The notes beneath the pieces are model-generated. The model did not search any database and was not told where the DNA came from. It saw only the letters and a list, made by a program, of their open reading frames with translations. A program made the translations under genes and the position numbers. A stretch of 64,000 nt of DNA from Elusimicrobiota bacterium (GTDB lineage Bacteria > Elusimicrobiota > Elusimicrobia > UBA1565 > UBA9628): positions 62,001-126,000 of the forward strand of contig JAPLKL010000007.1 in NCBI GenBank assembly GCA_026388095.1. Direction: 5' to 3'. Below are positions 1 through 64,000 of the stretch, one piece after another; within the stretch, counting starts at the first letter, position 1, and the number at the start of each line of letters is the position of its first letter.

Positions 1-150
1 TCCGAGACGTACCTCCAGCTCAAGGTGACCAAGGACCGACTCTCCTTCAAGATCGCCTTCATCGACGAATATGATTCCCGGCCGTTCGCGGGCATACAGA
101 AGAACGACCGGACTCTGAACTACAGCCTGCTGATGCATTTTGGGAGATAG
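1..150 (+). CDS. C-terminal end of a DUF481-family outer-membrane protein
   Basis: The frame is open from the first base to a TAG at 148-150, so only the last 49 residues are present. The fragment alternates polar and hydrophobic residues as beta-barrel strands do. It contains an E-Y-D-S-R-P-x-A-G-I-x-K-x-D segment and ends near a terminal phenylalanine, which resembles the last strands of DUF481 (YdiY, salt-induced outer-membrane protein). The next gene starts one base after the stop, so the two are probably co-transcribed. The family call rests on a short fragment. Confidence 0.6.
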   Translation, partial: SETYLQLKVTKDRLSFKIAFIDEYDSRPFAGIQKNDRTLNYSLLMHFGR

Positions 151-151
151 C

Positions 152-2161
152 ATGGATATCGGGATCGGCGTGAGCATGGACTCGGACTCGGCGCAGGCTG
201 CGGCTGAGGCCGTGGCGCAGGCCAAGAAGACGGTGCCCAAGCCGGACCTGGCAGTCGCCTTCGGCTCCATCCATCTGGACCATCAGAAGCTGCACGGGGC
301 GCTCTGCCAGGAGCTGGACGGCTCCATGCTCATGGGCGGGTCCTGCTACGCGCAGATGACCAACGCCGGGGTCTCAAAGGAAGGCTTGGCCGTCCTGCTG
401 CTCTCGCTAGACGGGGCCCGCGTGCGGTTCTCGATGCAGGATATGGGCGCCGACCTGCGCGAGACGGGCCGAGCCTTGGCGCGCGGCCTGCCTGCGGCCC
501 CCCCTTCGCCTTCCCCCTCGCGGCCGCTGGCCCTGGCTTTCGCGGGCATCACCACCGGCCGCGAGCACGAGATGCTCCTCGGCGTCAACGACGTCATCGG
601 CCCGGCCCCTATCTTCGGAGGGCTCTGCTGCGGCGACTACGACCTGGGCATGAGCCATCCCGACTTCTGGACGAACTACCAGTACGCCGGAGCCCGGCTG
701 ACGAAGAAGACCGCCCGCTTGGCGCTTTTGGACCTGCCCCAGGAAGGGTTCCGCACGGCCTTCGGCTTCGCGCACGGCTGGCAGCCCGTGGGCCCCGCCG
801 TGGAGCTGAGCAGCTGCGAAGACGGGAAGGTCTACGAGGTCGGCGGGGTCCCGGTCTTCGACTATTATCGCCAGTTCCTCGGGCGGGACCAATCGGACGC
901 CTTCTTCGAGCTCATGGTCCAGCGCTACGGCTTCTCGGTGCTGGTGGAAGGCGACCGGCGCTCCCGGATCAAGCTGCCCGTGGCCTGCGATTTCAAGGAG
1001 GGCTGCATCTCTTATTTCCCGGTCGAGGACCTGCAGGGGCGCAAGGCCCAGCTTACGCTGGCCAGCCGCAATGGCCTGCTGGGCGGCGCCCGGGAATCGG
1101 CCGAGGGCTGCCTGCGGGCGCTGGGCGGGCAGCGCCCGGACCTGGTCTTCGTGGTCAGCTGCTGTTCCCGCAGCGCCATCCTGCACAGCCGCACCCAGAG
1201 GGAGCTCGAGGTCATCCAGTCCGTGTTCGGCCGGGACGTCCCGGTCTTCGGCTACTACTCGGGCGGCGAGTTCGGCCCCTGCCTCAACCGCTACGAGGAT
1301 ATCGTCGACCCCGCGCAGCCTCTGAGCGGTTCTCAGTATCACACGACCACGGTGTGCATCATGGCCTTGAAGGGCCCCCAGCCGGCGCGGGCCAGCATCC
1401 CGTCTCCGGCGGCGCTGAGCCGCGGCTCCGGCGATGAAGCCGCCGGCCTGCGCAGGCTCCTGGCGCAGAGCGAGGAGATCCACGACGACTCGGAGAAGTT
1501 CCTGGCCAACCTCAGCCGCAAGTCCTATCTGGACGGGGAGAGCCTGCGCCAGCAGAACGAGGTCATCCACCGCTACACCCCGCACCAGGTCTGGGCCAAG
1601 GTGGGCGCGAGCGTGGCGGCCGGGCAATACGAGCTGCCGGACTCGGAGTTCAACGGCTGCTTCCTGTTCATGGATGTCAAGGGCTTCACCTCCTACAGCG
1701 AGGAGCACGGCCCCTCCGAGGTGGTCGCGGCCTTGAACGGGATATTCAAACCCGCGACCGAGACCATCTATTCCTGCGGCGGGGACGTGGACAAGTTCAT
1801 CGGGGACTGCATCTTCGCGGTATTCCCCACGCCGCAGGAGGCCCTGACCGCGGGGCGCAGGCTGCTGGAGCTCTTCAGCGGCCTCAAGGCCAAGGGCAGC
1901 CCCTTCACGGTGCGCATCGGCATCAACAGCGGCCGGGCCGTGCGCGCCAACGTGGGCTCGCCGGACCGGCGGGAGTACACCTTCATCGGCGACGCGGTCA
2001 ACACGGCCCAGCGGCTGGAGTCGAACTGCACGCCGGGCAAGCTGCTGGTCTGCGAGGAGCTCTACAAGCTGGGGACCGCGAAGTTCTCGGCCGTCGAGCG
2101 CAGGGAGATCAAGGCCAAGGGCAAGAAGAACGCGGTCGTGGCCTACGAGCTGTCACTGTGA
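152..2161 (+). CDS. FIST sensor domain fused to class III adenylate/guanylate cyclase
   Basis: This 669-residue protein has an N-terminal FIST_N/FIST_C sensory half (about residues 20-400), a short linker helix and a C-terminal class III nucleotidyl cyclase domain (about 470-665). The first metal-binding Asp lies in F-M-D-V-K-G-F-T (D508). The G-G-D-V-D-K-F-I-G-D block near 544-552 carries the second metal Asp and a Lys at the purine-specificity position, which favours ATP. The downstream Y-T-F-I-G-D-A-V-N-T-A-Q-R-L-E block has the Asn and Arg of the transition-state site. FIST domains are thought to bind small ligands such as amino acids, so a ligand-regulated cAMP producer is inferred. No membrane segment is seen. 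ATG 152 is preferred over TTG 140 because GGGAG sits just upstream. It is convergent with the phnD-like gene, three bases away. Confidence 0.9.
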   Translation: MDIGIGVSMDSDSAQAAAEAVAQAKKTVPKPDLAVAFGSIHLDHQKLHGALCQELDGSMLMGGSCYAQMTNAGVSKEGLAVLLLSLDGARVRFSMQDMGADLRETGRALARGLPAAPPSPSPSRPLALAFAGITTGREHEMLLGVNDVIGPAPIFGGLCCGDYDLGMSHPDFWTNYQYAGARLTKKTARLALLDLPQEGFRTAFGFAHGWQPVGPAVELSSCEDGKVYEVGGVPVFDYYRQFLGRDQSDAFFELMVQRYGFSVLVEGDRRSRIKLPVACDFKEGCISYFPVEDLQGRKAQLTLASRNGLLGGARESAEGCLRALGGQRPDLVFVVSCCSRSAILHSRTQRELEVIQSVFGRDVPVFGYYSGGEFGPCLNRYEDIVDPAQPLSGSQYHTTTVCIMALKGPQPARASIPSPAALSRGSGDEAAGLRRLLAQSEEIHDDSEKFLANLSRKSYLDGESLRQQNEVIHRYTPHQVWAKVGASVAAGQYELPDSEFNGCFLFMDVKGFTSYSEEHGPSEVVAALNGIFKPATETIYSCGGDVDKFIGDCIFAVFPTPQEALTAGRRLLELFSGLKAKGSPFTVRIGINSGRAVRANVGSPDRREYTFIGDAVNTAQRLESNCTPGKLLVCEELYKLGTAKFSAVERREIKAKGKKNAVVAYELSL

Positions 2162-2164
2162 GAT

Positions 2165-3073
2165 TCAGCGCAGGTCCATGTAGGGCTGGTTGAGGCGGCG
2201 GACCTCGGCGCCTTCCGGCACGATGTCGTAGACGGACTTCCCCGCCGCTTCCAGGATATCGTGGACGGAACGGTAGGCCTGCTCAGCGACGGGCCCGAAT
2301 CCCGTGATGTCGGCCACGGCCAGAAGATCCTTCTCTCCCTCGGCGCTGCCGGCCAAGCCCTGGAGCGCCTTGAGGAGGGCGTCGCGCTTCTCCGGCCGCA
2401 GGCCTTTGCGCAAGACGAAGGGCTCGTTGGGCACGGTCCCGGTCATGGCCAGGACGCGCAGGTCCTTGCGTTTCAAGGCCCGGTGCCCGTAAGTGGCGAT
2501 GGCCGCGACTTCCCCCCTGACCAAAGCCTCCATGGCCTTGTCATGGCTGCCCAGGAACTTGGCTTCGACCTGGACTCCCTCCTTGTGGAGGAACTGGGCG
2601 GGCAGCAAGAAGCCGCTGACCGAATAGGGGTCCACGAAGCCGAACTTCCCGCCGTCGAGGTCGGAGACCTTCTGAGCCGTGCTCTTGGCCATGACCAGGA
2701 TGACCCCGTCGAACTGGGTCTCGCCCTTGCCGCGCAGGGCCTGCAGGCCGGCCGCTACGCCGTACTCCTCGCGGGCCAGGAGGAACTCCTCCAGGGTCAG
2801 GATGCCCGCGTCAGCCTTGCGCGTGCCCAACTGTTCGATGGCGTCCAGCGGCGAAGCTGCGACTCGCGCTTCCACCGACAGGCCGGAGGCGTCGGAGAGT
2901 CGTCCGGCGATGGCGCCCAGAGAGTCCATTGACGCCGGCGCGTGCGCGGGCGAGAGTAGCACCACCAAGGGATGCTGGGCCGTGCCTATGGACGATTCGC
3001 TGCGGCCGACGCATGCGGAAAGGCCCGCTGCCAGGGCGAGTGCGATGGAGAGCTGCTTCATGGTCTGTCGCAT
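2165..3073 (-). CDS. PhnD-like phosphate/phosphonate-binding lipoprotein
   Basis: The protein has a lipoprotein signal ending in L-S-A-C (Cys about residue 21) and a periplasmic-binding fold of about 280 residues. It resembles PhnD-type substrate-binding proteins, with D-x-G-I-L-T, F-G-F-V-D-P-Y-S-V-S-G and a late tyrosine-rich helix. PhnD-like proteins bind phosphonate, phosphite or phosphate for an ABC importer, but no permease or ATPase gene is adjacent, so it may be an orphan sensor. GAGGA lies eight bases before ATG 3073. A further in-frame ATG at 3088 overlaps the glgE stop as ATGA, and ATG 3061 would also leave the signal peptide intact. It is the last gene of the glgM-treZ-glgE run, although no role in glycogen metabolism is evident. 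Confidence 0.8.
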   Translation of the reverse strand: MRQTMKQLSIALALAAGLSACVGRSESSIGTAQHPLVVLLSPAHAPASMDSLGAIAGRLSDASGLSVEARVAASPLDAIEQLGTRKADAGILTLEEFLLAREEYGVAAGLQALRGKGETQFDGVILVMAKSTAQKVSDLDGGKFGFVDPYSVSGFLLPAQFLHKEGVQVEAKFLGSHDKAMEALVRGEVAAIATYGHRALKRKDLRVLAMTGTVPNEPFVLRKGLRPEKRDALLKALQGLAGSAEGEKDLLAVADITGFGPVAEQAYRSVHDILEAAGKSVYDIVPEGAEVRRLNQPYMDLR

Positions 3074-3084
3074 TTTATTTTTCC

Positions 3085-5187
<2,103 letters not shown>

Positions 5188-5203
5188 GGTCCCTCCTAGA
5201 ATC

Positions 5204-7063
5204 CTAGCGCGCGCTCCTTCCATAGACCACCACGCAAAGGGGCGCCAAGCTCAGTTCCACCGAGCCGCCGGCCAGCCGCTCCACGGCCGGACTGCCGGGC
5301 CCCCCCCACTGGGGCTGGGCCGAGTCCAAGAGCTTGGCCCAGCCGCCTCCGGGAAGCTCCAGGCGCAGGCGGCCGGCGCTCTTGTTGAAATGCAGGACGA
5401 AGAACGCTTCCTCGGCGCCGGCTCGGCGCCGCACCGCCAAAGCCCGGGCCTCCTCATGGACCTCCACGTCGAGGTTCTGCCGGTCGCGCGGGGCCAAGGC
5501 CGGATGCTCCCGCCGCAGAGCGTAGAGGCGGCGATAGAAATCCTGGAGGAGCGCGTGGCGGCCTTTGCGGCGCAGGCCGCAGTCGAGCTTGCAGCGCGAG
5601 AAAGTGCCGGCCGCGTTCGGGTCCGGGGAGGTCCTGTCTGGCCAGGCGAAGGAGTCGAACATCCGGCCGCGTCCCTGCCGCACCGAGGCCGCCAGGCTGC
5701 GGTCGTGGTGGCTGGTGAAATAGAGGAAGGGCGCCGTCTCTCCGTATTCCTCGCCCATGAACAACAAGGGGAGGTAGGGCGAGAGGGCCACCGCCCCGGC
5801 CGCCAGCTTCAAGGCCTCGAAGTCCACCAGCGCGGAGAGCCGCTCGCCTTGGGGCCGGTTGCCGGCCTCGTCGTGGTCTTGGGCGTATACCACGAACCGG
5901 GAGGCGGGCAGGCCCTGCGCGCTGCGGCCGTGGCTGCGCCGCCTCCAGGATGAGTATTGGCCGACGTAGACGTAGGCCTCGCGATAGGCCCGGGCCAGGT
6001 CCTGGAGGCCCGAGAAGTCCGCGTAGTAGCCGGCGAGCTCGCCGGTCAGGGCGGTGTGCAGGGCATGGTGGAAATCCTTGTCCCACTGCGCGTCGCAGCC
6101 CCAGCCGCCCTGAGCGCCGGGCCGGACGACGCGTGGGTCGTTGAGGATGCTCTCGGCGATGATGTGCACCCGGCGGCCTTGGGCCGCGCCGAGCTCGTGG
6201 GCGGCCTGGCTGAGTTCCTCCACGAACGGCCGGGCCGAGAAGTCGCGCAGGGCGTGCACCGCGTCTAGGCGCAGGCCGTCGATGTGGAATTCGTCCAGCC
6301 AGCGCAGGGCGCTCTCGATGAAGAAGCGGCGCACCTCGTCGGAGTCGGCTCCGTCGAGGTTGACGGCCTCCCCCCACGGGGTCTTGCCGGTGAGATAGGG
6401 ACCGAAGTCGCGCAGGGTGTTGCCCTCGGGACCAAGGTGGTTGTAGACCACGTCGAGCATGACCGCCAAGCCGCGCCGGTGCGCGGCGTCTACGAGGCGC
6501 TTGAGCCCGCGCGCTCCGCCATAGGAGTCCTGGACGGCGAAGGGGTAGACCCCATCGTAGCCCCAGTTGCGCTGTCCGGGGAACTGGGCCACGGGCATGA
6601 GGCAGAGGGTGGTCACGCCCAGCCCGGCGAGGGGCTCGAGCTGGGGGATGACGCCGGCGAAGGTCCCGGCGCGGGAGAAGGCCCCCACGTGGAGCTCGTA
6701 GATGACGGCGTGTTCCAAAGGCAGGCCTTTCCAACTCCGGTCGTGCCAGGCGAAGGCCGGGTCCATGACAGCCGATGGGCCGTGCACGCCGCTGGGCTGG
6801 CAGCGCGAGGCGGGGTCAGGCCTCTCCTTCTTGCCGTCGAGCCGATAGAGGTATTCCGTCCCGGGCTTGATGCCGGGCAGAGCGGCCCAATGATAGCCCG
6901 AGCCGTCGGTCTCCATGGGGACCAAGGCCATCCTGGGCGAGAGCAGGCGCAAAGCGACCTTGCGCGCCGACGGCGCCCAGACCAGGAACTCGCAGCACTC
7001 CGGCCCGAGGCAGCGGGCTCCGAGGCCGGCGGGCTTGGAGCGGGCCAGGACGGCTCCTCTCAC
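5204..7063 (-). CDS. treZ: malto-oligosyltrehalose trehalohydrolase
   Basis: TreZ hydrolyses malto-oligosyltrehalose to release trehalose. The 619-residue product has an N-terminal CBM48-like domain (about 20-100) and a GH13 barrel. Key blocks are V-I-Y-E-L-H-V-G-A-F, V-V-Y-N-H-L-G-P-E-G-N, R-L-D-A-V-H-A (nucleophile D267), I-I-A-E-S (acid/base E304) and Q-D-H-D-E-A-G-N. The segment P-Y-L-T-G-K-T-P-W-G-E-A-V-N is typical of TreZ rather than of branching enzyme GlgB. The start is a GTG overlapping the glgM TGA (GTGA), so translation is coupled. TreY, which supplies its usual substrate, is not in this window. A branching-enzyme role is the main alternative. Confidence 0.9.
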   Translation of the reverse strand: MRGAVLARSKPAGLGARCLGPECCEFLVWAPSARKVALRLLSPRMALVPMETDGSGYHWAALPGIKPGTEYLYRLDGKKERPDPASRCQPSGVHGPSAVMDPAFAWHDRSWKGLPLEHAVIYELHVGAFSRAGTFAGVIPQLEPLAGLGVTTLCLMPVAQFPGQRNWGYDGVYPFAVQDSYGGARGLKRLVDAAHRRGLAVMLDVVYNHLGPEGNTLRDFGPYLTGKTPWGEAVNLDGADSDEVRRFFIESALRWLDEFHIDGLRLDAVHALRDFSARPFVEELSQAAHELGAAQGRRVHIIAESILNDPRVVRPGAQGGWGCDAQWDKDFHHALHTALTGELAGYYADFSGLQDLARAYREAYVYVGQYSSWRRRSHGRSAQGLPASRFVVYAQDHDEAGNRPQGERLSALVDFEALKLAAGAVALSPYLPLLFMGEEYGETAPFLYFTSHHDRSLAASVRQGRGRMFDSFAWPDRTSPDPNAAGTFSRCKLDCGLRRKGRHALLQDFYRRLYALRREHPALAPRDRQNLDVEVHEEARALAVRRRAGAEEAFFVLHFNKSAGRLRLELPGGGWAKLLDSAQPQWGGPGSPAVERLAGGSVELSLAPLCVVVYGRSAR

Positions 7064-8259
7064 ACCAGGCTCCGGTAGAGCTGGAGGGTCTTGCGAGCGA
7101 CCCCGGCCCAGCTGAACTGGGTCTCCACGCGGCGCCGGCCTTCGGCCGCGAAGCGCTTCTGCAGGGCCGGGCTGCGCAGGACCCGGTTGACGGCCGAGGC
7201 CAAGTCGCGCGAGAACTTGCGGGCGTCCTTGGGCTCGTAGGTCCCGTCCTGGCGCGGCGTGAAGGGCACCAGCAGGCCGGTCTTCCCCGGGACCACGACT
7301 TCCAATATGCCGCCGGTGGCCGAGGCCACGACCGGCGCGCCGCAGGCCATGGCTTCGACGTTGATGATGCCGAAGGGCTCATAGATCGAGGGGCAGCAGA
7401 AGACGGCGGCGTGGCTGTAGAGCTCGATGACGTCCGGCTTGGGGAGCATCTTCTGTATCCAGATGACGTCCTTGCGGACGCGGCGGATGCGCGCCACCGC
7501 GGCTTCCATCTCCGCGGCGATCGACTGGGTGTCCGGGGCTCCGGCGCACAGCACGATCTGGGCCGCAGGGTCGATATGGGGCAAAGCGTTGACCAAGTGG
7601 ATGATGCCTTTCTGCCGGGTGATGCGGCCCACGAAGAGCGCGTAGGGCCGGCTCGGGTCGATGCCCCACTGCCTGCGGGCCCGCGTCGACAGGCTCGGAC
7701 GGTATTCTTTGAGGTCGATGCCGTTGTGGATGACGTGCACCTTGGAGGCGGGGAGGTCGTAGCAGGAGAGGATGTCTTTCTTCATCCCGGCGGAGACGGC
7801 GATGAGCGCGTCCGCGGCCTCGACGGCATTGCGCTCGATCCAGCTGCTGAGGTCGTAGGCGTTGCCGAGCTGCTCGCGCTTCCAGGGGCGCAGGGGCTCC
7901 AAAGAGTGGGTGGTCATGACGAAAGGGATCTTGTGGAGAATCTTGGCGAAGAAGCCGCCGAGGTTGGTGTACCAGGTGTGGCAGTGGACGATGTCGGCGG
8001 TGTTGTTCTTGCAGAACTGGAGGTTGACGCTCAGCGCTTCCAAAGCCTTGCCGTAGCCCTTGTACGCGTCCTGGGACAGCTCCTTCCAGGCCTGATAGCC
8101 GGTGACCTGCAGGCGGGGCTTCTTGGAGCTCTGGTCGCCGAAGCAGCGGACCTCCACATCCATGAGCTTGGCGAGCTCGCGGGTGAGGTATTCGACGGCC
8201 ACGCCGGCGCCGCCGTAGGTGTAGGGAGGGTATTCGTTGGTGTAGAAGACGACTTTCAT
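7060..8259 (-). CDS. glgM: GlgM-type glycogen synthase / maltose-1-phosphate synthase (GT4)
   Basis: This 399-residue GT-B glycosyltransferase belongs to the actinobacterial 'GlgA' lineage now known as GlgM. GlgM joins ADP-glucose to glucose-1-phosphate to make alpha-maltose-1-phosphate, the GlgE donor. The N-terminus has the E-Y-P-P-x-x-Y-G-G-A-G-V block characteristic of that group. The C-terminal donor-binding site has Y-E-P-F-G-I-I-N-V-E-A-M-A-C-G (about 293-308). Co-location with glgE supports the GlgM assignment over a classical polymerising GlgA, although the sequence alone does not prove the acceptor. It is the first gene of the operon. A TACAAT box ends six bases before the ATG and there is no Shine-Dalgarno, so a leaderless transcript is likely. 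Confidence 0.88.
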   Translation of the reverse strand: MKVVFYTNEYPPYTYGGAGVAVEYLTRELAKLMDVEVRCFGDQSSKKPRLQVTGYQAWKELSQDAYKGYGKALEALSVNLQFCKNNTADIVHCHTWYTNLGGFFAKILHKIPFVMTTHSLEPLRPWKREQLGNAYDLSSWIERNAVEAADALIAVSAGMKKDILSCYDLPASKVHVIHNGIDLKEYRPSLSTRARRQWGIDPSRPYALFVGRITRQKGIIHLVNALPHIDPAAQIVLCAGAPDTQSIAAEMEAAVARIRRVRKDVIWIQKMLPKPDVIELYSHAAVFCCPSIYEPFGIINVEAMACGAPVVASATGGILEVVVPGKTGLLVPFTPRQDGTYEPKDARKFSRDLASAVNRVLRSPALQKRFAAEGRRRVETQFSWAGVARKTLQLYRSLV

Positions 8260-8265
8260 GGCCCT

Positions 8266-8271
8266 ATTGTA
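8266..8271 (-). promoter_or_regulatory. -10 box of the glgM operon (predicted leaderless start)
   Basis: TACAAT on the minus strand is followed by AGGGCC and then the glgM ATG. With normal -10 to +1 spacing, transcription would start at the A of the start codon. A -35-like TTGTGA lies about 19 bases upstream, which is longer than ideal. Confidence 0.5.
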
Positions 8272-8278
8272 GTAAAAA

Positions 8279-8289
8279 GGGGTCAGACC
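8279..8289 (+). repeat. GGGGTCAG motif, left copy flanking the EamA gene
   Basis: GGGGTCAGACC occurs here and GGGGTCAGGTC in inverted orientation at 8799-8809. The pair closely brackets the 142-codon EamA gene, which suggests a small inserted cassette. They match at nine of eleven bases. Confidence 0.5.
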
Positions 8290-8328
8290 CTCACAAACTT
8301 CACATCCGTTAGTGAAAGACTGATATCG

Positions 8329-8757
8329 CTAGAAGGCGAGCAGCCCGACGCCGGCGCAGATCAAGACCGTCCCGGTCAGCTTCACCCAGGAGAAGGTCTC
8401 CCCGAGGAAAGCCAGGGCCAGCAGGAAAGTGACCAGCGGGAAGGTGGAGCTCAAGGGCACCATGCGCAGCGCCTCGCCCGACGACAAGGCCTTGATGTAG
8501 CAGAAGACCCCGGTCAAGGTCAGCACCAGGCTCACCGTGATGAGAAGGAGCGGCAGCTTGCCCGCCGCGGACACGGCCGCGCGCGCCGGCAGCCAGCCCC
8601 AGAAGAAGAGCGCCAACGACAAGACCGCGTTGACGCCCATGCGCACCACGAAGGTCTCGTTGGCGCCCAGGTAGCGCAGGGTCAGCTTGTCGATGACGCC
8701 TGCGACGCCCCAGAGCAGCACGGTCAGGAAGATGAATGCCCCGGGTGTTTTGATCAT
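8329..8757 (-). CDS. half-size EamA/DMT-family membrane transporter
   Basis: The 142-residue product has four to five predicted membrane helices and a single EamA repeat. It includes the W-G-x-x-G-V-I-D-K start, a conserved E-A-L-R-M-V-P-L-S-S-T-F-P helix junction and the C-terminal G-T-V-L-I-C-A-G-V-G-L-L. Full EamA permeases carry two repeats. Single-repeat proteins of this size work as dimers, as in small multidrug resistance-like exporters. The substrate cannot be predicted. The gene stands alone between the glycogen operon and the transketolase genes and is bracketed by inverted GGGGTCAG motifs, so it may have been inserted. Confidence 0.8.
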   Translation of the reverse strand: MIKTPGAFIFLTVLLWGVAGVIDKLTLRYLGANETFVVRMGVNAVLSLALFFWGWLPARAAVSAAGKLPLLLITVSLVLTLTGVFCYIKALSSGEALRMVPLSSTFPLVTFLLALAFLGETFSWVKLTGTVLICAGVGLLAF

Positions 8758-8798
8758 CGCAGTTTCTGGCCGGACGCGGCCGGGATGTCCAATGTCAA

Positions 8799-8809
8799 GA
8801 CCTGACCCC
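8799..8809 (-). repeat. GGGGTCAG motif, right copy flanking the EamA gene
   Basis: This is the inverted partner of the 8279-8289 motif. On the minus strand it reads GGGGTCAGGTC and runs into TTGACATTGGACAT. The last base lies immediately before the stop of the transketolase C-terminal subunit gene. Confidence 0.5.
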
Positions 8810-9751
8810 CTAGACCAGGTTTCTGATGCAGGCTTCCATGATATGCGGCGCGCTCAGGCCGTGCCGCTCGTAGAGCTCGGCCGACAAGCCCGACTCGCCG
8901 GTCTCGCGCACGCCCAGGCAGACCACCGGCTTGCCCGCGCCGAAGGACGCCGCGGCTTCGCAGACCGCGCTGCCCAAACCGCCCACGATATTGTGGTCCT
9001 CCACCGTCACCAGCCGCTCGCTGTCCTTGGCGAAATCCTCCACCGAATCCACGTCGAAAGGGGCGAGCGTCCCGGCGTTGGCCACCCGCACGGCGAACCC
9101 CTTGGGCTGGAGCTGTTTGGCCGCGGCGACGGCTCCCCCCACCGTCCCGCCGGAGGCCAGTATCGTGGCCTGGAAATGCTTCGCCTTCGGCTCCGGTTCC
9201 CAGACCACGTCGAGCTTTCCGACTTCGAACTTATAGTCCGGCTTGTGGACGTCATCGAGCTTCTGGCGCGTCAGGCGCAGATAGACCGGCCCTTGGTGCT
9301 GGAGCATCCACTCCACGGCTTGGCGGGCCTCCAAGGCGTCGCCCGGCTGCAGGACGGTCATGCCGGGCAGGGAGCGCATCGCGGCCACGTCCTCCAGCCC
9401 CATCTGCGAGGCCCCGTCGTCGCCGATGCCCAGGCCCGCGTGCGTGCCCACCAGCTTGACGTTGGCCCGGTTCAAGGTCACGGCGACCCGGATGGTCTCG
9501 AGGCGCCCGATCAGGAAGCAGGCGAAGCTCGTGCAGACCGGGACCTTGCCGAACAGGGCCATGCCCGCGGCCGCGCCGATCATGTTCTGCTCGGCGATGC
9601 CGAATTCGAAGTGCCGGTTCGGGTGCTTCTTCGCGAAACCCACGGTCATCGTGGACTTGGAAAGGTCCGAGTCCAGCACCACGAGCTGAGGGAACTTGTC
9701 CGCCAACTCGACCAACGCCTCGCCGAACGCTTCCCGGGTCGCCTTAGGCAC
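8810..9751 (-). CDS. transketolase, C-terminal subunit
   Basis: This 313-residue protein holds the pyrimidine-binding and C-terminal domains of a split transketolase. The conserved F-E-F-G-I-A-E-Q-N-M block (about 48-57) contains the Glu that activates the thiamine diphosphate aminopyrimidine ring. It is followed by T-H-A-G-L-G-I-G-D-D-G and a C-terminal V-E-D-H-N-I-V-G-G-L-G segment. Together with the N-terminal subunit it transfers two-carbon units in the non-oxidative pentose phosphate pathway. It overlaps that upstream gene by eight bases, consistent with coupled 1:1 synthesis. DXP synthase is unlikely because the two halves are separate and the motifs are of transketolase type. Confidence 0.92.
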   Translation of the reverse strand: MPKATREAFGEALVELADKFPQLVVLDSDLSKSTMTVGFAKKHPNRHFEFGIAEQNMIGAAAGMALFGKVPVCTSFACFLIGRLETIRVAVTLNRANVKLVGTHAGLGIGDDGASQMGLEDVAAMRSLPGMTVLQPGDALEARQAVEWMLQHQGPVYLRLTRQKLDDVHKPDYKFEVGKLDVVWEPEPKAKHFQATILASGGTVGGAVAAAKQLQPKGFAVRVANAGTLAPFDVDSVEDFAKDSERLVTVEDHNIVGGLGSAVCEAAASFGAGKPVVCLGVRETGESGLSAELYERHGLSAPHIMEACIRNLV

Positions 9752-10556
9752 TGAGTATCTCCTTGAGAGCCTTCTCGGTCTCTTCCTTGTTGGGCGCCTT
9801 GCCGTGCCAGGCGATGTTGTCTTCCATGAAGGAGACCCCCTTGCCCTTGACCGTCTTGGCCACGATGGCCTGCGGCCTGCCCTTGACCGCCTTCGCTGCG
9901 CCCAGCGCCGCGTCGATGCCGGCCAGGTCGTGGCCGTCTATCGTCCGCGTTTCCCATCCGAAGCTCTTGAGCTTCTCGGCCAGGGGTTCGATCGGCATGA
10001 CCTCGTCGACATGTCCGTCGATCTGCCCGTTGTTGTGATCCACGATCAGAGTCATGTTGTCCAGCTTGAATTTCGGGGCGGCCATCAGGGCTTCCCAGAC
10101 CTGGCCTTCCTGCATCTCTCCGTCTCCGGTCACCACGTAGACTCGCTGGTCCGTGCCGTCTAGTTTCGCCGCCAGGGCCATGCCTAGGCCGATGGAAAGG
10201 CCCTGGCCAAGAGAGCCGGTCGCGGCCTCGATGCCCGGCAGGCGGTGCCGTTCCGGGTGGCCCTGCAGGCGCGAGCCCAGCTTGCGCAGGGTCATGAGCT
10301 CTTCCTTCGGGAAGAAGCCCCGGTGCGCCATGACCGCGTAGAGGGCCGGGCAGGCGTGGCCCTTGGAGAGGACCAGACGGTCGCGGCTCGGCCAGTCCGG
10401 CCGCTTGGGGTCGTGACGCAGGTGCTTGTCGTAAAGCACGGCCAGGATGTCGATGACGGAGAGGGATCCGCCCGGATGGCCGGAGCCCGCAGCTGCGATC
10501 ATGCGGATGATGTCCGCACGCAACTCTTTGGTCAAGGGAGCAAGTTCGGTAGGCAC
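9744..10556 (-). CDS. transketolase, N-terminal subunit
   Basis: The 270-residue product is the thiamine diphosphate-binding half of a split transketolase. It shows G-S-G-H-P-G-G-S-L-S near the start, S-K-G-H-A-C-P-A-L-Y (about 70-79), G-S-L-G-Q-G-L-S-x-G-x-G and the G-D-G-E-M-Q-E-G-Q-V-W-E metal/diphosphate motif (about 143-154). The start is GTG 10556. TAAAAT ends five bases before it and no Shine-Dalgarno is visible, so this transcript may be leaderless. The product pairs with the downstream C-terminal subunit. The divergent punA operon begins 57 bases away, and pentose phosphates from nucleoside breakdown would feed this enzyme. Confidence 0.92.
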   Translation of the reverse strand: MPTELAPLTKELRADIIRMIAAAGSGHPGGSLSVIDILAVLYDKHLRHDPKRPDWPSRDRLVLSKGHACPALYAVMAHRGFFPKEELMTLRKLGSRLQGHPERHRLPGIEAATGSLGQGLSIGLGMALAAKLDGTDQRVYVVTGDGEMQEGQVWEALMAAPKFKLDNMTLIVDHNNGQIDGHVDEVMPIEPLAEKLKSFGWETRTIDGHDLAGIDAALGAAKAVKGRPQAIVAKTVKGKGVSFMEDNIAWHGKAPNKEETEKALKEILSA

Positions 10557-10561
10557 ACGGC

Positions 10562-10567
10562 ATTTTA
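10562..10567 (-). promoter_or_regulatory. -10 box of the transketolase operon
   Basis: TAAAAT on the minus strand ends five bases before the GTG start of the N-terminal transketolase gene. No clear -35 is seen. It lies back-to-back with the extended -10 of the punA operon at 10576-10584. Confidence 0.35.
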
Positions 10568-10575
10568 TCTAAATG

Positions 10576-10584
10576 TGCTAGAAT
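10576..10584 (+). promoter_or_regulatory. extended -10 promoter of the nucleoside salvage operon
   Basis: TGC followed by TAGAAT matches an extended -10 element. It lies about 30 bases before the punA ATG, leaving a short leader that contains AAGGAG. Confidence 0.5.
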
Positions 10585-10613
10585 CGAGCAACCATAAGGA
10601 GCTCTCCTACAAC

Positions 10614-11444
10614 ATGGAAATCAAAACCTACATCGGTGCCGTGCGCAAAGCCGCCGACTACGTCAAGAGCAGGGTTCCTGGTTTCTCCCCCCATGTCGGC
10701 ATCATCCTGGGCTCAGGTCTGGCCAAAGCCGTGCCTATCCTGGAAAAGTCCATCATCATCCCCTACACCGACATCCCCGGTTTCCCCCGCACCACGGTGG
10801 CCGGGCACATGGGCAAGCTCATCCTCGGCCAGCTCCACGGCAAGAGCGTGGCCGTCATGCAGGGCCGCTTCCACTACTACGAAGGGCATTCCATGGAGAA
10901 CATCGCCTTGCCCCTGCGCATGCTCGAGTACCTCGGCCTCAAGACCGTGTTCCTGACCGCGGCCGTGGGCTCGGTGCGCGAGGAGATCAAGCCCGGCCAT
11001 TTCGTGGCCATCACCGACCACATCAATTTTATGGGCCGCAACCCCCTGCGCGCTTTTCACGAGGAGGAGTTCGGCGAGATGTTCCCGGACCTCGTCAACG
11101 CTTACGACCTGGACCTGCGCAAGCAGATCATCGCCATCTGCCACAAGCACAAGCTCTCCGTGCACGAGGGCGTCTACACCGCCGTGTGCGGCCCTTCTTA
11201 CGAGACGCCCGCCGAGATCCGCGCCTTCCGCGCCTGGGGCGGAGACGTGGTCGGCATGTCCGTGGTCCCGGAGGTCATCCCGGCCCGGCAGATGGGCATC
11301 AAGGTCGCGGCGCTCACGTGGATCTCCAACATGTGCAGCGGCATGAGGGGCGCCTCCCTGAACCACAGCGAGGTCCTGGAGCTCGGCGCCAAGGTCTCCG
11401 AGGGCCTGCGCATCGTCCTCAACGACTTCATCAAAATCTCCTAG
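10614..11444 (+). CDS. punA: purine nucleoside phosphorylase
   Basis: This 276-residue trimeric-type (PNP/MTAP family) enzyme cleaves purine nucleosides with phosphate to a free base and ribose-1-phosphate. Signature blocks are G-I-I-L-G-S-G-L-A (phosphate loop, about 32-40), G-R-F-H-Y-Y-E-G-H (about 84-92), V-C-G-P-S-Y-E-T-P-A-E-I-R (about 191-203) and M-S-V-V-P-E-V-I-P-A-R. In the last, residues near the base-binding Met-Ser site resemble the low-molecular-weight class. AAGGAG lies 12 bases before ATG 10614. The frame stays open far upstream, but that part is antisense to the transketolase gene. It is the first gene of a punA-deoA-upp operon. Confidence 0.93.
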   Translation: MEIKTYIGAVRKAADYVKSRVPGFSPHVGIILGSGLAKAVPILEKSIIIPYTDIPGFPRTTVAGHMGKLILGQLHGKSVAVMQGRFHYYEGHSMENIALPLRMLEYLGLKTVFLTAAVGSVREEIKPGHFVAITDHINFMGRNPLRAFHEEEFGEMFPDLVNAYDLDLRKQIIAICHKHKLSVHEGVYTAVCGPSYETPAEIRAFRAWGGDVVGMSVVPEVIPARQMGIKVAALTWISNMCSGMRGASLNHSEVLELGAKVSEGLRIVLNDFIKIS

Positions 11445-11460
11445 GCTTCGGGAGCCCCCC

Positions 11461-12774
11461 ATGCGGATGCTCGACATCATCGCCAAGAAGCGCCTCGGCG
11501 GCAAGCACACGGACGAGGAGATCGCCTTCGTCGTCAAGGCCGCCTCGGACCCCAAGGTCGGCGTGCCCGACTATCAGCTCACCTCCTGGCTCATGGCCGT
11601 ATGCTGCCGAGGCATGGATGAGACCGAGACCGCGGCCCTGACCCGGGCCATGGCGCTCTCCGGACGGCGGCTGGACCTCAAGCGCCTGCGCGCCCCCAAG
11701 GTGGACAAGCATTCCACCGGCGGCGTGGGCGACGGGATCTCCTTGGCCTTGGCCCCGCTCATGGCCGCCGCGGGCCTGGTCGTGCCCATGATGTCCGGCC
11801 GCGGCCTCGGCCACACCGGCGGGACCTTGGACAAGCTCGAGTCCATGAAAGGCTTCCGCGTGCGCATGGGTATCGACGAGATCACGTCCCAGTTGGCCCG
11901 TATCCGCGTGTGCATGTTCGGGCAGACCCAGGACCTGGCCCCGGCCGACCGCACGCTCTACTCCCTGCGCGACGCCTCCTCCACGGTCGAGTCCGTGCCC
12001 CTGGTCGTGGCCAGCATCCTCTCCAAGAAGTTCGCCGAGGACCTCGACGCCTTGGTCCTCGACGTGAAGATCGGCTCCGGCGCCATATTCAAGAACCCCA
12101 AGGACGCCCAGGCCCTCTCCCGCGCCTTGGTCAAGACCGCGCGCAAGCTCGGCCTCAAGGCCGTGGCGGTCCTGACCGCCATGGACCAGCCTTTGGGCCG
12201 CTACGTGGGCAACTCCCTGGAGGTCATCCAAGCCGTGGAGATTCTGCGCGGCGATTTCACCTCCGCGGACTACGCGGAATGCCTGCTGGCCTTGGGCGGC
12301 TGGATGATGCATCTGGGCGGCAAGGCCAAGGACCCCAAGGAAGGGGCGGCCCAGCTCGAGGCCGTCATCCGTTCCGGGGCGGCCCTGGTGTCGTTCCAGA
12401 AGATGATCGAGGCGCACGGCGCCGACCCGCGCGTGGCCAGCGACCTGGACCTCCTGCCCAAGGCCGCCATGAAGCGCGAGATCCTGGCCCCCCAGGCCGG
12501 CTACATCACCTGGCTCGACGCGCGCAAGGTGGGCGAGGCCGCGGTGATCCTGGGCGCGGGACGCGCGAACAAGGATTCCGCGCTCGACTACGGGGCCGGC
12601 TTCATCCTGGACCGGAAGGTCGGCTCCAAGGTCAAGAAGGGCGAATGCGTGGCCCGCGTCCACGGCAGCGACGGGGCCAGGATCGACGAGGCCACGGCGT
12701 ACTTCTTGACCGCGCTCAAGATCGAGGGCAAGAAACCCAAGCCCATGCCGGTCATCCGGCAGGTGGTGAAATGA
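11461..12774 (+). CDS. deoA: pyrimidine-nucleoside / thymidine phosphorylase
   Basis: The 437-residue product is a family 3 glycosyltransferase-fold nucleoside phosphorylase. The family signature S-G-R-G-L-G-H-T-G-G-T-L-D-K-L-E-S is intact (about 117-133). The phosphate-binding K-H-S-T-G-G-V-G-D is at about 82-90, and D-V-K-I-G-S-G-A-I-F follows. The C-terminal domain with G-A-G-R-A-N-K matches the PYNP fold. It phosphorolyses thymidine and/or uridine. It starts 16 bases after punA and overlaps upp through ATGA, so the three genes form one salvage operon. The sequence does not show whether it is thymidine-specific or a broad pyrimidine enzyme. Confidence 0.93.
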   Translation: MRMLDIIAKKRLGGKHTDEEIAFVVKAASDPKVGVPDYQLTSWLMAVCCRGMDETETAALTRAMALSGRRLDLKRLRAPKVDKHSTGGVGDGISLALAPLMAAAGLVVPMMSGRGLGHTGGTLDKLESMKGFRVRMGIDEITSQLARIRVCMFGQTQDLAPADRTLYSLRDASSTVESVPLVVASILSKKFAEDLDALVLDVKIGSGAIFKNPKDAQALSRALVKTARKLGLKAVAVLTAMDQPLGRYVGNSLEVIQAVEILRGDFTSADYAECLLALGGWMMHLGGKAKDPKEGAAQLEAVIRSGAALVSFQKMIEAHGADPRVASDLDLLPKAAMKREILAPQAGYITWLDARKVGEAAVILGAGRANKDSALDYGAGFILDRKVGSKVKKGECVARVHGSDGARIDEATAYFLTALKIEGKKPKPMPVIRQVVK

Positions 12775-13400
12775 TGGCTGGTAAAGTCTTCGTCTGCGAC
12801 CATCCGCTCATCCAGGAGAAGCTGGCGACTTTGCGCGACCGTCGCACCGGCCACGAGGAGTTCCGCCGCACCATGTCGCAGGTCTCGACCTTGCTGGGCG
12901 CCGAAGCCCTGCGCGGCGTAAGGACCAGGAAGACCGTGGTGCGCACGCCCCTGGGCAAGTCGCCCGCCTTGGTGACGACTCAGCCGGTCGCCTTCGTGGC
13001 CGTGCTGCGCGCCGGTCTGGGAATGCTCCCCGGGCTCCAGCACCTCCTGCCCCAGGCTCATATCGGGCACATCGGGCTCTACCGCAACGAGGAGACCTTG
13101 AACCCGGTGCGCTACTACGTGCGCCTGCCCAAGAACATCCGGGACTGCTTCGTGGTGCTCTGCGACCCGATGCTGGCCACCGGAGGGTCGGCGGTGGAGT
13201 CTTTGCACATCCTCAAGACCGACAAGGCCAAGCAGATCGTGCTGGTCAGCCTCATCGCGGCCAAGGCGGGGGTGGCGCGGGTCCAGCGCGAGCACCCGGA
13301 CGTGCCCATCTATCTGGCGGGAGTGGACGCCAACCTCAACCGCTCCGGGTTCATCATGCCCGGCCTCGGCGACGCGGGCGACCGCCTCTTCGCGACCTGA
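12771..13400 (+). CDS. upp: uracil phosphoribosyltransferase
   Basis: Upp converts uracil and PRPP to UMP. The 209-residue product has the PRPP loop C-D-P-M-L-A-T-G-G-S-A (about 130-140) and A-V-L-R-A-G-L-G-M (about 77-85). The uracil-binding tail includes A-G-V-D near the C-terminus and ends in P-G-L-G-D-A-G-D-R-L-F. ATG 12771 overlaps the deoA stop (ATGA), and AGGTGG just upstream may act as ribosome binding site. A second ATG directly follows. Placement after two nucleoside phosphorylases lets the cell recapture uracil released by DeoA. Confidence 0.95.
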   Translation: MMAGKVFVCDHPLIQEKLATLRDRRTGHEEFRRTMSQVSTLLGAEALRGVRTRKTVVRTPLGKSPALVTTQPVAFVAVLRAGLGMLPGLQHLLPQAHIGHIGLYRNEETLNPVRYYVRLPKNIRDCFVVLCDPMLATGGSAVESLHILKTDKAKQIVLVSLIAAKAGVARVQREHPDVPIYLAGVDANLNRSGFIMPGLGDAGDRLFAT

Positions 13401-13413
13401 ACGCGGCTACGGC

Positions 13414-13821
13414 TCAGGCCCCGGCGGGCAGGACCTCGAAGCCGGCCTCGCGGAAATGCCGGTCTGTCGAGATGGCGGCCGCGATGCGCAGCCTGCGCAT
13501 GAGGATGAAACTCGTGCAGTCCGTGAACGAATAGGCCTTGTCCTTGTGGCGCACGAACCACGACCAAGCCTCGTCCTCGTCTTCGGCCGTCACCGGCGCG
13601 AGCTCGACGAAGGCGGGGTCCCGCAGGCTTTCCCCTAGACGGCAGGCTGCCGCGTGACCGCCGCGCATCCTGACCAAGGTGACCGCCTCGTCGAGAACAA
13701 AGTTGCTCGTCACCAAGCGTCCCTGCCACTGCTCGAAGGACCGGCTCAGGTGCTGGTGGTCCGGGTCGTCCTTGCGCGCCAGGGAGAACCAAGCGGACGT
13801 GTCGACATAGACCCGCTTCAT
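13414..13821 (-). CDS. vapC: PIN-domain toxin (VapC-like)
   Basis: The 135-residue product is a PIN-domain ribonuclease. It begins with V-Y-V-D-T-S-A-W (catalytic Asp 7) and has an N-F-V-L-D-E-A-V-T-L block. Later comes F-T-D-C-T-S-F (second acidic cluster), and it ends with I-S-T-D-R-H-F-R-E-A-G-F. VapC toxins cut RNA in the cytoplasm and are held inactive by the cognate VapB. The start overlaps the antitoxin stop as ATGA. The pair is convergent with the upp operon, 13 bases away. PIN-domain proteins without a toxin role exist, but the coupled ribbon-helix-helix gene makes toxin-antitoxin the best reading. Confidence 0.88.
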   Translation of the reverse strand: MKRVYVDTSAWFSLARKDDPDHQHLSRSFEQWQGRLVTSNFVLDEAVTLVRMRGGHAAACRLGESLRDPAFVELAPVTAEDEDEAWSWFVRHKDKAYSFTDCTSFILMRRLRIAAAISTDRHFREAGFEVLPAGA

Positions 13822-14072
13822 GGCGCGGGCTGGTCCTTCGCGCCGCCGTAGAGGTAGCTGTCGTGGTCCCGGCCCGCGACGCCGCCGGGGTCGGAGAACA
13901 TCCCGCAGATGTCGGCGAGGCGGGCGCCCGGCCTGCCTTTCTGGCCCGCGCCGAGGAGCCGGTCCACGGCCAGGCGGACGGCCTCGGAGAGACTGCGGTC
14001 CGTGCGCTTTGCCCAAGCCCTGAGCGCGGCGTACTGGCGCTGCTCCAGCAGGATCTGAGTCCGATGCATCAT
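13818..14072 (-). CDS. vapB: ribbon-helix-helix antitoxin (VapB-like)
   Basis: The product begins M-M-H-R-T-Q-I-L-L-E, followed by a helix with L-R-A-W-A-K-R-T-D-R-S-L-S-E-A-V-R-L-A-V-D. This is a classic ribbon-helix-helix DNA-binding domain of about 40 residues. The variable tail would bind and block the PIN toxin. The downstream toxin gene overlaps by ATGA. TATAAT ends exactly six bases before ATG 14072, predicting a leaderless mRNA. A longer form from ATG 14090, with GGGAGG eight bases upstream, is possible. Such pairs usually autorepress their own promoter. Confidence 0.82.
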   Translation of the reverse strand: MMHRTQILLEQRQYAALRAWAKRTDRSLSEAVRLAVDRLLGAGQKGRPGARLADICGMFSDPGGVAGRDHDSYLYGGAKDQPAP

Positions 14073-14078
14073 AAAATT

Positions 14079-14084
14079 ATTATA
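14079..14084 (-). promoter_or_regulatory. -10 box of the vapBC pair
   Basis: A consensus TATAAT on the minus strand is followed by AATTTT and the vapB ATG at 14072. No good -35 is visible. The local AT-rich patch stands out from its GC-rich surroundings. Confidence 0.45.
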
Positions 14085-14181
14085 CATCATTACATCATCC
14101 TCCCGGGAAAGGGATGATGCTCCGATTCCCTACTACATATACGATCCAGGAGGCGTTTTGTTCCCAGGCCAGGACGGCCTG

Positions 14182-14964
14182 CTAGGGCCGCAGCTTGACG
14201 AAGTGCGCCGCGCAGCGATGGTACTTGTCCAGCCGCTCGACGGGCAGGTCGAACCGTTTGGCCAGGCGGTCGTCGAACTTGCTCATCTCCCCCATGTGCT
14301 CGAGCTTGAATACGATGTCCTCGGATTCGGATTTGATCTCGTTCTCGTACTCCCAGAAGGTCGAGAGAGGATGCAGGCCGGTGGGCCGGATGTGGAAGGC
14401 GCAGAGCTTGTCGAGGGAAGGCTCCAGGAAGCCGTCATCGAGCTTGACCCGGAACTTGTCCTTGCGGTAGAGGCAGATGATGGCGCCCCGGTCGATGCGG
14501 GCGATGGTCTTGTCGCCCAGGTGCCGGCGCATGGCTCCGGACATGGCGGGGTCCGAGTGGCGGCGCAGGATGTCGGTCACGGAGATGTCCGCGAAGTGCA
14601 CGATGTCGTGGTGGCTCTCCTCGCGCACGGCGCTGGAGAGGCGGTCCGAACTGAACTCCGAGCGGAACAGAGCTCCCTTCTCGTGGAAACCGGGCCCCTT
14701 GTACTGGAGGTAGACGTAGGTGCCGTCGCCCTTGTAGCGCAGGCGCAGGCTGGCTCCGGCGCGCAAGAGAGACAGATCCGGCGTGTCGAGGTACTGGTCG
14801 AAGAAGGAATTCTCGCGCACGTGGCGCACGCCCTTGAGCGCGAAGAGGTGCTCGCGCAGGTCTTCGGCTTGCTCTGCGCGCACGCGGCGCTTGGATTCGA
14901 TCTCGACGTGCCGGGGGTCTTCGATGCCCAACCGGCCGCACACTGCGCGCGCGGTCTCGTTCAT
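14182..14964 (-). CDS. CYTH-domain protein (triphosphate tunnel metalloenzyme)
   Basis: The 260-residue product has an N-terminal H-V-E-I-E-S-K (E21-x-E-x-K25), the ExExK signature of CYTH/triphosphate tunnel metalloenzymes. It is followed by strand-like blocks Y-L-D-T-P-D-L-S-L-L, L-R-L-R-Y-K-G and Y-L-Q-Y-K-G, which supply the basic tunnel lining. A later F-W-E-Y-E-N-E-I adds acidic metal ligands. Family members hydrolyse tripolyphosphate or ThTP, make cAMP, or polymerise polyphosphate (the VTC relatives). Two phosphate transporters follow shortly after, so a phosphate or polyphosphate role is plausible but inferred. ATG 14964 is chosen; ATG 14976 is a close alternative. Confidence 0.78.
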   Translation of the reverse strand: MNETARAVCGRLGIEDPRHVEIESKRRVRAEQAEDLREHLFALKGVRHVRENSFFDQYLDTPDLSLLRAGASLRLRYKGDGTYVYLQYKGPGFHEKGALFRSEFSSDRLSSAVREESHHDIVHFADISVTDILRRHSDPAMSGAMRRHLGDKTIARIDRGAIICLYRKDKFRVKLDDGFLEPSLDKLCAFHIRPTGLHPLSTFWEYENEIKSESEDIVFKLEHMGEMSKFDDRLAKRFDLPVERLDKYHRCAAHFVKLRP

Positions 14965-15067
14965 CCCCGATATCATGCCTTTTCGGGGGCGGGCTCGCCA
15001 AGCAACTTGAACTCTTTTTGACCGCTTGCGGCTAAACTCCCATGAGAGCCGTCCCGGGTATGAGGGT

Positions 15068-15709
15068 ATGCTGAATGTCCTGATTGCCGGCGCAGTCCTG
15101 AGCTTGCGCGCCTTCGCCTCTGGGCCTGAGGAGGCCCCGGCCTGGATAGGCCAGGGGCTCGAGGCTGAGAAAGGCTCGCCCGAGGCCCGGGTGCAGGCGG
15201 TGCCCGAGCGGCCGCGACGCAGCGACCGCTTCGACCATCTCATCATGAGACATGCCCGGCGCAACGCCTTGGACCCGGGCCTGGTCAAAGCCATCATCGC
15301 CACGGAGTCCCAGTTCACCGCGCACTGCGTCTCACCCAGCGGCGCCTTGGGGCTCATGCAGGTGATGCCGGCCACCGGCTCGGAGTTGGGCATCCCGGAG
15401 GGCGCCCTGCTCGATCCGGAGGCCAACATCCGGGCCGGCACGGACTATCTCAACCTGCTCTTCCGCGCGGCCTGGCGGCTCTATGGGATGCGGGGCCGCG
15501 GGTTCCATGAGTCCCCGCCCTGGCTGCGCCAGAGGGTCATCGCCGCCTATCACGGCGGGCCTCGCCTGCTGGCGTGTGCGGACTGGCCGCCCAAAACGCG
15601 GGACTATGTCGGAAAGGTGCTGCAGCGTCTGGAATCGCCGGTGAGCGAGCTCCGTCCGGGCTCGGACGATGCGGGCGTCTACCTGGCGAGCAAAGCCGCG
15701 AGCCAGTAG
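15068..15709 (+). CDS. secreted lytic transglycosylase (SLT domain)
   Basis: The 213-residue product has an N-terminal signal-like hydrophobic stretch and a goose-lysozyme-like SLT domain. The catalytic Glu is in I-I-A-T-E-S-Q-F (E80). The domain also has S-G-A-L-G-L-M-Q-V-M-P (about 91-101), N-I-R-A-G-T-D-Y-L and A-A-Y-H-G-G-P, the A-Y-N-A-G equivalent. Such enzymes cleave peptidoglycan to 1,6-anhydro-muropeptides in the periplasm. The frame opens at 15026, but ATG 15068 gives the better signal peptide. The last 31 bases overlap the 3' end of the convergent PiT gene, so the two mRNAs are complementary there. Confidence 0.87.
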   Translation: MLNVLIAGAVLSLRAFASGPEEAPAWIGQGLEAEKGSPEARVQAVPERPRRSDRFDHLIMRHARRNALDPGLVKAIIATESQFTAHCVSPSGALGLMQVMPATGSELGIPEGALLDPEANIRAGTDYLNLLFRAAWRLYGMRGRGFHESPPWLRQRVIAAYHGGPRLLACADWPPKTRDYVGKVLQRLESPVSELRPGSDDAGVYLASKAASQ

Positions 15710-16671
15710 CACAGGGCGGCGATCAGGGCCGAGGCCGGTATGGTGAAGAACCACGCGGCCACGATGTCTCCCCCCACGCCCCAGCGCACCGCGCTGAGCC
15801 TCTTGAGCGAGCCCACTCCCATGATGGCGCCGGTGATGACGTGGGTCGTGCTCACGGGCGCGCCCAGGGCCGAGGCCAGGTAGAGAGTGGAGGCTCCCGC
15901 GGTCTGCGCGCAGAAGCCGTCCACCGGCCGCAGCTTGGCCACCTTCTGGCCCATGGTCTTGACGATGCGCCAGCCGCCGAAGAGAGTCCCGAAGCCCATG
16001 GCCGCCTGGCAGGCCAGGACCACCCAGGTCGGTATGTAGAACGTCGGGCCCAGCAGGCCGGCGGAGAAAAGCAGGACGGCGATGACGCCCATGGTCTTCT
16101 GCGCGTCGTTGCCGCCGTGGCCGAGGCTGTAGAGGGCCGCGGAGACGAGCTGACCTTTGCGGAACAGGGTGTCGACTCCCATCGGGGTCGCCCGCCGGCA
16201 CGCCCAGGCCATGGCCACGCCCAAGAGCAGGCCGAGGATGAGGCCCAGGACCGGCGCCAAGACCATGAAGACCAAGGTACGGATGATCCCGTCCCAGACC
16301 AAAGCCGAGGTCCCCACCTTGACCAGCGCTGCGCCTATGAAGCCGCCGATGAGGGCGTGGGAGGAACTGGTGGGAAGGCCCCAGTACCAGGTGAGCAGGT
16401 CCCAGCCCGAGGCGCCGATCAGAGTCGCGGCGATGATGGCGGGGTCCACGATGGCCGGATTGATGATCCCTTTGCCGATGGTGTTGGCGATATGCAGCGG
16501 GAAGATGAGGAAGGCGACGAAGTTGAAGAAGGCCGCCCAGATCACCGCGGCTCGGGGCGAGAGCACCCGCGTCGAGACCACCGTGGAGATGGCGCTGGCC
16601 GAGTCGTGGAATCCGTTGATGAAGTCGAAGGCCAGGGCCAGAGCGATGATCAGGATGATGCTCAGCGACAT
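15679..16671 (-). CDS. PiT-family inorganic phosphate transporter (copy 1)
   Basis: The 330-residue membrane protein has the two PiT signature repeats: I-N-G-F-H-D-S-A near residue 20 and G-G-N-D-A-Q-K-T-M-G in the second half. P-T-S-S-S-H-A-L-I-G-G and P-V-S-T-T-H-V-I-T-G-A form the paired re-entrant segments. PiT proteins carry phosphate, usually as a metal-phosphate complex with protons. Copy 2 (18126-19109) is nearly collinear, and a putative porin gene lies between them. TAGAAT ends six bases before the ATG, predicting a leaderless mRNA. The DUF47 partner gene often found beside PiT genes is absent here. Confidence 0.93.
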   Translation of the reverse strand: MSLSIILIIALALAFDFINGFHDSASAISTVVSTRVLSPRAAVIWAAFFNFVAFLIFPLHIANTIGKGIINPAIVDPAIIAATLIGASGWDLLTWYWGLPTSSSHALIGGFIGAALVKVGTSALVWDGIIRTLVFMVLAPVLGLILGLLLGVAMAWACRRATPMGVDTLFRKGQLVSAALYSLGHGGNDAQKTMGVIAVLLFSAGLLGPTFYIPTWVVLACQAAMGFGTLFGGWRIVKTMGQKVAKLRPVDGFCAQTAGASTLYLASALGAPVSTTHVITGAIMGVGSLKRLSAVRWGVGGDIVAAWFFTIPASALIAALCYWLAALLAR

Positions 16672-16677
16672 GGCCCT

Positions 16678-16683
16678 ATTCTA
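16678..16683 (-). promoter_or_regulatory. -10 box of PiT copy 1 (predicted leaderless start)
   Basis: TAGAAT on the minus strand is followed by AGGGCC and the ATG. The same six-base spacer AGGGCC precedes glgM, 8.4 kb away. No strong -35 is visible. Confidence 0.5.
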
Positions 16684-16705
16684 TCCCTTTTCGGCCGGCG
16701 TTTGG

Positions 16706-18091
16706 TCAGAAGATGAAGAACGCGGAGAGCTGGACCCGGTTGTTGACGGCGAATCGGTTGGCCGCGTCGACGTAGGTGACCCGGGTCTGGTTGAGCTCGC
16801 CGGCGAAGCGCAGCCAGGAGAGCGCGTCGTAGAAGAGGCTCGCGTAGCCGAACTGGAGCTTCGGCGCCAGGAGAGCCGGGGTCACGCCGGGCGCCTGTGT
16901 CGCGTAGAAGCCGAAGTCGCCGAGGTTGCGCGTCTCCACTTGGGCGTAGCCGGTCGAGGCGGCCCACTTGCCGCCGGGCAAGGAGTACTGCAGGTGCGTG
17001 CGGAAGGCCCGGTAGCGGATGAGGCTCAAGGCCCCGCCATTGTCGATGCCCGCGATGCCGGCATCGATGGCCGTGCCCGCGCCCGGCAGGCCGTTGGCGG
17101 CCGCGGCCTGGACGGCGGGCACCCCGGAGGTCAGGCCCGCATACTCGACTCCGCCCACGCCGCTGCCGCTCATGAGCTCGCCGGCCCAGACCAGGTTGTT
17201 GGACCGGTCCTTGCCGTCGGAGGACGGGATGATGGGAACGAACATGTCGAAGGCTACGGCCCCGCCCGTGGCGTTGCCCAGGGCGCTGCGCACCGGGATG
17301 AGCGCCGCGCTGACGGCGGCCGAGAGGCCCACCATGCTGGTCCCGGCCCCTGAGGTCGAGGCGCCCTTCAGCTTGGTCGAGGCGACGCGCAGACCCGCGT
17401 GGAATTCCGGAGATCCCGAGTTCATCTGGGCCGGCCTGGCCATGTCTGCGGCGCTCTCCAGAGTGCAGGCGCCGGGCAGGTCCAAGGTGTGCGTCAGCCG
17501 CGCCTGTACGAAGCGGGCGAAGAGCTGTCCCGGCGTGCCGAAGACGACGGTCTCGCCCGGGTAATAATAGGGCTGCCAGCCCAAGAGTGACCAGGTCTGC
17601 CCCAGCTTGGCGTTGAACTGGTGATAGGTGAGGCTCATGTAGGCATGGCGCACGCGCAGGGCCGGATTGTTGAAGAAGTTCGACTCCGACTGGGTGCCGG
17701 GCGTGGCGCCGGGTACGGTGTTGGGCGCGTCGTTGCCCAGCAGGTCGAGCTCTATGAGGCCCTGGCTCTGCAGACCCGCTTGGGTCTTGGGGAGATTGAA
17801 CTCGAAGCCGAGCCGGGTGTTGCGGATGCTCATCTGGGCGCGGTTGTGCTGGCCGGCGTAGTTCGCTTTGGCGCCGTTGAAGGTCGTCCGCGTCGGGACC
17901 AGGAAGTTTCCCTGGACCTCGTTGAAGCCTTGGGTGGTGTCGGTGATGTAATCGGCCTCCGCGAATCCGTAGATGCGCAGATTGAGGTCCTTGATGCCGC
18001 TGACCGTGATCGTGACCGGCTCGTACCCCGAAGCCGAGGCCGCCAGAGCGAGGGCGGCTAACACAAAGGCGGGTCTGGCGTGTCTGGTCAT
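16706..18091 (-). CDS. putative outer-membrane porin between the PiT genes
   Basis: The 461-residue product has a signal peptide ending near A-S-A-S-G-Y and then alternating beta-strand patterns throughout. It ends in a terminal Phe (F-F-I-F), the usual signal for BAM-dependent barrel insertion. Early segments (L-R-I-Y-G-F-A-E-A-D-Y, R-N-T-R-L-G-F-E-F-N) resemble gammaproteobacterial-type porins that model fibre or phosphate porins. It sits between two phosphate permeases in the same orientation, so a phosphate-uptake porin is a reasonable inference, not a proof. GGAGG precedes the ATG. Confidence 0.72.
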   Translation of the reverse strand: MTRHARPAFVLAALALAASASGYEPVTITVSGIKDLNLRIYGFAEADYITDTTQGFNEVQGNFLVPTRTTFNGAKANYAGQHNRAQMSIRNTRLGFEFNLPKTQAGLQSQGLIELDLLGNDAPNTVPGATPGTQSESNFFNNPALRVRHAYMSLTYHQFNAKLGQTWSLLGWQPYYYPGETVVFGTPGQLFARFVQARLTHTLDLPGACTLESAADMARPAQMNSGSPEFHAGLRVASTKLKGASTSGAGTSMVGLSAAVSAALIPVRSALGNATGGAVAFDMFVPIIPSSDGKDRSNNLVWAGELMSGSGVGGVEYAGLTSGVPAVQAAAANGLPGAGTAIDAGIAGIDNGGALSLIRYRAFRTHLQYSLPGGKWAASTGYAQVETRNLGDFGFYATQAPGVTPALLAPKLQFGYASLFYDALSWLRFAGELNQTRVTYVDAANRFAVNNRVQLSAFFIF

Positions 18092-18125
18092 CTGTATCCT
18101 CCAGGGGATCTCGGCGAAGATGATA

Positions 18126-19109
18126 TCAAAGCGTCATGAGCCAATAGGAGAGGCTGGCGATGAGGGCCGAAGCCGGTATGGTCAGCAGCCACGCCGCCAT
18201 GATTTCCCCCCCGACTCCCCAGCGCACCGCGCTCAAGCGCTTGAGCGAACCCACCCCCATGATGGCGCCGGTGATGGTGTGGGTCGTGGAGACCGGCACC
18301 CCGAGGGCCGAGGCGAGGTATAGGGTCATGGCTCCGCCGGACTCGGCGCAGAACCCGTCCACGGGCCGCAGCTTGGCCACTTTCTGTCCCATGGTCTTGA
18401 CTATGCGCCAGCCTCCGAAGAGCGTCCCCAGCCCCATGGCCCCATGGCAGGAGAGCACCACCCAGGTCGGGACGTGGAAGGTCGGCCCGAGGACTCCCGC
18501 CGAGAAGAGGAGCGCCGCGATGATGCCCATGGTCTTCTGGGCGTCATTGCCGCCATGGCCTAGGCTGTAGAGTGCGGCCGAGAACAGCTGGCCCTTGCGG
18601 AACAGGTAGTCCACGCGGTAGGGAGTCGCCCTGCGGAACATCCAAGCCACAGCCACGCCCAATGCCAGGCCCATGGTCAGGCCCAGGAACGGGGCCAGAA
18701 TCATGAAGACCACGGTGCGGATGATGCCGCTCCAGACGAGCGCGCCGACCCCGACCTTGACCAATGCCGAGCCGATGAACCCTCCGATGAGCGCGTGGGA
18801 TGAGCTGGTGGGCAGGCCCCAGTACCAGGTGAGCAGGTCCCAGACGCAGGCGCCCGTCAAAGTCGCGGCGATGATGCGGCTGTCCACGATGGCCGGATTG
18901 ATGATGCCCTTGCCGATGGTGTTGGCGATGTTCAAGGGGAAGAGCAGGAAGGCTATGAAGTTGAAGAAGGCCGCCCAGAGCACGGCGCTGCGCGGAGAGA
19001 GCACCCGCGTGGAGACCACGGTGGCGATGGAGTTGGCCGAGTCGTGGAAGCCGTTGACGAAGTCGAAGAACAAGGCCAGCGCGATGAGCAGGATGATCGA
19101 CGGGGTCAT
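18126..19109 (-). CDS. PiT-family inorganic phosphate transporter (copy 2)
   Basis: This 327-residue PiT permease closely resembles copy 1. It shares P-T-S-S-S-H-A-L-I-G-G-F-I-G, G-G-N-D-A-Q-K-T-M-G and G-S-L-K-R-L-S-A-V-R-W-G-V-G-G. Here the first signature is G-F-H-D-S-A-N-S, with the family Asn that is Ser in copy 1. GGGAGGG lies just before the ATG, so unlike copy 1 it has a normal ribosome binding site. It is probably the first gene of a PiT2-porin run. The duplication may give permeases expressed under different phosphate conditions. Confidence 0.93.
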   Translation of the reverse strand: MTPSIILLIALALFFDFVNGFHDSANSIATVVSTRVLSPRSAVLWAAFFNFIAFLLFPLNIANTIGKGIINPAIVDSRIIAATLTGACVWDLLTWYWGLPTSSSHALIGGFIGSALVKVGVGALVWSGIIRTVVFMILAPFLGLTMGLALGVAVAWMFRRATPYRVDYLFRKGQLFSAALYSLGHGGNDAQKTMGIIAALLFSAGVLGPTFHVPTWVVLSCHGAMGLGTLFGGWRIVKTMGQKVAKLRPVDGFCAESGGAMTLYLASALGVPVSTTHTITGAIMGVGSLKRLSAVRWGVGGEIMAAWLLTIPASALIASLSYWLMTL

Positions 19110-19227
19110 GGGTCCGCCCTCCCTTCGCCATGATGATATCAGGAGAGACCGCGCGGTCCCATGGACGCCGGGTAAATCCTGGCTGACCGTGGGATGACGG
19201 CTTTCGCGTAAAATCCGGGCCCGCAGT

Positions 19228-19236
19228 TGCTATGAT
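19228..19236 (+). promoter_or_regulatory. extended -10 promoter of the DUF2723 gene (leaderless)
   Basis: TGC followed by TATGAT fits an extended -10. It ends six bases before ATG 19243, so the mRNA should begin at the start codon. No Shine-Dalgarno is present. Confidence 0.5.
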
Positions 19237-19242
19237 ACTGCC

Positions 19243-21012
19243 ATGCCAGCGGAGTCGAGCTCCGAAAGCATGTCCGCCGCCCCTTTGGAGCGGCGCGACC
19301 TTTGGATCGCGGCCGGGACCTTCGCCTCCCTCTTCCTCCTATATTGGTCCGGCCGCTGCCCCAGCTTCGGCGGCGCGGACAGCCCCCAGCACGTGCTCAG
19401 CGCCGTGACCTGGGGCGTGTCCTGGCCTCCCGGCTATCCTCTCTATGTGATGCTCGGCCACCTGGCCTCTTTGCTTCCCGGCTCCCCGGCCGGCAACGTC
19501 AGCGCCCTCTCCGGCGTCCTGCATGCTTTGGCCGCAGCCGTCTTCTTCCTGACTTTGCGGCGGCTTTCCATCGCTCCGCTGGCGGCTTTGTGCGCCACGG
19601 CCCTGCTGGCCCTCTCCCCCCTCTACTGGTATTACTCCGAGCTGGGGGAGGTCCGGGCCCTCAACGACCTGCTCGCCGTGGGCGCGGCCTACGGCGCCGT
19701 GGCCTGGGCCCAGTCCCGCCGCCCGGGCGCGCTCCTGGCTTTGGCCGCGACTCTGGGCCTGGGCATCAGCCACCATCCCACCTTCGTCTTCGTGCTCCCG
19801 GCCATCGCCTATTGGCTTTGGAGCCACGACGCCTTGCCGCGGGGCCGGTCCTGGGCTCTGCCCGCGGGCCTGCTCATCTTCTGCTGCGCCCTGCCTTACC
19901 TCGTCCTGGGGGTGAGGCTGAGCCTGGCGGCGCCGGCGTACAACCTCACCAGCGCCGCGGGCCTGCTGGACATGCCCGGCCTGTTCCTGCGCAAGGACCT
20001 CGGCGGCCCGCTGCGCGTGGTCGCGGGTCGGGGCTTCCTGGATCTCAGGAACTTCGATGTCCCGAGATTCTGGCAGCACCTGCACTGGTTCCTGCGTTCG
20101 GCCTACGGCGGGCTGGGGCTTCTCGGCCTGCCCCTGCTGGCCGTGGGGCTCGCCGTCTGCTGGCGCGAGCGCCGCCGAGAGCTGGTCTTCTGGGGCCTCT
20201 GGCTCGGCGTGGCGGCCCTGAGCTACATCGTCTTGGGCAGCCAGCAGCTCCATCTCCATAACCCGGAATTCGCCTACGCCATCGCCGCGCGCTTCCACCT
20301 GCTGCCGCTCATCGCGGCCTTCGGCTTCGTCGCGCTGGGCGCCAACTGGCTCGCCGACCGCTTAGGGCGGTGGCTGGGCTGGGCGCTCCTGGCGGCGGCG
20401 CTGGCGATCTCCCTGGTCTGGCATCCCGTCAGCCTGCGCCGCAACGACTTCATCATGGATTACGCGCGGGAGATGGTCCGCTCCAGCGGCCCGTCGGACA
20501 TGATCATCATGGACTCGGACGCCTCGGTCTTCGCGATGCTCTATCTGGACCTGGTCGAGCGCTCCGCGGGCGACCGGGTCGTCCTGGTCCCGTCGCTCTT
20601 CGGCTATTTCCCTTACCGGGGCTGGCTGGCCCGGCACCACCCCGGGCTGAAGATCCCGCCCGAGGAGCTCCTGGGGGACTGGACGCAGTGGACCCGGCTC
20701 AACGCCGGCCGCGGCCTCTACGCCGAAGCCGAGTCGTGGAACGACATGCGAAGTTGCTTGCCCAGCAGCGCGCCTTCGGGAGTGCTGATCCGGGGCTGGG
20801 AGCAGCCTCCCTCCGCCGAGGCCCTGCACGCGGGGATCCAGCTCCTGCTGGACTGGCGAGGGATATCTCACCGGAGCCTCTACCCCTTCAGCCCGGAGAC
20901 CGAGCTCGTCAACACCTACCGACTCATGCTGAAATGGGGCCTGGAGTCCCTGCCCGAGCCCAAAGACCCGGCGCTGTCCGAAGGGCTGGCCAAGCGCTTC
21001 AACGAGTCCTGA
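19243..21012 (+). CDS. DUF2723 / GT117-like polytopic membrane glycosyltransferase
   Basis: The 589-residue product has roughly ten or more membrane helices in its first 400 residues and a soluble C-terminal part. The first loop has D-S-P-Q-H-V and then P-G-Y-P-L-Y-V-M-L-G-H-L, typical of DUF2723 proteins. These are related to GT-C enzymes and eukaryotic TMTC O-mannosyltransferases. A lipid-linked sugar donor and a periplasmic acceptor are expected for the fold, but the substrate is unknown. A predicted leaderless start lies in the divergent region shared with PiT copy 2. The gene converges with the histidine kinase, ten bases away. Confidence 0.82.
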   Translation: MPAESSSESMSAAPLERRDLWIAAGTFASLFLLYWSGRCPSFGGADSPQHVLSAVTWGVSWPPGYPLYVMLGHLASLLPGSPAGNVSALSGVLHALAAAVFFLTLRRLSIAPLAALCATALLALSPLYWYYSELGEVRALNDLLAVGAAYGAVAWAQSRRPGALLALAATLGLGISHHPTFVFVLPAIAYWLWSHDALPRGRSWALPAGLLIFCCALPYLVLGVRLSLAAPAYNLTSAAGLLDMPGLFLRKDLGGPLRVVAGRGFLDLRNFDVPRFWQHLHWFLRSAYGGLGLLGLPLLAVGLAVCWRERRRELVFWGLWLGVAALSYIVLGSQQLHLHNPEFAYAIAARFHLLPLIAAFGFVALGANWLADRLGRWLGWALLAAALAISLVWHPVSLRRNDFIMDYAREMVRSSGPSDMIIMDSDASVFAMLYLDLVERSAGDRVVLVPSLFGYFPYRGWLARHHPGLKIPPEELLGDWTQWTRLNAGRGLYAEAESWNDMRSCLPSSAPSGVLIRGWEQPPSAEALHAGIQLLLDWRGISHRSLYPFSPETELVNTYRLMLKWGLESLPEPKDPALSEGLAKRFNES

Positions 21013-21031
21013 GCCCGCCGGCTAAGCGGGC
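21013..21031. terminator. short hairpin between convergent genes
   Basis: GCCCGC and GCGGGC can pair across a seven-base loop, right at the stop of the DUF2723 gene and over the stop of the kinase gene. No T-run follows on either strand, so termination is only possible. Confidence 0.3.
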
Positions 21032-21929
21032 AAGGAGACGCGGAAGGTCGAGCCCTCCCCCGGCCGGCTCTCCACGGCGACGCTGCCGCCGTGGGCTTCC
21101 ACGATGTGCTTGACGATGGCCAGGCCCAGGCCGGTGCCGCCCAGCTCCCGGGAGCGGGCCTTGTCCACGCGGTAGAAGCGCTCGAAGATGCGGGGCAGGT
21201 CCTCGGCCGGGATGCCGATGCCCGTGTCCTGGACCGCCACGGTCACGCGGCCTTCGGCGCAGGCGGCGCTGACGCGCACCAGGCCCTTCTCCGGGGTGAA
21301 CTTGATGGCGTTGTCGAGCAGGTTGGTGAGCACCTGCTTGAGCTGGCCGCGGTCTCCGCGCACCGGCGGGACGTCCCGGAAGGGCTCCAGGCGCAGGCCG
21401 AGCTCCTTGCGCCCGGCCAGGGGCTTCAAAGTGGCCGTGACCTCGGCGGCCAGGCGCATGAGGTCCACGGACTCCGCCGCCGGCGGCCGCGCCCCGGAGT
21501 CCAGGGCCGAGAGGGTGAGCAGGTCGTCGACCAGCCGCGTCATGCGGTCGGCGTTGCGCTCGATCTCCTCGAGGAACTCCATGCGGTGGTCCGGATCCTC
21601 CGCGGCTCCGCCGCGCAAGGTCTCGGCGAAGGCCTTGATGGCGGCCAGGGGCGTGCGCAGCTCGTGCGAGACGTTGGCGGTAAAATCCTTGCGCACGGTC
21701 TCGGAGCGGCGCAGGGCGGCGAGGTCCTTCTGGACCTTCTCCGCGAGCTGGTCCAGGCTGCGGCCGAGCCGTCCGATTTCGTCGTCGCGCAGCGGGCCGA
21801 CGCGGGCGCTCCAGTCGCCCGCGGCTAGGCGCTCGGCGGCCTGCGTGATGCGCGAGACGGCGCGGTTCTGCATATGCACCAGGAGCCAAGCGCAGGCCAG
21901 CACTGCCAGCGCCGCGATGAGGACGGTCA

Positions 21930-21930
<1 letters not shown>
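21022..21930 (-). CDS. PhoR-like sensor histidine kinase
   Basis: The 302-residue kinase has one N-terminal membrane helix and a HAMP-like linker (about 30-80). HisKA follows with [10 protein letters not shown] (H89), then HATPase_c with [11 protein letters not shown] (N box), D-T-G-I-G-I-P (G1) and [11 protein letters not shown] (G2). There is no periplasmic sensor domain, as in the compact PhoR type that senses through the Pst/PhoU complex. The GTG start shares one base with the stop of the response regulator gene. Proximity to two PiT genes suggests phosphate sensing, which is inferred. Confidence 0.9.
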
Positions 21931-22610
<680 letters not shown>

Positions 22611-22671
22611 GACCTTGCCTATAACTTGCCATACTGGCGCGGTCTTGTCAATCCAGGGCCTAGCGCCGCCA

Positions 22672-22680
22672 TGCTAGAAT
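22672..22680 (+). promoter_or_regulatory. extended -10 promoter of the histidine phosphatase gene (leaderless)
   Basis: TGC plus TAGAAT ends six bases before ATG 22687. The same geometry occurs at 19228-19236. Confidence 0.5.
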
Positions 22681-22686
22681 AGCTCC

Positions 22687-23247
22687 ATGCGATCCCCAAC
22701 TCTCCTTTTAGTCATCCTGCTCCTATGGGCGCAGGCCGCCTTCGCCGTCCCGGCGCGCGTCATCGTCATCCGCCACGGCGAGAAGCCCGACCAGGGGCCC
22801 GAGCTCAACGAGCGCGGCTGGCAGCGCGCGCGGGGCCTCGTCCTGTTCTTCAAGGAGGACCCCGCTGTCAGCAGTCTCGGCGCGCCCGCCGCCCTGTATG
22901 CCATGGCTCCCAAGGGCGAGGATGGCTCGGTTCGCGCCATACAGACCCTCACTCCTCTGGCCCAGAGCCTGCGACTGCCCATCCATAAGGACTTCAAGAA
23001 GACGGAGGTGGCGGCGCTCGCCTCCGAGATCATGGTCGAACCTTCCTATGCGACCAGGACCGTCATCATCTGCTGGGAGCACGCCTGGATCCCGGAGATC
23101 CTTAAGGCTTTCGGCTGGAAGGACGGCCCGGACCAGTGGCCCGGCGGGGACGTCTACGACCGCGCCTGGGTGCTCGATTTCACGGGCGGCAAGCCCGGTG
23201 CCTTCAAAGACGTCCCCGAGCATCTCCTTCCCGGCGACAGCGATTAG
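22687..23247 (+). CDS. secreted histidine phosphatase superfamily protein
   Basis: The 186-residue product has a signal peptide (cut near A-F-A) and then V-I-V-I-R-H-G-E-K, the branch 1 histidine phosphatase motif with nucleophile H30. A second catalytic His sits in I-I-C-W-E-H-A (about 121). The fold covers phosphoglycerate mutases and broad phosphatases; an exported form would release phosphate from organic esters. It lies next to PhoBR-like genes, which supports a phosphate-scavenging role by inference. A strong terminator follows. Confidence 0.85.
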   Translation: MRSPTLLLVILLLWAQAAFAVPARVIVIRHGEKPDQGPELNERGWQRARGLVLFFKEDPAVSSLGAPAALYAMAPKGEDGSVRAIQTLTPLAQSLRLPIHKDFKKTEVAALASEIMVEPSYATRTVIICWEHAWIPEILKAFGWKDGPDQWPGGDVYDRAWVLDFTGGKPGAFKDVPEHLLPGDSD

Positions 23248-23265
23248 TAGCCCCTAAAAACGGAA

Positions 23266-23301
23266 CCGCCCAGACAGCCAAGGCTGTCTGGGCGGCTTTT
23301 G
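23266..23301 (+). terminator. strong rho-independent terminator
   Basis: A 14-base perfect stem (CCGCCCAGACAGCC and its complement) with a two-base AA centre is followed by CTTTTG. It starts 18 bases after the phosphatase stop. In the opposite direction it could also end the minus-strand transcript of the Cys-repeat gene. Confidence 0.85.
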
Positions 23302-23469
23302 CTGCCCGCGTTGAGGCCTATGCGGGCTTGGTCCGGCGCTGGCGCGGCCGCCTTTCGGCGTCCGCTGCCTGGCCGCTATTCGGGGGATTGGGATTCCAGT
23401 CCGAGCGGCGCAGGCTACGCCAAACCATATACGACATCCACAGGTCGAGCATACTCTTGCACCTCCTGT

Positions 23470-23485
23470 CCGCGGCATGCCGCGG
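23470..23485. repeat. perfect 16-bp palindrome
   Basis: CCGCGGCATGCCGCGG is its own complement. It lies in the gene-free stretch between the terminator and the stop of the Cys-repeat gene, about 75 bases beyond that stop. It may be an operator or part of a transcript end; nothing else is recognised in 23302-23558. Confidence 0.6.
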
Positions 23486-23558
23486 AAATCGTTGTTTGTG
23501 GAGAAGGAGCCTCTCCGGGCTGCCGGAGGGATGTCTCCAGGGAGAGCCGTTTACCGGC

Positions 23559-23882
23559 TCAGGCGCACTTGTTGGGCCAGACGCAGGTCTGGAAATCGCC
23601 CGCCAACTCCGCTGCCTTGCACTTGTTGGGAGTCCCGCAGGGCTGGAAGGTGGCGACGGCTTCCGGCTGGCTGGCGCAGGAGTTGGGCCAGACGCAGGGC
23701 TCGACCTGTTCGATCTGCGCGGTCTGCTGCGAGGCGCAGGTGTTGGGCCAGACGCAGGGCTGGACTTGGGCGACGACCTGCGAGGCGCAGGTGTTGGGCC
23801 ACACGCACGGCTGGACGGAAGCCATGGGGGCGGAAATTGGGTTGACGGGGCTCAGGGCCAGCATCAGTATCAGTTCGGTCAT
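23559..23882 (-). CDS. small secreted protein with five C-x2-P-N-x-C repeats
   Basis: The 107-residue product starts with a short hydrophobic leader (about 1-21). It then carries five Cys pairs: C26/C32, C43/C49, C63/C69, C82/C88 and C100/C106. Four units read C-V-W-P-N-x-C and one reads C-G-T-P-N-K-C, joined by Gln/Ala-rich linkers of 10-13 residues. GGAG is seven bases before ATG 23882, which fixes this start; the frame continues upstream to 23990 without a ribosome binding site. I do not recognise the family. Possible roles are a metal-binding or disulphide-rich envelope protein, or a precursor peptide, but no modifying enzyme gene adjoins it. The repeats are visible at DNA level too, implying recent unit duplication. 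Confidence 0.75.
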   Translation of the reverse strand: MTELILMLALSPVNPISAPMASVQPCVWPNTCASQVVAQVQPCVWPNTCASQQTAQIEQVEPCVWPNSCASQPEAVATFQPCGTPNKCKAAELAGDFQTCVWPNKCA

Positions 23883-23950
23883 TTGAGTTCTCCTGTCTCT
23901 GCGGCACAGACATTGTACCGCGGCCGGGTCCCGGCTCCCTATGAGTCCGG

Positions 23951-23967
23951 TCAAGGCCGGGCCTTGA
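23951..23967. promoter_or_regulatory. 8-bp inverted repeat between divergent genes
   Basis: TCAAGGCC and GGCCTTGA flank a single G. It lies in the 209-base region dividing the Cys-repeat gene from the aminotransferase gene. A second inverted repeat, GGGGAA/TTCCCC, is at 24011-24027. Both could be operator sites. Confidence 0.4.
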
Positions 23968-24043
23968 TTATCATCATTGAGCCCGGTCATTGACCGCGGT
24001 CAACTCCTCCGGGGAATCGTCTTCCCCAGGCGCAAAAGGGATG

Positions 24044-24049
24044 TATAAT
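24044..24049 (+). promoter_or_regulatory. -10 box of the aminotransferase gene
   Basis: TATAAT lies 42 bases before ATG 24092. The GGGGAA/TTCCCC inverted repeat at 24011-24027 overlaps the expected -35 position. Confidence 0.45.
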
Positions 24050-24091
24050 ATCGTTCACCGCGCGCCGGCCCGCGCCGCCAAGGAGAGAACC

Positions 24092-25333
24092 ATGATCGAC
24101 CTCGTCAAGAACCTCGCCACGGTCAACCGCCGCACCAAGGCTTCCGTCATCCGGGAGCTGCTAAAGCTCACCAACAAGCCGGAGATCATCTCCTTCGCTG
24201 GCGGCCTGCCCTCGCCCCAGACCTTCCCCTCCGAGGCCCTGGCCGAGATGGCGCATCGCATCATCAAGGAGAACTCGAAGACCGCCTTGCAGTACGGGCC
24301 GACCGAGGGCCTGCCCGAGCTCAAGGCCCAGATCGTCAAGCTTTTGCGCGAGGAGGAAGGCATCAACACCTCGCCGAACAACATCTTGATCACCACGGCC
24401 TCCCAGCAGGCGCTCGACATCGTGGGCCGGACCTTCATAGACCCCTCCGACCCCATCCTGGTGGAGCTGCCCAGCTACATCGGCGGCCTGCAGGTCTTCA
24501 ACTCCTACGGGGCCAAGCTCATGGGCGTCAGGGCCGATGACAACGGCATGCTCATCGACGACCTCGAAGCCAAGCTCGCCAAACTGCGCCAGGAGGAGGA
24601 GCACTACAAGTTCGTCTACATCGTGCCCGACTTCCAGAACCCCAGCGGCGTGACCTTGACCCAGGAGCGCCGCCATGAGCTCATCAAGCTCTCCGAGCGC
24701 TACAACGTCCTGCTCATCGAGGATTCCCCCTACCGCGAGGTGCGCTTCGAGGGCGAGGCCCCGGACATGCTCTACAAGCTCGACACGACCCACAACGTGA
24801 TCTCGCTGTTCACCTTCTCCAAGACCTTGGCCCCGGGGCTGCGCCTGGGCTTCATCCTGGCCGACGAGCGCATCATCCATAAGATGGGCATCCTGAAGCA
24901 GTCCCTGGACCTGTGCACTTCGTCCTTGAACCAGCTCCTGGCCGCGGAGTTCCTCAAGTCCGGGGTCGCGCGCGAGCATATCGCCTCAGTCAAGGCGCTC
25001 TACCGGGCCCGCAAGGACGCCATGCTCCAGGCCTTGGAGCGCTACATGCCCGAGGGCGTCACCTGGACCAAGCCGGAAGGCGGCCTGTTCCTGTGGGTGC
25101 GCCTGCCCGAGCACATGAACGCCGACGAGCTCTTCTCCGAGGCCATCAAGGAGAACGTGGCCTACGTCATCGGCTCCGCCTTCCACTGCGACGGCGGCGG
25201 CCAGAACACCATGCGCCTGAACTTCTCCTATCCCACGGAGGAGCAGATCGACGAGGGCATGAAGAGGCTGGCCAAGGTGGTCAAGGCCAACCTGCGGCCG
25301 CGGCACAAGCACCGCTCCAGGATCTCGGCCTGA
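24092..25333 (+). CDS. PLP-dependent aminotransferase (class I/II, 2-aminoadipate type)
   Basis: The 413-residue product is a fold-type I aminotransferase of the LysN/MocR-catalytic group. It has I-S-F-A-G-G-L-P-S-P near the N-terminus, Y-G-P-T-E-G-L-P-E-L, and V-P-D-F-Q-N-P-S-G-V-T. The PLP-binding Lys is in F-T-F-S-K-T-L-A-P-G-L-R (K244), followed by G-G-L-F-L-W-V-R-L-P. These enzymes use 2-oxoglutarate with 2-aminoadipate, aromatic or branched-chain amino acids; the exact donor cannot be read from sequence. AAGGAG precedes ATG 24092 and decides the start, although the frame opens at 23990. It is a single-gene unit. Confidence 0.9.
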   Translation: MIDLVKNLATVNRRTKASVIRELLKLTNKPEIISFAGGLPSPQTFPSEALAEMAHRIIKENSKTALQYGPTEGLPELKAQIVKLLREEEGINTSPNNILITTASQQALDIVGRTFIDPSDPILVELPSYIGGLQVFNSYGAKLMGVRADDNGMLIDDLEAKLAKLRQEEEHYKFVYIVPDFQNPSGVTLTQERRHELIKLSERYNVLLIEDSPYREVRFEGEAPDMLYKLDTTHNVISLFTFSKTLAPGLRLGFILADERIIHKMGILKQSLDLCTSSLNQLLAAEFLKSGVAREHIASVKALYRARKDAMLQALERYMPEGVTWTKPEGGLFLWVRLPEHMNADELFSEAIKENVAYVIGSAFHCDGGGQNTMRLNFSYPTEEQIDEGMKRLAKVVKANLRPRHKHRSRISA

Positions 25334-25349
25334 GGCTTCGCCGTTGCGA

Positions 25350-25398
25350 GCGCCTCACCGAAGGTGAGGCGCAACGCCCGGCCCCCCGCGGGGGCCGG
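25350..25398. terminator. two consecutive GC-rich hairpins between convergent genes
   Basis: A 10-bp stem with a GAA loop (25350-25372) is followed by a 9-bp stem with a CGC loop (25378-25398). They lie between the stops of the aminotransferase and gpsA genes. Neither has a T-run, so they may be rho-assisted or RNA-stabilising ends rather than classic terminators. Confidence 0.45.
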
Positions 25399-25412
25399 CG
25401 TGCCGTTGGGGG

Positions 25413-26426
25413 CTAGCTCGTGATGCCCCGGAACTCCTCCTTGAAGTCCCGGTTCATGAGGGTCTTGAGCGCCTGGGGCAAGGGGCGGCCGTGGTGCAGG
25501 ACCTCATAGACCTGCTCGGTGATCGGCATCTCCACCCCCTTCTGAAGCGCCAAGGCGTGCGCCGCGGCCGCGGTGTGGAACCCCTCCGCGACCGAGCGGT
25601 GCTGGGCCACGTACGCCTTCGGGTCCGCCCCCTGCGCCACGCTCTGGCCCAGCGCCCGGTTGCGGGAGAGCTCGCCCGTGCACGTCAAGACCAGGTCTCC
25701 CACCCCGGATAGCCCCAGGAAGGTCAGCGGCTGCGCGCCCAGGGCGATGCCCAACCGGGTCATCTCGGCCAGGCCCCGCGTGATGAGCGCCGCGCGGGCG
25801 TTGGTCCCCAGGCTCAGCCCGTCGCAGGCGCCGGCCGCTATGGCGATGACGTTCTTGAGCGCCCCACCGACCTGCACGCCCACCACGTCGTCGCTGGCGT
25901 AGACGCGGAAGGCGGGCGCGTGCAGGGCCTCCTGCACCGCGAGCGCGGCGGCCGCGTCCCGCGACGCCGCGACCACGTTGGTCGGCAGGCCGAGGGCCAC
26001 CTCGCGCGCGAAGCTCGGCCCCGAGAGGAAGGCCAGGCGCCGCGCGCCGACCTCGGGCAGAGTCTCGCCGAGCACGGTCGAGAGCAGCTCCAGCGAGGAC
26101 TCCTCGATGCCCTTGGCGGCTACGACGACGACCGCGGCGGCCCCGATGTGAGCCGCGGCCTGCCGGGAGAGCTCGCGCAGATGCTGGGCGGGCGCTGCGA
26201 AGAGCACCAGGTCCGCGCCGCGCACGGCCGCGCCCAGGTCGCCGCAGGCGCGCACGGAGTCCGGGAGCTTCACGCCGGGCAGGAAGACGGCGTTCTCATG
26301 GCGCGCGGCGATGGAGTCCGCGACTTCGGGCTCGAACGCCCAGAGCCGCACCGAGTGGCCCAGGCGCGCCGCGTGGCTGGCCAGGGCCGTGCCCCAGGCG
26401 CCCGCCCCGACGACCGCTGCCTTCAA
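25413..26426 (-). CDS. gpsA: NAD(P)-dependent glycerol-3-phosphate dehydrogenase
   Basis: GpsA reduces dihydroxyacetone phosphate to sn-glycerol-3-phosphate for phospholipid synthesis. The 337-residue product has the Rossmann motif V-G-A-G-A-W-G-T-A-L (about 6-15) and K-G-I-E near 110. It also has L-S-G-P-S-F-A-R-E-V and G-G-A-L-K-N-V-I-A-I-A-A-G with the catalytic Lys. The TTG start overlaps the TGA of the upstream Crp/Fnr gene (TTGA), so translation is coupled. The frame continues far upstream, but that part is the shadow of the regulator gene. Length and motifs match the family. Confidence 0.94.
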   Translation of the reverse strand: MKAAVVGAGAWGTALASHAARLGHSVRLWAFEPEVADSIAARHENAVFLPGVKLPDSVRACGDLGAAVRGADLVLFAAPAQHLRELSRQAAAHIGAAAVVVVAAKGIEESSLELLSTVLGETLPEVGARRLAFLSGPSFAREVALGLPTNVVAASRDAAAALAVQEALHAPAFRVYASDDVVGVQVGGALKNVIAIAAGACDGLSLGTNARAALITRGLAEMTRLGIALGAQPLTFLGLSGVGDLVLTCTGELSRNRALGQSVAQGADPKAYVAQHRSVAEGFHTAAAAHALALQKGVEMPITEQVYEVLHHGRPLPQALKTLMNRDFKEEFRGITS

Positions 26427-27127
26427 CTGGTCAGGCCCGCCAGGACGCGCAGCTGACCTTCGTTGAGCAGGATCAGGTCCTTTTCTTTCTTCCGCACGAG
26501 CTCCCGCTGCTCGAAGTCCTTGAGCAGGCGCACCGTGGTCTCGATGGAGAGCCCCGCCATCTCGGCGAGGTCGCGGCGCTTCAAGCCCGCCACCACCGGA
26601 TGCGTCTTGCCGTCCTTCTTCATGCGGCAGAGCACGTCCGCCAGCCGGCTGCGCGCCGGCTTGAAGGCCACGTCGCGCGTCTTGTTGTCGGCCATGCTCA
26701 CGTCGTGCGCCAGGGCCTTGAGCAGGGCCAAAGAGGCGTTGGGGTACTTCGTGAGGAAGCCCGTGAAGGACAGGGCGTCGACCAAGGAGACCACGGAGGT
26801 CTCCATGGCCTCGCCGCTGGCATCGTAGGAGCCGCCATGCAGGAGGGTGATGTGGCCGAGCAAGTCGCCCGGATGCTCGATGCGCGTGATGAGCTGCTGG
26901 CCGCTGCGGCTGGACTTGTAGACCTTGACCTTGCCCGTGCAGACCACGAAGACGCCCATGGGCACGGAGCCCTCGTGGAAGATGACCTCCCCGGCCTTGA
27001 AGGGATTGGCCACGCGCATCTCGCGCCAAGCCTTCTTGGATTCCTTGGTGCCGAGGAGCTCGTAGAGGCAGTTCTTGCGGAACTGGCACCAGTCGCAGTT
27101 CGGCGCTTCTCTTTGGGAAAATGCCAT
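26423..27127 (-). CDS. Crp/Fnr-family regulator with FNR-like N-terminal cysteines
   Basis: The 234-residue product has a cyclic nucleotide-binding-type sensor domain (about 25-145) and a C-terminal winged helix, with R-R-D-L-A-E-M-A-G-L-S-I-E-T-T-V-R-L-L as recognition region. Near its start it carries C11-x2-C14-x5-C20, the same spacing as the three N-terminal [4Fe-4S] ligands of E. coli FNR (C20, C23, C29). The fourth FNR ligand position is occupied by Ser. C63 and C167 are the only other cysteines. Oxygen or redox sensing is therefore plausible, not certain. ATG 27127 is preferred over an upstream TTG. It is co-transcribed with gpsA. Confidence 0.88.
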   Translation of the reverse strand: MAFSQREAPNCDWCQFRKNCLYELLGTKESKKAWREMRVANPFKAGEVIFHEGSVPMGVFVVCTGKVKVYKSSRSGQQLITRIEHPGDLLGHITLLHGGSYDASGEAMETSVVSLVDALSFTGFLTKYPNASLALLKALAHDVSMADNKTRDVAFKPARSRLADVLCRMKKDGKTHPVVAGLKRRDLAEMAGLSIETTVRLLKDFEQRELVRKKEKDLILLNEGQLRVLAGLTS

Positions 27128-27203
27128 TAAAGTGAGCTTTTCATGGAATGAATAGAGATATGATGATACCAATTTTGATTGGGCATATCCAGGGAGGCCG
27201 CTT

Positions 27204-28217
27204 TTACGGCTGGGGCGGGATGATGTCTAAAGTCTCGCCGCCGTCCGGATCTGGTGTTATGCTGAAAATACCTGCATAATCCTTTGCCGTGTCAGCTCCG
27301 GCCACTTCCTGGCATGCGGAACCGGACATCTTGGAGGCATTCCTTGCGGTCAAAAGGGACACTTGCGACCAGGCCGCGCCTCGGACCGTGGTTCTGGTAG
27401 GCTGTACGTCCATGCCTTCGTTGCCGCGCCTGGCGCCATCCACGATGCGGAACTGGTCGATGGAGGCTACCCGCTTGAACGAGCGGCTCTGGCCTGCGGC
27501 GAAGCCGTCCTGCTGGAACACGGCGGTGAAGTGCCGGCCGGCCCCGCCGGCGGTCCTGATATCGAGGCGCATGGTCCCGTCGTCCCTGACCCGCAGGGCC
27601 ATGACCAATGACTCGCCGGGATAGAAGTAGTAGGGGTCGTCGGCCGGCGGGTTGTGCCACTGATTGCCGTGGTTCAAGGTGGTGCGCCAGTAGGGTCGGA
27701 AGGCGAAATTGGGCCGGATCCGCCTGCCGTTGAGCTCCGCGACGATGAAGCGGTGCTTGGGGTCGCGGCCGTCCGAGCCCGAAGGCAGGTCCGTGAAGGT
27801 CGGGCGGCCCTGCTCGTCGTAGACCCGGTCCCAGGTCAAGCCCGCGTCCACCTCCTTGGCCGAAGTGTGGGCCCCCACGTAGACGCTGGGCCGGTCCAGC
27901 GGGCCTTCCCAATAAGCCGGCTGGCCAGGGGCGGGTGTGAAGGATCGGGTCGGGTCGAATCCGACGCTCGGCAGGACGACCTGGGCCCGGATGCCGGTGT
28001 AGCGCGCCGATCCGGCGCTCTCCACCTTGCGGAAATAGGCGCCCCGGACATGGGCGTCCACCCGCATAGGAGCGGCGCAGACGATGCCCGCCGGCGCGGC
28101 GGGCGCGATCCGGGAGCGCAACTGCTGGAAGCCATCGTGGATCCGGCGCAGGGCGTCGGGTTCGGCCGCGGCGGGACCGGCGAACAGGAAGGGCAGGACC
28201 CAGAGAGCTCGGCGCAT
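27204..28217 (-). CDS. secreted protein of unknown function
   Basis: The 337-residue product starts with a clear signal peptide (cut near A-A-A-E) and has no other membrane segment. The mature part is rich in beta-type sequence with many aromatic residues, including a Y-W-R-T-T-L-N-H-G-N-Q-W-H block and P-Y-Y-F-Y-P-G-E-S. Two cysteines are spaced widely (about 47 and 304). I do not recognise a family. It follows the TPR gene on the same strand by 19 bases, so the two may form an operon and act together in the periplasm. GGGGGAG precedes the ATG. Confidence 0.7.
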   Translation of the reverse strand: MRRALWVLPFLFAGPAAAEPDALRRIHDGFQQLRSRIAPAAPAGIVCAAPMRVDAHVRGAYFRKVESAGSARYTGIRAQVVLPSVGFDPTRSFTPAPGQPAYWEGPLDRPSVYVGAHTSAKEVDAGLTWDRVYDEQGRPTFTDLPSGSDGRDPKHRFIVAELNGRRIRPNFAFRPYWRTTLNHGNQWHNPPADDPYYFYPGESLVMALRVRDDGTMRLDIRTAGGAGRHFTAVFQQDGFAAGQSRSFKRVASIDQFRIVDGARRGNEGMDVQPTRTTVRGAAWSQVSLLTARNASKMSGSACQEVAGADTAKDYAGIFSITPDPDGGETLDIIPPQP

Positions 28218-28236
28218 ATCCGGTGTCTCCCCCCGC

Positions 28237-29475
28237 TTAACGTCGGGCCAGCAAGTCTTCGGTGCGGCCCACCAAGCCTGCGAAGCCGGCCAAGTCGCGG
28301 ACGGGCTCGAACTCCGAGTCGCTCTTGGCCAGGATCAGATATTTGCGCAGTTCGGCCCGCGAAGGCGCGGAGTCGAAGGTCCCGGCCAGGGCGCGCAGCG
28401 CCTCGTTGAACCGGCCGGAGACCGAGTAGGCCAGAGCCAACTGGTAATTGGCGGCGGCGTTGTTGGGCATGGCCTGCAAAGACCGCTGCAGGGGGAGGAC
28501 CGCATCTTCGCACAAGCCGAGGCGGTTGTAGGCGGCGCCCATGCGCTCGTAGAGGATGGAGCGCTGCACCGGGCTCAAGGCTTGCGCCTTGCCGTCGAGA
28601 CGGGCCGCGGTGTCGTAGGCGTTGATGGCGGTCCGGTACTGCCGGAACTTGAAGTTGTCGTCGCCGGCGGCCAGCGCGTCCATGACCGCGGGATCGGGCA
28701 GGGGTGCTGCGGCCAGCTCCCGGGCCAAAGCCGGGCCCTGGTCCTTGACCGCGTCGCGCAGCTCCTCGTCGCGGGAAGCCGGCGCGGCTTGGGCTATGAC
28801 GGGCTGGGAAGCGGCCGGATCGCCCGCCACGGCCGCGACATCCGGATAGGCGAGCATGGACGAGTATCGGGGGTTGCCGCGCAAGGTCTTGAGGATGAGC
28901 TCCTCCTGTCCGATCTGCCGCGCCCGCTCCAGGCTCGCGCCGAGGCTCTCCGCGGCCTTGGCCGGCTGGCCCAGGCGGCTGTAGGCGCGCGCCAGATTGA
29001 GAGGGATCATGGGGTTCTTCGGGGCCGCGGCCATGGCCGAGCGGTAGGCGGCGGCGGCCCGGTCGAAGTCCTGGACGGTCTCGTAGGACCAAGCCAGGCT
29101 GCGATAGAAGCGGGACGGGTCCGCGATCACCTTGAGGCCGGGGTCGGCGGCCATGGCCTGGGAGTAGGCGCTGACCGCCTCCTGGGCGTCCTGTTTGTCA
29201 GCGGCCGAGGGGACGGCGCTGCGGGAACCCCTTTGGGCGTGCGCGTAGCCCAGGAGGAAGAGGGCGCGGCTCTCAGGGCTGAGGCTGGCGGCCTTGGAGA
29301 ACTTCGTGATGGCCGCCGTGAAATCCTGCCGCTCCACGTCGGCCAGGCCCTTCTTGAGCAAGGCCTGGATCGGCGAGCGGTCCGCCGTATTCCCGGATCG
29401 ATCGGCCGCGGTCGCCGGAGGGGTCGCGAGGAGGGCGGCGAGCAGGCCGGTCATCGTCAGCAGCGTCGTTTTCAT
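28237..29475 (-). CDS. secreted TPR-repeat protein
   Basis: The 412-residue product has a signal peptide ending near A-T-A-A and several tetratricopeptide repeats. Examples are A-I-T-K-F-S-K-A-A-S-L-S-P, A-A-A-A-Y-R-S-A-M-A-A-A-P-K-N-P and L-Q-R-S-L-Q-A-M-P-N-N-A-A-A-N-Y. They fall in two clusters (about 40-200 and 265-385) separated by an Ala/Pro-rich linker. TPRs bind partner proteins, so a periplasmic scaffold is likely. GGAGGGA is seven bases before ATG 29475, which favours that start over ATG 29481. It is the first gene of a two-gene unit with the 337-residue secreted protein. Confidence 0.8.
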   Translation of the reverse strand: MKTTLLTMTGLLAALLATPPATAADRSGNTADRSPIQALLKKGLADVERQDFTAAITKFSKAASLSPESRALFLLGYAHAQRGSRSAVPSAADKQDAQEAVSAYSQAMAADPGLKVIADPSRFYRSLAWSYETVQDFDRAAAAYRSAMAAAPKNPMIPLNLARAYSRLGQPAKAAESLGASLERARQIGQEELILKTLRGNPRYSSMLAYPDVAAVAGDPAASQPVIAQAAPASRDEELRDAVKDQGPALARELAAAPLPDPAVMDALAAGDDNFKFRQYRTAINAYDTAARLDGKAQALSPVQRSILYERMGAAYNRLGLCEDAVLPLQRSLQAMPNNAAANYQLALAYSVSGRFNEALRALAGTFDSAPSRAELRKYLILAKSDSEFEPVRDLAGFAGLVGRTEDLLARR

Positions 29476-29596
29476 GGCCATTCCCTCCGCTGATGTTAGT
29501 ATGGGTCCTTATAGGGCCATTTGGCGAGGAGCGCTGGGCCTGGAGCTCCTTGGGCCTAAGGACCTATGCCCGGAGCCGCTCCAAAAAGCCGCAAAC

Positions 29597-29605
29597 TGCT
29601 ATAAT
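29597..29605 (+). promoter_or_regulatory. extended -10 promoter of tRNA-His
   Basis: TGC followed by consensus TATAAT ends ten bases before the mature tRNA 5' end. No good -35 is visible. Confidence 0.55.
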
Positions 29606-29615
29606 GTGGGCCTTC

Positions 29616-29693
29616 GGTGGGTGTAGCTCAGCTGGTTAGAGCGCTTGGCTGTGAACCAAGAGGCCGGGGGTTCAAGTCCCCTCACTCACCCCA
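29616..29693 (+). tRNA. tRNA-His (GTG anticodon)
   Basis: The cloverleaf folds completely. The acceptor stem is GTGGGTG with CACTCAC (one G-T pair). T8 and A9 are present. The D stem is GCTC/GAGC, the anticodon stem CTTGG/CCAAG carries loop CTGTGAA, and the T stem is GGGGG/CCCCT with loop TTCAAGT. The extra G at position -1 (29616) pairs with C73, the hallmark of histidine tRNA, and CCA is encoded. The stop codon of the convergent serine recombinase gene lies inside the tRNA 3' half, so this gene marks the left end of the accessory region. Confidence 0.97.
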
Positions 29694-31256
29694 TTTTGCA
29701 TTTCGAGCATAGAGAACCTCGTAATCCCCTTGAGCCCTCAGGGTTTTGCGAGGTTCTAACCGTTTATGGAGGGCCTGGACCTCGGGGGCGAACTCCTGGA
29801 AGAGGGCCAGCGGCTTTTGCATTTGAATCTCAAGCGTTCTGTCGGTCAGGACGAGGTTCAAACCGAGGCAGGAGAGGATTTCCCGCTTGACGGCCAGGTC
29901 GCCCGTCTCAAAGCGTCTACGGGCTGTTTCCGCAAAGGATAAAAGCCCCTCGGCTTGATTGATCCACGTCTCGGCCCGGTGGTTGGCGTCTGAGAGGATT
30001 TCCTCGGACCGCTTCTTTTCCTCGGCCAGTTTTTCCCGCCGCGCTCGAAAGTCCTCCGGCGAGATTTCGGCATCGAGGCGCATTTCAAAGAGGGCTTCAA
30101 TCTTTCTCTGGCAGGCATCGGCCCGCGAACGGTGATTCTTCAGAATGTCGTCCCTGTCGTTGCGTTCCTGGCCCTGCTCCTCTTTAAGGTATTTGATGGC
30201 CCACTGGTGGAACTCCGGCGGGATGGTGATCTTGTCCAGAGTCTCCTTGATTTGAAGTTCCAATTCGCTGTCTCGGATGGGCTTTTGGGAGCAGGTCGGG
30301 ACGATCCGTTTCGAGCAGCGGTAGTAGGTGTAATGATGGGTGTTGCCGTTTTTCTGATGCTTGGTTTTTTCTTCCGCCGTGATGGACGCTCCGCATTCTC
30401 CGCAGCGGATCAGGCGGGTGAAAGCGAAAATGTGCCGGGTCAGAGCCTCCGGCCTTCTTCCGTCCAGAAGCCCCTGCACTATGTCGAACTGGGTCTTTGA
30501 GATCATGGGTTCATGCTTGCCCGGATATAGGGTCCCGTTCCAAGAAAATTGTCCGTAGTAAAACGGATTGCGGAAAAGGGTGTAGAACTTGCTTCGCGTC
30601 AGCGGCTTGCCTTTGGGCGTTCTTAAACCAAAATCGTCGGCGCGGGAGTAGAGCGATTCGGCGGAGCATCGCTGTTCTATCAAGGTCAGCCAGAGGCGCT
30701 TGACCAACTCGAACCTTTCGGGGTCATTGTGGATCGGGAGCAGGTCCGGCAGGTTGTGCTTGTTGGACAGGTAGCCGATGGGCGGCTTGTGCGGGACCCA
30801 GCCCTGCTCGATCTTGGCCCGTTGCCCCCTCTTCGTGTTGACGCTCAGGTCCAGGATGAATTGATTCGCCATGCCGAACTCTAAATTCATCATCAGCACG
30901 TTGTCGGTGGGGTAGTAGCTCCTCTGGAAAGTCTGGATGTGTTTTATGAGCGATTGTTGGAGCATCCAGCTAATGGTCCCACCGTCCACGGGGTTCCGGG
31001 CCAGGCGGTCGAGTTTCCAACAGATGATCCCTTGGGCCTTGTCCACATGAATGGCCTCAATCATCTTGTTGAAGATCGGACGCCCTGGCGCTTTGGCGGA
31101 CTTTTCCTCGGTCAAGACGGCCTCGATGGTGAGATTCGCTTGCGTGGCCAGACGCTTCAACTCATCGATCTGCGAGGAAATAGAGGCGATCTGCCGATCT
31201 TCGTTCTCGGAAGATTTACGCGCATAGAGGAAATATTTGATGCCGGAGGGTTTCAT
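29682..31256 (-). CDS. large serine recombinase / integrase
   Basis: The 524-residue product has an N-terminal resolvase domain with Y-A-R-K-S (catalytic S15). It includes I-C-W-K-L-D-R-L-A-R-N-P, followed by the 'recombinase' domain (about 165-290) with Y-G-Q-F-S-W-N-G. A zinc ribbon has R-C-G-E-C-G plus a later C-S-K-R...C-S-Q, and a long coiled coil spans about 370-450. This is the architecture of phage-type serine integrases, which join attP and attB without high homology. The ATG shares one base with the stop of the MerR-like gene (TAATG). The C-terminal codons run into the tRNA-His 3' end, so the integration junction formed part of the reading frame. Confidence 0.93.
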   Translation of the reverse strand: MKPSGIKYFLYARKSSENEDRQIASISSQIDELKRLATQANLTIEAVLTEEKSAKAPGRPIFNKMIEAIHVDKAQGIICWKLDRLARNPVDGGTISWMLQQSLIKHIQTFQRSYYPTDNVLMMNLEFGMANQFILDLSVNTKRGQRAKIEQGWVPHKPPIGYLSNKHNLPDLLPIHNDPERFELVKRLWLTLIEQRCSAESLYSRADDFGLRTPKGKPLTRSKFYTLFRNPFYYGQFSWNGTLYPGKHEPMISKTQFDIVQGLLDGRRPEALTRHIFAFTRLIRCGECGASITAEEKTKHQKNGNTHHYTYYRCSKRIVPTCSQKPIRDSELELQIKETLDKITIPPEFHQWAIKYLKEEQGQERNDRDDILKNHRSRADACQRKIEALFEMRLDAEISPEDFRARREKLAEEKKRSEEILSDANHRAETWINQAEGLLSFAETARRRFETGDLAVKREILSCLGLNLVLTDRTLEIQMQKPLALFQEFAPEVQALHKRLEPRKTLRAQGDYEVLYARNAKWGE

Positions 31257-31429
31257 TACTTTCGGATCTTCTTGAGAATCTTTTCCAGCTCCGCTTGTTT
31301 GTACATCCGGTAGTTGTTCATGGGATGCCGGTAGGGAGAGAGCTTCCCTTGCTTGTCCCAATTCCGCAAGGTTTGAGGCGTCACGCTCATGAACCGTGCG
31401 GCTTCAAGAATCTTGAGGTAGCCTTTCAT
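31256..31429 (-). CDS. small MerR-like helix-turn-helix protein
   Basis: The 57-residue product is a single MerR/excisionase-type winged helix with L-E-A-A-R-F-M-S-V-T-P-Q-T-L-R-N-W-D-K-Q-G-K-L. It is coupled to the serine recombinase gene by TAATG. In IS607-type elements a MerR domain is fused to the serine recombinase; here it is separate. It may act as a recombination directionality factor or as the operon repressor, which is inferred from position. AAGG lies seven bases before ATG 31429. A consensus promoter sits directly upstream. Confidence 0.8.
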   Translation of the reverse strand: MKGYLKILEAARFMSVTPQTLRNWDKQGKLSPYRHPMNNYRMYKQAELEKILKKIRK

Positions 31430-31447
31430 TTTTAAACCTTGGTAAAC

Positions 31448-31476
31448 ATTATAAACACATTCGGAGGCGATGTCAA
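31448..31476 (-). promoter_or_regulatory. consensus sigma-70 promoter of the recombinase operon
   Basis: On the minus strand TTGACA (31476-31471) is separated by exactly 17 bases from TATAAT (31453-31448). The ATG of the MerR-like gene lies 18 bases beyond the -10 box. Both hexamers match consensus perfectly, stronger than any chromosomal promoter seen in this window. Confidence 0.85.
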
Positions 31477-31485
31477 CCATACGCA

Positions 31486-31662
31486 TTAACTTATCGTCTG
31501 GTTCTGGGTAGTGTCGGCGGTGTCAGCCCAATAGGTCCCATAGACAGTCTTATAAAACCGCAGGAGATTCCCGGCCTGCTCCATAGCCTCGGCGTCTGAC
31601 AAAGCAATGCCGTAACGCTTGAAGACCAACTCCCGGAACTCCTGGACGGCCGTGGCCTTCAC
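31486..31662 (-). CDS. small conserved-looking protein of unknown function
   Basis: From GTG 31662 the product is 58 residues. It has a helical block (V-Q-E-F-R-E-L-V-F-K-R-Y-G-I-A-L-S) and then D-A-E-A-M-E-Q-A-G-N-L-L-R-F-Y-K-T-V-Y. This pattern resembles short helical proteins often encoded in integrative elements, but I cannot name a family. GGAG lies eight bases before the GTG. The frame opens further upstream to 31806, though that part is low-quality coding. Its stop falls just before the promoter of the MerR-like gene. Confidence 0.5.
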   Translation of the reverse strand: MKATAVQEFRELVFKRYGIALSDAEAMEQAGNLLRFYKTVYGTYWADTADTTQNQTIS

Positions 31663-31780
31663 GGCGTGGGCTCCATCGGTGGGAAGGGGTGCGAGCCTTC
31701 CGCAAGGGAGTGCGAGGCTGGCCATGCATCCTTTGGCTGAACTGGCTGCCGCATGCACAGCGAGTAGACACTTCCCAGCT

Positions 31781-31889
31781 TTACCGGAACTACCGGGTTT
31801 TTGCAACTTCTTTCCCCGTCCCCTCTCCCCCCTAATCCCAAAAATCCCAAGAGTAGGAAATACCCGGTAAATCCGGTAAGACCCGGTGA
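31781..31889. repeat. iteron-like ACCGG/CCGGT repeats beside the primase gene
   Basis: TACCGG units occur at 31782-31787 and 31791-31796. The opposite-strand form CCGGTA or CCGGTG occurs at 31864-31869, 31873-31878 and 31883-31888. Within each group units are spaced about nine to ten bases, one helical turn. A pyrimidine-rich run (about 31801-31850) lies between the groups. The arrangement next to a P4-type primase suggests a replication origin or a repressor-binding array. No gene covers 31663-31897. Confidence 0.5.
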
Positions 31890-31897
31890 AATGGCAG

Positions 31898-33274
31898 TCA
31901 TTCGACCGACTCCGACTTCCAGAACACTCCGGGCCAGACCCTTACGCCGTCCGCACGGCCCTCCTTTGCCCCCAGGACTTCGCGTAGGCGCTTGTTAAAA
32001 GCCTGCTGGCTGGCCGGATGGGGTATCCCCGCCTTTTGGCCCCACTCCTTGTATTTCTGATAGACCTCGGCCTTGCCTACGGCCTCCCCCGATTTGGTCT
32101 CAAGGCGCTCGGATATAAACTCGAAGGCGTGGTCACATTGCCGCCGGTAGCTCTGTCCGGCTTCTTGGATGCTGGCGCAGGTGCTAAAGTCCTGTTGCTC
32201 CTCCAAGCGTCGAAGACCGACCAGAGCACGGTTTAGAAGGGCACTCCGGGCCTCTGGGGTGGTTAGGAGTTCGAGCAAGTCCTTTTTGGCCTTGGAGCCC
32301 TGGAAGTGGTTGGGGAATGGGATGATGACCCAGCGCCGGAAGTAGGCCGGGCTCAGGTCCCGCGACTCCGGCAGTTCGTTGGCGCTAAAAAGCAGCCGGG
32401 CCGTTGGGACTAGGTTGAAGGGCTGGCCGAATTTCCGTTCGGCCTTGATGATGTCACCGCCGACGATGGCCTTGAACACGTCGGACTGCTCCAGGCTGGA
32501 AGACGGGAGGTCCGCATAAACGTTGACAAGCTTGCCTTGAAGCTCTGCTGCTACAAAGCGGTTTCCTACGAGGTCCTGGAGCGATACATGGGACACACTT
32601 TCCTCACCTAAGAAGACCGCCAGCATCGAAAGAAAGGTGCTCTTGCCGTTGGCCCCGTCACCCAAGAGCGTAAACGCTTTCTGGAATTTCGTTGTAGGAC
32701 GCAGCAGGTAGCCAACCAGTTCCTCGGCCAGCGGCAAGGCATCCGACGGGAAGACCTCAGCCAGGAAGCGGTCCAGAGTCTCCGAGTGTGCGCCTGGGAC
32801 ATAGGCCGCATTGATTTGGAACGTTGAGCGGTATTCCGGCGAGTGCGGCTTGAGTTCGCCTGTGCGCCAATCCAGCATCCCGTTCTGGACGTTCAGCAGG
32901 TCCATGGCGGCCGGGTTCAGGTCATGCGCCGCAACCTTCGAGCTTTCCTTGACCAGCGCGGAAGTGGATTCGAGCCGGTCCGGCTTCGAGGCGGCCCCTA
33001 GTAGTTCGTGGGCGAGCCTGCGAGCTTTGTCTGCTCCATTGTGCCGGAAGACGCCGTCCTCATAGAGATGGAGCCGGACACCGACCCCGGCTTCGTCTAT
33101 CGGCGAGCTAAGGAAATGATGCTCGCGGGCTATCTCCCGCGCCAGGACAGCGGGGAGGAACGTATTGCCCTCGAACCAGGTCGCGGCAGGCCGGCATCGT
33201 TTCATGCCCTGAGCAACGCCCCGGACTTCCGCGGTGACACGCCAGGGTTTCACCTTATAACTGCCGACCGCCAT
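31898..33274 (-). CDS. P4-family primase/helicase (D5-like SF3 ATPase)
   Basis: The 458-residue product has the D5_N domain (about 80-190) and a superfamily 3 helicase core. Walker A is G-D-G-A-N-G-K-S-T (205-213), a Walker B-like N-V-Y-A-D-L-P follows, sensor 1 is L-L-F-S-A-N-E-L-P and an arginine finger is in Y-F-R-R-W. A C-terminal winged-helix segment follows. It would unwind DNA to start replication of the element. The N-terminal catalytic primase domain of P4 alpha-type proteins is absent, so this is a helicase-only form. Starts at M1 or M24 are possible. It overlaps the upstream HTH gene by 20 bases. Confidence 0.9.
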   Translation of the reverse strand: MAVGSYKVKPWRVTAEVRGVAQGMKRCRPAATWFEGNTFLPAVLAREIAREHHFLSSPIDEAGVGVRLHLYEDGVFRHNGADKARRLAHELLGAASKPDRLESTSALVKESSKVAAHDLNPAAMDLLNVQNGMLDWRTGELKPHSPEYRSTFQINAAYVPGAHSETLDRFLAEVFPSDALPLAEELVGYLLRPTTKFQKAFTLLGDGANGKSTFLSMLAVFLGEESVSHVSLQDLVGNRFVAAELQGKLVNVYADLPSSSLEQSDVFKAIVGGDIIKAERKFGQPFNLVPTARLLFSANELPESRDLSPAYFRRWVIIPFPNHFQGSKAKKDLLELLTTPEARSALLNRALVGLRRLEEQQDFSTCASIQEAGQSYRRQCDHAFEFISERLETKSGEAVGKAEVYQKYKEWGQKAGIPHPASQQAFNKRLREVLGAKEGRADGVRVWPGVFWKSESVE

Positions 33275-33500
33275 TACGGTTCCTGGTTGACTTTTGAGAT
33301 GCGGAAATTTGTTGGATTCGGCGGACGGTCACACCAAATTCGCGAGCCAATTTTTCCGCAGGCACCTTCTTCCTAAGCAATTGGGACAGTCGTCGACGGT
33401 CTAGAGGCTCCTTCTTGCCGATATAGATTGTTTTCCCCTGAGGATATCGGGCTCGGATTCTGTCCCGACATTTTATGCACAGCTCTTCATGATTTGACAC
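33255..33500 (-). CDS. small Mor-like helix-turn-helix protein with a CxxC
   Basis: From GTG 33500 the product is 81 residues. A Cys pair C-I-K-C near residue 8 is followed by R-I-R-A-R-Y-P-Q-G-K-T-I-Y-I-G-K-K. A helix-turn-helix comes next with V-P-A-E-K-L-A-R-E-F-G-V-T-V-R-R-I-Q-Q-I. The layout resembles Mu Mor/C-type activators, though it is shorter. GGAGG is four bases before the GTG and sets the start. The leader upstream forms a strong RNA structure ending in eight U residues. The end of the gene overlaps the primase start, so it may control replication genes. Confidence 0.65.
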   Translation of the reverse strand: MSNHEELCIKCRDRIRARYPQGKTIYIGKKEPLDRRRLSQLLRKKVPAEKLAREFGVTVRRIQQISASQKSTRNRNGGRQL

Positions 33501-33515
33501 ATGGCCTCCTATACC

Positions 33516-33616
33516 AAAAAAAAGCCCGTCACTGGAAAGACCATGCTTGGAAGATACTTCCATTGGACGAGAACCATTCCGGCTCTCAAGCACGATCTGT
33601 CCAGCGACGGGCTTTT
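33516..33616 (-). ncRNA. structured RNA, leader of the Mor-like gene or independent sRNA
   Basis: On the minus strand a 17-bp closing stem (33600-33616 with 33520-33536) leads into a second stem of about ten pairs. A junction follows with a 6-bp hairpin (AGAGCC/GGTTCT, loop GGAAT) and a perfect 6-bp hairpin (TGGAAG/CTTCCA, loop TAT). All four non-Watson-Crick positions in the stems are G-U on this strand but A-C on the other, which indicates that the minus strand is the folded product. The closing stem is followed by eight U residues and then the GGAGG of the downstream gene. It may be an attenuator, a riboregulator or a P4-like immunity RNA. I know of no matching class. Confidence 0.65.
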
Positions 33617-34171
33617 CGTGGTTTCTTCTATCCCTCCAGACGTGTTGGAGAGGGATTACGTATGACCACTTTCTTAAGTCCGTTACCTACCTGCTCTGCC
33701 ATAGATGACGCCGAGATTTCTCTTGGAACCCAGTGTTACTACTGGATATCCGAAATCTCCATCCCAGAGTTGGTGTCCCATTTTTTTGTTTGGAGGGACT
33801 GAACCAATATCAACGCCTCAAAGAACATTACGGCTAACTAAATCGTATGAAGAATTCGTGGTTGAATCAAGTGAAATACTCTAAAGGGAATTTCCAGCAA
33901 TCGGGATGGCCCGGATCGTCAGCGCTCGCGGTCGCCTGTGCGTCTGAGTTATTTTACAACTTGCGGCAGCCCTATTCCCGTCGTGCTCATAGAACAGCTT
34001 TGGTTGAGACCCCAGGTCCCCATTATGAGACCAAACGCCAGAACGTTACATTGTGGCGGAAGCCGCCTAGAATGCGTCGCTAGGGTGCGCCCTGGCCGCG
34101 TCTGGCGCGGCTGGCCCGGAGTCCAAGATTGCGGCCGCAGCCGAGCGCCGGCGCGGTTCGCCGGTCCGCAC
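33617..34171. other. 555-base stretch without a supported gene
   Basis: Short open frames on the plus strand have no ribosome binding site, no recognisable motif and poor composition, so I annotate none. The stretch is less GC-rich than the chromosome. It separates the structured RNA from the 3' end of the coiled-coil cargo gene and may hold the promoter for the RNA. Confidence 0.6.
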
Positions 34172-35458
34172 TCACCGCCCCACGCGCTCTTGGCTCTGGC
34201 GCCGCATCTTCCGAGACTGGCCATGCAGCAACGAAGCGGACGGTCCATACAGTTCCTTTGCATCTGCCTGTTGCTCTTGACGCAATGCCTCAAGCTGAGT
34301 CGGCGACATCCGCCGTCGCCACGATTCGGCCTCGGCCATGTAGTGCTGGATTTGTGCATACTGCGAACTTTCTGGATATTTTCTTCGGAAGGCTTCACCG
34401 TCCCGCATGACCGAATCAATATCATAATTATCGTGTGCCAAATAAACTAGTTGAGACTCCAGTTCTCCCATCTCATCCTTAGTAATGGAACTCTTTTTGT
34501 TAATTGCCTTGTGGAGAAACTCACACGCCGCGCTTAAGCGGCCCTCTTCCTTGAAGGCATCGAGGGCATCGGTTATGTCCTCAAATGTAGCGGTCCCATT
34601 GTCCAACCTCTTGTTCGCGTAGGCGACCGTTTCTCTCCGCTCCGCATCAGCAAGGACAGACTTATGTTCCATAATCCGCTGATGGATTTCATCGTATTTC
34701 TTCAGGCGCTCGTTGAGGGCGCTAAGAGAACCTTCTGCCATAGCCAACTTGCGTTGGAACTCTTCAGGGGATTTGCCGGCTAAGGCGACGGATTTAACAT
34801 CGTCGATCCGGTTTCTGAGGGCAAGGTGCATCTCATGTAGGTCCTTATCCTTGCTGAATACCGTCTTTCTCTTCTCCAGTTCGACAAATTGGGTTTCGAG
34901 TCGATTGAGACGCTTGGTCAGAGTGTCGATGCTTTGAGTATTCTTCGATAGATTTTTCTCATGCTTCTCAGAGACATCCTGTAGGGTCTTCACATCCGTC
35001 TCGACCTTTTCCACACGTTGCGTCAGATTTTCCAGTACACTGTCCTTGAATTTCGCGTTCTCCTGGACGAATTTTTTTACGCGCTCTTTCTCGATGCGGA
35101 CTAACACATAGCTGTAATCGTTGCATTTCTCGAAATCGTCCTGCTCCCATCCTGCCAGCAGTGTGCTTTGGGGGAGCAGTCGGCCTACTTCTTTTGCCAC
35201 TTCCCAACGGTCCCGGCCGGGGCCAGCCACCTTCTCCACATCTGTGGAATCCCAGACTTCCAAGTCGCCGGTTACCTGTTTGCCGAGATTCTTGATGGCC
35301 TGAAGACGCGCCTTGTCAGTGTCCGGGTCCTTGGCGACCCCGTAATACCACTCCCGGTCCCGTGGTAGCGAAGTGTAAAACGATGGCGGGGCACATTGCC
35401 CTGCAAAAATGGGCACAGCCCCGATCATGTTGAGGGCGAGAATCATCGTTGAAACCAT
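34172..35458 (-). CDS. secreted coiled-coil protein with an LPP20-like N-terminal domain
   Basis: The 428-residue product starts with a signal peptide (about 1-20, ending near F-A-G). The N-terminal domain (about 30-130) has W-Y-Y-G-V-A-K and A-R-L-Q-A-I-K-N-L-G-K-Q-V, then Y-S-Y-V-L-V-R-I-E-K, a layout like LPP20-type lipoprotein domains. A long coiled coil follows (about 130-270), with a helical tail. There is no lipobox. Function is unknown; an envelope-located structural or sensing role is inferred. GGGAGGT lies four bases before ATG 35458. It shares a repeated upstream sequence with the zinc-ribbon gene, so the two may be co-regulated cargo. Confidence 0.65.
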   Translation of the reverse strand: MVSTMILALNMIGAVPIFAGQCAPPSFYTSLPRDREWYYGVAKDPDTDKARLQAIKNLGKQVTGDLEVWDSTDVEKVAGPGRDRWEVAKEVGRLLPQSTLLAGWEQDDFEKCNDYSYVLVRIEKERVKKFVQENAKFKDSVLENLTQRVEKVETDVKTLQDVSEKHEKNLSKNTQSIDTLTKRLNRLETQFVELEKRKTVFSKDKDLHEMHLALRNRIDDVKSVALAGKSPEEFQRKLAMAEGSLSALNERLKKYDEIHQRIMEHKSVLADAERRETVAYANKRLDNGTATFEDITDALDAFKEEGRLSAACEFLHKAINKKSSITKDEMGELESQLVYLAHDNYDIDSVMRDGEAFRRKYPESSQYAQIQHYMAEAESWRRRMSPTQLEALRQEQQADAKELYGPSASLLHGQSRKMRRQSQERVGR

Positions 35459-35563
35459 AGGACCTCCCATGGGCAGCACCCTGCGTCGGTCACCTTAGAG
35501 TGATATGACGACAGTTTATCCGTGATCTTGAGACTTGTCAATTTCATCAGCCATCTCATCAGA

Positions 35564-35610
35564 CATCCGTTGGAGAGGGTGCCCTGAATGAATCAGCAGC
35601 AACCAACTCC
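35564..35610. repeat. upstream direct repeat, copy A
   Basis: About 45 bases here (beginning CATCCGT and including TGCCCTGAATGAATCAGC) recur with roughly one change in six at 36711-36755. Similarity fades over the next 20 bases. Copy A lies about 105 bases upstream of the coiled-coil gene start. The stretch 35459-35680 holds no gene. Confidence 0.65.
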
Positions 35611-35680
35611 ACCCTAGCGATTAGCCACGCACTATCAGCACCTCGTAGAGCGCGCTTTGGTAGGCCGACCGCCACTCATG

Positions 35681-36682
35681 CTAAGGCAGGTCGTCGGCCG
35701 TCATTCCGAGCAGTGTGCCTTGTGTCCGAAGAATACCCGTGACATCGTAGTCGGAGCCCTTTGAGAGGTGGAGCACAGAATCTTTTTTTGATTCAGGATA
35801 CTTGATCTGTATGTCCTGAATTAGGGAGGGAGAATTGGGAGCGCACTTGTACTGGACTGTGTACCCACCAAACATGCCCGAGCTGACTTCGGCCACACGT
35901 AACTTCCATTTGAATGCCTTGCCCTCAAACTGTTTCCAGAGTTCTTCTTTCTGGAGGTTCGACAATTTTGAGCTAGGCCCAATTGTCGTTGAAAGTTGAT
36001 AGCAGGTTTCTTTGATGAAAACAGGTGCAGATGCCACCGCTGGAGCTGCCATTTTTGGGGAGAATGTCTCAGGCTGTGGAAACTCAAGGTCACCAGCTAT
36101 CAGGTACACTATGATTCTTCCGACGATGATAGTCCAAGCAATCATCCAGCCGAACGCCTTGAGACGACTTTCCAGGCTATACCCCCGACGCAGCGTTACC
36201 CACGAGAACAGGATGGGCAAGAAACAGACCGCAATTGCTGTCCATGCCGGTGCGTCGAATTTAAATGTCTTAATCCTTTCTTGATTCGCTTCTGGCACCT
36301 CTTGTGATGGTGGGAAGTTACCAGAAGATAGGAAGCTGGCGACGCTGTTGTATGATTTCTCAGAAGGTTCACTGGCTGACGAATTCACTTGCGGTGGTTG
36401 GGATTTTTGCACTGCCGACTCGATGTTTGGTGCCGCCGCGGCTTTAAGGACTTGCCCGCAGCTGCTACAGATCGTGGACGCATCGACGAGGGGCGTAAGC
36501 AAAGCCCCGCAGGCGCAGGTGATCGTATCCCTTTCTGCAAAATTGGTTGTTGGCGAGTTCGCTTGCGGCGGTTTCGATGGTTTTCCCTTGTCAGGTGCCG
36601 TCACGGCCTTGAGGACCTGCCCGCAGTTGCCGCAGAATTTTTGATCGGGCGTGAATGCGGTGCCGCATTGAGTACAGTTCAT
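35681..36682 (-). CDS. double zinc-ribbon membrane protein with a C-terminal OB-like domain
   Basis: The 333-residue product begins with a zinc ribbon (C3, C6, C17, C20) and has a second one (about 56-78, C-A-C-G and C-S-S-C-G). A Ser/Pro-rich linker follows, then two membrane helices (about 145-190). The C-terminal domain has L-Q-K-E-E-L-W-K-Q-F-E-G-K-A-F-K-W and V-T-G-I-L-R, reminiscent of small OB-fold tRNA_anti-like domains. Similar zinc-ribbon membrane proteins are found in many genomes without known function. GGGAGGG precedes ATG 36682. It is cargo of the accessory region and pairs with the coiled-coil gene through the shared upstream repeat. Confidence 0.68.
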   Translation of the reverse strand: MNCTQCGTAFTPDQKFCGNCGQVLKAVTAPDKGKPSKPPQANSPTTNFAERDTITCACGALLTPLVDASTICSSCGQVLKAAAAPNIESAVQKSQPPQVNSSASEPSEKSYNSVASFLSSGNFPPSQEVPEANQERIKTFKFDAPAWTAIAVCFLPILFSWVTLRRGYSLESRLKAFGWMIAWTIIVGRIIVYLIAGDLEFPQPETFSPKMAAPAVASAPVFIKETCYQLSTTIGPSSKLSNLQKEELWKQFEGKAFKWKLRVAEVSSGMFGGYTVQYKCAPNSPSLIQDIQIKYPESKKDSVLHLSKGSDYDVTGILRTQGTLLGMTADDLP

Positions 36683-36710
36683 GTTCCCTCCCGGCCAAGA
36701 CCTTCCCAAT

Positions 36711-36755
36711 CATCCGTCGGAGGATGCCCTGAAAGAATCAGCGGCACCCAACCCC
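36711..36755. repeat. upstream direct repeat, copy B
   Basis: This is the partner of the 35564-35610 repeat and lies about 30 bases upstream of the zinc-ribbon gene start. The remaining 36756-36999 stretch holds no supported gene. Confidence 0.65.
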
Positions 36756-36999
36756 AGCTATGCGAATAACCAGGACTGAATGCCGCCTTTCCCCGTGCCG
36801 AAGCACGAGTACATCAGCGGCCTCAATCCGGTTTCGCATATGCCCCCTCAGCGTCGAGGTGAGCTTACCGCGCTCTTACGCGCGGCCCCGGTGAAGCCAA
36901 AATCTACTCAACTATCGTTTTTCTCTATTGTCCTCCTGCACGACAGCCCCAAGTCTAGCAAAATCCGGCCTAGCCGAAATAACGATTTTACCAGTATTT

Positions 37000-37854
37000 C
37001 TAAAGCATCAACCGTGACCGATAGTCACGTTTGCCGCTCTCGTGTAGGCCGACCACATCGGAGTCGCTTCTCAGTGTGCGCGCGAGGGCGTCCTGGTCTG
37101 CCTCTGCCTCGGATAACTTGAGTCCGGCCGGCGCGAACTCCCTCAGGTCCTTCTTGATGTAGAATGCCTTCCTCGACGGCCGCAGGATCTTCAGCGACTC
37201 CACCAGGAAGTTGGGCCAGTTGATTTCCTTGGCCAGTGGGTGGTGGTTGAGCTTCCCGACCTTGAACTGGTCCACGAAGGGCAGGGCCGCCTTCATCAGC
37301 CCCAGAGACTGGAGAGGGTCCAGCACTGGCTCGAACGAGGCGAAGGTCTTGATGCCGGCCTCATGTAGCTCGCGCAGGGCCGACAGCCTCTCTTCCGGCA
37401 GGGCTGCGCCTGGCTCCCACTTCTTGGAGTCCGCCTTGCTGCTGAAGGTCAGGGTGGCCCCGACCTTGATTCTGCCCTTGAAGGCCTTGAAGAGCTCCAG
37501 GTCCCTCAGGAGCAGGCGCCCTGACTTGGAAAGGATCGCCACCGCGCAGCCGAACTCGTTCAGCAGTTCCAGGGTCGCCCGCGTGAAGCCGTGCTTCAGC
37601 TCCACCTTCGGGTAGGGGTCGCAGGTGAAGCAGAGCAGGATTTGGTCCTTGGGGGCTCCGCGGGCGAGTTCCCTCCTCAGCTCCGGCAGGAAGTCCCTCG
37701 GCTGTACGTCCGCGTGGTCGTACCCGGACCTGAACCGCCTCATCATGGGTGGCACATAGCAGTAATCGCATCCCGCTGAGCAGCCTTTATAGGTATTCAG
37801 CGCCAACGGCGAATACTCCCTAGCCTTTCCCTCTGGGTCATAGATGAGACTCAC
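37000..37854 (-). CDS. SplB-like radical SAM protein
   Basis: The 284-residue product has the radical SAM cluster motif C25-x3-C29-x2-C32 in Y-K-G-C-S-A-G-C-D-Y-C-Y-V. It continues with L-L-C-F-T-C-D-P-Y-P, I-L-S-K-S-G-R and T-L-T-F-S-S-K. This matches the 'DNA repair photolyase' SplB group (COG1533), related to spore photoproduct lyase, but the organism need not form spores and the substrate is unknown. GGGAGGG is placed well for GTG 37854, so I prefer it over the in-frame ATG at 37926. The gene lies next to two small island genes. Confidence 0.85.
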   Translation of the reverse strand: MSLIYDPEGKAREYSPLALNTYKGCSAGCDYCYVPPMMRRFRSGYDHADVQPRDFLPELRRELARGAPKDQILLCFTCDPYPKVELKHGFTRATLELLNEFGCAVAILSKSGRLLLRDLELFKAFKGRIKVGATLTFSSKADSKKWEPGAALPEERLSALRELHEAGIKTFASFEPVLDPLQSLGLMKAALPFVDQFKVGKLNHHPLAKEINWPNFLVESLKILRPSRKAFYIKKDLREFAPAGLKLSEAEADQDALARTLRSDSDVVGLHESGKRDYRSRLML

Positions 37855-37870
37855 TTTCCCTCCCAAAAAA

Positions 37871-38173
37871 TCAAAGAAGTTGATCCTGCACCGGCTCCAC
37901 CGGATCAAGCGTATCCTCGGCGGCACGGTTCAGGGCTGGAAAATCCACCCAGAATGCTTCGCCGTCAATGATGAGATACTTGTAAGCATGGCCATGCCAC
38001 GTCCTTCGTCTGCCCCATGCCTTGATGAGATCGGCGAACCAACCCCACCCCGGTCCGCTCTTGTGCGCGATTATATAACTATGGGGCGAGGTCCTATAGC
38101 GCGCCGAACTGGCGACCTTCCACGGCGCCGTCTTGATTATTCTGCGCGCCTTTTTCAACTCATCCTTCTTCAT
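37871..38173 (-). CDS. small hypothetical protein
   Basis: The 100-residue product is basic at the N-terminus. It has S-P-H-S-Y-I-I-A-H-K followed by a Y-K-Y-L-I-I-D-G-E-A-F-W-V block, a layout often seen in phage- and element-encoded small proteins (S-P-H-x-Y ... Y-L-x-x-D-G-x-x-Y-W). I cannot assign a function. It overlaps the stop of the HTH_17 gene by ATGA, so the two are co-translated. The radical SAM gene follows 16 bases later. Confidence 0.6.
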   Translation of the reverse strand: MKKDELKKARRIIKTAPWKVASSARYRTSPHSYIIAHKSGPGWGWFADLIKAWGRRRTWHGHAYKYLIIDGEAFWVDFPALNRAAEDTLDPVEPVQDQLL

Positions 38174-38355
38174 TTTCCGAACACCTTGCGGCGGCCGTCA
38201 ACATACGCCTCAACATCGGCGCGCGCATAGCGCAGGGACCGCCCGATCTTGAAGGCTTTAAGCTCGCCGCGTTTCGTCAGCCGGTGAACCGTTAGCGGCG
38301 ACACGCGGATGATGGCGGCCAACTCTTTTTGCGTCATGAACTCTGGAAGCGTCAT
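38170..38355 (-). CDS. excisionase-like HTH_17 protein
   Basis: The 61-residue product is a single helix-turn-helix of the HTH_17/excisionase type: M-T-Q-K-E-L-A-A-I-I-R-V-S, then T-V-H-R-L-T-K-R-G-E-L-K-A-F-K-I-G, R-S-L-R-Y and a final V-E-A-Y-V. It lies 14 bases downstream of the tyrosine recombinase gene on the same strand, so it may act as its directionality factor. AGGAG is 11 bases before the ATG. Confidence 0.82.
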   Translation of the reverse strand: MTLPEFMTQKELAAIIRVSPLTVHRLTKRGELKAFKIGRSLRYARADVEAYVDGRRKVFGK

Positions 38356-38369
38356 GGTGTTTTTTTCTC

Positions 38370-38933
38370 CTATGCTCCGATGATAGCGGCGTCAACCTCC
38401 GACTCCGCAAAACTCAAGTATGCCGCGGTTGAAGAAAGGCTCCGGTGTCCCATGGCCTTTTGCGTCCGGATCAAGTCATGGTCCAGGCGTTCATAGACCC
38501 GCGCCGCGAAAGTTTTTCTCATGCCGTGCGTCCCGATCCTGCCGAACACGCCGGCAGCGCGATAGGCCGCGGTCAAGATGGCCCAGGCTTGCGTCCGGCT
38601 CACGGCGCCGCCCTCCCGGCTAAGGAACAAGGGCGACTCGGCCGCCGCGCCCCTGGCGTCCAGCTCCACGACCCACACCGCCAGCGCGGCGCGGGCCTCA
38701 TCATGCAGCGGGACCGTGCGGCCCTCGATGTGGCCTTTCATGTTGCGGCGTTGGACGCCAACGAATTTGGCGACCTCGCCGCCGTGGACAACATCGGCCA
38801 CCCGCAGGCTCAGCAGTTCCGACACCCGGAACCCTGTACGGACTCCGAGCATGAAGAAGGCGCGATCCCGGACCCCAAGCCTTGAAGCAACCTGGGCTAT
38901 CTCCGAATCGCTTAAAGGCCGCATTCCGCGCAT
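38370..38933 (-). CDS. minimal tyrosine recombinase (catalytic domain only)
   Basis: The 187-residue product is a complete tyrosine recombinase catalytic domain. Arg I is in T-G-F-R-V-S-E-L (R36), Lys in N-M-K-G (K66), the H-G-M-R box has H136 and R139, H163 is in M-G-H-R-S, and the nucleophile is Y172. The N-terminal SAM-like core-binding domain is missing, so it is about half the length of phage integrases. Such short forms act on their own or need a helper. The promoter upstream is near-consensus. Placement at the far end from the tRNA suggests a second mobile module or a resolvase role. Confidence 0.88.
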   Translation of the reverse strand: MRGMRPLSDSEIAQVASRLGVRDRAFFMLGVRTGFRVSELLSLRVADVVHGGEVAKFVGVQRRNMKGHIEGRTVPLHDEARAALAVWVVELDARGAAAESPLFLSREGGAVSRTQAWAILTAAYRAAGVFGRIGTHGMRKTFAARVYERLDHDLIRTQKAMGHRSLSSTAAYLSFAESEVDAAIIGA

Positions 38934-38959
38934 TTTATCCCACTTTTTTCCATAGTTTT

Positions 38960-38988
38960 AGTATAGCATACCAATCCCAGACTGTCAA
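38960..38988 (-). promoter_or_regulatory. near-consensus sigma-70 promoter of the tyrosine recombinase
   Basis: On the minus strand TTGACA (38988-38983) and TATACT (38965-38960) are separated by 17 bases. The start codon lies about 27 bases beyond the -10 box. Confidence 0.8.
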
Positions 38989-39356
38989 TACATAACAGCA
39001 ACTATCGTATTGTACCAAGTAGGACGTTTTGGCAAATTGTCCTAGTCACCGAAGGCGGATGCGGGCAGAACTGCGCCCAGGGCCGCCAGTGGCGCGGTAG
39101 GGCTTGGGACCGGGGGGCAAAGGGCCGGAAGCGGGCGAGAAGGCCCGTCTGGCGCAGCCTGGGCGGCCTTGGGCCCCTATCCTGGGCCGGAGCCTAACCA
39201 CCAGCGCAGTCCGGGCCGCGATCCGGGGCCTCCGGCCCGCCAGCAGCTCCAGGCCGCGTTGCCGGGCCAGGGCGGCCCTCTTCCCGCCGAAGTGCCCTGC
39301 GGTCTGGCCGGAACGAGATTTGGAGAAAATGCTAGACTGCCTGTAGGAGACAGGTC
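38989..39356. other. intergenic stretch with no supported gene
   Basis: The left part is AT-rich and belongs to the recombinase promoter region. The right part (from about 39060) is strongly GC-rich, with an open frame at 39104-39346 that has no ribosome binding site or motif. A small hairpin, CCTGT/ACAGG, lies near 39340-39355. This may be the border between the element and older sequence. Confidence 0.5.
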
Positions 39357-39644
39357 CTAACGTCGTTCAATAAGCGACCCCAGCTCTCCGTCGCGCGGCC
39401 GCGTCAGCGAGTTTTTGCTTTCGCGGCCGTGCTTTTTTTGGTTCAAGTCCGGACCGGTGCTCGGTTGACCCTTTGGGGCAGAAAGGTGAACCAATTGCCC
39501 GGAGAGTAACTTCGAGCGGCGTTTGAAGCGGACCTTGGTGGGTTTGAACTCGCGAAGGTGCTCCGCGAGGGAATGAGTCTCCCAGTATTTTGCTTCTTCA
39601 GCAACGGATTCGAATTTCGGAAGCTTCCGGTCTTTGGTTTTCAT
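39357..39644 (-). pseudogene. CopG-type antitoxin fragment with an aberrant C-terminus
   Basis: The first 45 residues (F-E-S-V-A-E-E-A-K-Y-W-E-T-H-S and E-F-K-P-T-K-V-R-F) match the N-terminus of CopG antitoxin proteins that partner BrnT-like toxins. In the family a ribbon-helix-helix follows; here the remaining 50 residues are unrelated, basic and low in structure. The gene was probably cut and joined to foreign sequence. The 11-base tRNA-His match at 39440-39450 lies within this abnormal part. No toxin gene is beside it. Confidence 0.6.
39440..39450 (+). repeat. 11-base match to the tRNA-His T-arm
   Basis: GGTTCAAGTCC here is identical to 29669-29679 in the tRNA-His T-arm and has the same orientation, 9.8 kb away. 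Tyrosine integrases often use T-arm sequence as attachment core. The match is short and could be chance. Confidence 0.35.
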
Positions 39645-39648
39645 CGTC

Positions 39649-39806
39649 TCAGGATGTCAGGAGTTTCTCGGACTTTGTGAGCCGGGTCGCCTCTCCGATA
39701 GCCTCTCCCAAGGAATAAAGTGCGGGCTTGTCGCCGTGGGGCAGGCCGTCATCACGCAGCATGTTGCGGTAGTTCCAGAGTTTTTGGACGAGGGCCGTGG
39801 GGCTGC
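39649..39806 (-). pseudogene. hsdM N-terminal remnant (type I restriction-modification)
   Basis: Directly after the RhuM stop, another frame reads A-L-V-Q-K-L-W-N-Y-R-N-M-L-R-D-D-G-L-P-H-G-D. That is the start of type I methyltransferase subunits (typically K-L-W-N-x-x-N-x-L-R-D-D-G). The family continues with a Y-V-E-Q-L-like helix, but here the similarity ends after G-D and a stop follows 26 residues later. No methylase motifs remain. With the RhuM gene beside it, this marks a former type I locus. Confidence 0.6.
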
Positions 39807-40844
39807 TTATGATTGCTTCTTCTTCCGGCCGGGCGCAGGCAGCTTTTTAAATTTTTCTACCGCGGCATCAAAATCCTTCTCCGCTTGCGACGGTTCGGCG
39901 AGTTGCGCGCGGTGGTATTTCTCGAACTCCAGTTCGGCCTTGCGCGCCGCCTGTTCGTGCGTAATTTTGCCGGCATTCTTGAGGATGTCTCGTCCGCTCA
40001 AGCGCAGGAAATCATCCAGTTTCGCGATCCAGTCCCGCATATACATGGGCCGGCGGTTCAAGGCCTGGACTTCCGCCAATTCCAGATAAGCCGTCACGAT
40101 GCGGTTGAGGGCATCGAGTTCTTTCGGGGACAGATAGTTCTTGGCGATGACCGCCTCCGCCTTGATCGGCTTGGCGCCCACCCAGTTCGTCATTCCCATC
40201 TGCGGCTTCGCCGCGTCAGCCCGCCCATGAATGACCTCGGCCGCCGTCTGGCCGTGCGCCGCCCAGTGCATCTTGTTCTGCACTGTGGCGAAGAACTGCT
40301 GCGACGCCTCCGTGGTCGCGTCGTAGTCGATGCTGGTCGCGTAAATCTCCAGCACCTTGCGCCAAAAGACCTTTTCCGACGACCGGATATCCCGGATGCG
40401 CGACAGCAGCTCCTCGAAGTAGTTCCCCCCGCCGCGCTGCTTGAGCCGTTCATCATCCATCGCGAAGCCTTTTACGATGTATTCGCGCAGCCGCTGCGTG
40501 GCCCAGACGCGGAATTGCGTGCCGCGATGCGATTTGACCCGGTAGCCGACAGAGATGATGACGTCGAGGTTGTAGTGCGCCGTAGCGTAGCATTTGCCGT
40601 CGGCGGCAGTTATCCGGAATTTCCGGACAACTGAAGTCTCGGCCAGTTCGCCTTCTTTGAAGATGTTCTGAATGTGCTCGTTGATGGTACGGACGTCCTT
40701 CTGGAACAACTCAGCCATCAGCTTTTGGGTAAGCCAAACCGTTTCGTCCACCAGTCGCACCTGCAGTCGGGTGCGACCGTCGTCCGCCTGGTAGATGAGG
40801 ATGTCGCCGCCTGGCGCGGGAGAGGCGGGAATTAAGTCGCTCAT
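39807..40844 (-). CDS. RhuM-family (virulence protein RhuM) protein
   Basis: The 345-residue product matches the RhuM family. It has W-L-T-Q-K-L-M-A-E-L-F-Q-K-D-V-R-T-I-N-E-H-I near the N-terminus, T-S-V-V-R-K-F-R-I-T-A-A-D-G-K, and Y-N-L-D-V-I-I-S-V-G-Y-R-V-K-S-H-R-G-T-Q-F-R. Length is normal for the family and the frame is intact. The biochemical role is unknown; the genes commonly sit inside type I restriction-modification loci, as the adjacent hsdM remnant suggests here. It is probably a survivor of a decayed defence locus. Confidence 0.9.
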   Translation of the reverse strand: MSDLIPASPAPGGDILIYQADDGRTRLQVRLVDETVWLTQKLMAELFQKDVRTINEHIQNIFKEGELAETSVVRKFRITAADGKCYATAHYNLDVIISVGYRVKSHRGTQFRVWATQRLREYIVKGFAMDDERLKQRGGGNYFEELLSRIRDIRSSEKVFWRKVLEIYATSIDYDATTEASQQFFATVQNKMHWAAHGQTAAEVIHGRADAAKPQMGMTNWVGAKPIKAEAVIAKNYLSPKELDALNRIVTAYLELAEVQALNRRPMYMRDWIAKLDDFLRLSGRDILKNAGKITHEQAARKAELEFEKYHRAQLAEPSQAEKDFDAAVEKFKKLPAPGRKKKQS

Positions 40845-40956
40845 GCAAGTTCTCTGGCGAATGTCTTATGGGGGATGGATGGGTTCATGGCACGGTCTCC
40901 TTCGCGGCGCAACACTGGGTTGGTCGAGCGTTGAGGGTCAACCACCGGGCTCCAAA

Positions 40957-41409
40957 TCATATTGTAGCACGCTCCAAGAAGGGCTCGAAGCCGTCGCCGA
41001 GCAACGCCCGAAGCCGACGTCGGACGCTCTTGTCGGGTTTCGTTCGATTGGATTCGTACCGGATGATGGTGTAGGCGTGAACGCCGAGGGTTTTGGCGAG
41101 GTTCTTCTGCGGCATTCCCAGGCGAAGCCTCTGATTCTTCAGCCAAGCGCCCAAGGTCTTGGGTGGGATCAGAAAGTCATAGGGATCTCCGCCAGACTCC
41201 GGGAATGCTTCTTTGAACCGGCTGGCGAACTGGGGCAATAGCCGGCCGAGAATTCGCGGGTCCACGTGCCTGGTTTCATCGCGCTCGACTCGAGCGATTG
41301 TGTTGCGCGCCAGGCCGGTGATCTGCGAGAATTGCTCGAGGGTCACACCGAGGCCCTTTCGAAGGAAGCGTAGCCGGGCGGCGAGTGTTGCTTCCTTCGG
41401 AAGGTCCAA
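40957..41409 (-). CDS. XRE-type regulator with two helix-turn-helix domains
   Basis: The 150-residue product has two XRE/Cro-type domains. The first (about 10-60) has L-R-F-L-R-K-G-L-G-V-T-L-E-Q-F-S-Q-I-T-G-L-A-like spacing. The second (about 88-140) has L-R-L-G-M-P-Q-K-N-L-A-K-T-L-G-V-H with T-I-I-R-Y-E-S-N-R. Each resembles a single phage-repressor domain. The start appears to be TTG 41409, with no strong ribosome binding site. It may be the regulator of the former defence locus. The 112 bases between it and the RhuM gene hold nothing recognisable. Confidence 0.75.
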   Translation of the reverse strand: MDLPKEATLAARLRFLRKGLGVTLEQFSQITGLARNTIARVERDETRHVDPRILGRLLPQFASRFKEAFPESGGDPYDFLIPPKTLGAWLKNQRLRLGMPQKNLAKTLGVHAYTIIRYESNRTKPDKSVRRRLRALLGDGFEPFLERATI

Positions 41410-41532
41410 ACGGCGGTAAGACGGGGAAATAGCCCGTTTAATTACGAGTTTGGTTCCCCGAACTGCCCCAAAGGGGACCCCAGCTTTTCCCCCCAGTCAC
41501 CCCGCCCCCGGCCCGCCCCCGGCCCCTTGTGC

Positions 41533-41555
41533 ATCCAGCGCGAGCGACGTATACT
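41533..41555 (+). promoter_or_regulatory. possible promoter of the 200-residue membrane protein gene
   Basis: TATACT (41550-41555) lies 22 bases before the ATG. A weak TTGTGC is 17 bases upstream of it. The leader contains GAGGTG. Confidence 0.4.
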
Positions 41556-41576
41556 CAGAAGTGAGGTGCCGAACGC

Positions 41577-42179
41577 ATGGAGATCGTGAAACCCCCTTCC
41601 GAGTTCAAGCGCAGAGTGCAATTCTGGTTCGCCACCGTGGTCGTAGTCGCCTGCGTGGTCGCCGGGTTCTTCGTGGGCCTGTCCTTCATCGGCCGAGCTC
41701 CGCAACAGCCCGCTCCGGCCGCCCGGCGCGCCTTCCCGCGGAGGGCGCCGGGCGAGCCCGCCGTGCCGGCGCCCGCCGGCCCGAAACAGGAGGAGACGCT
41801 GGTCACGGATCCCCTGCCGAGCGCTTCGGAGCCTATCGCGCCGGCGGCAGAGCCGGCCCCGGTCGCAGCGCCCATGACCTCGGCCCCTGCCAAGCACCTC
41901 GTAGTCACCCGTCCTTTCGTCGATATCACCTCCTCGCGCAGGAAGGTGTTCTTCCCGCCCCAGACCGGCGCCCAGCCGGCCATCGCCCAAGCGGCCAGTC
42001 CGGCCGAGCCGGCCCCGCAAGCGGCGCCGCAAGACAGTCCGCAGCCCCGGGCCGCAGCGGCCACGGCCGCGACCGGCTACGGGATGGCGACCCGCGATCA
42101 GATCATGGGGCAGGCCGCGGGGCCGGTGTACAATCTCAAAGCCCGCAGCCGGAAAGCCTCCGGTCCCGCGCCCCGCTAG
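41577..42179 (+). CDS. single-pass membrane protein with a Pro/Ala-rich periplasmic domain
   Basis: The 200-residue product has a short cytoplasmic basic start, one membrane helix (about 17-39) and a low-complexity extracytoplasmic part rich in Pro, Ala and Gln. A more ordered island lies near 108-130 (K-H-L-V-V-T-R-P-F-V-D-I-T-S-S-R-R-K-V-F). This looks like an anchored spacer spanning the periplasm, as in some TonB-like or pilus-associated proteins, but no domain is recognised. GAGGTG precedes the ATG. It converges with the methyltransferase gene, 13 bases apart. Confidence 0.65.
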   Translation: MEIVKPPSEFKRRVQFWFATVVVVACVVAGFFVGLSFIGRAPQQPAPAARRAFPRRAPGEPAVPAPAGPKQEETLVTDPLPSASEPIAPAAEPAPVAAPMTSAPAKHLVVTRPFVDITSSRRKVFFPPQTGAQPAIAQAASPAEPAPQAAPQDSPQPRAAAATAATGYGMATRDQIMGQAAGPVYNLKARSRKASGPAPR

Positions 42180-42192
42180 GCCAGCCCGGCCG

Positions 42193-43941
42193 CTATATCA
42201 GTCCAGGGAAATACTTCCAGGGCACTTTCTCCCGGTACGCGAGATAATCGGGATTCGAGCGGGACATGAATTGGTCTTCCCTCTCCGAGCGGATCCAATA
42301 CAGGAACGCATAGAGCAGGATGCCGGCGATCCAGTTGGAGGCGGTGGCGAAGCCGCGCAGTTCCAGCACCAGGAACATCAGCGCTTCCAGGGCATAATTC
42401 GGGTGCCGCACGACGCTGTAAAAGCCCGTGGTGCGGACGCCCTTGTCGGTCATGACGCCGAACATCTTGCCCAGGTTCCAGATGGAAAGGGTGTAGAGCA
42501 GGTTCAGGACGAATTCCGCCGCCAGCATCAATCCGTACCAGGGACCCTGGGCGACCGTGGGTCCGCTCCCTACGAAGGGAGGCAGGACCTGGACCACGAC
42601 CGCGCCCAGCATGGGGTAGCAGGACGCGTTGGTGATCCAGCCCAGGATGGTGAAATCCAATCCGCGGATCGCCCGTTTCCAGAGTATCGAGACGACGGTG
42701 TGCGCATAACCCCATAGGCAGCCCACGATGGTCACGGACCAGAGCAGGTATCTCGCGATCCGGAAGAAGTCTTCCGCGGTGTCGATCCTCGGCGCATGGG
42801 TCAGCGCATAAGCGAGACTCCGCGCCCAACCCCAGAGGCCGCCCGAAAGGACCGGCGCCTGCGGCCAGGCGACCCTGAGGATCTCGGCCAGGTTGGCCGC
42901 CAGGAACAGGTGCAAAGTGCGCGCGAAAGCGCAGGCGATGATCAGATGGAGACCCCAATCCAGCCATTTCCGATCTCCCCGGCCGGGAGCGGGCGGCCTA
43001 TAAGCGAGGGCGTCCCAAAGCGCGCGGCAGGGGGAGCGTTTGGTCGTGAAGAATATCGCGTAATACGCGGCTCCCACCAGGAGGATGGCCGCATGCAGTC
43101 CTGTCGGAGCGAACCGGAAATCGCCGGGGAAGAATCCCAGCTTGCCGAGGATGTGGACGGCCAGGAACACCAAGAACCTCCCCAGGTACCAAGCGACGGG
43201 CACGCCCAGCCCGCAATGGAGCGCCCAAACGACCCGAGGTCCGAGACCGGCGGGGGCCAGACGGCTCAACGCCGTGCGAGCCAGCCCGAAGACCGGACGG
43301 CCGGCGGCGGCCGCGGCCGCCCAGGCCAGGAGCAGGAGCGCGATCAAGGCCAGTTCGACATGGCGCAGGGTCCGGCTGGGGAAGACCGCCGCCGTGGTGG
43401 GGACGATGAACTCCCCGGCGGTCAGGCCGAGCAGAGAAGGCGCGGCGGGAGCCGCCAGAACCTCGGCGGTCGACTCCTCTTCGCCGACCCTGACCAGGCG
43501 GACTCTGCCCACGCGCGTCCGCTCATGGAACAGGACCAGCTGGTCGCCTTCCCCGAGGCGCGCGCCGCGGCCGAGATTGATGTTGACTGTGCCGGGATCG
43601 CCGACCGAAGTGACGGTGCCCTGGCGCCCCATCGGCCATTGGAACCGGCCCGGATCGTACCGGCAAAGGATGTACTCGCCGGTGACGGATACCACCCTGA
43701 CGCGACCGATCTCGGTCTTCCAGTCCCGGCTGAAACGGTAGACAGGGAGGGGATCGCCGGCGCTCAAGCGCAGGTCCTGCGCCTCTGCGGTCCGCAAGAG
43801 TATCCGGTCCCCCGGCAGGGTCTGCCAGACGTTGAGCAAGCGGGTGGAGCGATAGTGGACAGGCGCGAGGACGAGGGTCAGGAGGCCGAGCAGCATCGCG
43901 AGCTCGTAGGAATAGCGGCAAAGACGCTCGCTGCCTTTCAC
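42193..43941 (-). CDS. large membrane protein with a C-terminal ICMT/PEMT-type methyltransferase domain
   Basis: The 582-residue product has an N-terminal helix, then a soluble beta-rich region (about 40-180). There V-S-V-T-G-E-Y-I and V-N-I-N-L-G-R-G-A-R-L-G-E-G-D-Q-L-V-L-type repeats resemble periplasmic FlgT-like beta modules. About ten further membrane helices follow. The last 180 residues match isoprenylcysteine/phospholipid methyltransferases: T-T-G-F-Y-S-V-V-R-H-P-N-Y-A-L-E, then S-E-R-E-D and Y-R-E-K-V-P-W-K-Y-F. These bind SAM and methylate lipids or lipid-linked thiols. The substrate is unknown and the long N-terminal extension is unusual. ATG 43941 starts the frame. Confidence 0.75.
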   Translation of the reverse strand: MKGSERLCRYSYELAMLLGLLTLVLAPVHYRSTRLLNVWQTLPGDRILLRTAEAQDLRLSAGDPLPVYRFSRDWKTEIGRVRVVSVTGEYILCRYDPGRFQWPMGRQGTVTSVGDPGTVNINLGRGARLGEGDQLVLFHERTRVGRVRLVRVGEEESTAEVLAAPAAPSLLGLTAGEFIVPTTAAVFPSRTLRHVELALIALLLLAWAAAAAAGRPVFGLARTALSRLAPAGLGPRVVWALHCGLGVPVAWYLGRFLVFLAVHILGKLGFFPGDFRFAPTGLHAAILLVGAAYYAIFFTTKRSPCRALWDALAYRPPAPGRGDRKWLDWGLHLIIACAFARTLHLFLAANLAEILRVAWPQAPVLSGGLWGWARSLAYALTHAPRIDTAEDFFRIARYLLWSVTIVGCLWGYAHTVVSILWKRAIRGLDFTILGWITNASCYPMLGAVVVQVLPPFVGSGPTVAQGPWYGLMLAAEFVLNLLYTLSIWNLGKMFGVMTDKGVRTTGFYSVVRHPNYALEALMFLVLELRGFATASNWIAGILLYAFLYWIRSEREDQFMSRSNPDYLAYREKVPWKYFPGLI

Positions 43942-44039
43942 GCGGACATTCTACCAACATCGGAGGGCCCTGACGCGGCCCCGGCCGGTCGTGAATTGAT
44001 TTCCAACTCAGGGGCCGTCATGCTACTATAGCGGCGTCG

Positions 44040-45446
44040 ATGAGGATCCTCCTGACCACCTTGCCGGTGACCCGGCGCGAGTGCCCACCCTACGAGCTGG
44101 CCATGACGGCCGCCGTGCTGAGGTCCCATGGCCATGAGACCGTCGCCTTGGACCTCAACAACGAGGTCTTCCATAAGCTCTATCGGCAGCGGAAGCTCTG
44201 GAAATACACCAAGTATGATCTCAAGCATCGGCGGCTGCGAGACGCCGGGCCTCACCTTCAAGACTTCCAGCTCGGCCCGCTGCGGGACCGCATCCTGGGG
44301 CAGCGTCCGGAGCTGGTGGTCTTCAAGAGCGGCACGCTCAACGTCGACACGACGGCGGCGGTCGCCCGCATGCTCAAGAACGCCAACCCGTCCTTGCCTC
44401 TTGTTTTCACGGGCCGGCGGATCGTCAGCCAGGAGACCAGCGGCTGGGCCGGATCGTCGGCGGCTCCTTTCGACTGCATCATCTGGGGCGAAGATGACGT
44501 GGCCTTGCCGAAGCTCCTGGACGGCCTGGGAGGGCCCTGCCGCGGCGAGAGCTTGATCGAGGGTCGGTCTTTTCCCGTCGCGAATCTGGACGACCTTCCC
44601 TTCCATGATTTCAGCGACTACCCATTGAGCCAATATGGCTCGCCCGGCCAGCTGGAATTCCGGGTCAACCGCGGCTGCACCTGGGATTGCCGGTTCTGCA
44701 TCGAATGGCTGTTGGATGGGAAGTACCGGACCATGAGCGGGAAAAGGATATTCGAGGAATTCCGGCATCAGTCCCTGGCCCTGCCCTCGGTCAATCGGGT
44801 GCGCTTCGACGACCCATCGCTCAACGCGGACATGCAGGTCTTGACGGAGTTCGCCCGGCTCATGAAGGAGCAGCGCCCCCCCTTGAGCATCTGCGCCTGG
44901 CTGGGGCAGGCCATGCTGCGCTCCGAGATGACCTTCGCTGTCCTGCGCCTGCTGCGTGAGGGCGGCTGCATCCAGCTGAACTATGGGCTGGAGAGCGGCT
45001 CCGAGAGAGTCCTCGCGGACATGGGCAAGCGCTTCTCACTGGAAGTCGCGGAAGAGGTCATCCGGAACACTCATCTTAACTCGATCATTTGCGCGGTGAA
45101 TCTGGTCATCGGCTTCCCCACCGAGAGGCGCGCGGATTTCGCGCAGACGATCGCTTTCGTGAAAAGGAACCGCGCCCACATCCACCACGTCGCGACGGCG
45201 TTCGTCGGCTGCCGCATCGAGAAGGGCTCGTTCCTGGACCGGCATCAGGAGCGCTTCGGCCTGACCTCCTGCGATGTCGAGCGTTGGGAGACCCGCGACG
45301 GTCAGAACACTTATCGCGAGAGGGTGGACCGGTTCCGGGAACTCTGCGAAGCCTGCATCGAGATGGGCCTTCCTGTCGGAGCCCACGGCCGCTGGATCAG
45401 GAACTCCAAGAACCTAGCGGACGTGCTGGAAGAAATCAGCTTCTAG
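44040..45446 (+). CDS. B12-binding-domain radical SAM protein
   Basis: The 468-residue product has an N-terminal cobalamin-binding-like fold (about 1-150, with P-P-Y-E-L-A-M-T-A-A-V-L-R-S-H-G-H). The radical SAM core carries C213-x3-C217-x2-C220 in N-R-G-C-T-W-D-C-R-F-C. Later blocks L-N-Y-G-L-E-S-G-S-E-R-V-L and V-I-G-F-P-T-E are typical of the B12-radical SAM class, which includes methyltransferases and ring-forming enzymes. The substrate cannot be read. A TACTAT box ends ten bases before the ATG with almost no leader. It is divergent from the membrane methyltransferase gene. Confidence 0.85.
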   Translation: MRILLTTLPVTRRECPPYELAMTAAVLRSHGHETVALDLNNEVFHKLYRQRKLWKYTKYDLKHRRLRDAGPHLQDFQLGPLRDRILGQRPELVVFKSGTLNVDTTAAVARMLKNANPSLPLVFTGRRIVSQETSGWAGSSAAPFDCIIWGEDDVALPKLLDGLGGPCRGESLIEGRSFPVANLDDLPFHDFSDYPLSQYGSPGQLEFRVNRGCTWDCRFCIEWLLDGKYRTMSGKRIFEEFRHQSLALPSVNRVRFDDPSLNADMQVLTEFARLMKEQRPPLSICAWLGQAMLRSEMTFAVLRLLREGGCIQLNYGLESGSERVLADMGKRFSLEVAEEVIRNTHLNSIICAVNLVIGFPTERRADFAQTIAFVKRNRAHIHHVATAFVGCRIEKGSFLDRHQERFGLTSCDVERWETRDGQNTYRERVDRFRELCEACIEMGLPVGAHGRWIRNSKNLADVLEEISF

Positions 45447-45470
45447 CCCGCTGGCGATCCGGCGGCGAGG

Positions 45471-45893
45471 TCATTTCGGCAGCAAGTCGTTTATGGCGTT
45501 GGCGGAGTTGGAGCTGAAGTTCCCGGTGAGCGAGTTGAAGGTGACCGTGTAAGCGCCGTAGGCGGTCGGCGCTCCCGCCTTGCGGGTGAAGACGACCGTC
45601 CAACCCGCGGCGGCGGCCCCGCCTGTCACGGTCGCGGCATTGTCGAAGTATTTGAATTTGGGCACGCCGGTGTCCATCACGTTGGCGTCGCCGGCGTAGG
45701 AGCCCCGGTACAGGCAGTACCGCTCCTGGGCCCGCCTCAGGGTGCCCGTATAAGCCACCGCCTCGGCGACGCGGCCCTTCTCCACGACCTTGAAGTACTG
45801 CGGGACGCCGACCGAGGCGAGGATGCCGATGATGAGGACCACCACCAGCAACTCGATGAGCGTAAAACCCCGGAGGCGTCCGCCGGTCTTCAT
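45471..45893 (-). CDS. type IV pilin / pseudopilin
   Basis: The 140-residue product has the class III signal: a short basic leader, G-F-T-L-I-E-L-L-V-V-V-L-I-I-G-I-L-A-S with cleavage after Gly and Phe+1, and Glu+5. The long N-terminal helix is followed by a compact beta-rich domain. Length and layout fit PilA/GspG-type subunits processed by prepilin peptidase and assembled into pili or type II secretion pseudopili. No assembly genes are nearby. It is a single gene between the radical SAM gene and the LysR gene. Only one Cys is present, so the usual C-terminal disulphide is missing. Confidence 0.88.
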   Translation of the reverse strand: MKTGGRLRGFTLIELLVVVLIIGILASVGVPQYFKVVEKGRVAEAVAYTGTLRRAQERYCLYRGSYAGDANVMDTGVPKFKYFDNAATVTGGAAAAGWTVVFTRKAGAPTAYGAYTVTFNSLTGNFSSNSANAINDLLPK

Positions 45894-46008
45894 GGCATTT
45901 GACCTGGGCCCCTATTGACCATTATGCGGTGGTTTGGGCGTTTGATTAAGACGATAATAGCCATATATCCCATGCCTAATAGCCATGAGCGGCGGCGAGG
46001 GCCAGGCG

Positions 46009-46914
46009 TCAGCGCTTCGGGCTCAGCCTGAATCTCGTCATCAGCGTGTCCACCACAGCCTGCGCCTGCGCGCTGGAGCACGGCTGCTGGCTGCACAGGA
46101 GCCAGAGGTTCTCCCGGATCCCTATGGGACGGCTGTGCAGCTTGACCACCCGTCCTCGCTCCAGATGGTCGCTGATCCCTATGGGATCCAGCACCCCGAC
46201 GCCCTCCCCGGCCAGGACCATGGCGAAGATCAGGTCGGGGCTGTCCAGCTCGGCCACGATGTTGGGCACGATCTTGTTGCTGCGCAGGAAATAGTCCGCC
46301 GCCTTGCGCAGGGGGTTGTCGGCCGACCGCAGCATGAGCGGCACCCGGGCCAGGACGCCTGGAAAATCCTGGCCCTTCAGCTTGGCCGAGGCGACGAAGT
46401 AGTGCGGGATGCTGGCGACCAGTTTGGCCCGGCAATCGCGGCCCAAGACGGATGAAAGATCCGTATCCGCCAGCACGATGTCGACGGCCCGCCGGTCGAA
46501 GAGCTGCTTGAGATCGTCGGGACTGCCGGAGACGACCTTGACCGTGACCGGCCCCTTGAGACCCTTGATGAAGCGGGTCAATGACAAGACCTTGTCCCGG
46601 GCGATGGAGCGGCTGACCGCCAGCCTGACGCTCGGGGAATGCGCCGCGGCATCGCTGCGCAGGAGCGCGACCAGCTCTTCCACCTGGGGGAATACGCGGT
46701 CGCAATAAGCGAAGGCGAGCCGGCCTTCCCCGGTCAAGGTCACCCCGTATCGCGTCCTGACCATGAGGCGCTTGCCCAAGGTCGTCTCCAACTGCCTAAG
46801 CTGCTTGCTCAGGGTGGACTGATTCAGGAACAGGCACTTGGTCGCGGAGGTGATGCTCCCGGACTTCGCTATGACCCAGAAATAGTAGAGCTGGTGGAGG
46901 TTGACCGGGATCAT
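46009..46914 (-). CDS. LysR-family transcriptional regulator (NhaR-like)
   Basis: The 301-residue product begins L-H-Q-L-Y-Y-F-W-V-I-A-K-S-G-S-I, a close match to NhaR-type LysR regulators. A winged helix (T-S-A-T-K-C-L-F-L-N-Q-S-T-L-S-K-Q-L) and a periplasmic-binding-like effector domain (about 90-295) follow. NhaR activates the Na+/H+ antiporter gene in E. coli; no antiporter gene is seen here, so the target is unknown. It is followed by the pilin gene 115 bases downstream on the same strand. Confidence 0.88.
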   Translation of the reverse strand: MIPVNLHQLYYFWVIAKSGSITSATKCLFLNQSTLSKQLRQLETTLGKRLMVRTRYGVTLTGEGRLAFAYCDRVFPQVEELVALLRSDAAAHSPSVRLAVSRSIARDKVLSLTRFIKGLKGPVTVKVVSGSPDDLKQLFDRRAVDIVLADTDLSSVLGRDCRAKLVASIPHYFVASAKLKGQDFPGVLARVPLMLRSADNPLRKAADYFLRSNKIVPNIVAELDSPDLIFAMVLAGEGVGVLDPIGISDHLERGRVVKLHSRPIGIRENLWLLCSQQPCSSAQAQAVVDTLMTRFRLSPKR

Positions 46915-46936
46915 GGCCGATATCTGTCAGCCGTCG

Positions 46937-47578
46937 CTATGGCGTGACGTTCTTGGTGAAGAATGCGTATTCGGTCCCGCCGCTCACCGAGCCGCCCAGT
47001 TCGCTCCGCCAGACGTGCTTGAGCAGGAGGGTGTTGTCGGCCGCCTTGCGCGCCTCGTAGCGGGAGAATCCCTTCTCGTATTCAGGCAGGATCCTCTCGA
47101 AGGCGGCCCCGGCGGGGCCGAACTGCGGCGCGGTCCAGTTCTTCTCGTCGTCCTTTATGAAGATCGCCACTCCGGCGGCGAGGTCGGCGTCCAGGTTCTC
47201 GTAAAAGGTCGGCCCGGCGTAGAGCACCAAGGCCACGAGCTTGTCCGCGCCCGCCAGCAGCACCGAGCCGGGGTCGTCGGGGAAGGACTGGTCGAATATC
47301 CTGCCGGCGCGCCAGCCCGCCAATTCTTCCTTCTTGGGCGCGGTCCCTTTCGCGAAAGCCGCGGCCAGCCGCTTGAATTCGTCGGCCGCGGCCATGACGG
47401 CCTGCCTGCGCTGGGCCAAAGCCGCGGGCGCGATGGAAAGGGGCTTGTCCGCTGCCAGGGAGCGCGCGAAGTCCCGGCCAGCGCCGGCGGCTAGGCTCTC
47501 CAATCCTGCGGCGTGGAGCCTGCCTGCGGTGGAGAGGCCTGCGATGCATGCGAACACGAGAACAGCCTTTTCGGTCAT
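46937..47578 (-). CDS. secreted protein of unknown function
   Basis: The 213-residue product has a signal peptide (ending near H-A-A-G) and a mostly helical first half rich in Ala, then a mixed part with F-I-K-D-D-E-K-N-W-T-A-P-Q-F. No motif or cysteine pattern is recognised after the signal region. Its stop lies 22 bases before the ATG of the LysR gene, so the two may be co-transcribed. The hybrid kinase gene is 44 bases upstream on the same strand. Confidence 0.65.
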   Translation of the reverse strand: MTEKAVLVFACIAGLSTAGRLHAAGLESLAAGAGRDFARSLAADKPLSIAPAALAQRRQAVMAAADEFKRLAAAFAKGTAPKKEELAGWRAGRIFDQSFPDDPGSVLLAGADKLVALVLYAGPTFYENLDADLAAGVAIFIKDDEKNWTAPQFGPAGAAFERILPEYEKGFSRYEARKAADNTLLLKHVWRSELGGSVSGGTEYAFFTKNVTP

Positions 47579-47622
47579 TTTGACCCCCGGGAGGATGCGA
47601 TCCGTCCCAATTCTAACTCCTT

Positions 47623-50600
47623 TCAGCGCCGTCCCGCCAGCGCCCGCAGAGCCTCCAGGATCCGGAGCGGCTCGATGGGCTTGGTCAGGTACGCCTGGAA
47701 GCCGGCCGCGAGCGCGCGGGCGCGATCCTCCTCCCGGGCCAGGGCGGTCAGCGCGGCCGCCGGCATCGAGCCGAGCTTGCCGCCGCGGCGGCGCACCTCC
47801 CGGATCAGGGCGCAGCCATCCTCCCGGGGCAGGGCGATGTCGCAGAGCAGCAGGTCGGGCACGGACCGCTCCAGGCTGGCCAGGGCGGCCTCGGCGTCGG
47901 CCGCGCTCGCGACCCGGGCCCCGTAGCGCGCGAGCAATTGCTCGAGGAGTCGGCGCGTGTCAGGGTCGTCTTCGACGAGCAGCACGTCCAGGCCGCCGAG
48001 GCTATGGGCGTCCGGCGCGGCCGGGGGCGCCGGCGCGGCCTGGCCCTCCGGCGGCAACGCCGCGGCGGGCAAGCGCACGGTGAAGGCCGCGCCGAGGCCT
48101 GGGCCCGCGCTGGCCGCGGCCACGGTGCCGCCGTGGAGTTCCACGATGCGTTTGACGATGGCCAGGCCCAGGCCCAGGCCCCGATGCTCGCGGATGAGGG
48201 GTTCCTCTCCCTGGCGGAAAGGCTCGAAGACGTGCGGGAGGAATTCGGGCGGGATGCCCTGGCCGTTGTCTTGCACCTGGACCACGGCCTGGTCGCCCTC
48301 CCGGCGCAGGCAGACGCGGATCTCCCCCCCGTCGGGCGTGAACTTGAGGGCGTTATGCAGGAGGTTGCAGAACACCTGCTGCAGCCGCCCCGAGTCTCCC
48401 ATGACTCCGGCCGGACCTTGCAGGTCGCGCACTAGGCGGATGGAGCGGCTCCGCGCCAGTGGGCCCAGCGACTCGCAGGCCGAGTCCAGGATGGCGCTCA
48501 GGTCGAAGGTGGCGCGATTCAAAGTGAACTGCCCGCGGGAGAGGCTCGAGACGTCGATGAGGTCCTCGATGATCTGGCGCTGGGCTTGCAGGTTGCGCAT
48601 GATGATGTCTACGGCGTTCTGGCGATCCTCCTCCCCGAGCTGGCCCGAGCGCAGCAGCCAGCTCCAGCCCAACACGGCGGTCAGAGGGGTGCGCAACTCG
48701 TGGGAGACGATGGCCAGGAAATCGTCCTTGGCCTTGTTGGCGGCCTCGGCCTCGATGCGGGCCGCCTGCTCCGCCTCCAAGAGGCGTACGCGCTCCTCCT
48801 CGGCACGTTTGCGCTCGGAGATGTCGGTGAACATCGCAAAGGAACCCTTGAAATGATGCTCATCGTCGAAGATGGGGACAGCGGAAGCATTGGCCCAAAT
48901 GGTCTGCCCGTCTCTACTGCGGAAGCGGCGTTCGTAATTTTCCGGCAGCCCTTGGCGACGATTCTCCATTTTTTTCAGATGATCGGGCACGTCCTCCTCG
49001 AACATGAAGTCGGTCATGGGCTGGCCGATCATGGCTTCTCGGGAGCAGCCGAGCATTTTGGCCATCCTGGCGTTGACGAAGGTTGTCATGGTGTCCGGCC
49101 CGAGCGTCCAGATCCCCTCGTTGGCCGTGTCCACTATGCGGCGGTACTTCGTCTCGCTGTCCTGCAGGTCGCGATACGCCAGCAGGATGGATAAGCCGTC
49201 GGACAGCCTCCGGCCGATCTCTTGGAGAAGCTTTCCTTCTTCAGGCGTCCATAACCGCGGGTAAGAACACTGGTGAACCCCGAACACCCATGGCTTGCCC
49301 GACTTGGGATAAATAGCGACCATCATCTGGGACTTGACGCCGAATTGCTCGGCAGACGCCTGGTTGACGGGTTTTTCCGTCCCGACGGCATAAGTCACGG
49401 GTTCAGCGGATTCTAGAGCTTCCCGCAGATTCTGGGCCATGTCCGGGGGCATCGGTAAGTCCACATTCAGCATCTTGGCGCCTGGATATTCAGGCTTGCA
49501 GATTTCCATGGGAACCCGAAACGACGGCGCATCCGGGTCGCACGGATAGAAGAGCCAGGCGCGGTCGCAAGCAAAGATAGTGAACACCGCATTGAGGACA
49601 TTGCTCATCATCTTCTCAAGATCATTGGCTCCCTGTATGGCCCGGTTGACTTGGTCCAGGCTCTCAAAGAAATGAAGATTCGCCCGAAGCTGCTGCTCCA
49701 TGCGCTTGCGCTCGGCGCGGGTGCGCAGGACCTTGATGCCGAATGCCAGATTGCCCGCCAGTTCCTCCAGGAGACGCACCTCGTCCGGGTTGAAGGCATC
49801 GGGCAGAGTGGAGTATATCGTGAGGGCGCCGATGATGTCCTCGTCGTCCTTCAGGGGGAGGGCGAGGCTGGAGTGATAGCCGCGCCGCAAGGCATCGTCA
49901 CGCCAGGGGGCGACCTTCTGGTCCGTGGTGAAATCGTCGTTGCCGACCCTCCTCCCGCTCCGGAGGGCGGTCCCGGTGGGGCCGCGCCCCCGTTCCGTGT
50001 CGGCCCAGGTGATGTCGGCGTTCGCGAGGTAGCCGCTTTCGACCCCGGCCCAGGCTACCGGCCGAACGGTCTTCGCCTCGTCATGCTCGGCATAGCCCAC
50101 CCAGGCCATGCGATAGCCGGCTTCGTCGCAGATGATGCGGCAGATGTCTTTGAGCAGCGTCTGCTCGTCCTGAGCCCGCGTCAAGGTCTGGTTGCAGTCG
50201 CTGATGGCGCGCAGGGCGCGGTTCAGCCGATGCAGGGCTTCCTCGGCTTGTTTGCGTTCGCTGATGTCCTCGATCTGCGAGACGTAGTACATCGGCTTGC
50301 CGTCGGCCGAGCGCACAATGCTGGTGTTCAGGCAGGCCCAGACATAGTGCCCGTCCTGGTGGCGGTAGCGCTTCTCTGCCTGCATGCGCGGGATTTCGCC
50401 GGCCAGCAAGCGGCGCGCCTCGTCCAGGTTCTTGGACAGGTCTTCGGGGTGCGTCAGTTCTTGGAAGGTCGTCCGTCGCAACTCTTCCTCGGTATAGCCC
50501 AGCATCTTGCGGAGGGCTAGGTTGGTCCGCAGCCAGCATCCGTCTGGGGAGAGCAGGGCCATGCCGATGCCGGAGAACTCGAAGGCTTGCCGGAATCGTT

Positions 50601-51420
50601 CCTCGCTCTCGCGTAGGGTAGCCTCCGTCCGCTTGCGCTCGGTGACGTCCATGAAGAGGCCTATGGTGTGGGCGCGCCCGCCTATGACGAACGGGCCGGA
50701 CTTGATGTCTGCGAGGAACACGGTCCCGTCCTTGCGCAGGCATGGGAGCTCCGGGGCCAGGAGTTTCTCTCCCCGCGACTGGGCCTCGAACTCCTCTAGG
50801 ACGCGTCCGATAGACTCTTTCGGATGGATGTCTGCTACGCCGAGCCGCAGCAGTTCATCTGCGGTGTAGCCGAACATGGCGCAAATGGCCGGGTTGGCAT
50901 ACTTGAACCGCTTGGTCTGCGCATCCGCCACCAGGATGCCGTCCCCGGTGCCCTGGAAGATGGCCTTGTACTTGTCCTCGGATTCGCGCAGCGCTTCCTC
51001 GGCCTGGCGGCGTTCCGTGATGTCCGTGGCCCAGCCGGTGACGCCGGTGAGGCGGCCCTGTCCGCCGCGGCGGGGAGAGAAGCACATCTCCAGGCTGTGG
51101 CCCTTGACGTGGATGACTGTGCGGAAATCCTCGCCGGCCAAGGCCCGCTTGATGAGCTCGACCGCGCGCGGGATGCCCGCGTGCATCTCCGGGATGGACC
51201 GGCCGATCGATTCCTTCGGGTTCAGCCCGAGGCGTTCGGCGAGGCCCCCGGCCAGGAGGATCACCTGGCCGCGCGCGTCGAGCTCGAAGAGCATCACGGG
51301 CGCGTTGGAGACGGATTCCGTGACGTCTTTGACCGCCCGGGCCTGGGCGGGTCGCCTAGCGCGGGGGCGGCGAGAGGTCTTCTTCATCGGGCGCTTGCGG
51401 AACTCCCTTCTGCTTTTCAT
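47623..51420 (-). CDS. hybrid sensor kinase with multiple PAS and GAF domains
   Basis: The product is about 1265 residues. In order: three PAS domains (about 40-400), a GAF domain (about 420-580), a second GAF (about 590-740), and a fourth PAS (about 755-880). HisKA follows with [11 protein letters not shown] (His near 904), then HATPase_c (N-L-L-H-N-A-L-K-F-T-P, D-N-G-Q-G-I-P) and a C-terminal receiver with L-L-L-C-D-I-A-L-P (Asp near 1195). No membrane helix is seen, so it senses cytoplasmic signals. No output regulator gene is adjacent; phosphotransfer to another protein is likely. ATG 51420 or 51387 could be the start. Confidence 0.9.
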   Translation of the reverse strand: MKSRREFRKRPMKKTSRRPRARRPAQARAVKDVTESVSNAPVMLFELDARGQVILLAGGLAERLGLNPKESIGRSIPEMHAGIPRAVELIKRALAGEDFRTVIHVKGHSLEMCFSPRRGGQGRLTGVTGWATDITERRQAEEALRESEDKYKAIFQGTGDGILVADAQTKRFKYANPAICAMFGYTADELLRLGVADIHPKESIGRVLEEFEAQSRGEKLLAPELPCLRKDGTVFLADIKSGPFVIGGRAHTIGLFMDVTERKRTEATLRESEERFRQAFEFSGIGMALLSPDGCWLRTNLALRKMLGYTEEELRRTTFQELTHPEDLSKNLDEARRLLAGEIPRMQAEKRYRHQDGHYVWACLNTSIVRSADGKPMYYVSQIEDISERKQAEEALHRLNRALRAISDCNQTLTRAQDEQTLLKDICRIICDEAGYRMAWVGYAEHDEAKTVRPVAWAGVESGYLANADITWADTERGRGPTGTALRSGRRVGNDDFTTDQKVAPWRDDALRRGYHSSLALPLKDDEDIIGALTIYSTLPDAFNPDEVRLLEELAGNLAFGIKVLRTRAERKRMEQQLRANLHFFESLDQVNRAIQGANDLEKMMSNVLNAVFTIFACDRAWLFYPCDPDAPSFRVPMEICKPEYPGAKMLNVDLPMPPDMAQNLREALESAEPVTYAVGTEKPVNQASAEQFGVKSQMMVAIYPKSGKPWVFGVHQCSYPRLWTPEEGKLLQEIGRRLSDGLSILLAYRDLQDSETKYRRIVDTANEGIWTLGPDTMTTFVNARMAKMLGCSREAMIGQPMTDFMFEEDVPDHLKKMENRRQGLPENYERRFRSRDGQTIWANASAVPIFDDEHHFKGSFAMFTDISERKRAEEERVRLLEAEQAARIEAEAANKAKDDFLAIVSHELRTPLTAVLGWSWLLRSGQLGEEDRQNAVDIIMRNLQAQRQIIEDLIDVSSLSRGQFTLNRATFDLSAILDSACESLGPLARSRSIRLVRDLQGPAGVMGDSGRLQQVFCNLLHNALKFTPDGGEIRVCLRREGDQAVVQVQDNGQGIPPEFLPHVFEPFRQGEEPLIREHRGLGLGLAIVKRIVELHGGTVAAASAGPGLGAAFTVRLPAAALPPEGQAAPAPPAAPDAHSLGGLDVLLVEDDPDTRRLLEQLLARYGARVASAADAEAALASLERSVPDLLLCDIALPREDGCALIREVRRRGGKLGSMPAAALTALAREEDRARALAAGFQAYLTKPIEPLRILEALRALAGRR

Positions 51421-51518
51421 GCTAGCATGGAAAGCCCCAAACCGGCAAGTCGGTTCCGCCATGATTCATTATCGAGGCCGGGCAGTTTGCTAAGATGAGG
51501 CCACAGGAGGACTCCACT

Positions 51519-52559
51519 ATGTCCGAAGCCCGCGGCTATGCCGCCCAGAACGCGACCGCGCCCCTGGCGCCCTTCCGGTTCTCGCGCCGGGAGCCAGGCG
51601 CCCACGACGTGCACATCCGCATCCTCTACTGCGGCATCTGCCACTCCGACATCCATCAGGTGCGCAACGAATGGGGCGGCTCCAGCTACCCCATGGTCCC
51701 GGGCCACGAGATCGTCGGCCAGGTCACCAAGGTCGGCGGCCAAGTGCGCAAGCTCAAGGCCGGAGACATCGCGGGCGTGGGCTGCCTGGTCGATTCCTGC
51801 CGCGTCTGCCCTGACTGCAAACGGAACCTGGAGCAGCACTGCCCGACGCCCTCCTTCACCTACAACGGCACGGAGCAGGACCGCAAGACGCCGACCTTCG
51901 GCGGCTACTCCTCGGACATCGTGGTGGCTGAGCGCTTCGCGCTCAAGGTCCCGCCCGGGCTGCCCCTGGAGCGCGCGGCGCCTCTGCTCTGCGCGGGCAT
52001 CACCACCTACTCCCCCCTCAAACGCTGGAAGGCCGGCCCGGGCCGCCGCGTGGCCGTGCTGGGCCTGGGGGGCCTGGGCCACATGGCGGTCAAGCTGGCC
52101 GCGGCCATGGGCGCCGAGGTCGCGGTGCTCAGCGGCTCCAAGTCCAAGGCGGCCGACGCCAAGCGCCTGGGCGCGCACGAGTTCATCCTGACCTCGCGGG
52201 AGGGAGCCTTGGCCAAGCAGGCCGGGCGCTTCGACCTCATCATCGACGCCGTCGCGGCCCCGCACGACATCAACGCCGGCCTCGGCCTGCTCAAGGTCGA
52301 GGGGACCTTGGTCCTGCTGGGAGTCTCGCCCAAGCCCCTGGAGCTCAACGCCTTCGCTTTGATCGGCGGCCGCCGGAACCTCGCCGGCTCTCTCATCGGC
52401 GGCATCGCCGAGACCCAGGAGATGCTCGACTTCTGCGCGCGTCACAAAACCCCCTGCGACGTGGAGGTCATCGCCATGAAGGACGTCAACGCGGCCTACG
52501 AGCGCGTGGTCAAGGGCGACGTGCGCTACCGCTTCGTCATAGACCTCAAGACCCTGTAG
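51519..52559 (+). CDS. zinc-dependent alcohol/aldehyde dehydrogenase (cinnamyl-alcohol type)
   Basis: The 346-residue product is a medium-chain dehydrogenase. The catalytic zinc site has Y-C-G-I-C-H-S-D (C41) and G-H-E-I-V-G (about 63-68). The structural zinc lobe has D-S-C-R-V-C-P-D-C-K and a later Cys. The Rossmann motif is V-L-G-L-G-G-L-G-H-M (about 182-191), followed by S-G-S-K-S-K-A, which favours NADP(H). It resembles YahK/AdhA-type aldehyde reductases. AGGAGG is nine bases before ATG 51519. TGC-TAAGAT at about 51488-51496 is a plausible extended -10. The GT9 gene follows six bases later. Confidence 0.92.
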   Translation: MSEARGYAAQNATAPLAPFRFSRREPGAHDVHIRILYCGICHSDIHQVRNEWGGSSYPMVPGHEIVGQVTKVGGQVRKLKAGDIAGVGCLVDSCRVCPDCKRNLEQHCPTPSFTYNGTEQDRKTPTFGGYSSDIVVAERFALKVPPGLPLERAAPLLCAGITTYSPLKRWKAGPGRRVAVLGLGGLGHMAVKLAAAMGAEVAVLSGSKSKAADAKRLGAHEFILTSREGALAKQAGRFDLIIDAVAAPHDINAGLGLLKVEGTLVLLGVSPKPLELNAFALIGGRRNLAGSLIGGIAETQEMLDFCARHKTPCDVEVIAMKDVNAAYERVVKGDVRYRFVIDLKTL

Positions 52560-52565
52560 GCGGGG

Positions 52566-53675
52566 ATGGGCAGGCTCAAGGACGGCGCCAAGAGGTTCGA
52601 GCGGGCCGGCAGCGCAGGCCTGCGCGGCCTGTTGCGCGCGGTCCTGCCCAAGCCCCGGCCGGCGCCGGGGCCGCTCGACCGCGGCGCCGTGCGGCGGGTG
52701 CTCATCGTCCGGCAGGACAGCCGCCTGGGCAACCTGCTCCTCCTGACCCCCCTGCTCAAGGGCCTGCGGGCGGCCTTCCCCGCCTGCGCCACTGACATCC
52801 TGGTCTCCGACGCCTATGGCGAGATCCTGCGCGGAGACCCCGATGTCCATGAGCAGTTCGTCCTGCCCAAGGAGATGTTCTGGCCCGATCCCACGCTGCC
52901 CGTTCGGCTCTTGCGCCGCCTGCGCGGCAACCGCTACGACCTGGCCTTCGACGCCTCGGCCATGCACGCCTTCTCCCTCTCCAGCGCGGTCATCACCGCG
53001 CTCTGCGGGGCGCGGCGCAGCGTGGGCTTCGACCGCGGCGACGCCAAGGTCTTCCTCAACGAGCTGGTCCCCCAGCCGGCCCTGCCGCTGCATGAGACGC
53101 AGATCCAGCTCGGCCTGCTCAGGCATCTCGTCGCTGTGGGCATGAAAGGGCCGGAATCGGCGAAGCCGCAGTGCCACCTCAGCGGCGAGGAGCTGGCCGA
53201 GGGCCGGAGGCTCTGGACCTCCTGGGGCCTGGACGCCGACAGCGTGGCCCTGTTCGTGGGCGCGCGCGCCGAGAAGCGCTGGCCGCTGTCGAGCTTCCTG
53301 GGCCTGGCGGGCCGCATCTGCGCCGCGGGCCGGCGCTGCGTCCTCTTCGGAGGGCCGGCGGAGAAGACTTTAGGCGAGGGGCTCGGGCTTCCGGCCGGAG
53401 CGTCCCTGGCCCCGTCTTTGCCCCTGCGGCGCTTCGCCTCGGTCCTGGCCCAGGCCCGGGCCGTGGTCACGGCGGACACCGGGCCCATGCATCTGGCCGT
53501 GGCGCTGGGTGTGCCCACAGTCGAGCTCTTCCTGGGCAGCCCGACCTGGAGCAGCGAGCCGTGGCGCTACGGCTACGGCCATCTGCCCGGCAATCGCGTC
53601 ATAGATGCCGGGGACCGCAAGGTCGGAGTCGACGAGGTCTGGCAGGCCCTGCAGACCCTTTCTACTTCCGCTTGA
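52566..53675 (+). CDS. GT9-family glycosyltransferase (heptosyltransferase-like)
   Basis: The 369-residue product has the GT9 start V-L-I-V-R-Q-D-S-R-L-G-N-L-L-L-L-T-P-L and, in the C-terminal half, F-V-G-A-R-A-E-K-R-W-P and T-A-D-T-G-P-M-H-L-A-V-A-L-G-V-P. The latter is the ADP-heptose-binding signature. These cytoplasmic enzymes add sugars to the lipopolysaccharide core. The exact donor is unknown. It is translated right after the dehydrogenase gene. Its last 14 bases overlap the 3' end of the DUF4340 gene on the other strand. Confidence 0.88.
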   Translation: MGRLKDGAKRFERAGSAGLRGLLRAVLPKPRPAPGPLDRGAVRRVLIVRQDSRLGNLLLLTPLLKGLRAAFPACATDILVSDAYGEILRGDPDVHEQFVLPKEMFWPDPTLPVRLLRRLRGNRYDLAFDASAMHAFSLSSAVITALCGARRSVGFDRGDAKVFLNELVPQPALPLHETQIQLGLLRHLVAVGMKGPESAKPQCHLSGEELAEGRRLWTSWGLDADSVALFVGARAEKRWPLSSFLGLAGRICAAGRRCVLFGGPAEKTLGEGLGLPAGASLAPSLPLRRFASVLAQARAVVTADTGPMHLAVALGVPTVELFLGSPTWSSEPWRYGYGHLPGNRVIDAGDRKVGVDEVWQALQTLSTSA

Positions 53676-54552
53676 GCAGCTTGAGCAGCGAATCCGCCTC
53701 GGCCTTGGACACGAAGCCCACGGTCCCCCGCTCGGCCTTGGCGTAGCGGCGTCCCGCCTCCTCCCGGCCGATGAGGACGCGCTCGCTGCGCCCCGCCCCG
53801 CCCGCGGTCAAGTCCACGGCCGGCTTGGCGAAGCCCGCCTGGCCCGCCGGGGTGTCTGCGGGGGCGAAGGCGATGAAGCGCAGGGAGGTCGCGGCCAGGA
53901 CGAGCTCCGCCGCTTGGTCGGCGGAGAGCTTGCGGCCCGCTGCCAGCCAGCTGCCGCTGGAGCTGGCCAAAGAGAAGCTGTCCGGGCCCGCGAACTTCAG
54001 GCTCTTGAGGTCTCCCACGGAGACGGACGACACGGCCTTGCTGCGCAGGTCCTCGGCGCTCTGGCGCAGGGCGCGGGGCTTGACGCCTTCCGCCAGATAG
54101 ACCGCCGCCTCGCGGCTGGGCCGGAAATAGACCGATTCTCCCACTGCCGTCTTGCCGAAGTAGCCGTCGAGCACCGGCGCCGCGCTGGTGCGGCAGTAGA
54201 CCCGCACCCGGGCCGCGCTGGATTCGTTGACCTCGTAGTCCGCGTAGCCCGATGGCTCGCGGGAGACCTCCGAGCCCAGGGCGAGGCCGCGCAGGCTCTG
54301 GGCGAGGCCGTCGGCGGCGCCGTCGTCCGCGTCGTCCTGGACCGGGGCGGTCAGGCGCCAGCTCCCGGCCGCCCGCTCCAGGGCCACGTGCGCGCCGTCG
54401 TAGTCCAGCTCTATGCGGGTCAGGTCCGCGGCGCGCAGCGCGCCCAGAGGCCGGGTCGGTTCCGCCGGTGATTGGAGCCGGAACAAGAGCGCCGAGGCCC
54501 CGGCCAGCATGGCCGGGAGCAGGGCGAAGAAGGCCAGCCTTTTAGGCGTCAT
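53662..54552 (-). CDS. DUF4340-domain membrane-anchored protein
   Basis: The 296-residue product has one N-terminal membrane helix and a periplasmic part with DUF4340-type repeated beta-alpha units. It shows T-R-I-E-L-D-Y-D-G, V-Y-F-R-P-S-R and a conserved L-R-S-K-A-V-S-S-V. DUF4340 proteins are regularly encoded after GldG-like proteins in ABC operons, as here. Start ATG 54552 overlaps the end of the GldG gene by 11 bases. Its function is unknown; it may be an accessory subunit of the transporter. Confidence 0.82.
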   Translation of the reverse strand: MTPKRLAFFALLPAMLAGASALLFRLQSPAEPTRPLGALRAADLTRIELDYDGAHVALERAAGSWRLTAPVQDDADDGAADGLAQSLRGLALGSEVSREPSGYADYEVNESSAARVRVYCRTSAAPVLDGYFGKTAVGESVYFRPSREAAVYLAEGVKPRALRQSAEDLRSKAVSSVSVGDLKSLKFAGPDSFSLASSSGSWLAAGRKLSADQAAELVLAATSLRFIAFAPADTPAGQAGFAKPAVDLTAGGAGRSERVLIGREEAGRRYAKAERGTVGFVSKAEADSLLKLLKRK

Positions 54553-56089
54553 CGAAACTCCGCGCCAGCTCGCGCCTCTGCGCCTTGCTCCGGGCATAGC
54601 GCCACAGCCCCGCGGCCACCAAGGCCAGGGGCAGGAAGAGGATGAGCGCGTACTTGGCCGCCAGCATGGCCGCCAGGGGCAGCGGACGCAAAGGCCGATA
54701 GGCCGCGGCCTTGGACCGGATGGAGAGCAAGGTCTCGTCCTGGAGCGACCATTCCAGGAGGTTGAGCAGGAAGGCCGTGGTGCCCTCCTTGCCGGAAAAC
54801 TGCGGCCGGACCTGCTGCGCGGTGCCCACGATGACGACCTGGCCGCGGCGCATCCCAGTCGACGGCGTCGCCTCGGAGAAGTCTCCTTGCAGGACTCCGG
54901 CCAAAGAGAAGGGGCCTTGGTCTTTGGAGACCAGAGCCTCGATCGGCGTGGTGGGGTCGGCCGAGGGCTCGGAGCGCAGCCAGCTGGTCTTGGTGGAATC
55001 GACGAGGGAGGTGTAGGTCAGACCGGTGCGGCTCTCCGCCTTGAAGCGGATGGGGCTGACGAACGGGAAGCTCAGCGCTTGCAGGCCGCGCACCGCGGGG
55101 TGGCCGCGGTCCATGCTGGTCGCGATAGGGATGAAGGGATAATCCACGACGATGATGGAGCGGAAAGGCCCGTAGGGCTGCTCCATCTGGATCTTCTCGC
55201 ACTGGGCGTCGACCACGAAGCCATCACCCACGTCCAGCCCCCACTGCGCCAAAAGCGTCTCCAGGCCCGTGGGGTTGGGGCGCGCGCGGAAGCTGCGCAG
55301 ATCCACCTCCCGGCGGGAGAGCAGCAAGCCCAGAGCCTTGCCGGAGCCGACCCAGGCCTGGAGGCGTTCGAGTTCCACGGGCTTGAAGGGCGAGGTCGGG
55401 CCCCAGATCCAGAGGGCGCCCACGTCCGCGGGCACGGGCTTGTCCAAAGAGACGGCCTGCGCGTTCATCTGCTCCGAGATCTGGGCGAAGAGCTGCTCGT
55501 GGGCCGGGCTGCCGGGCGCGGCCTCGCCGTGGCCGGCCACGAAGCCCACGGTCTTGGTCTTTTCGGAGCTCAGCTTCTTGATGCGGCGGGTGAGCTCGTA
55601 CTCCAGGTCCGCGACTCCGTTGATGACCGGGATGACCTCGGTCTTGCCCCGGTAGAGGAAGACCACGCCCATCAAGGATTCCTTGACCTCGAATTTCTCG
55701 TGGCTGGTCACGCTGAGCTGCAACGGCGCCACGCCGGCCTCCAGAGCCTCGCGGCGGCGCTTCTCGCTCTCGGGGTTGATGAACTCCACCCGGACCCGGC
55801 CGCGGCCGGCGCTCTGGTACTCCGCGAGCAGGTCCCGGAGGTACTGCCGGTCGAGGCCGTAGGGCGGGGGCAGGCCCGCGGTGTAGTAAGCTTTGACGGT
55901 CAAGGTGCCTTTGAGTCCGCGCACGAGGCCCTTGGTCCCCCGAGATATGGAGTAGGCCTGGTTGGCCGAGAGGTCCGCGCGCGCGAACAGCAGGTAGGAG
56001 AGCAGGTTGGCCGCGGCCAGGGCCGCGAGTATGACCCCGGCCCCGGTCCAGGAGAAGACGAGCGCCCTGCGCCTGGCCCGTTCTTCCAT
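54542..56089 (-). CDS. GldG-like ABC transporter auxiliary protein
   Basis: The 515-residue product has membrane helices at the N-terminus (about 13-35) and C-terminus (about 480-500) around a large periplasmic region. That region includes A-Y-S-I-S-R-G-T-K-G-L-V, V-G-F-V-A-G-H-G-E and L-W-I-W-G-P-T-S-P, characteristic of the GldG/ABC_transp_aux family. In gliding Bacteroidota GldA, GldF and GldG form an ABC complex; similar operons occur widely in non-gliding bacteria. It follows the permease gene directly, in the order ATPase, permease, GldG-like, DUF4340. Confidence 0.87.
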   Translation of the reverse strand: MEERARRRALVFSWTGAGVILAALAAANLLSYLLFARADLSANQAYSISRGTKGLVRGLKGTLTVKAYYTAGLPPPYGLDRQYLRDLLAEYQSAGRGRVRVEFINPESEKRRREALEAGVAPLQLSVTSHEKFEVKESLMGVVFLYRGKTEVIPVINGVADLEYELTRRIKKLSSEKTKTVGFVAGHGEAAPGSPAHEQLFAQISEQMNAQAVSLDKPVPADVGALWIWGPTSPFKPVELERLQAWVGSGKALGLLLSRREVDLRSFRARPNPTGLETLLAQWGLDVGDGFVVDAQCEKIQMEQPYGPFRSIIVVDYPFIPIATSMDRGHPAVRGLQALSFPFVSPIRFKAESRTGLTYTSLVDSTKTSWLRSEPSADPTTPIEALVSKDQGPFSLAGVLQGDFSEATPSTGMRRGQVVIVGTAQQVRPQFSGKEGTTAFLLNLLEWSLQDETLLSIRSKAAAYRPLRPLPLAAMLAAKYALILFLPLALVAAGLWRYARSKAQRRELARSFDDA

Positions 56090-56827
56090 TCAGAATCTCC
56101 GAGTCTGCAGGCGCTGCACGGTCAGATAGAGGAAGGCGAAGACCAGGCTGGCGAAATAGACCAGGTCCCGCGAGTCCAGCACGCCTTTGGCCAGGTTCTC
56201 CAGATGAGAGTCAAGGCCGAGATACGCGACCGCGGTCCCCAGGCCTCCGGGCAGCAGCCCGGCCATCTTGCCCAGGATGAAGAGCCCGAAGCAGACCAAG
56301 AACGCCGCCACGAAGGCCATGACCTGGTTCTTTCCCAACGAGGAGGCGAAGAGGCCGATGGCTCCGAAAGCCAGGCCGGTCAGAGCCAGGCCCAGCAAGG
56401 TCCCCAGCATCCCTCCCCAATCCAGGCCGGCCGGCGAGGCGCACAGCCAGAGGACCAGGACGTAGAACAGCAGGCCGGCCGCGCAGACCAGGTTCAGGGC
56501 CGCGAACCCCAGGTACTTGCCCAACGCGATGTCCCAGTCCTCCAGGGGCAAGGTCGCCAAAGTCTCGAAGGTCCCGGATCTGAGCTCTTCGGCGAGCAGG
56601 CCCATGGTCAAGGCCGGGACCAAGAAGGTCAGCAGCAAGGGCACGAACTCGATGAGCCCGCGGATGCTGGCGGCCTTGATGAGGAAGAGCGGCGCGGCGT
56701 ATAGATAGCCGGTGAGCAGATAGAAGACGAAGAGGGTCACATAGGCGGCGGGCGACTCGAAGTACGAGCGCAGGGTCCGCGCCGCGAGGGCTTTGACCGC
56801 GTGGGCCTGGAACAGGCGGTTATTCAT
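56090..56827 (-). CDS. ABC-2-type permease (GldF-like)
   Basis: The 245-residue product has six predicted membrane helices in the ABC-2 permease pattern. A conserved A-E-E-L-R-S-G-T-F-E-T-L-A-T-L-P sits in the coupling loop between helices 2 and 3. The ATG overlaps the TGA of the ATPase gene (ATGA). The permease would form the channel of the GldAFG-like exporter. Substrate unknown. Confidence 0.9.
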   Translation of the reverse strand: MNNRLFQAHAVKALAARTLRSYFESPAAYVTLFVFYLLTGYLYAAPLFLIKAASIRGLIEFVPLLLTFLVPALTMGLLAEELRSGTFETLATLPLEDWDIALGKYLGFAALNLVCAAGLLFYVLVLWLCASPAGLDWGGMLGTLLGLALTGLAFGAIGLFASSLGKNQVMAFVAAFLVCFGLFILGKMAGLLPGGLGTAVAYLGLDSHLENLAKGVLDSRDLVYFASLVFAFLYLTVQRLQTRRF

Positions 56828-57747
56828 TGGTCCAGGGTCAGGGCGCGGAAGATCTCTTCGAGGCTGAGCCTTTCCTGGCGCAAGGACAGGATGGGCCAAT
56901 CGTGGCTCACCGCCAGGCGGAAGACCTGCTCGCGCAGGTCGGCTCCGGCCGCGGACTCCACGATGAAGCTCCCCCCGGGCTCGCCCGCGACATGGGACGC
57001 GCCCGCGACCTGGGTCAGAGCCTGGAGGATATCGTCCTGGGGGCCCTTGAGCTCCACGTGCAGGCGGTTCTTGTCCGCCATGTCGCCGGCCAGCTCCGCG
57101 GGGGTGCCGTCGGCCACGATCTTGCCCGCATTGATGATGATGACTCGGTCGCAGGTGGCGGTCACCTCGGGTAGGATGTGGGTCGAGATCAGCACGGTCT
57201 TGCGCGCGCGCAGCTCGGAGATGAGGCCGCGCACCTCCAGGACCTGGTTGGGGTCCAGGCCGGTGGTGGGCTCGTCGAGGATGAGGATCTCGGGGTCGTG
57301 GATGATGGCCGCGGCCAGGCCCAGGCGCTGGCGGAAGCCCTTGGAGAGCTCGCCGACCTTGGTGCCGACCTCGCGGCGCAGGCCGCAGGACTTGACCACG
57401 GCTTTGACGCGGGCCGCGCGGGAGGCGTCGTCGCTGAGGCCGCGCAGGCGGCCGGCGAAGTGCAGGGCTTCGGTGAGCTCGAGGTCCTCCCAGAGCGGGT
57501 TGTCCTCGGGGAGGTAGCCCAGGCGGCGGCGCACGGCCAGGGGCTGGTCGCAGACGCTGAGGCCCGCGAGCTCGGCATGGCCTTCGTCGGCGGGCAGATA
57601 GGCCGTGAGCAGGCGCATGGTGGTGGTCTTGCCCGCGCCGTTGGGGCCCAGGAAGCCCACGACCGGGCCTTGCGGGATGTCGAAGCTGACGTGGTCGACC
57701 GCGGTGCGGTCGCCGAAGCGCTTGGTGAGGTTCTTGGCGAGGATCAT
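56824..57747 (-). CDS. ABC transporter ATP-binding protein (GldA-like)
   Basis: The 307-residue product is a full ABC ATPase. Walker A is G-P-N-G-A-G-K-T-T (about 34-42), the signature is E-L-S-K-G-F-R-Q-R-L (about 134-143), Walker B is I-L-I-L-D-E-P-T-T-G-L-D and the H-loop is I-S-T-H. The C-terminal extension past residue 220 is like that of GldA and ABC-2 exporters such as NatA. It is the first gene of the ATPase-permease-GldG-DUF4340 operon. Confidence 0.93.
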   Translation of the reverse strand: MILAKNLTKRFGDRTAVDHVSFDIPQGPVVGFLGPNGAGKTTTMRLLTAYLPADEGHAELAGLSVCDQPLAVRRRLGYLPEDNPLWEDLELTEALHFAGRLRGLSDDASRAARVKAVVKSCGLRREVGTKVGELSKGFRQRLGLAAAIIHDPEILILDEPTTGLDPNQVLEVRGLISELRARKTVLISTHILPEVTATCDRVIIINAGKIVADGTPAELAGDMADKNRLHVELKGPQDDILQALTQVAGASHVAGEPGGSFIVESAAGADLREQVFRLAVSHDWPILSLRQERLSLEEIFRALTLDQ

Positions 57748-57829
57748 GCGTCGGCCGATGACGGCCGGGCATATCTTCTAGCAAATCCGACGACTCTCAT
57801 GTCAAGCTCAAGCCTAGGGCCATCGTCCG

Positions 57830-58420
57830 CTAGCCGCGCCGGAGCAGCTTGTTCCTGATCCCGACGGCCAGTAGGACCGCGAGTGCCAGCCCTATCACGA
57901 CGCAGTCGAAACGGAATCGCCTGTCGAGCTCCGCCTCCCGGCGGTCGGACTCCTCCTTCTCGCGGCGTTTGCGCTCCTGGCCCTCGGGAGAGTACTCCCT
58001 CTTCCATTCCTGGGCGTTGCCCGGCCAGCCCTCCATCTGCCTGGCGTGCATCTGCACCTTTTCGTCCGGGTCGTTATGGTGGCGCTGCCAGACCGCCTCG
58101 AGCACGGGCCTCACCCTCGATTCGTAATCAGGAAGATCCCAGAGCCGTTGGTCCTGGAGCAAGTCGAGGACTTGGGCGCGCAGCTTCGCGTCGGGATGCT
58201 CCATGCAGACGGCCAGGCTGTCCACGAGCGCGGCCGTGGGCCGGGTCTGGAAATCCTTGAGGTCGGCCCGGCAGGCCTTGGCGCGCCGGGAGTAAGCCTC
58301 GGCATCGATCTCCAGGGCCGTCCGGCCATCGGGAGATTCCACGACGGCGCGGCCCTTGGGCCACGCGGCCGGCAGCCAGGCCAGGAGCAAGAGCCATGCC
58401 GTCGGCATGCCTGCAATCAT
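57830..58420 (-). CDS. small envelope protein with a C-terminal membrane helix
   Basis: The 196-residue product has an N-terminal hydrophobic leader, a helical central domain with a Cys pair (about 47 and 70), a highly charged stretch (K-R-R-E-K-E-E-S-D-R-R-E-A-E-L) and a C-terminal membrane helix. No family is recognised. GGGAG lies five bases before ATG 58420. It is divergent from the FGE-like lipoprotein gene. Topology is probably periplasmic with a C-terminal anchor. Confidence 0.62.
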   Translation of the reverse strand: MIAGMPTAWLLLLAWLPAAWPKGRAVVESPDGRTALEIDAEAYSRRAKACRADLKDFQTRPTAALVDSLAVCMEHPDAKLRAQVLDLLQDQRLWDLPDYESRVRPVLEAVWQRHHNDPDEKVQMHARQMEGWPGNAQEWKREYSPEGQERKRREKEESDRREAELDRRFRFDCVVIGLALAVLLAVGIRNKLLRRG

Positions 58421-58489
58421 AGCATCTCCCGCGCCGCGCTCCGGCGGCGTTTTTGTATCATAACCTTGCAGCCCCATAGCGGGCTGGGC

Positions 58490-59236
58490 ATGGAACCCCG
58501 CTTATCCCGCCTACCGTCTAGCGCCTGCGTCCTCCTGCTTCTCATGCAGGGCTGCGCCCACCTGCGCCGCCAGCCCAAGGACATGGTCCTGATCCCCTCC
58601 GGGGAGTTCCAGATGGGCTCCCCCGAGGGCCAGGGCGAGCCGGACGAGCATCCGAGGCACGAGGTTTTCCTGGACGCCTATTCCATCGACAAGTATCCTG
58701 TCACGGTCGCCCAGTATAAGGTGTTCTCTGAGGCGACGCACCGGTCCATGCAGCCCCGCCCGGTCTGGAACAAGGACGACCATCCCGTGGTCTACGTGAG
58801 CTGGGACGACGCCGAGGCCTACTGCGCGTGGGCCGGCAAGCGCCTGCCCACGGAGGCCGAGTGGGAGAAGGCCGCGCGCGGCGGGACCGACGCCAAGTAC
58901 AGCTTCGGCGACGACGAGACCAGGCTCGGCGACTACGCCTGGTATATCGACAACTCCAGCGGGACCACCCATCCCGTGGGCGCCAAGAAGCCCAACCCAT
59001 ACGGGCTCTACGACATGATCGGCAACGTCTACGAGTGGGTCTCGGACCGGTACGGCGAGGATTACTATGGGAAGAGCCCCCCCCGCAACCCGCCGGGGCC
59101 CGGCTCGGGCGGCGCGCGAGTCCTGCGCGGCGGTTCCTGGGGCAACACCGCCTACTACTGCCGCAGCGCCAACCGCTACTCCAGCGCGCCGCGGGTCGGC
59201 TACGACCTGCGCGGGTTCCGCTGCTCCGGCCGTTAG
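58490..59236 (+). CDS. FGE-sulfatase-domain lipoprotein (SUMF1/EgtB/PvdO-like)
   Basis: The 248-residue product has a signal ending L-M-Q-G-C (Cys 22), so it is likely a lipoprotein. Its domain matches the formylglycine-generating enzyme fold: M-V-L-I-P-S-G-E-F-Q-M-G-S, H-P-V-V-Y-V-S-W-D-D-A-E-A-Y-C, L-P-T-E-A-E-W-E-K-A-A-R-G-G and R-V-L-R-G-G-S-W-G-N. In true FGE two copper-binding cysteines follow this last block; here the first is replaced and only the second (Y-Y-C) remains. It is therefore not a standard FGE, and a structural or other oxidative role is more likely. No sulfatase gene adjoins. Confidence 0.85.
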   Translation: MEPRLSRLPSSACVLLLLMQGCAHLRRQPKDMVLIPSGEFQMGSPEGQGEPDEHPRHEVFLDAYSIDKYPVTVAQYKVFSEATHRSMQPRPVWNKDDHPVVYVSWDDAEAYCAWAGKRLPTEAEWEKAARGGTDAKYSFGDDETRLGDYAWYIDNSSGTTHPVGAKKPNPYGLYDMIGNVYEWVSDRYGEDYYGKSPPRNPPGPGSGGARVLRGGSWGNTAYYCRSANRYSSAPRVGYDLRGFRCSGR

Positions 59237-60052
59237 TCAGCGCGCGCGCTGCTTGGTCCCGGCGGTCTCCCCGCCCATGGTCTTGGGCGCGTAGAGCTCG
59301 CGGATGAGCTCCGGCAGCCGGCCTTCTTTCATCGCCTTGCGGATGCGCGCCATCTCCTTCTTGTAGGCGGCCACCTCCGGGTCCGGGTCTTCCGGCTCGT
59401 CGCGGGCATCCACCACGCCGCCGCCTGCGAACCTGTGGGTCCAGGCGTACCAGTAGAAGACCTCCGTGACGAAGGCCTCCTGCTCCAGGGGATGGTTCTT
59501 ATGTCCCCAGTAGCGCCGCTGCATGTAGGCGAGCATGTGGTCGAGCTCGTGCACCATGACCGGCACGATGTACTGGATGGGCAGTCCCCGCAGGTAGAGG
59601 TCCTGGAGCTGGGAGTTGAGCGCGATGCGCGGATGCTTGGGGTCCGAGGATGTGAAGTAGCCCAAGGTGTCCGGGGCCATGGGCTCGAAGCTGATGGAGC
59701 CCGGGTCGTTGGCGAGCATGGCCTGGGCCAGGCTGGTCATGAAGGGGAGGTTGGGGACATAGGAGGGGACCGTGGCCACCACTGCGGACATGGCCGTGAC
59801 CAGGTCCGGGACCGTCAGGCGCGGCCGGGCATCCACCTCGGCGCCGGTGCGGGCTCCGAACTCGGCCCTGCTCCCGGATTTCTTCTGTTCGAGCGCCGTG
59901 TCGAGCCGAGGCTCTTCTTTGCCCAGGAAGACCTGCGAGCTGTTGAGGTTGACGCGGAACTCCCGAGACCCCTTCTTGGGGCTCGACTGGGAGAGGAGCG
60001 CCGCGCCGATTAGAGCGACCAGGCAGCCCGCGATGAGGACCTTGAGGACCAT
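59237..60052 (-). CDS. membrane-anchored HExxH protein (putative zinc metallopeptidase)
   Basis: The 271-residue product has an N-terminal membrane helix (about 4-21) and a periplasmic domain. There V-P-V-M-V-H-E-L-D-H (H168, E169, H172) forms an HExxH zinc motif, followed by E190 and E192 in L-E-Q-E-A-F as candidate third ligands (gluzincin-like). Tyr- and Trp-rich segments flank it. I do not recognise a named family. Its stop abuts the FGE-like gene's stop (convergent). Confidence 0.68.
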   Translation of the reverse strand: MVLKVLIAGCLVALIGAALLSQSSPKKGSREFRVNLNSSQVFLGKEEPRLDTALEQKKSGSRAEFGARTGAEVDARPRLTVPDLVTAMSAVVATVPSYVPNLPFMTSLAQAMLANDPGSISFEPMAPDTLGYFTSSDPKHPRIALNSQLQDLYLRGLPIQYIVPVMVHELDHMLAYMQRRYWGHKNHPLEQEAFVTEVFYWYAWTHRFAGGGVVDARDEPEDPDPEVAAYKKEMARIRKAMKEGRLPELIRELYAPKTMGGETAGTKQRAR

Positions 60053-60103
60053 GCCCTAAAAGCATAGCCCGGCCCCCGGCGCGGCGCAAGGCCGCCTGCG
60101 GGA

Positions 60104-62002
60104 CTACTTCTGTCCGGCCGCCTGCTTCATCTGGCCGTCGAGGACTCCGTCGATCCTCTTGTCGGTCCAGGCCCGCTCCCCGCTGCGGCGGGAGTTGACC
60201 TCGGCCATGACGCTCTCCAGGCTCCCCTTGATGGGGGCGAAGCTCGCCCGGGCCTGGCCGGCCTGGCTCTCCGAGAACATGGTCCCGAAGAAATTCCAGG
60301 AGGCGGGCAGCCAGAAGTCGAAGAACACGCTGCCGCTGGAGTTCGGGCCCTTGCCGCTGTTGGCGGGCAGGGCGAAGGTCAGGCCCTCGGCCTTGAGCAC
60401 CGGGTCCTTGTGCAGCAGCGGGATGATGGTGTTGAGAGCCTTCACCCCGGCCTGCGCGCTGGCCGCCGAGGCGCGGGCTTCCGCTCCTTCCGAGGCCGCC
60501 AGGGCCTTGAAGGTCGCGCTGTGGTCCTCGTAGTGCGAGCCGGTCTTGCGGCCCTGGCCGTCGTAGTCGTCGACCAGGACGCTCTCGTTCTGCGAGGCCA
60601 GCAGCAGGTTGAAGGCGCGGTTGTGCTCGTGGGAGGACATGTCCGCCATGTCCTTGTCCACCTGCTGCGCCATCTCGACTGCGGACTTGAGCGTGCCGTC
60701 GGCCGCCTGGTTGAGGGTGTCGAGGTGGGCGAGGTGGCCTTGGTACTCCGTATCCTTGGCCGTCAGGCGGTCCGAGACGCGGCCGCGCATGGCGCCATTG
60801 GTCTTCTCAAGGAGGGCTTTCTCCGGCGCGATCTCCGCGGACTTGAACTCGTTGAGGTCCGTCTGGGCGCGCTTGGTCATCTCCTTGAGGCGGCCGCCGA
60901 AAAGGCCGGGCACGCTCGCGTCGAAGCGGGAGATGTCCTTCTCATAGCGGCCGGCGGCGGCGTCCTCGCGTCCGATCTCGGAGCGCATGGACTTCAGGCT
61001 CAGCGCCAGAGCTCCCTCGGACTCGGTCTGCTTGGCCTGGGACTCGAGACCGGTGAGCTGGGACTGCCAGACGGCGGGCGGCTGGCCGCCCACGCGCTTG
61101 GCCGGGTCCTGGGAGACCGCGTTCTCGTTGATCTCGGAGCGGGCGGCGACCAGGCCGTCGAATGCGGCGTAGGTCTGGGCTGACTGGACCGGCAGGCTCT
61201 TGCCGTCCGAGAGCGTCACGCTCCTGGAGCCCGCGCTCTGGGCGTTGGCCACCCGCTCGTCCATGCGCTGCTGGCGGCCGCGCGCCTCGGTCTTGATCTT
61301 CTCCAGGGCCGCGGGGTCGTTGTCGCGGCGGGCCTTCTCCAGAGCGATGATGTCCTGGTTGCTCTTGGAGTTCTGCCAGGTGTCGTTCTTGCTCTTGCCG
61401 CGCAGCCAGAGGTAGACGCCGGTCCCGGCCGCGACGACCGCCGCGACGATGGCGACCACCACGATGACGGGGATGACGGCTGCGTGCTCGCTGGGAGACT
61501 GGGGCGCGGGCACGGCGGAGGCCTTCTTCTGGCCTGGGGTCGTCGACGCCTGGAGGCCGGTCCCGGATTCCGAGGTCTCTTCGCCCAGGACCGGGCCGGA
61601 GCCATCGCGGCGCGTCTGGTCCCCGTCGTAGTAGCCGCCCAAAGCGGTCTGGCCTCCGGCGAAGGTGAGGCCCTTGCCCATGTCGCTCAGGACCGCGTCC
61701 GCCGACGTTTGGGCGGCGTTCGGCGCAAAGCCCTCTTCAGGCTGGAGCGCCGTCACATCGGGAGTCGCGGGCAGCGCCGTGGTGCTGGGCAGGCGCTTCT
61801 TGACCTGGCCGCCCGGCAAAGGGACGGGCTGGAAATTCTTCTGGATGGGGTCCGTGATGGTCTTGGAGGAGAGCGGGGCGGCTCCCGGCAGGCGCTCGAT
61901 GGGTTGGGGAGCGGAGCCGGCGTACATGGCGGCCTGGGCTACGGAACCGTGGACCATGGCGGCGGTCAGGACGGACGCCAAGAGCGTACGCATGATTTTC
62001 AT
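60104..62002 (-). CDS. large secreted coiled-coil protein with one internal membrane helix
   Basis: The 632-residue product starts with a signal peptide (cut near A-Q-A-A), then a Pro/Gly-rich region. A membrane helix lies near residues 175-200 (V-I-P-V-I-V-V-V-A-I-V-A-A-V-V), followed by a long helical, coiled-coil-like part (about 210-560). No domain is recognised. The arrangement, with a domain on each side of the membrane, could let it span the envelope. GGAGG is 11 bases before ATG 62002; ATG 62020 is also in frame. Confidence 0.62.
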   Translation of the reverse strand: MKIMRTLLASVLTAAMVHGSVAQAAMYAGSAPQPIERLPGAAPLSSKTITDPIQKNFQPVPLPGGQVKKRLPSTTALPATPDVTALQPEEGFAPNAAQTSADAVLSDMGKGLTFAGGQTALGGYYDGDQTRRDGSGPVLGEETSESGTGLQASTTPGQKKASAVPAPQSPSEHAAVIPVIVVVAIVAAVVAAGTGVYLWLRGKSKNDTWQNSKSNQDIIALEKARRDNDPAALEKIKTEARGRQQRMDERVANAQSAGSRSVTLSDGKSLPVQSAQTYAAFDGLVAARSEINENAVSQDPAKRVGGQPPAVWQSQLTGLESQAKQTESEGALALSLKSMRSEIGREDAAAGRYEKDISRFDASVPGLFGGRLKEMTKRAQTDLNEFKSAEIAPEKALLEKTNGAMRGRVSDRLTAKDTEYQGHLAHLDTLNQAADGTLKSAVEMAQQVDKDMADMSSHEHNRAFNLLLASQNESVLVDDYDGQGRKTGSHYEDHSATFKALAASEGAEARASAASAQAGVKALNTIIPLLHKDPVLKAEGLTFALPANSGKGPNSSGSVFFDFWLPASWNFFGTMFSESQAGQARASFAPIKGSLESVMAEVNSRRSGERAWTDKRIDGVLDGQMKQAAGQK

Positions 62003-62130
62003 ATGGTGGATGACCTCCATGAGGACCTTATCCTATCATCCGGAGCCGGTTCGCGGCATGAGAAGAACGGCCCAAATCCGGCTCGGCAAGGGCCCCGGCC
62101 GTTGTTGGGCCTTTTGGGAGCGGCCGGTCC

Positions 62131-62141
62131 TATAATAGAAT
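62131..62141 (+). promoter_or_regulatory. -10 region of the rluE-type gene
   Basis: TATAAT (62131-62136) and an overlapping TAGAAT (62136-62141) precede ATG 62149 by 12 and 7 bases. The transcript would have almost no leader, and no Shine-Dalgarno is visible. Confidence 0.45.
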
Positions 62142-62148
62142 CTCCTTG

Positions 62149-62709
62149 ATGAAGCGGGTCATACTCTTCTACAAGCCCTACGGCGTCTTGTCCCAGTTCA
62201 CGGCGCATGACGGGCATCCCGGCCTCTCCGGCTTCGGCCTGCCCGCGGGCGTCTACGCGGCCGGAAGGCTGGACCGCGACAGCGAAGGCCTGCTCTTGCT
62301 GACCGACGACGGCCGTCTGCAGAGGCGCCTGACGGACCCTCGCTTCGGCCACCCGCGGACTTATTGGGCGCAGGTCGAGGGGACCGTGACGCCGCAGGCC
62401 CTGCAGCTTCTGGCGCGAGGGGTGCGTCTGTCGGACGGGCCGACCCGGCCTTGCCGGGCGCGGCTCATGGAGCGGGCGCCGCAGCTCCCGGCGCGGGAGC
62501 CCCCCATCCGTTTTCGCAAGAGCGTCTCCACGGCTTGGATCGAGCTCGTCTTGACCGAGGGCCGCAACCGTCAGGTGCGGCGGATGACCGCGGCCGTGGG
62601 CCTGCCCACGCTGCGTCTGGTGCGCTCCGGCATCGGCCGCTTCAGCCTCGCGGCTCTGGCGCCCGGGACTTGGCGGCAGGTGGCGGCCCGGGACTCTTCG
62701 GGCCTATAG
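62149..62709 (+). CDS. rluE: RluE-type 23S rRNA pseudouridine synthase (RsuA family)
   Basis: The 186-residue product is a short RsuA-family synthase without an S4 domain, like RluE, which modifies U2457 of 23S rRNA in E. coli. It has F-Y-K-P-Y-G-V-L-S-Q-F-T near the start, the catalytic block A-A-G-R-L-D-R-D-S-E-G-L-L-L-L-T (D42) and E-G-R-N-R-Q-V-R-R-M-T-A-A-V-G. ATG 62149 is chosen over the adjoining TTG. Its last six bases overlap the convergent secreted protein gene. Confidence 0.92.
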   Translation: MKRVILFYKPYGVLSQFTAHDGHPGLSGFGLPAGVYAAGRLDRDSEGLLLLTDDGRLQRRLTDPRFGHPRTYWAQVEGTVTPQALQLLARGVRLSDGPTRPCRARLMERAPQLPAREPPIRFRKSVSTAWIELVLTEGRNRQVRRMTAAVGLPTLRLVRSGIGRFSLAALAPGTWRQVAARDSSGL

Positions 62710-63369
62710 GTCGTTCTGGACGTCTTGGATCTTCTGCCGGCGCTTCTTCTCCTCCAAGCGCTTGCGCTCTTCTTCCTGGCGCTGCTCCCGTTTGGCGGTG
62801 GCGGCGATATCCTTGTAGATCACCACGAGCGAGGAGCTGGGATAGACCCATGAATCATGCTCGCCGCCCTTTTCCGGGCGCTTGGGGTCGCGCATCCGGA
62901 GCTCGATCTGGGATGTCCCATCGTTCCAGGTGACGATCTTCAGTGACTTGCCGTCCTTGTCCGAGTAGCCGGCCTCGTTCTTGCCGGGGCCGAACTTCCG
63001 CTCCAGGCCGTCCAGAACGGCCTCCGCGGACTGCTGGTCGTCGTCCGCGGCGACGGGCTTGTAGATGGCCTGATAGAACTGGTCATGATCGAAATTGCAG
63101 GTCACCTTCCGGCCGTCGCCAAGGTCCAGCCGGAGGATCTTCTCGACGTTCGGCAGCCGGGTCTCGTATTCCAGGCGGCCCGCCAGCCGTTTCTTGACCT
63201 CGACTATGGGCATCCCCCACTTGGCGTCCCGGTAGCCGCCGCCCAGACGCCCGTATTCTTTGGGCGCTTGCTGGGGGCCTTGAGCGACGGGCTGGCCTTG
63301 GCCTGCGGCGAAGGAGGCGCTGAGCAGCGCGGCTGCCGCGGCGACGAAGAGAACGGGTGTCCTGTTCAT
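62704..63369 (-). CDS. secreted protein of unknown function
   Basis: The 221-residue product has a signal peptide (cut near F-A-A-G-Q). It then has a Y-R-D-A-K-W-G-M-P-I-V-E-V-K-K block reminiscent of small periplasmic proteins with a W-G-x-s-x-x-x-V motif, a beta-rich middle and a highly charged C-terminal helix (R-E-Q-R-Q-E-E-E-R-K-R-L-E-E). No family is assigned. ATG 63369 gives the best signal peptide; the frame opens at 63393. It converges with the rluE-type gene. Confidence 0.65.
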   Translation of the reverse strand: MNRTPVLFVAAAAALLSASFAAGQGQPVAQGPQQAPKEYGRLGGGYRDAKWGMPIVEVKKRLAGRLEYETRLPNVEKILRLDLGDGRKVTCNFDHDQFYQAIYKPVAADDDQQSAEAVLDGLERKFGPGKNEAGYSDKDGKSLKIVTWNDGTSQIELRMRDPKRPEKGGEHDSWVYPSSSLVVIYKDIAATAKREQRQEEERKRLEEKKRRQKIQDVQNDL

Positions 63370-63459
63370 GACGGCCTCCGAGTCCGGCATCATATTAGGA
63401 GCTTAGCAGGAGTGTATCAAATTCTCATTGCGGCCCGCTCCGGCCGCGGGATTCGGGTG

Positions 63460-63919
63460 CGGGGAAGATTTGTAGGTAACCTCAGGCATGGGCGAAGGAG
63501 CCGGCCCCCCACATGTAGTCTCATTGCTTTTTGAGCACGGCCACTATTAGCTGAAGGGCGGCGTCCTCCTTGTCTGTGCAGTCGCACCGCGCTCCAGCAC
63601 TGCAGGAATTCGCTGCCCCGCTCGAAAGGGACTACCGAGTCCTCCAGCCAGAATCGCATGCAGGGGCCCGATGTTTATATCTTCCCGGATATAATCACCT
63701 TCAACGTGCAAGTGATTATGTCGTCCAGCGCATGAAAAGAACGCGCGACTCGCAGAGTCGCGCGGAACCGCCCCTGCCCGCAGGGCAGGGACGGCAGAGG
63801 GCTATCCCCCGGGGTTCTTCCGTCCCGACGCTGCGCGTCGGGACGGTGGCGCCCGGCACAACGACCGCCGGGCGCTCGTTTATACGGAATACCTGCAGGC
63901 TACCTACAATGCTTCCCCG
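63460..63919. mobile_element. inverted-repeat element with six stem-loops (MITE-like)
   Basis: Arms 63460-63489 and 63889-63919 are inverted repeats matching at 26 of 31 aligned positions. Between them lie six hairpins: 63691-63719 (8 bp), 63742-63764 (9 bp), 63772-63790 (8 bp), 63807-63814 (self-complementary CCCCGGGG), 63820-63846 (12 bp, TGC loop) and 63849-63875 (9 bp). No credible gene is present; an open frame at 63570-63959 crosses the arms and lacks a start signal. It could be a miniature inverted-repeat transposon or a structured RNA gene. The remaining gene-free bases, 63370-63459 and 63920-63955, show nothing further. Confidence 0.6.
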
Positions 63920-63955
63920 CGCCCCGGGATTCTGTGGTATCATTGACGAAGCGTC

Positions 63956-64000
63956 ATGAAGGCCCAGACCTCGCTGCTCCCGGCGCTGACCCTCGCCTTG
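63956..64000 (+). CDS. start of a secreted protein gene (truncated by the window end)
   Basis: ATG 63956 opens a frame reading M-K-A-Q-T-S-L-L-P-A-L-T-L-A-L, the start of a likely signal peptide. A -10-like TATCAT ends 12 bases before the ATG. The rest lies outside the window, so no function can be given. Confidence 0.45.
   Translation, partial: MKAQTSLLPALTLAL

Follow-up and report, generated by a model that had tools for sequence, protein, structure and literature searches.

In Escherichia coli, FNR activates class II promoters from position -41.5 (PMC7349173), where its box reads TTGATNNNNATCAA (PMC4214427, PMC7349173), and the ligands of its cluster are Cys20, Cys23 and Cys29 (PMC4214427). 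Multi-copy precursors of secreted peptides exist, yeast alpha-factor being the general type; phage accessory genes known as morons act on the host surface; and somatostatin, urotensin and vasopressin are animal hormones that carry a disulphide loop. The gene family described here shares features with each of these and differs from each of them.

We analyzed a 64,000-nucleotide stretch of an Elusimicrobiota genome (hereafter, the window). A gene on its minus strand encodes a small protein with a hydrophobic N-terminus, MTELILMLALS, followed by five seven-residue Cys loops (C-x5-C), four of which read C-V-W-P-N-x-C and the remaining one CGTPNKC. Its features are as follows.

23559..23882, minus strand: coding sequence of the five-loop protein, 107 residues, assigned on the basis of its relatives and of purifying selection
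23823..23882, minus strand: hydrophobic leader MTELILMLALSPVNPISAPM, without positive charge; family pattern M-x-[NEQDS]-[LIM]-[IL]; pN/pS 0.105
23787..23807, minus strand: loop 1, CVWPNTC
23736..23756, minus strand: loop 2, CVWPNTC
23676..23696, minus strand: loop 3, CVWPNSC
23619..23639, minus strand: loop 4, the variant CGTPNKC
23565..23585, minus strand: loop 5, CVWPNKC, the C-terminal unit, with GDFQT ahead of the loop
23890..23894, minus strand: ribosome binding site AGGAG, 7 nt ahead of the ATG

The DNA repeats within the gene are spaced by multiples of three (111/60/51 and 54/117/51), and when the protein was shuffled 100,000 times no shuffle held more than one C-x2-P-N-x-C unit, against five in the real chain. 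The gene is present as a single copy in its own genome. AlphaFold returned a mean pLDDT of 40 and no confident fold, and the chain may be intrinsically disordered; because the model offered no usable fold, no fold search was made.

Scanning one genome per species returned seven relatives (34-63% identity), all in Elusimicrobia metagenome-assembled genomes, and a profile built from these seven was then run over 340 Elusimicrobiota genomes. This profile search found the family in 38 of the 340 genomes, which represent 16 of 100 genera; a single genome had at most four matches, and one genus carried tandem triplets. The 57 full-length genes recovered encode two (n=16), three (n=24), four (n=10) or five loops (n=7), and their consensus is A-Q-[FV]-x-[PT]-C-V-W-P-[NH]-x-C. 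Across 179 loops, V is kept in 76%, W in 85% and N in 70% (otherwise H, R or K); F or V stands three residues ahead of the loop, and A-Q occupies positions -5/-4 in about 70%. Both cysteines and the proline were part of the search pattern and are 100% conserved by construction; the free loop positions, required loosely or not at all, and the selection test were not fixed by it. Among 28 close pairs, pN/pS was lowest in the loops (0.087) and the leader (0.105), rose to 0.22 in the A-Q-F flank and reached 0.48 in the linkers, and the low values in loops and leader show that selection keeps these two parts. Gaps between loops range from 6 to 36 residues, and the loops of one chain resemble one another above chance at positions 1, 4 and 5. 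In members outside the window's taxonomic family (L042, L043, L045, L055, L064, L066, L067), a second unit, [ND]D[FY]xIC-x2-P-[NRK]-[KR]-C, often occurs among the QFxPC units, which suggests two loop classes in one chain.

No match to the loop family was found in Pfam, NCBIfam or PDB (best E 0.016 or worse, below the cut-offs), nor any homologue among plasmids and INPHARED phages; a search of the open-access literature returned nothing on the family and no occurrence of CVWPN. Beyond Elusimicrobiota the search covered only close relatives, plasmids, phages and viral contigs, and distant single-loop members could have been missed; the genomes are mostly metagenome-assembled, and absences may be assembly gaps. 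We conclude that the loop gene is real and that its family, whose small proteins are apparently secreted, has not been described before. The earlier note had described a small protein of five C-x2-P-N-x-C units, four of them reading C-V-W-P-N-x-C, with a good ribosome binding site, DNA repeats that keep the frame and no known family; all of these points held, and the frame, for which no strand had been given, lies on the minus strand. As a check of a real family it had asked for homologues that vary in repeat number, keep the cysteines and have a signal peptide; proteins with the first two features and a hydrophobic leader were found in the 38 Elusimicrobiota genomes. The outcome that it said would refute the family, a lack of homologues or a frame broken in relatives, was not borne out, silent changes being dominant among close orthologues.

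The region ahead of the loop gene contains the following promoter elements.

23912..23917, minus strand: -10 element TACAAT
23941..23954, minus strand: class II Crp/Fnr-type box TTGACCGGACTCAT, 23 nt ahead of the -10 element
23977..23990, minus strand: second box ATGACCGGGCTCAA, with one mismatch to TTGA-N6-TCAA and one base in common with the box at 23990..24003
23990..24003, minus strand: upstream box TTGACCGCGGTCAA, an exact palindrome

A TTGA-N6-TCAA site is present upstream of all 57 genes (50 exact, 7 with one mismatch); in shuffled upstream regions, exact sites occurred in 0.1% and sites with one mismatch in 3%. The common layout consists of one or two often adjoining boxes, about 9 nt, a box usually ending in TCAT (TTGA-N6-TCAT), 22-23 nt and the -10 element. 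A box with at most one mismatch, followed after 22-23 nt by TANNNT, was found in 54 of the 57 members and in none of the shuffled controls. With the last box at about -41.5, this is the layout of a class II promoter activated by a Crp/Fnr protein; the layout itself is shown, while the start is inferred from the -10 element. The loop-gene boxes resemble those of E. coli FNR promoters in reading TTGA-N6-TCAA/T and in the position of the last box, about 41.5 nt ahead of the inferred start, but their half-sites are mostly TTGAC rather than TTGAT and two or three boxes are usual. A further difference is that many members are probably leaderless, since in 23 of the 57 the -10 element ends only 4-9 nt, almost always 6, ahead of the ATG.

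The double-box pattern matched in 29 of the 44 genomes of the window's taxonomic family, and the reversed pattern in none. Most matches lie ahead of loop-family genes. Others precede different genes whose products have signal-like starts; chance, or a site common to a divergent gene, accounts for some. Other families of the order retain the promoter in a different gene neighbourhood.

Several other genes were seen behind this promoter. Proteins of about 180-270 residues with signal-like starts (G000:C78 near 44250, L092, 5661-6314, minus strand; and L131, G228:C13) have the same promoter, which makes the regulon wider than the loop family, and the two share a C-terminal stretch (ILMDLSYS.../VLMDLNFS...). 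Genomes without the loop gene carry an exported protein with a repeated H-I-L-P (VHILPNGPVHILPW...) behind the same multi-box promoter (L124 in G219; L125, 3780, plus strand, in G220; L126, 3619, plus strand, in G221). The same leaderless promoter precedes a Pro-rich protein with a signal-like start (L093, G000:C56, 761-1387, plus strand; L132, G230:C31), whose gene lies just upstream of a pyruvate:ferredoxin oxidoreductase-like gene. Short loop-family members with one CQWPRQC loop and a different C-x5-C (CPAGRVC) were found solely through the promoter pattern (L123, 3617, plus strand, in G217; L130, G216:C23, minus strand). The pattern can thus reveal small exported genes that profile searches miss.

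A candidate for the protein acting at these boxes is encoded near the loop gene, in a conserved group.

26423..27172, minus strand: regulator of the Crp/Fnr family that has C-x2-C-x5-C plus a fourth invariant Cys; in most cases its orthologues lie directly ahead of the loop gene
27204..28217, minus strand: protein with a signal-like start and no Pfam match; adjoins the regulator in eight loci
28237..29481, minus strand: TPR protein with a signal-like start; adjoins the regulator in 24 loci

At 27 loci the loop gene has a Crp/Fnr-family gene in its vicinity; 24 of these have the regulator gene immediately upstream (about 90-220 nt), usually behind a TPR protein. In the window the order is kept on the minus strand (28237-29481, 27204-28217, 26423-27172), and a gpsA-like gene and a divergent aminotransferase gene separate the regulator from the loop gene. 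The regulator matches PF00027 and PF13545 above cut-off (a cNMP-binding fold and a Crp helix-turn-helix), and its PDB matches are Crp/Fnr chains. Its cysteines C11, C14, C20 and C63 are invariant in 27 of 27 orthologues. The first three form a C-x2-C-x5-C spaced like Cys20/23/29 of FNR, and the regulator also has an ETxxR recognition motif; in contrast to FNR, however, the fourth Cys lies in the early beta-roll and not at the Cys122 position, and the motif reads ETxVR instead of ETxSR. We call the regulator FNR-like because of this displaced Cys. That C63 stands in for Cys122 is possible, but is a guess, and a role as a [4Fe-4S] oxygen sensor is putative, resting on sequence alone.

The regulator is present in 39 of the 44 genomes of the window's taxonomic family. 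Ten genomes that lack the loop gene have upp as the next gene after the regulator, and the sequence between holds neither a loop gene nor boxes; since both are missing from these loci, gene and promoter come and go together. The recurrent neighbours are the regulator, the TPR protein, upp, thymidine and purine nucleoside phosphorylases and transketolase. No modifying enzyme recurs among them, and a RiPP cluster was rejected for this reason; nor did the neighbours include a dedicated protease, transporter or receptor linked to the loop gene. Elsewhere in the window, at 29617-31361, tRNA-His (29617-29693) directly adjoins a large serine-recombinase-like gene (29682-31361, minus strand), which suggests an integrated element.

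These data bear on whether the loop ORF could be an open frame arisen by chance or an antisense-coding artefact. In favour of this reading, other open frames overlap the ORF in the GC-rich window; against it stand the 57 relatives, purifying selection, the conserved promoter and the syntenic presence and absence of the gene. We rejected it, and regard it as all but excluded.

The leaders of the cellular proteins conserve a hydrophobic core, by inspection, and lack a positive n-region, with A-x-A in some only. For the claim of the earlier note that the protein is secreted one caution applies, as the usual positive Sec charge is missing; export of the cellular form is likely, but it is inferred and remains unproven. 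The window's genome encodes two DsbA-like proteins, and VKOR, sought as a factor for disulphide formation, was not found. Closure of the Cys loop by a disulphide outside the cytoplasm, and with it the disulphide state, is inferred.

Among viral contigs, the profile scan gave one relative and the loop pattern three more contigs, representing three phages in all. Each encodes a canonical signal peptide and exactly one loop (QFQPCVWPNICAQ, QFKPCVWPNTCAQ, NVEPCVWPNHCITK). The gene of phage 1 (IMGVR_UViG_3300009285_003361; MKILTLILTVTILAILLFGIPARAQFQPCVWPNICAQ) lies just ahead of the terminase genes, and that of phage 3 (IMGVR_UViG_3300001798_000009; MKNTAIVVLLLLAWAALRPAPAAAQFKPCVWPNTCAQ) is divergent from genes resembling terminase subunits; that of phage 2 (MKLLSKTMGVISLIVIVVGLVLCLNARANVEPCVWPNHCITK) lies on a 210 kb contig (IMGVR_UViG_3300027807_000001), with an identical stretch in IMGVR_UViG_3300009697_000217. 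The phage leaders MKILTL...ARA-Q and MKNTAI...AAA-Q meet Sec criteria by inspection (positive n-region, hydrophobic core, A-x-A), and the gene ends ARA-QFQPCVWPNICAQ and AAA-QFKPCVWPNTCAQ match the AQFxPCVWPNxC units found inside the cellular chains. Phages 1 and 3 have only 53 bp in common, over the peptide, and their large terminases are unmatched in the stretches compared. Both carry the composite leaderless promoter (box, 22 or 23 nt, TA-type -10 element, 6 nt, ATG), the only one of its kind in either piece, with 0.017 expected; phage 2 is without the box.

The large terminase-like gene of phage 3, identified without a phage profile search, matches terminase-like frames in Elusimicrobiota. 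Gene sharing did not show the host of the phages: relatives of this terminase in the phylum reach only 26-38%, and the phage 1 transposase has none. No regulator gene was found on phage 1. The promoter and peptide of phages 1 and 3 point to an Elusimicrobiota host, which is not established. Separately, the large terminase of phage 1 (L134, 4868-7549, plus strand) is interrupted by an intein-like stretch, with terminase profile matches on both sides. Further viral matches were set aside: those to the double-box pattern are chance, the extra loop-pattern matches L181-L184 are chance or antisense, and the CVWPN-pattern matches L168, L169, L170 and L173 have no signal peptide and look like chance. 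Like morons, the phage loop gene is small, has its own promoter, occurs in unrelated phages and has structural or packaging genes as neighbours. To our knowledge no moron has a loop-family sequence, and the phage copy differs from morons in being one isolated module of a repeat protein found in cells, with a host-type Crp/Fnr promoter in two phages.

Our first choice among the explanations, although we consider it slightly more apt to fail than to stand, is a redox-controlled extracellular cyclic-peptide module, made as a polyprotein by cells and as a single peptide by phages. The loop gene would encode an exported, intrinsically disordered polyprotein whose active modules, the seven-residue Cys loops C-V-W-P-N-x-C, would probably be closed by disulphides and act outside the cytoplasm. 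A Crp/Fnr-family regulator, putatively the FNR-like neighbour, would activate the gene through the class II promoter and the extra upstream boxes, and the protein would be produced on demand upon a change in oxygen or redox state. The cellular chain, cut near A-Q, would serve as multi-copy precursor for a cyclic peptide that is secreted (QFxPCVWPNxC...), and the phages would supply the finished single peptide directly. The identity of the binding regulator, cutting between units and any receptor or target are inferred.

We favour the multi-copy precursor because unrelated phages encode a signal peptide with one unit, two of them from a host-type promoter; selection on loops and leader but not on linkers, together with the lack of a stable fold, is as expected of beads on a string. 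As in yeast alpha-factor-type precursors, a leader is followed by several near-identical short units with variable linkers and copy number, and in the loop family a single unit also occurs alone behind a phage signal peptide. The loop family differs in its Cys-loop units and in having no known cutting enzyme or receptor, and cutting has not been shown. The likeness to somatostatin, urotensin and vasopressin, short peptides whose Cys-closed ring includes an aromatic residue, is functional only; these are animal peptides without sequence relationship to the loops. Against a precursor, only about 70% of the units carry A-Q ahead of the loop and the junctions are not all alike; proteolytic release is inferred, with the single unit of the phages as its only, indirect support. 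Against the explanation as a whole stand the lack of a linked protease, transporter or receptor, the uncharged cellular leader, the failure to find VKOR, the missing box in phage 2 and the phage hosts not being established.

The main rival, which remains possible, is a multivalent surface binder: the chain would stay uncut and each loop would dock to a partner at the surface of the cell itself or of its neighbours (envelope, pilus or matrix), the single phage loop being a competitor that occupies the partner, for example blocking superinfection. The variable count of near-identical loops on flexible linkers, their resemblance within a chain above chance at positions 1, 4 and 5, and the single unit carried by phages are consistent with it. 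However, no partner gene is linked, and the phage product, a unit with A-x-A just ahead of Q, is explained no better than by a precursor.

Two further readings rest on the cysteines and appear unlikely. In the first, an exported metal-binding protein would capture soft metals (Cu(I), Zn or Hg) under redox control, which is supported by Cys pairs at fixed spacing and a probably redox-linked expression. Against it, V-W-P-N between the cysteines is kept almost as strictly as the cysteines themselves, a lone phage loop offers two thiol ligands only, and the linked genes include neither a transporter nor a regulator for metals. In the second, the product would be an exported thiol-disulphide buffer or cross-linked matrix protein made upon redox change; repeated Cys pairs, a flexible chain, a Crp/Fnr-type promoter and the sharing of this promoter with other exported proteins speak for it, but it would have no need for V-W-P-N and a single-loop phage version would add little. 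The earlier note had allowed disulphide staples, metal binding or a peptide precursor; these are still hypotheses, among which the single-unit phage genes favour the peptide. The Crp/Fnr promoter, the linked regulator and the phage copies had escaped it.

Returning to the cyclic-peptide module, the loop is suggested to do something worth carrying, since phages without other detectable common DNA in the stretches read have kept it, two with a host-type promoter. At about 13 residues and one Cys loop it is a compact testable unit, with its promoter defined and a candidate for its regulator at hand, in a widespread phylum that is mostly known from metagenomes and whose cell-surface biology is little studied. 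A bolder reading, possible at present, is that the peptide is a redox-switched extracellular signal or ligand of Elusimicrobiota which unrelated phages have captured, two of them with a host-type promoter, so that infected cells would emit the signal or block its receptor. If true, this would be a host-phage peptide dialogue outside all described systems.

Follow-up and report, generated by a model that had tools for sequence, protein, structure and literature searches.

A large structured RNA in a mobile element of an Elusimicrobiota bacterium is best regarded as an intrinsic terminator of unusual size that acts as an attenuator. It stands directly before the element's replication operon. The structure looks like a replication off-switch rather than a new conserved class of RNA, since related elements carry another stop signal in the corresponding position. 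The attenuator reading also yields a simple testable prediction for the elements of little-studied bacteria.

Fold and stability of the structure

The structure spans positions 33516-33617 on the minus strand of the window, which is the whole stretch of 64,000 nucleotides (64 kb) analyzed here, and it ends in eight U residues (U8). Its pair of arms covers 30 positions, of which 29 are paired and one is a C.U mismatch, and two hairpins sit on top (Table 1). The initial annotation described a 17-bp closing stem, a second stem, two hairpins, eight U and a ribosome binding site. The fold and the sequence bear this anatomy out. The RNA fold of 33500-33625 on the minus strand has a free energy of -67.2 kcal/mol (z -8.5), and none of 200 shuffled sequences folds as well. 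When 8520 segments of 110 nt were compared on both strands of the 64 kb, the structure ranked first for G+C-corrected stability (-7.2 sd). Its T8 is the longest T run within the window, and the structure is the strongest combination of a hairpin and a T run there. A GC-rich stem with a U-rich tract directly 3' of it is the sequence hallmark of an intrinsic (Rho-independent) terminator, and this is the form seen here.

Table 1. Parts of the structure and of the neighboring operon, in window positions.
Feature	Positions	Strand	Basis or remark
Non-coding stretch, presumed leader or transcript source	33624..34171	minus	upstream of the structure
Closing stem, 5' arm (GAAAAGCCCGTCGCTGGA)	33600..33617	minus	fold prediction; 33617-33600 pairs with 33519-33536 (17 bp and an outer G-U)
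Closing stem, 3' arm (TCCAGTGACGGGCTTTTT)	33519..33536	minus	fold prediction
C.U mismatch	C33599.U33537	minus	between closing stem and inner stem
Inner stem, 5' arm	33588..33598	minus	11 bp with 33538-33548
Inner stem, 3' arm	33538..33548	minus	fold prediction
First junction hairpin	33569..33587	minus	7 bp, loop GGAAU
Second junction hairpin	33549..33561	minus	5 bp, loop UAU
U8 tract	33516..33523	minus	A4 of the 5' arm pairs with the first four U
Shine-Dalgarno AGGAGG	33505..33510	minus	five bases 3' of the U-run
First operon gene, 81-aa helix-turn-helix (HTH) protein	33255..33500	minus	resolvase/Mor-type HTH, weak matches; GTG start at 33500
P4-family primase/helicase C-terminal protein, 458 aa	31898..33274	minus	D5_N, DUF5906, Pox_D5

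The minus strand is the favored strand of the fold. The RNA fold of 33500-33625 on the plus strand reaches -49.2 kcal/mol (z -6.0). Four positions (33605/33531, 33595/33541, 33593/33543 and 33583/33573) are G-U on the minus strand and A-C on the plus strand, as the initial annotation had pointed out. The selection on a minus-strand RNA that it deduced from them is, however, a weak argument on its own, because all four would fall this way by chance with a probability of 1/16. A further mismatch that it overlooked is C.U on the minus strand and G.A on the plus strand, and is neutral between the two. An open reading frame from a GTG at 33593 shares its frame with the HTH gene and extends across the structure; it lacks a ribosome site and was judged not coding.

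The replication operon and its surroundings

The operon that follows the structure begins with the gene of the HTH protein, whose GTG start codon lies 15 nt past the end of the U-run. The ATG of the P4-family gene falls among the final codons of the HTH gene, giving an overlap of 20 nt. The P4-family gene matches TIGR01613, in its C-terminal part only, at 202 bits against a cut-off of 108.7, which confirms the P4-type replication gene previously noted beside the structure. Its product contains D5_N and helicase parts and no primase domain, and its nearest named relative comes from an uncultured Elusimicrobia bacterium. The name Mor-like, given earlier to the first gene, is too strong: Pfam Mor scores 14.2 bits, below its gathering cut-off of 24.9, and the PHROG late activator match has an E value of 0.001. 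The 81-aa HTH protein is only weakly Mor-like. Homology searches found no convincing relative of its gene, and a low-confidence structure model of the protein (pLDDT 61.5) gave no significant structural match.

The recognizable genes on both sides of the structure, from the recombinase through a tyrosine recombinase at 38370, are all on the minus strand. Beyond the operon lie the gene of a MerR-type small protein and then that of a large serine recombinase (29682-31361), which ends within the 3' end of a tRNA-His gene (29617-29693). Such a pairing of a large serine recombinase gene with the end of a tRNA-His gene is not known to be common. An att site at tRNA-His was considered and dropped, as the sole direct repeat of the tRNA-His 3' end in the window is a chance 11-mer; the element's far boundary was not located. 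On the plus strand, 39393-39439 forms a GC-rich hairpin of -31 kcal/mol within 45 nt, with a T7. This is the window's only other T run of at least six that is preceded by a strong compact hairpin, and it sits inside a predicted minus-strand open reading frame (39357-39644).

Proposed control of the operon by transcription termination

We favor, with moderate confidence, the reading that the structure is an intrinsic terminator serving as an attenuator in the leader of the replication operon of the element. Minus-strand transcription of the leader would meet the structure before the HTH gene and the P4-family helicase gene. Since the gap between the U-run and the start codon is 15 nt, no promoter fits between them, and any operon mRNA must cross the structure. 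From the strength of the stem and the U8, most polymerases should stop there, which would keep the operon mostly off while the element is integrated. Expression would then come from read-through, either by plain leakage or on an antitermination signal, which could be mediated by a protein. The two extra hairpins may be binding sites for an antitermination factor, or may simply stabilize the stem.

The presumed leader contains only weak promoter-like sites, which lie 220-430 nt upstream, and the transcript 5' end that had been expected near 33620 finds no support. Neither arm of the stem pairs with the leader or with the downstream sequence above shuffled controls, and the leader holds no short open reading frame led by a Shine-Dalgarno sequence. 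Control of read-through by RNA only is thus not seen, and attenuation by a leader peptide or an antiterminator was set aside, as the leader scan gave no signal for either. Bacterial operon attenuators likewise have a terminator between the leader and the first gene. The structure differs from them, as neither an antiterminator fold that competes with it nor a leader peptide or a known ligand module was found.

Predicted terminators before primase genes of the same clade

In a small sample, the arrangement of a terminator just before the primase start recurs in the clade of this gene. The P4-family genes of the phylum that are closest to it (approximately 59-63% identity, and one at 86%) group with it in a single clade (FastTree support 1.000). 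Three of the four other testable members carry a GC-rich hairpin and a T7 whose end lies 0-32 nt ahead of the primase start; the primase of G234 runs off the contig edge and is outside these four. In G192, GGCCGCTCCCCCTCGGGGCGGCCTTCTTTTTTT is followed by CAAG-ATG, with a hairpin of -20 kcal and the T7 ending 4 nt before the ATG. G175 has AGGCGCTACCTCCTTCGATGGGGGTAGCGCCTTTTTTT, a hairpin of -28 kcal whose T7 ends 32 nt before the ATG. The GC-rich hairpin of G189 has -30 kcal, and its T7 overlaps the first possible start, 10 nt before an ATG. The fourth member, G120, has a weak hairpin only, with a T7 133 nt upstream.

Such a signal precedes 10 of the 220 genes called in the same DNA. Three of the ten are these primases and one gene is counted twice, which leaves a background of approximately 3%; the HTH gene of the window was too short for this count and was left out. 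A binomial estimate from this background puts the chance of at least three in four at about 1e-4, for a test that was made post hoc, after the pattern had been seen, on four loci. Ten members of other P4-primase groups have no such signal before the primase. A P4-family gene of another, more distant clade (G220:C60, L125) has a hairpin of -38.5 kcal/mol and a T6 directly at the primase start. The clade hairpins are unrelated in sequence to the structure and simpler in fold. Common descent is not shown for them, as they share no sequence. A three-way fold shared with G189 was rejected, since the fold of G189 is a simple hairpin.

The same anatomy would be expected of a plain intrinsic terminator that insulates the operon from the upstream cargo genes, with the operon expressed on constitutive, unregulated read-through. 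These cargo genes are on the same strand as the structure, and the signals of G175 and G189 likewise come after another small gene. However, 550 nt separate the structure from the stop codon of the last cargo gene, and the operon would be silenced by a terminator that sits 15 nt ahead of a start codon and leaves no promoter in the gap. The recurrence in the clade also speaks against mere insulation, which we consider unlikely, although it deserves some weight.

Comparison with P4 and IsrK

P4 is the textbook mobile element silenced by premature transcription termination. A terminator that recurs in the same position in a phylum far from that of P4's host, and in unrelated sequences, would suggest that such control arises repeatedly around P4-type replication genes. 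In P4 lysogeny, the CI RNA, which pairs with seqA and seqC once processed, causes premature termination ahead of the replication genes (PMC4825925). The present element is similar in that a P4-family replication gene stands behind a leader with an early transcription stop, here predicted, in the integrated state. Unlike in P4, a strong intrinsic terminator closes the leader here, at a distance of 15 nt from the first start. The pairing of CI RNA with seqA/seqC also has no equivalent here: complementary sites like seqB or seqA-seqC were not found in the leader by a duplex scan, which covered the stem arms only and did no better than shuffled sequences. Membership in the P4 CI type is therefore not supported.

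The IsrK locus of Gifsy-1 produces a short RNA ending at a terminator and a read-through mRNA (PMC4825925). Both systems have a leader with an intrinsic terminator, and read-through gives the mRNA of the downstream element genes, as predicted here from sequence. They differ in that IsrK is an expressed small RNA with a shown function in trans, whereas the RNA here is a predicted one. By analogy with P4 CI RNA or IsrK, the terminated leader RNA might regulate in trans, with a short RNA ending at the U-run and the read-through product as the operon mRNA. Its position and layout match IsrK (PMC4825925) and its fold is very stable, but the stem arms have no complementary target above chance in the leader or the operon start, and no homologues were found. 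We regard regulation in trans as improbable.

A more far-reaching proposal joins this idea with the clade pattern. Elements of the clade would control replication by termination right before the primase start, and in the present element the terminator would have grown into a large RNA with a three-way junction, able to act in trans as well or to bind a dedicated factor, giving an RNA-based lysogeny switch independent of the CI RNA of P4. We offer this as a long shot.

Search for homologues of the structure

The structure has no second copy in its own genome by DNA search, and blastn found no homologue in 57 relatives. A covariance model built from the single sequence found none in 341 Elusimicrobiota genomes. 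Three marginal matches to this model were examined and are all unrelated; among them, that in G150 lies beside an rnpA-like gene and that in G051 is a short terminator, both chance matches. Plasmid, phage and viral-contig collections contain no DNA match. Rfam gave no match above the gathering score; when the threshold was relaxed, all that appeared were sub-threshold matches, among them noise of the microRNA type.

The initial annotation had suggested a new class and an Infernal-type covariance search as the check. As this search of 341 genomes left a single copy with no homologue, the sequences lend no support to a conserved new class of RNA. No covariation can be shown for a structure that has neither a second copy nor a homologue. 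The broader suggestion of a regulatory RNA of a mobile element fares better in one part, as a minus-strand structure does stand ahead of a P4-family replication operon, in the position where P4 relies on termination to silence its replication genes. A MITE or other repeat was rejected, as the structure is single-copy in the genome and has no copies in relatives. That the structure acts as DNA, either as a folded single-stranded site of replication initiation or recombination or as the relic of a small inverted-repeat insertion, is very improbable: it folds as DNA on both strands (minus -33.9, z -8.7; plus -27.1, z -5.6), adjoins a replication gene and has ends of the form ACCA...TGGT with loosely similar flanks, but it is single-copy, the encoded protein lacks a primase domain, a U8 followed by a Shine-Dalgarno sequence is not expected of such a site, and a clear target-site duplication is absent.

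A second structured RNA family nearby

A second structured element lies at 36732-36902 on the minus strand, 3.2 kb from the structure and ahead of the gene of a zinc-ribbon protein (z -6.4). Its covariance model does not match the structure at 33516-33617; the sequences differ and the two are not homologous. Rfam 15 contains no match to it. The element is approximately 190 nt long and has crossing (pseudoknot) helices, with copies in the loci L045-L056 and L057-L086. Twelve copies were aligned, 11 of them from relatives, and show strong compensatory changes. In the pseudoknotted model, 93.6% of the cells pair, a share in which the model is favored, as the structure was derived from the same sequences. 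Changes on both sides occur in 18 of the 41 pairs. The covariation score of 0.382 falls to 0.166 on shuffling and to at most 0.088 on sliding.

By covariance model, the family occurs in 37 of the 341 Elusimicrobiota genomes and in 27 of 100 genera; the 37 are probably a lower bound, since few candidates were scored per genome. A same-strand open reading frame starts within approximately 130 nt past the element in 17 of 30 loci. These frames are unrelated to each other, one pair excepted. The genes are diverse, and many appear secreted or lipoprotein-like by eye. The second element looks like an undescribed, probably cis-regulatory class of RNA.

A decayed copy of the 3' half of this family, together with the flanking sequence that comes after the full copy, is found at 35583-35646 on the minus strand, upstream of a 435-aa gene (34172-35479). 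In the copies of L071 and L082, a GC-rich stem interrupted by T6-T7 stands at or just past the 3' end (GCCGCC...TTTTTTGGCGGGC in L071). This interrupted stem is possibly a switchable hairpin.
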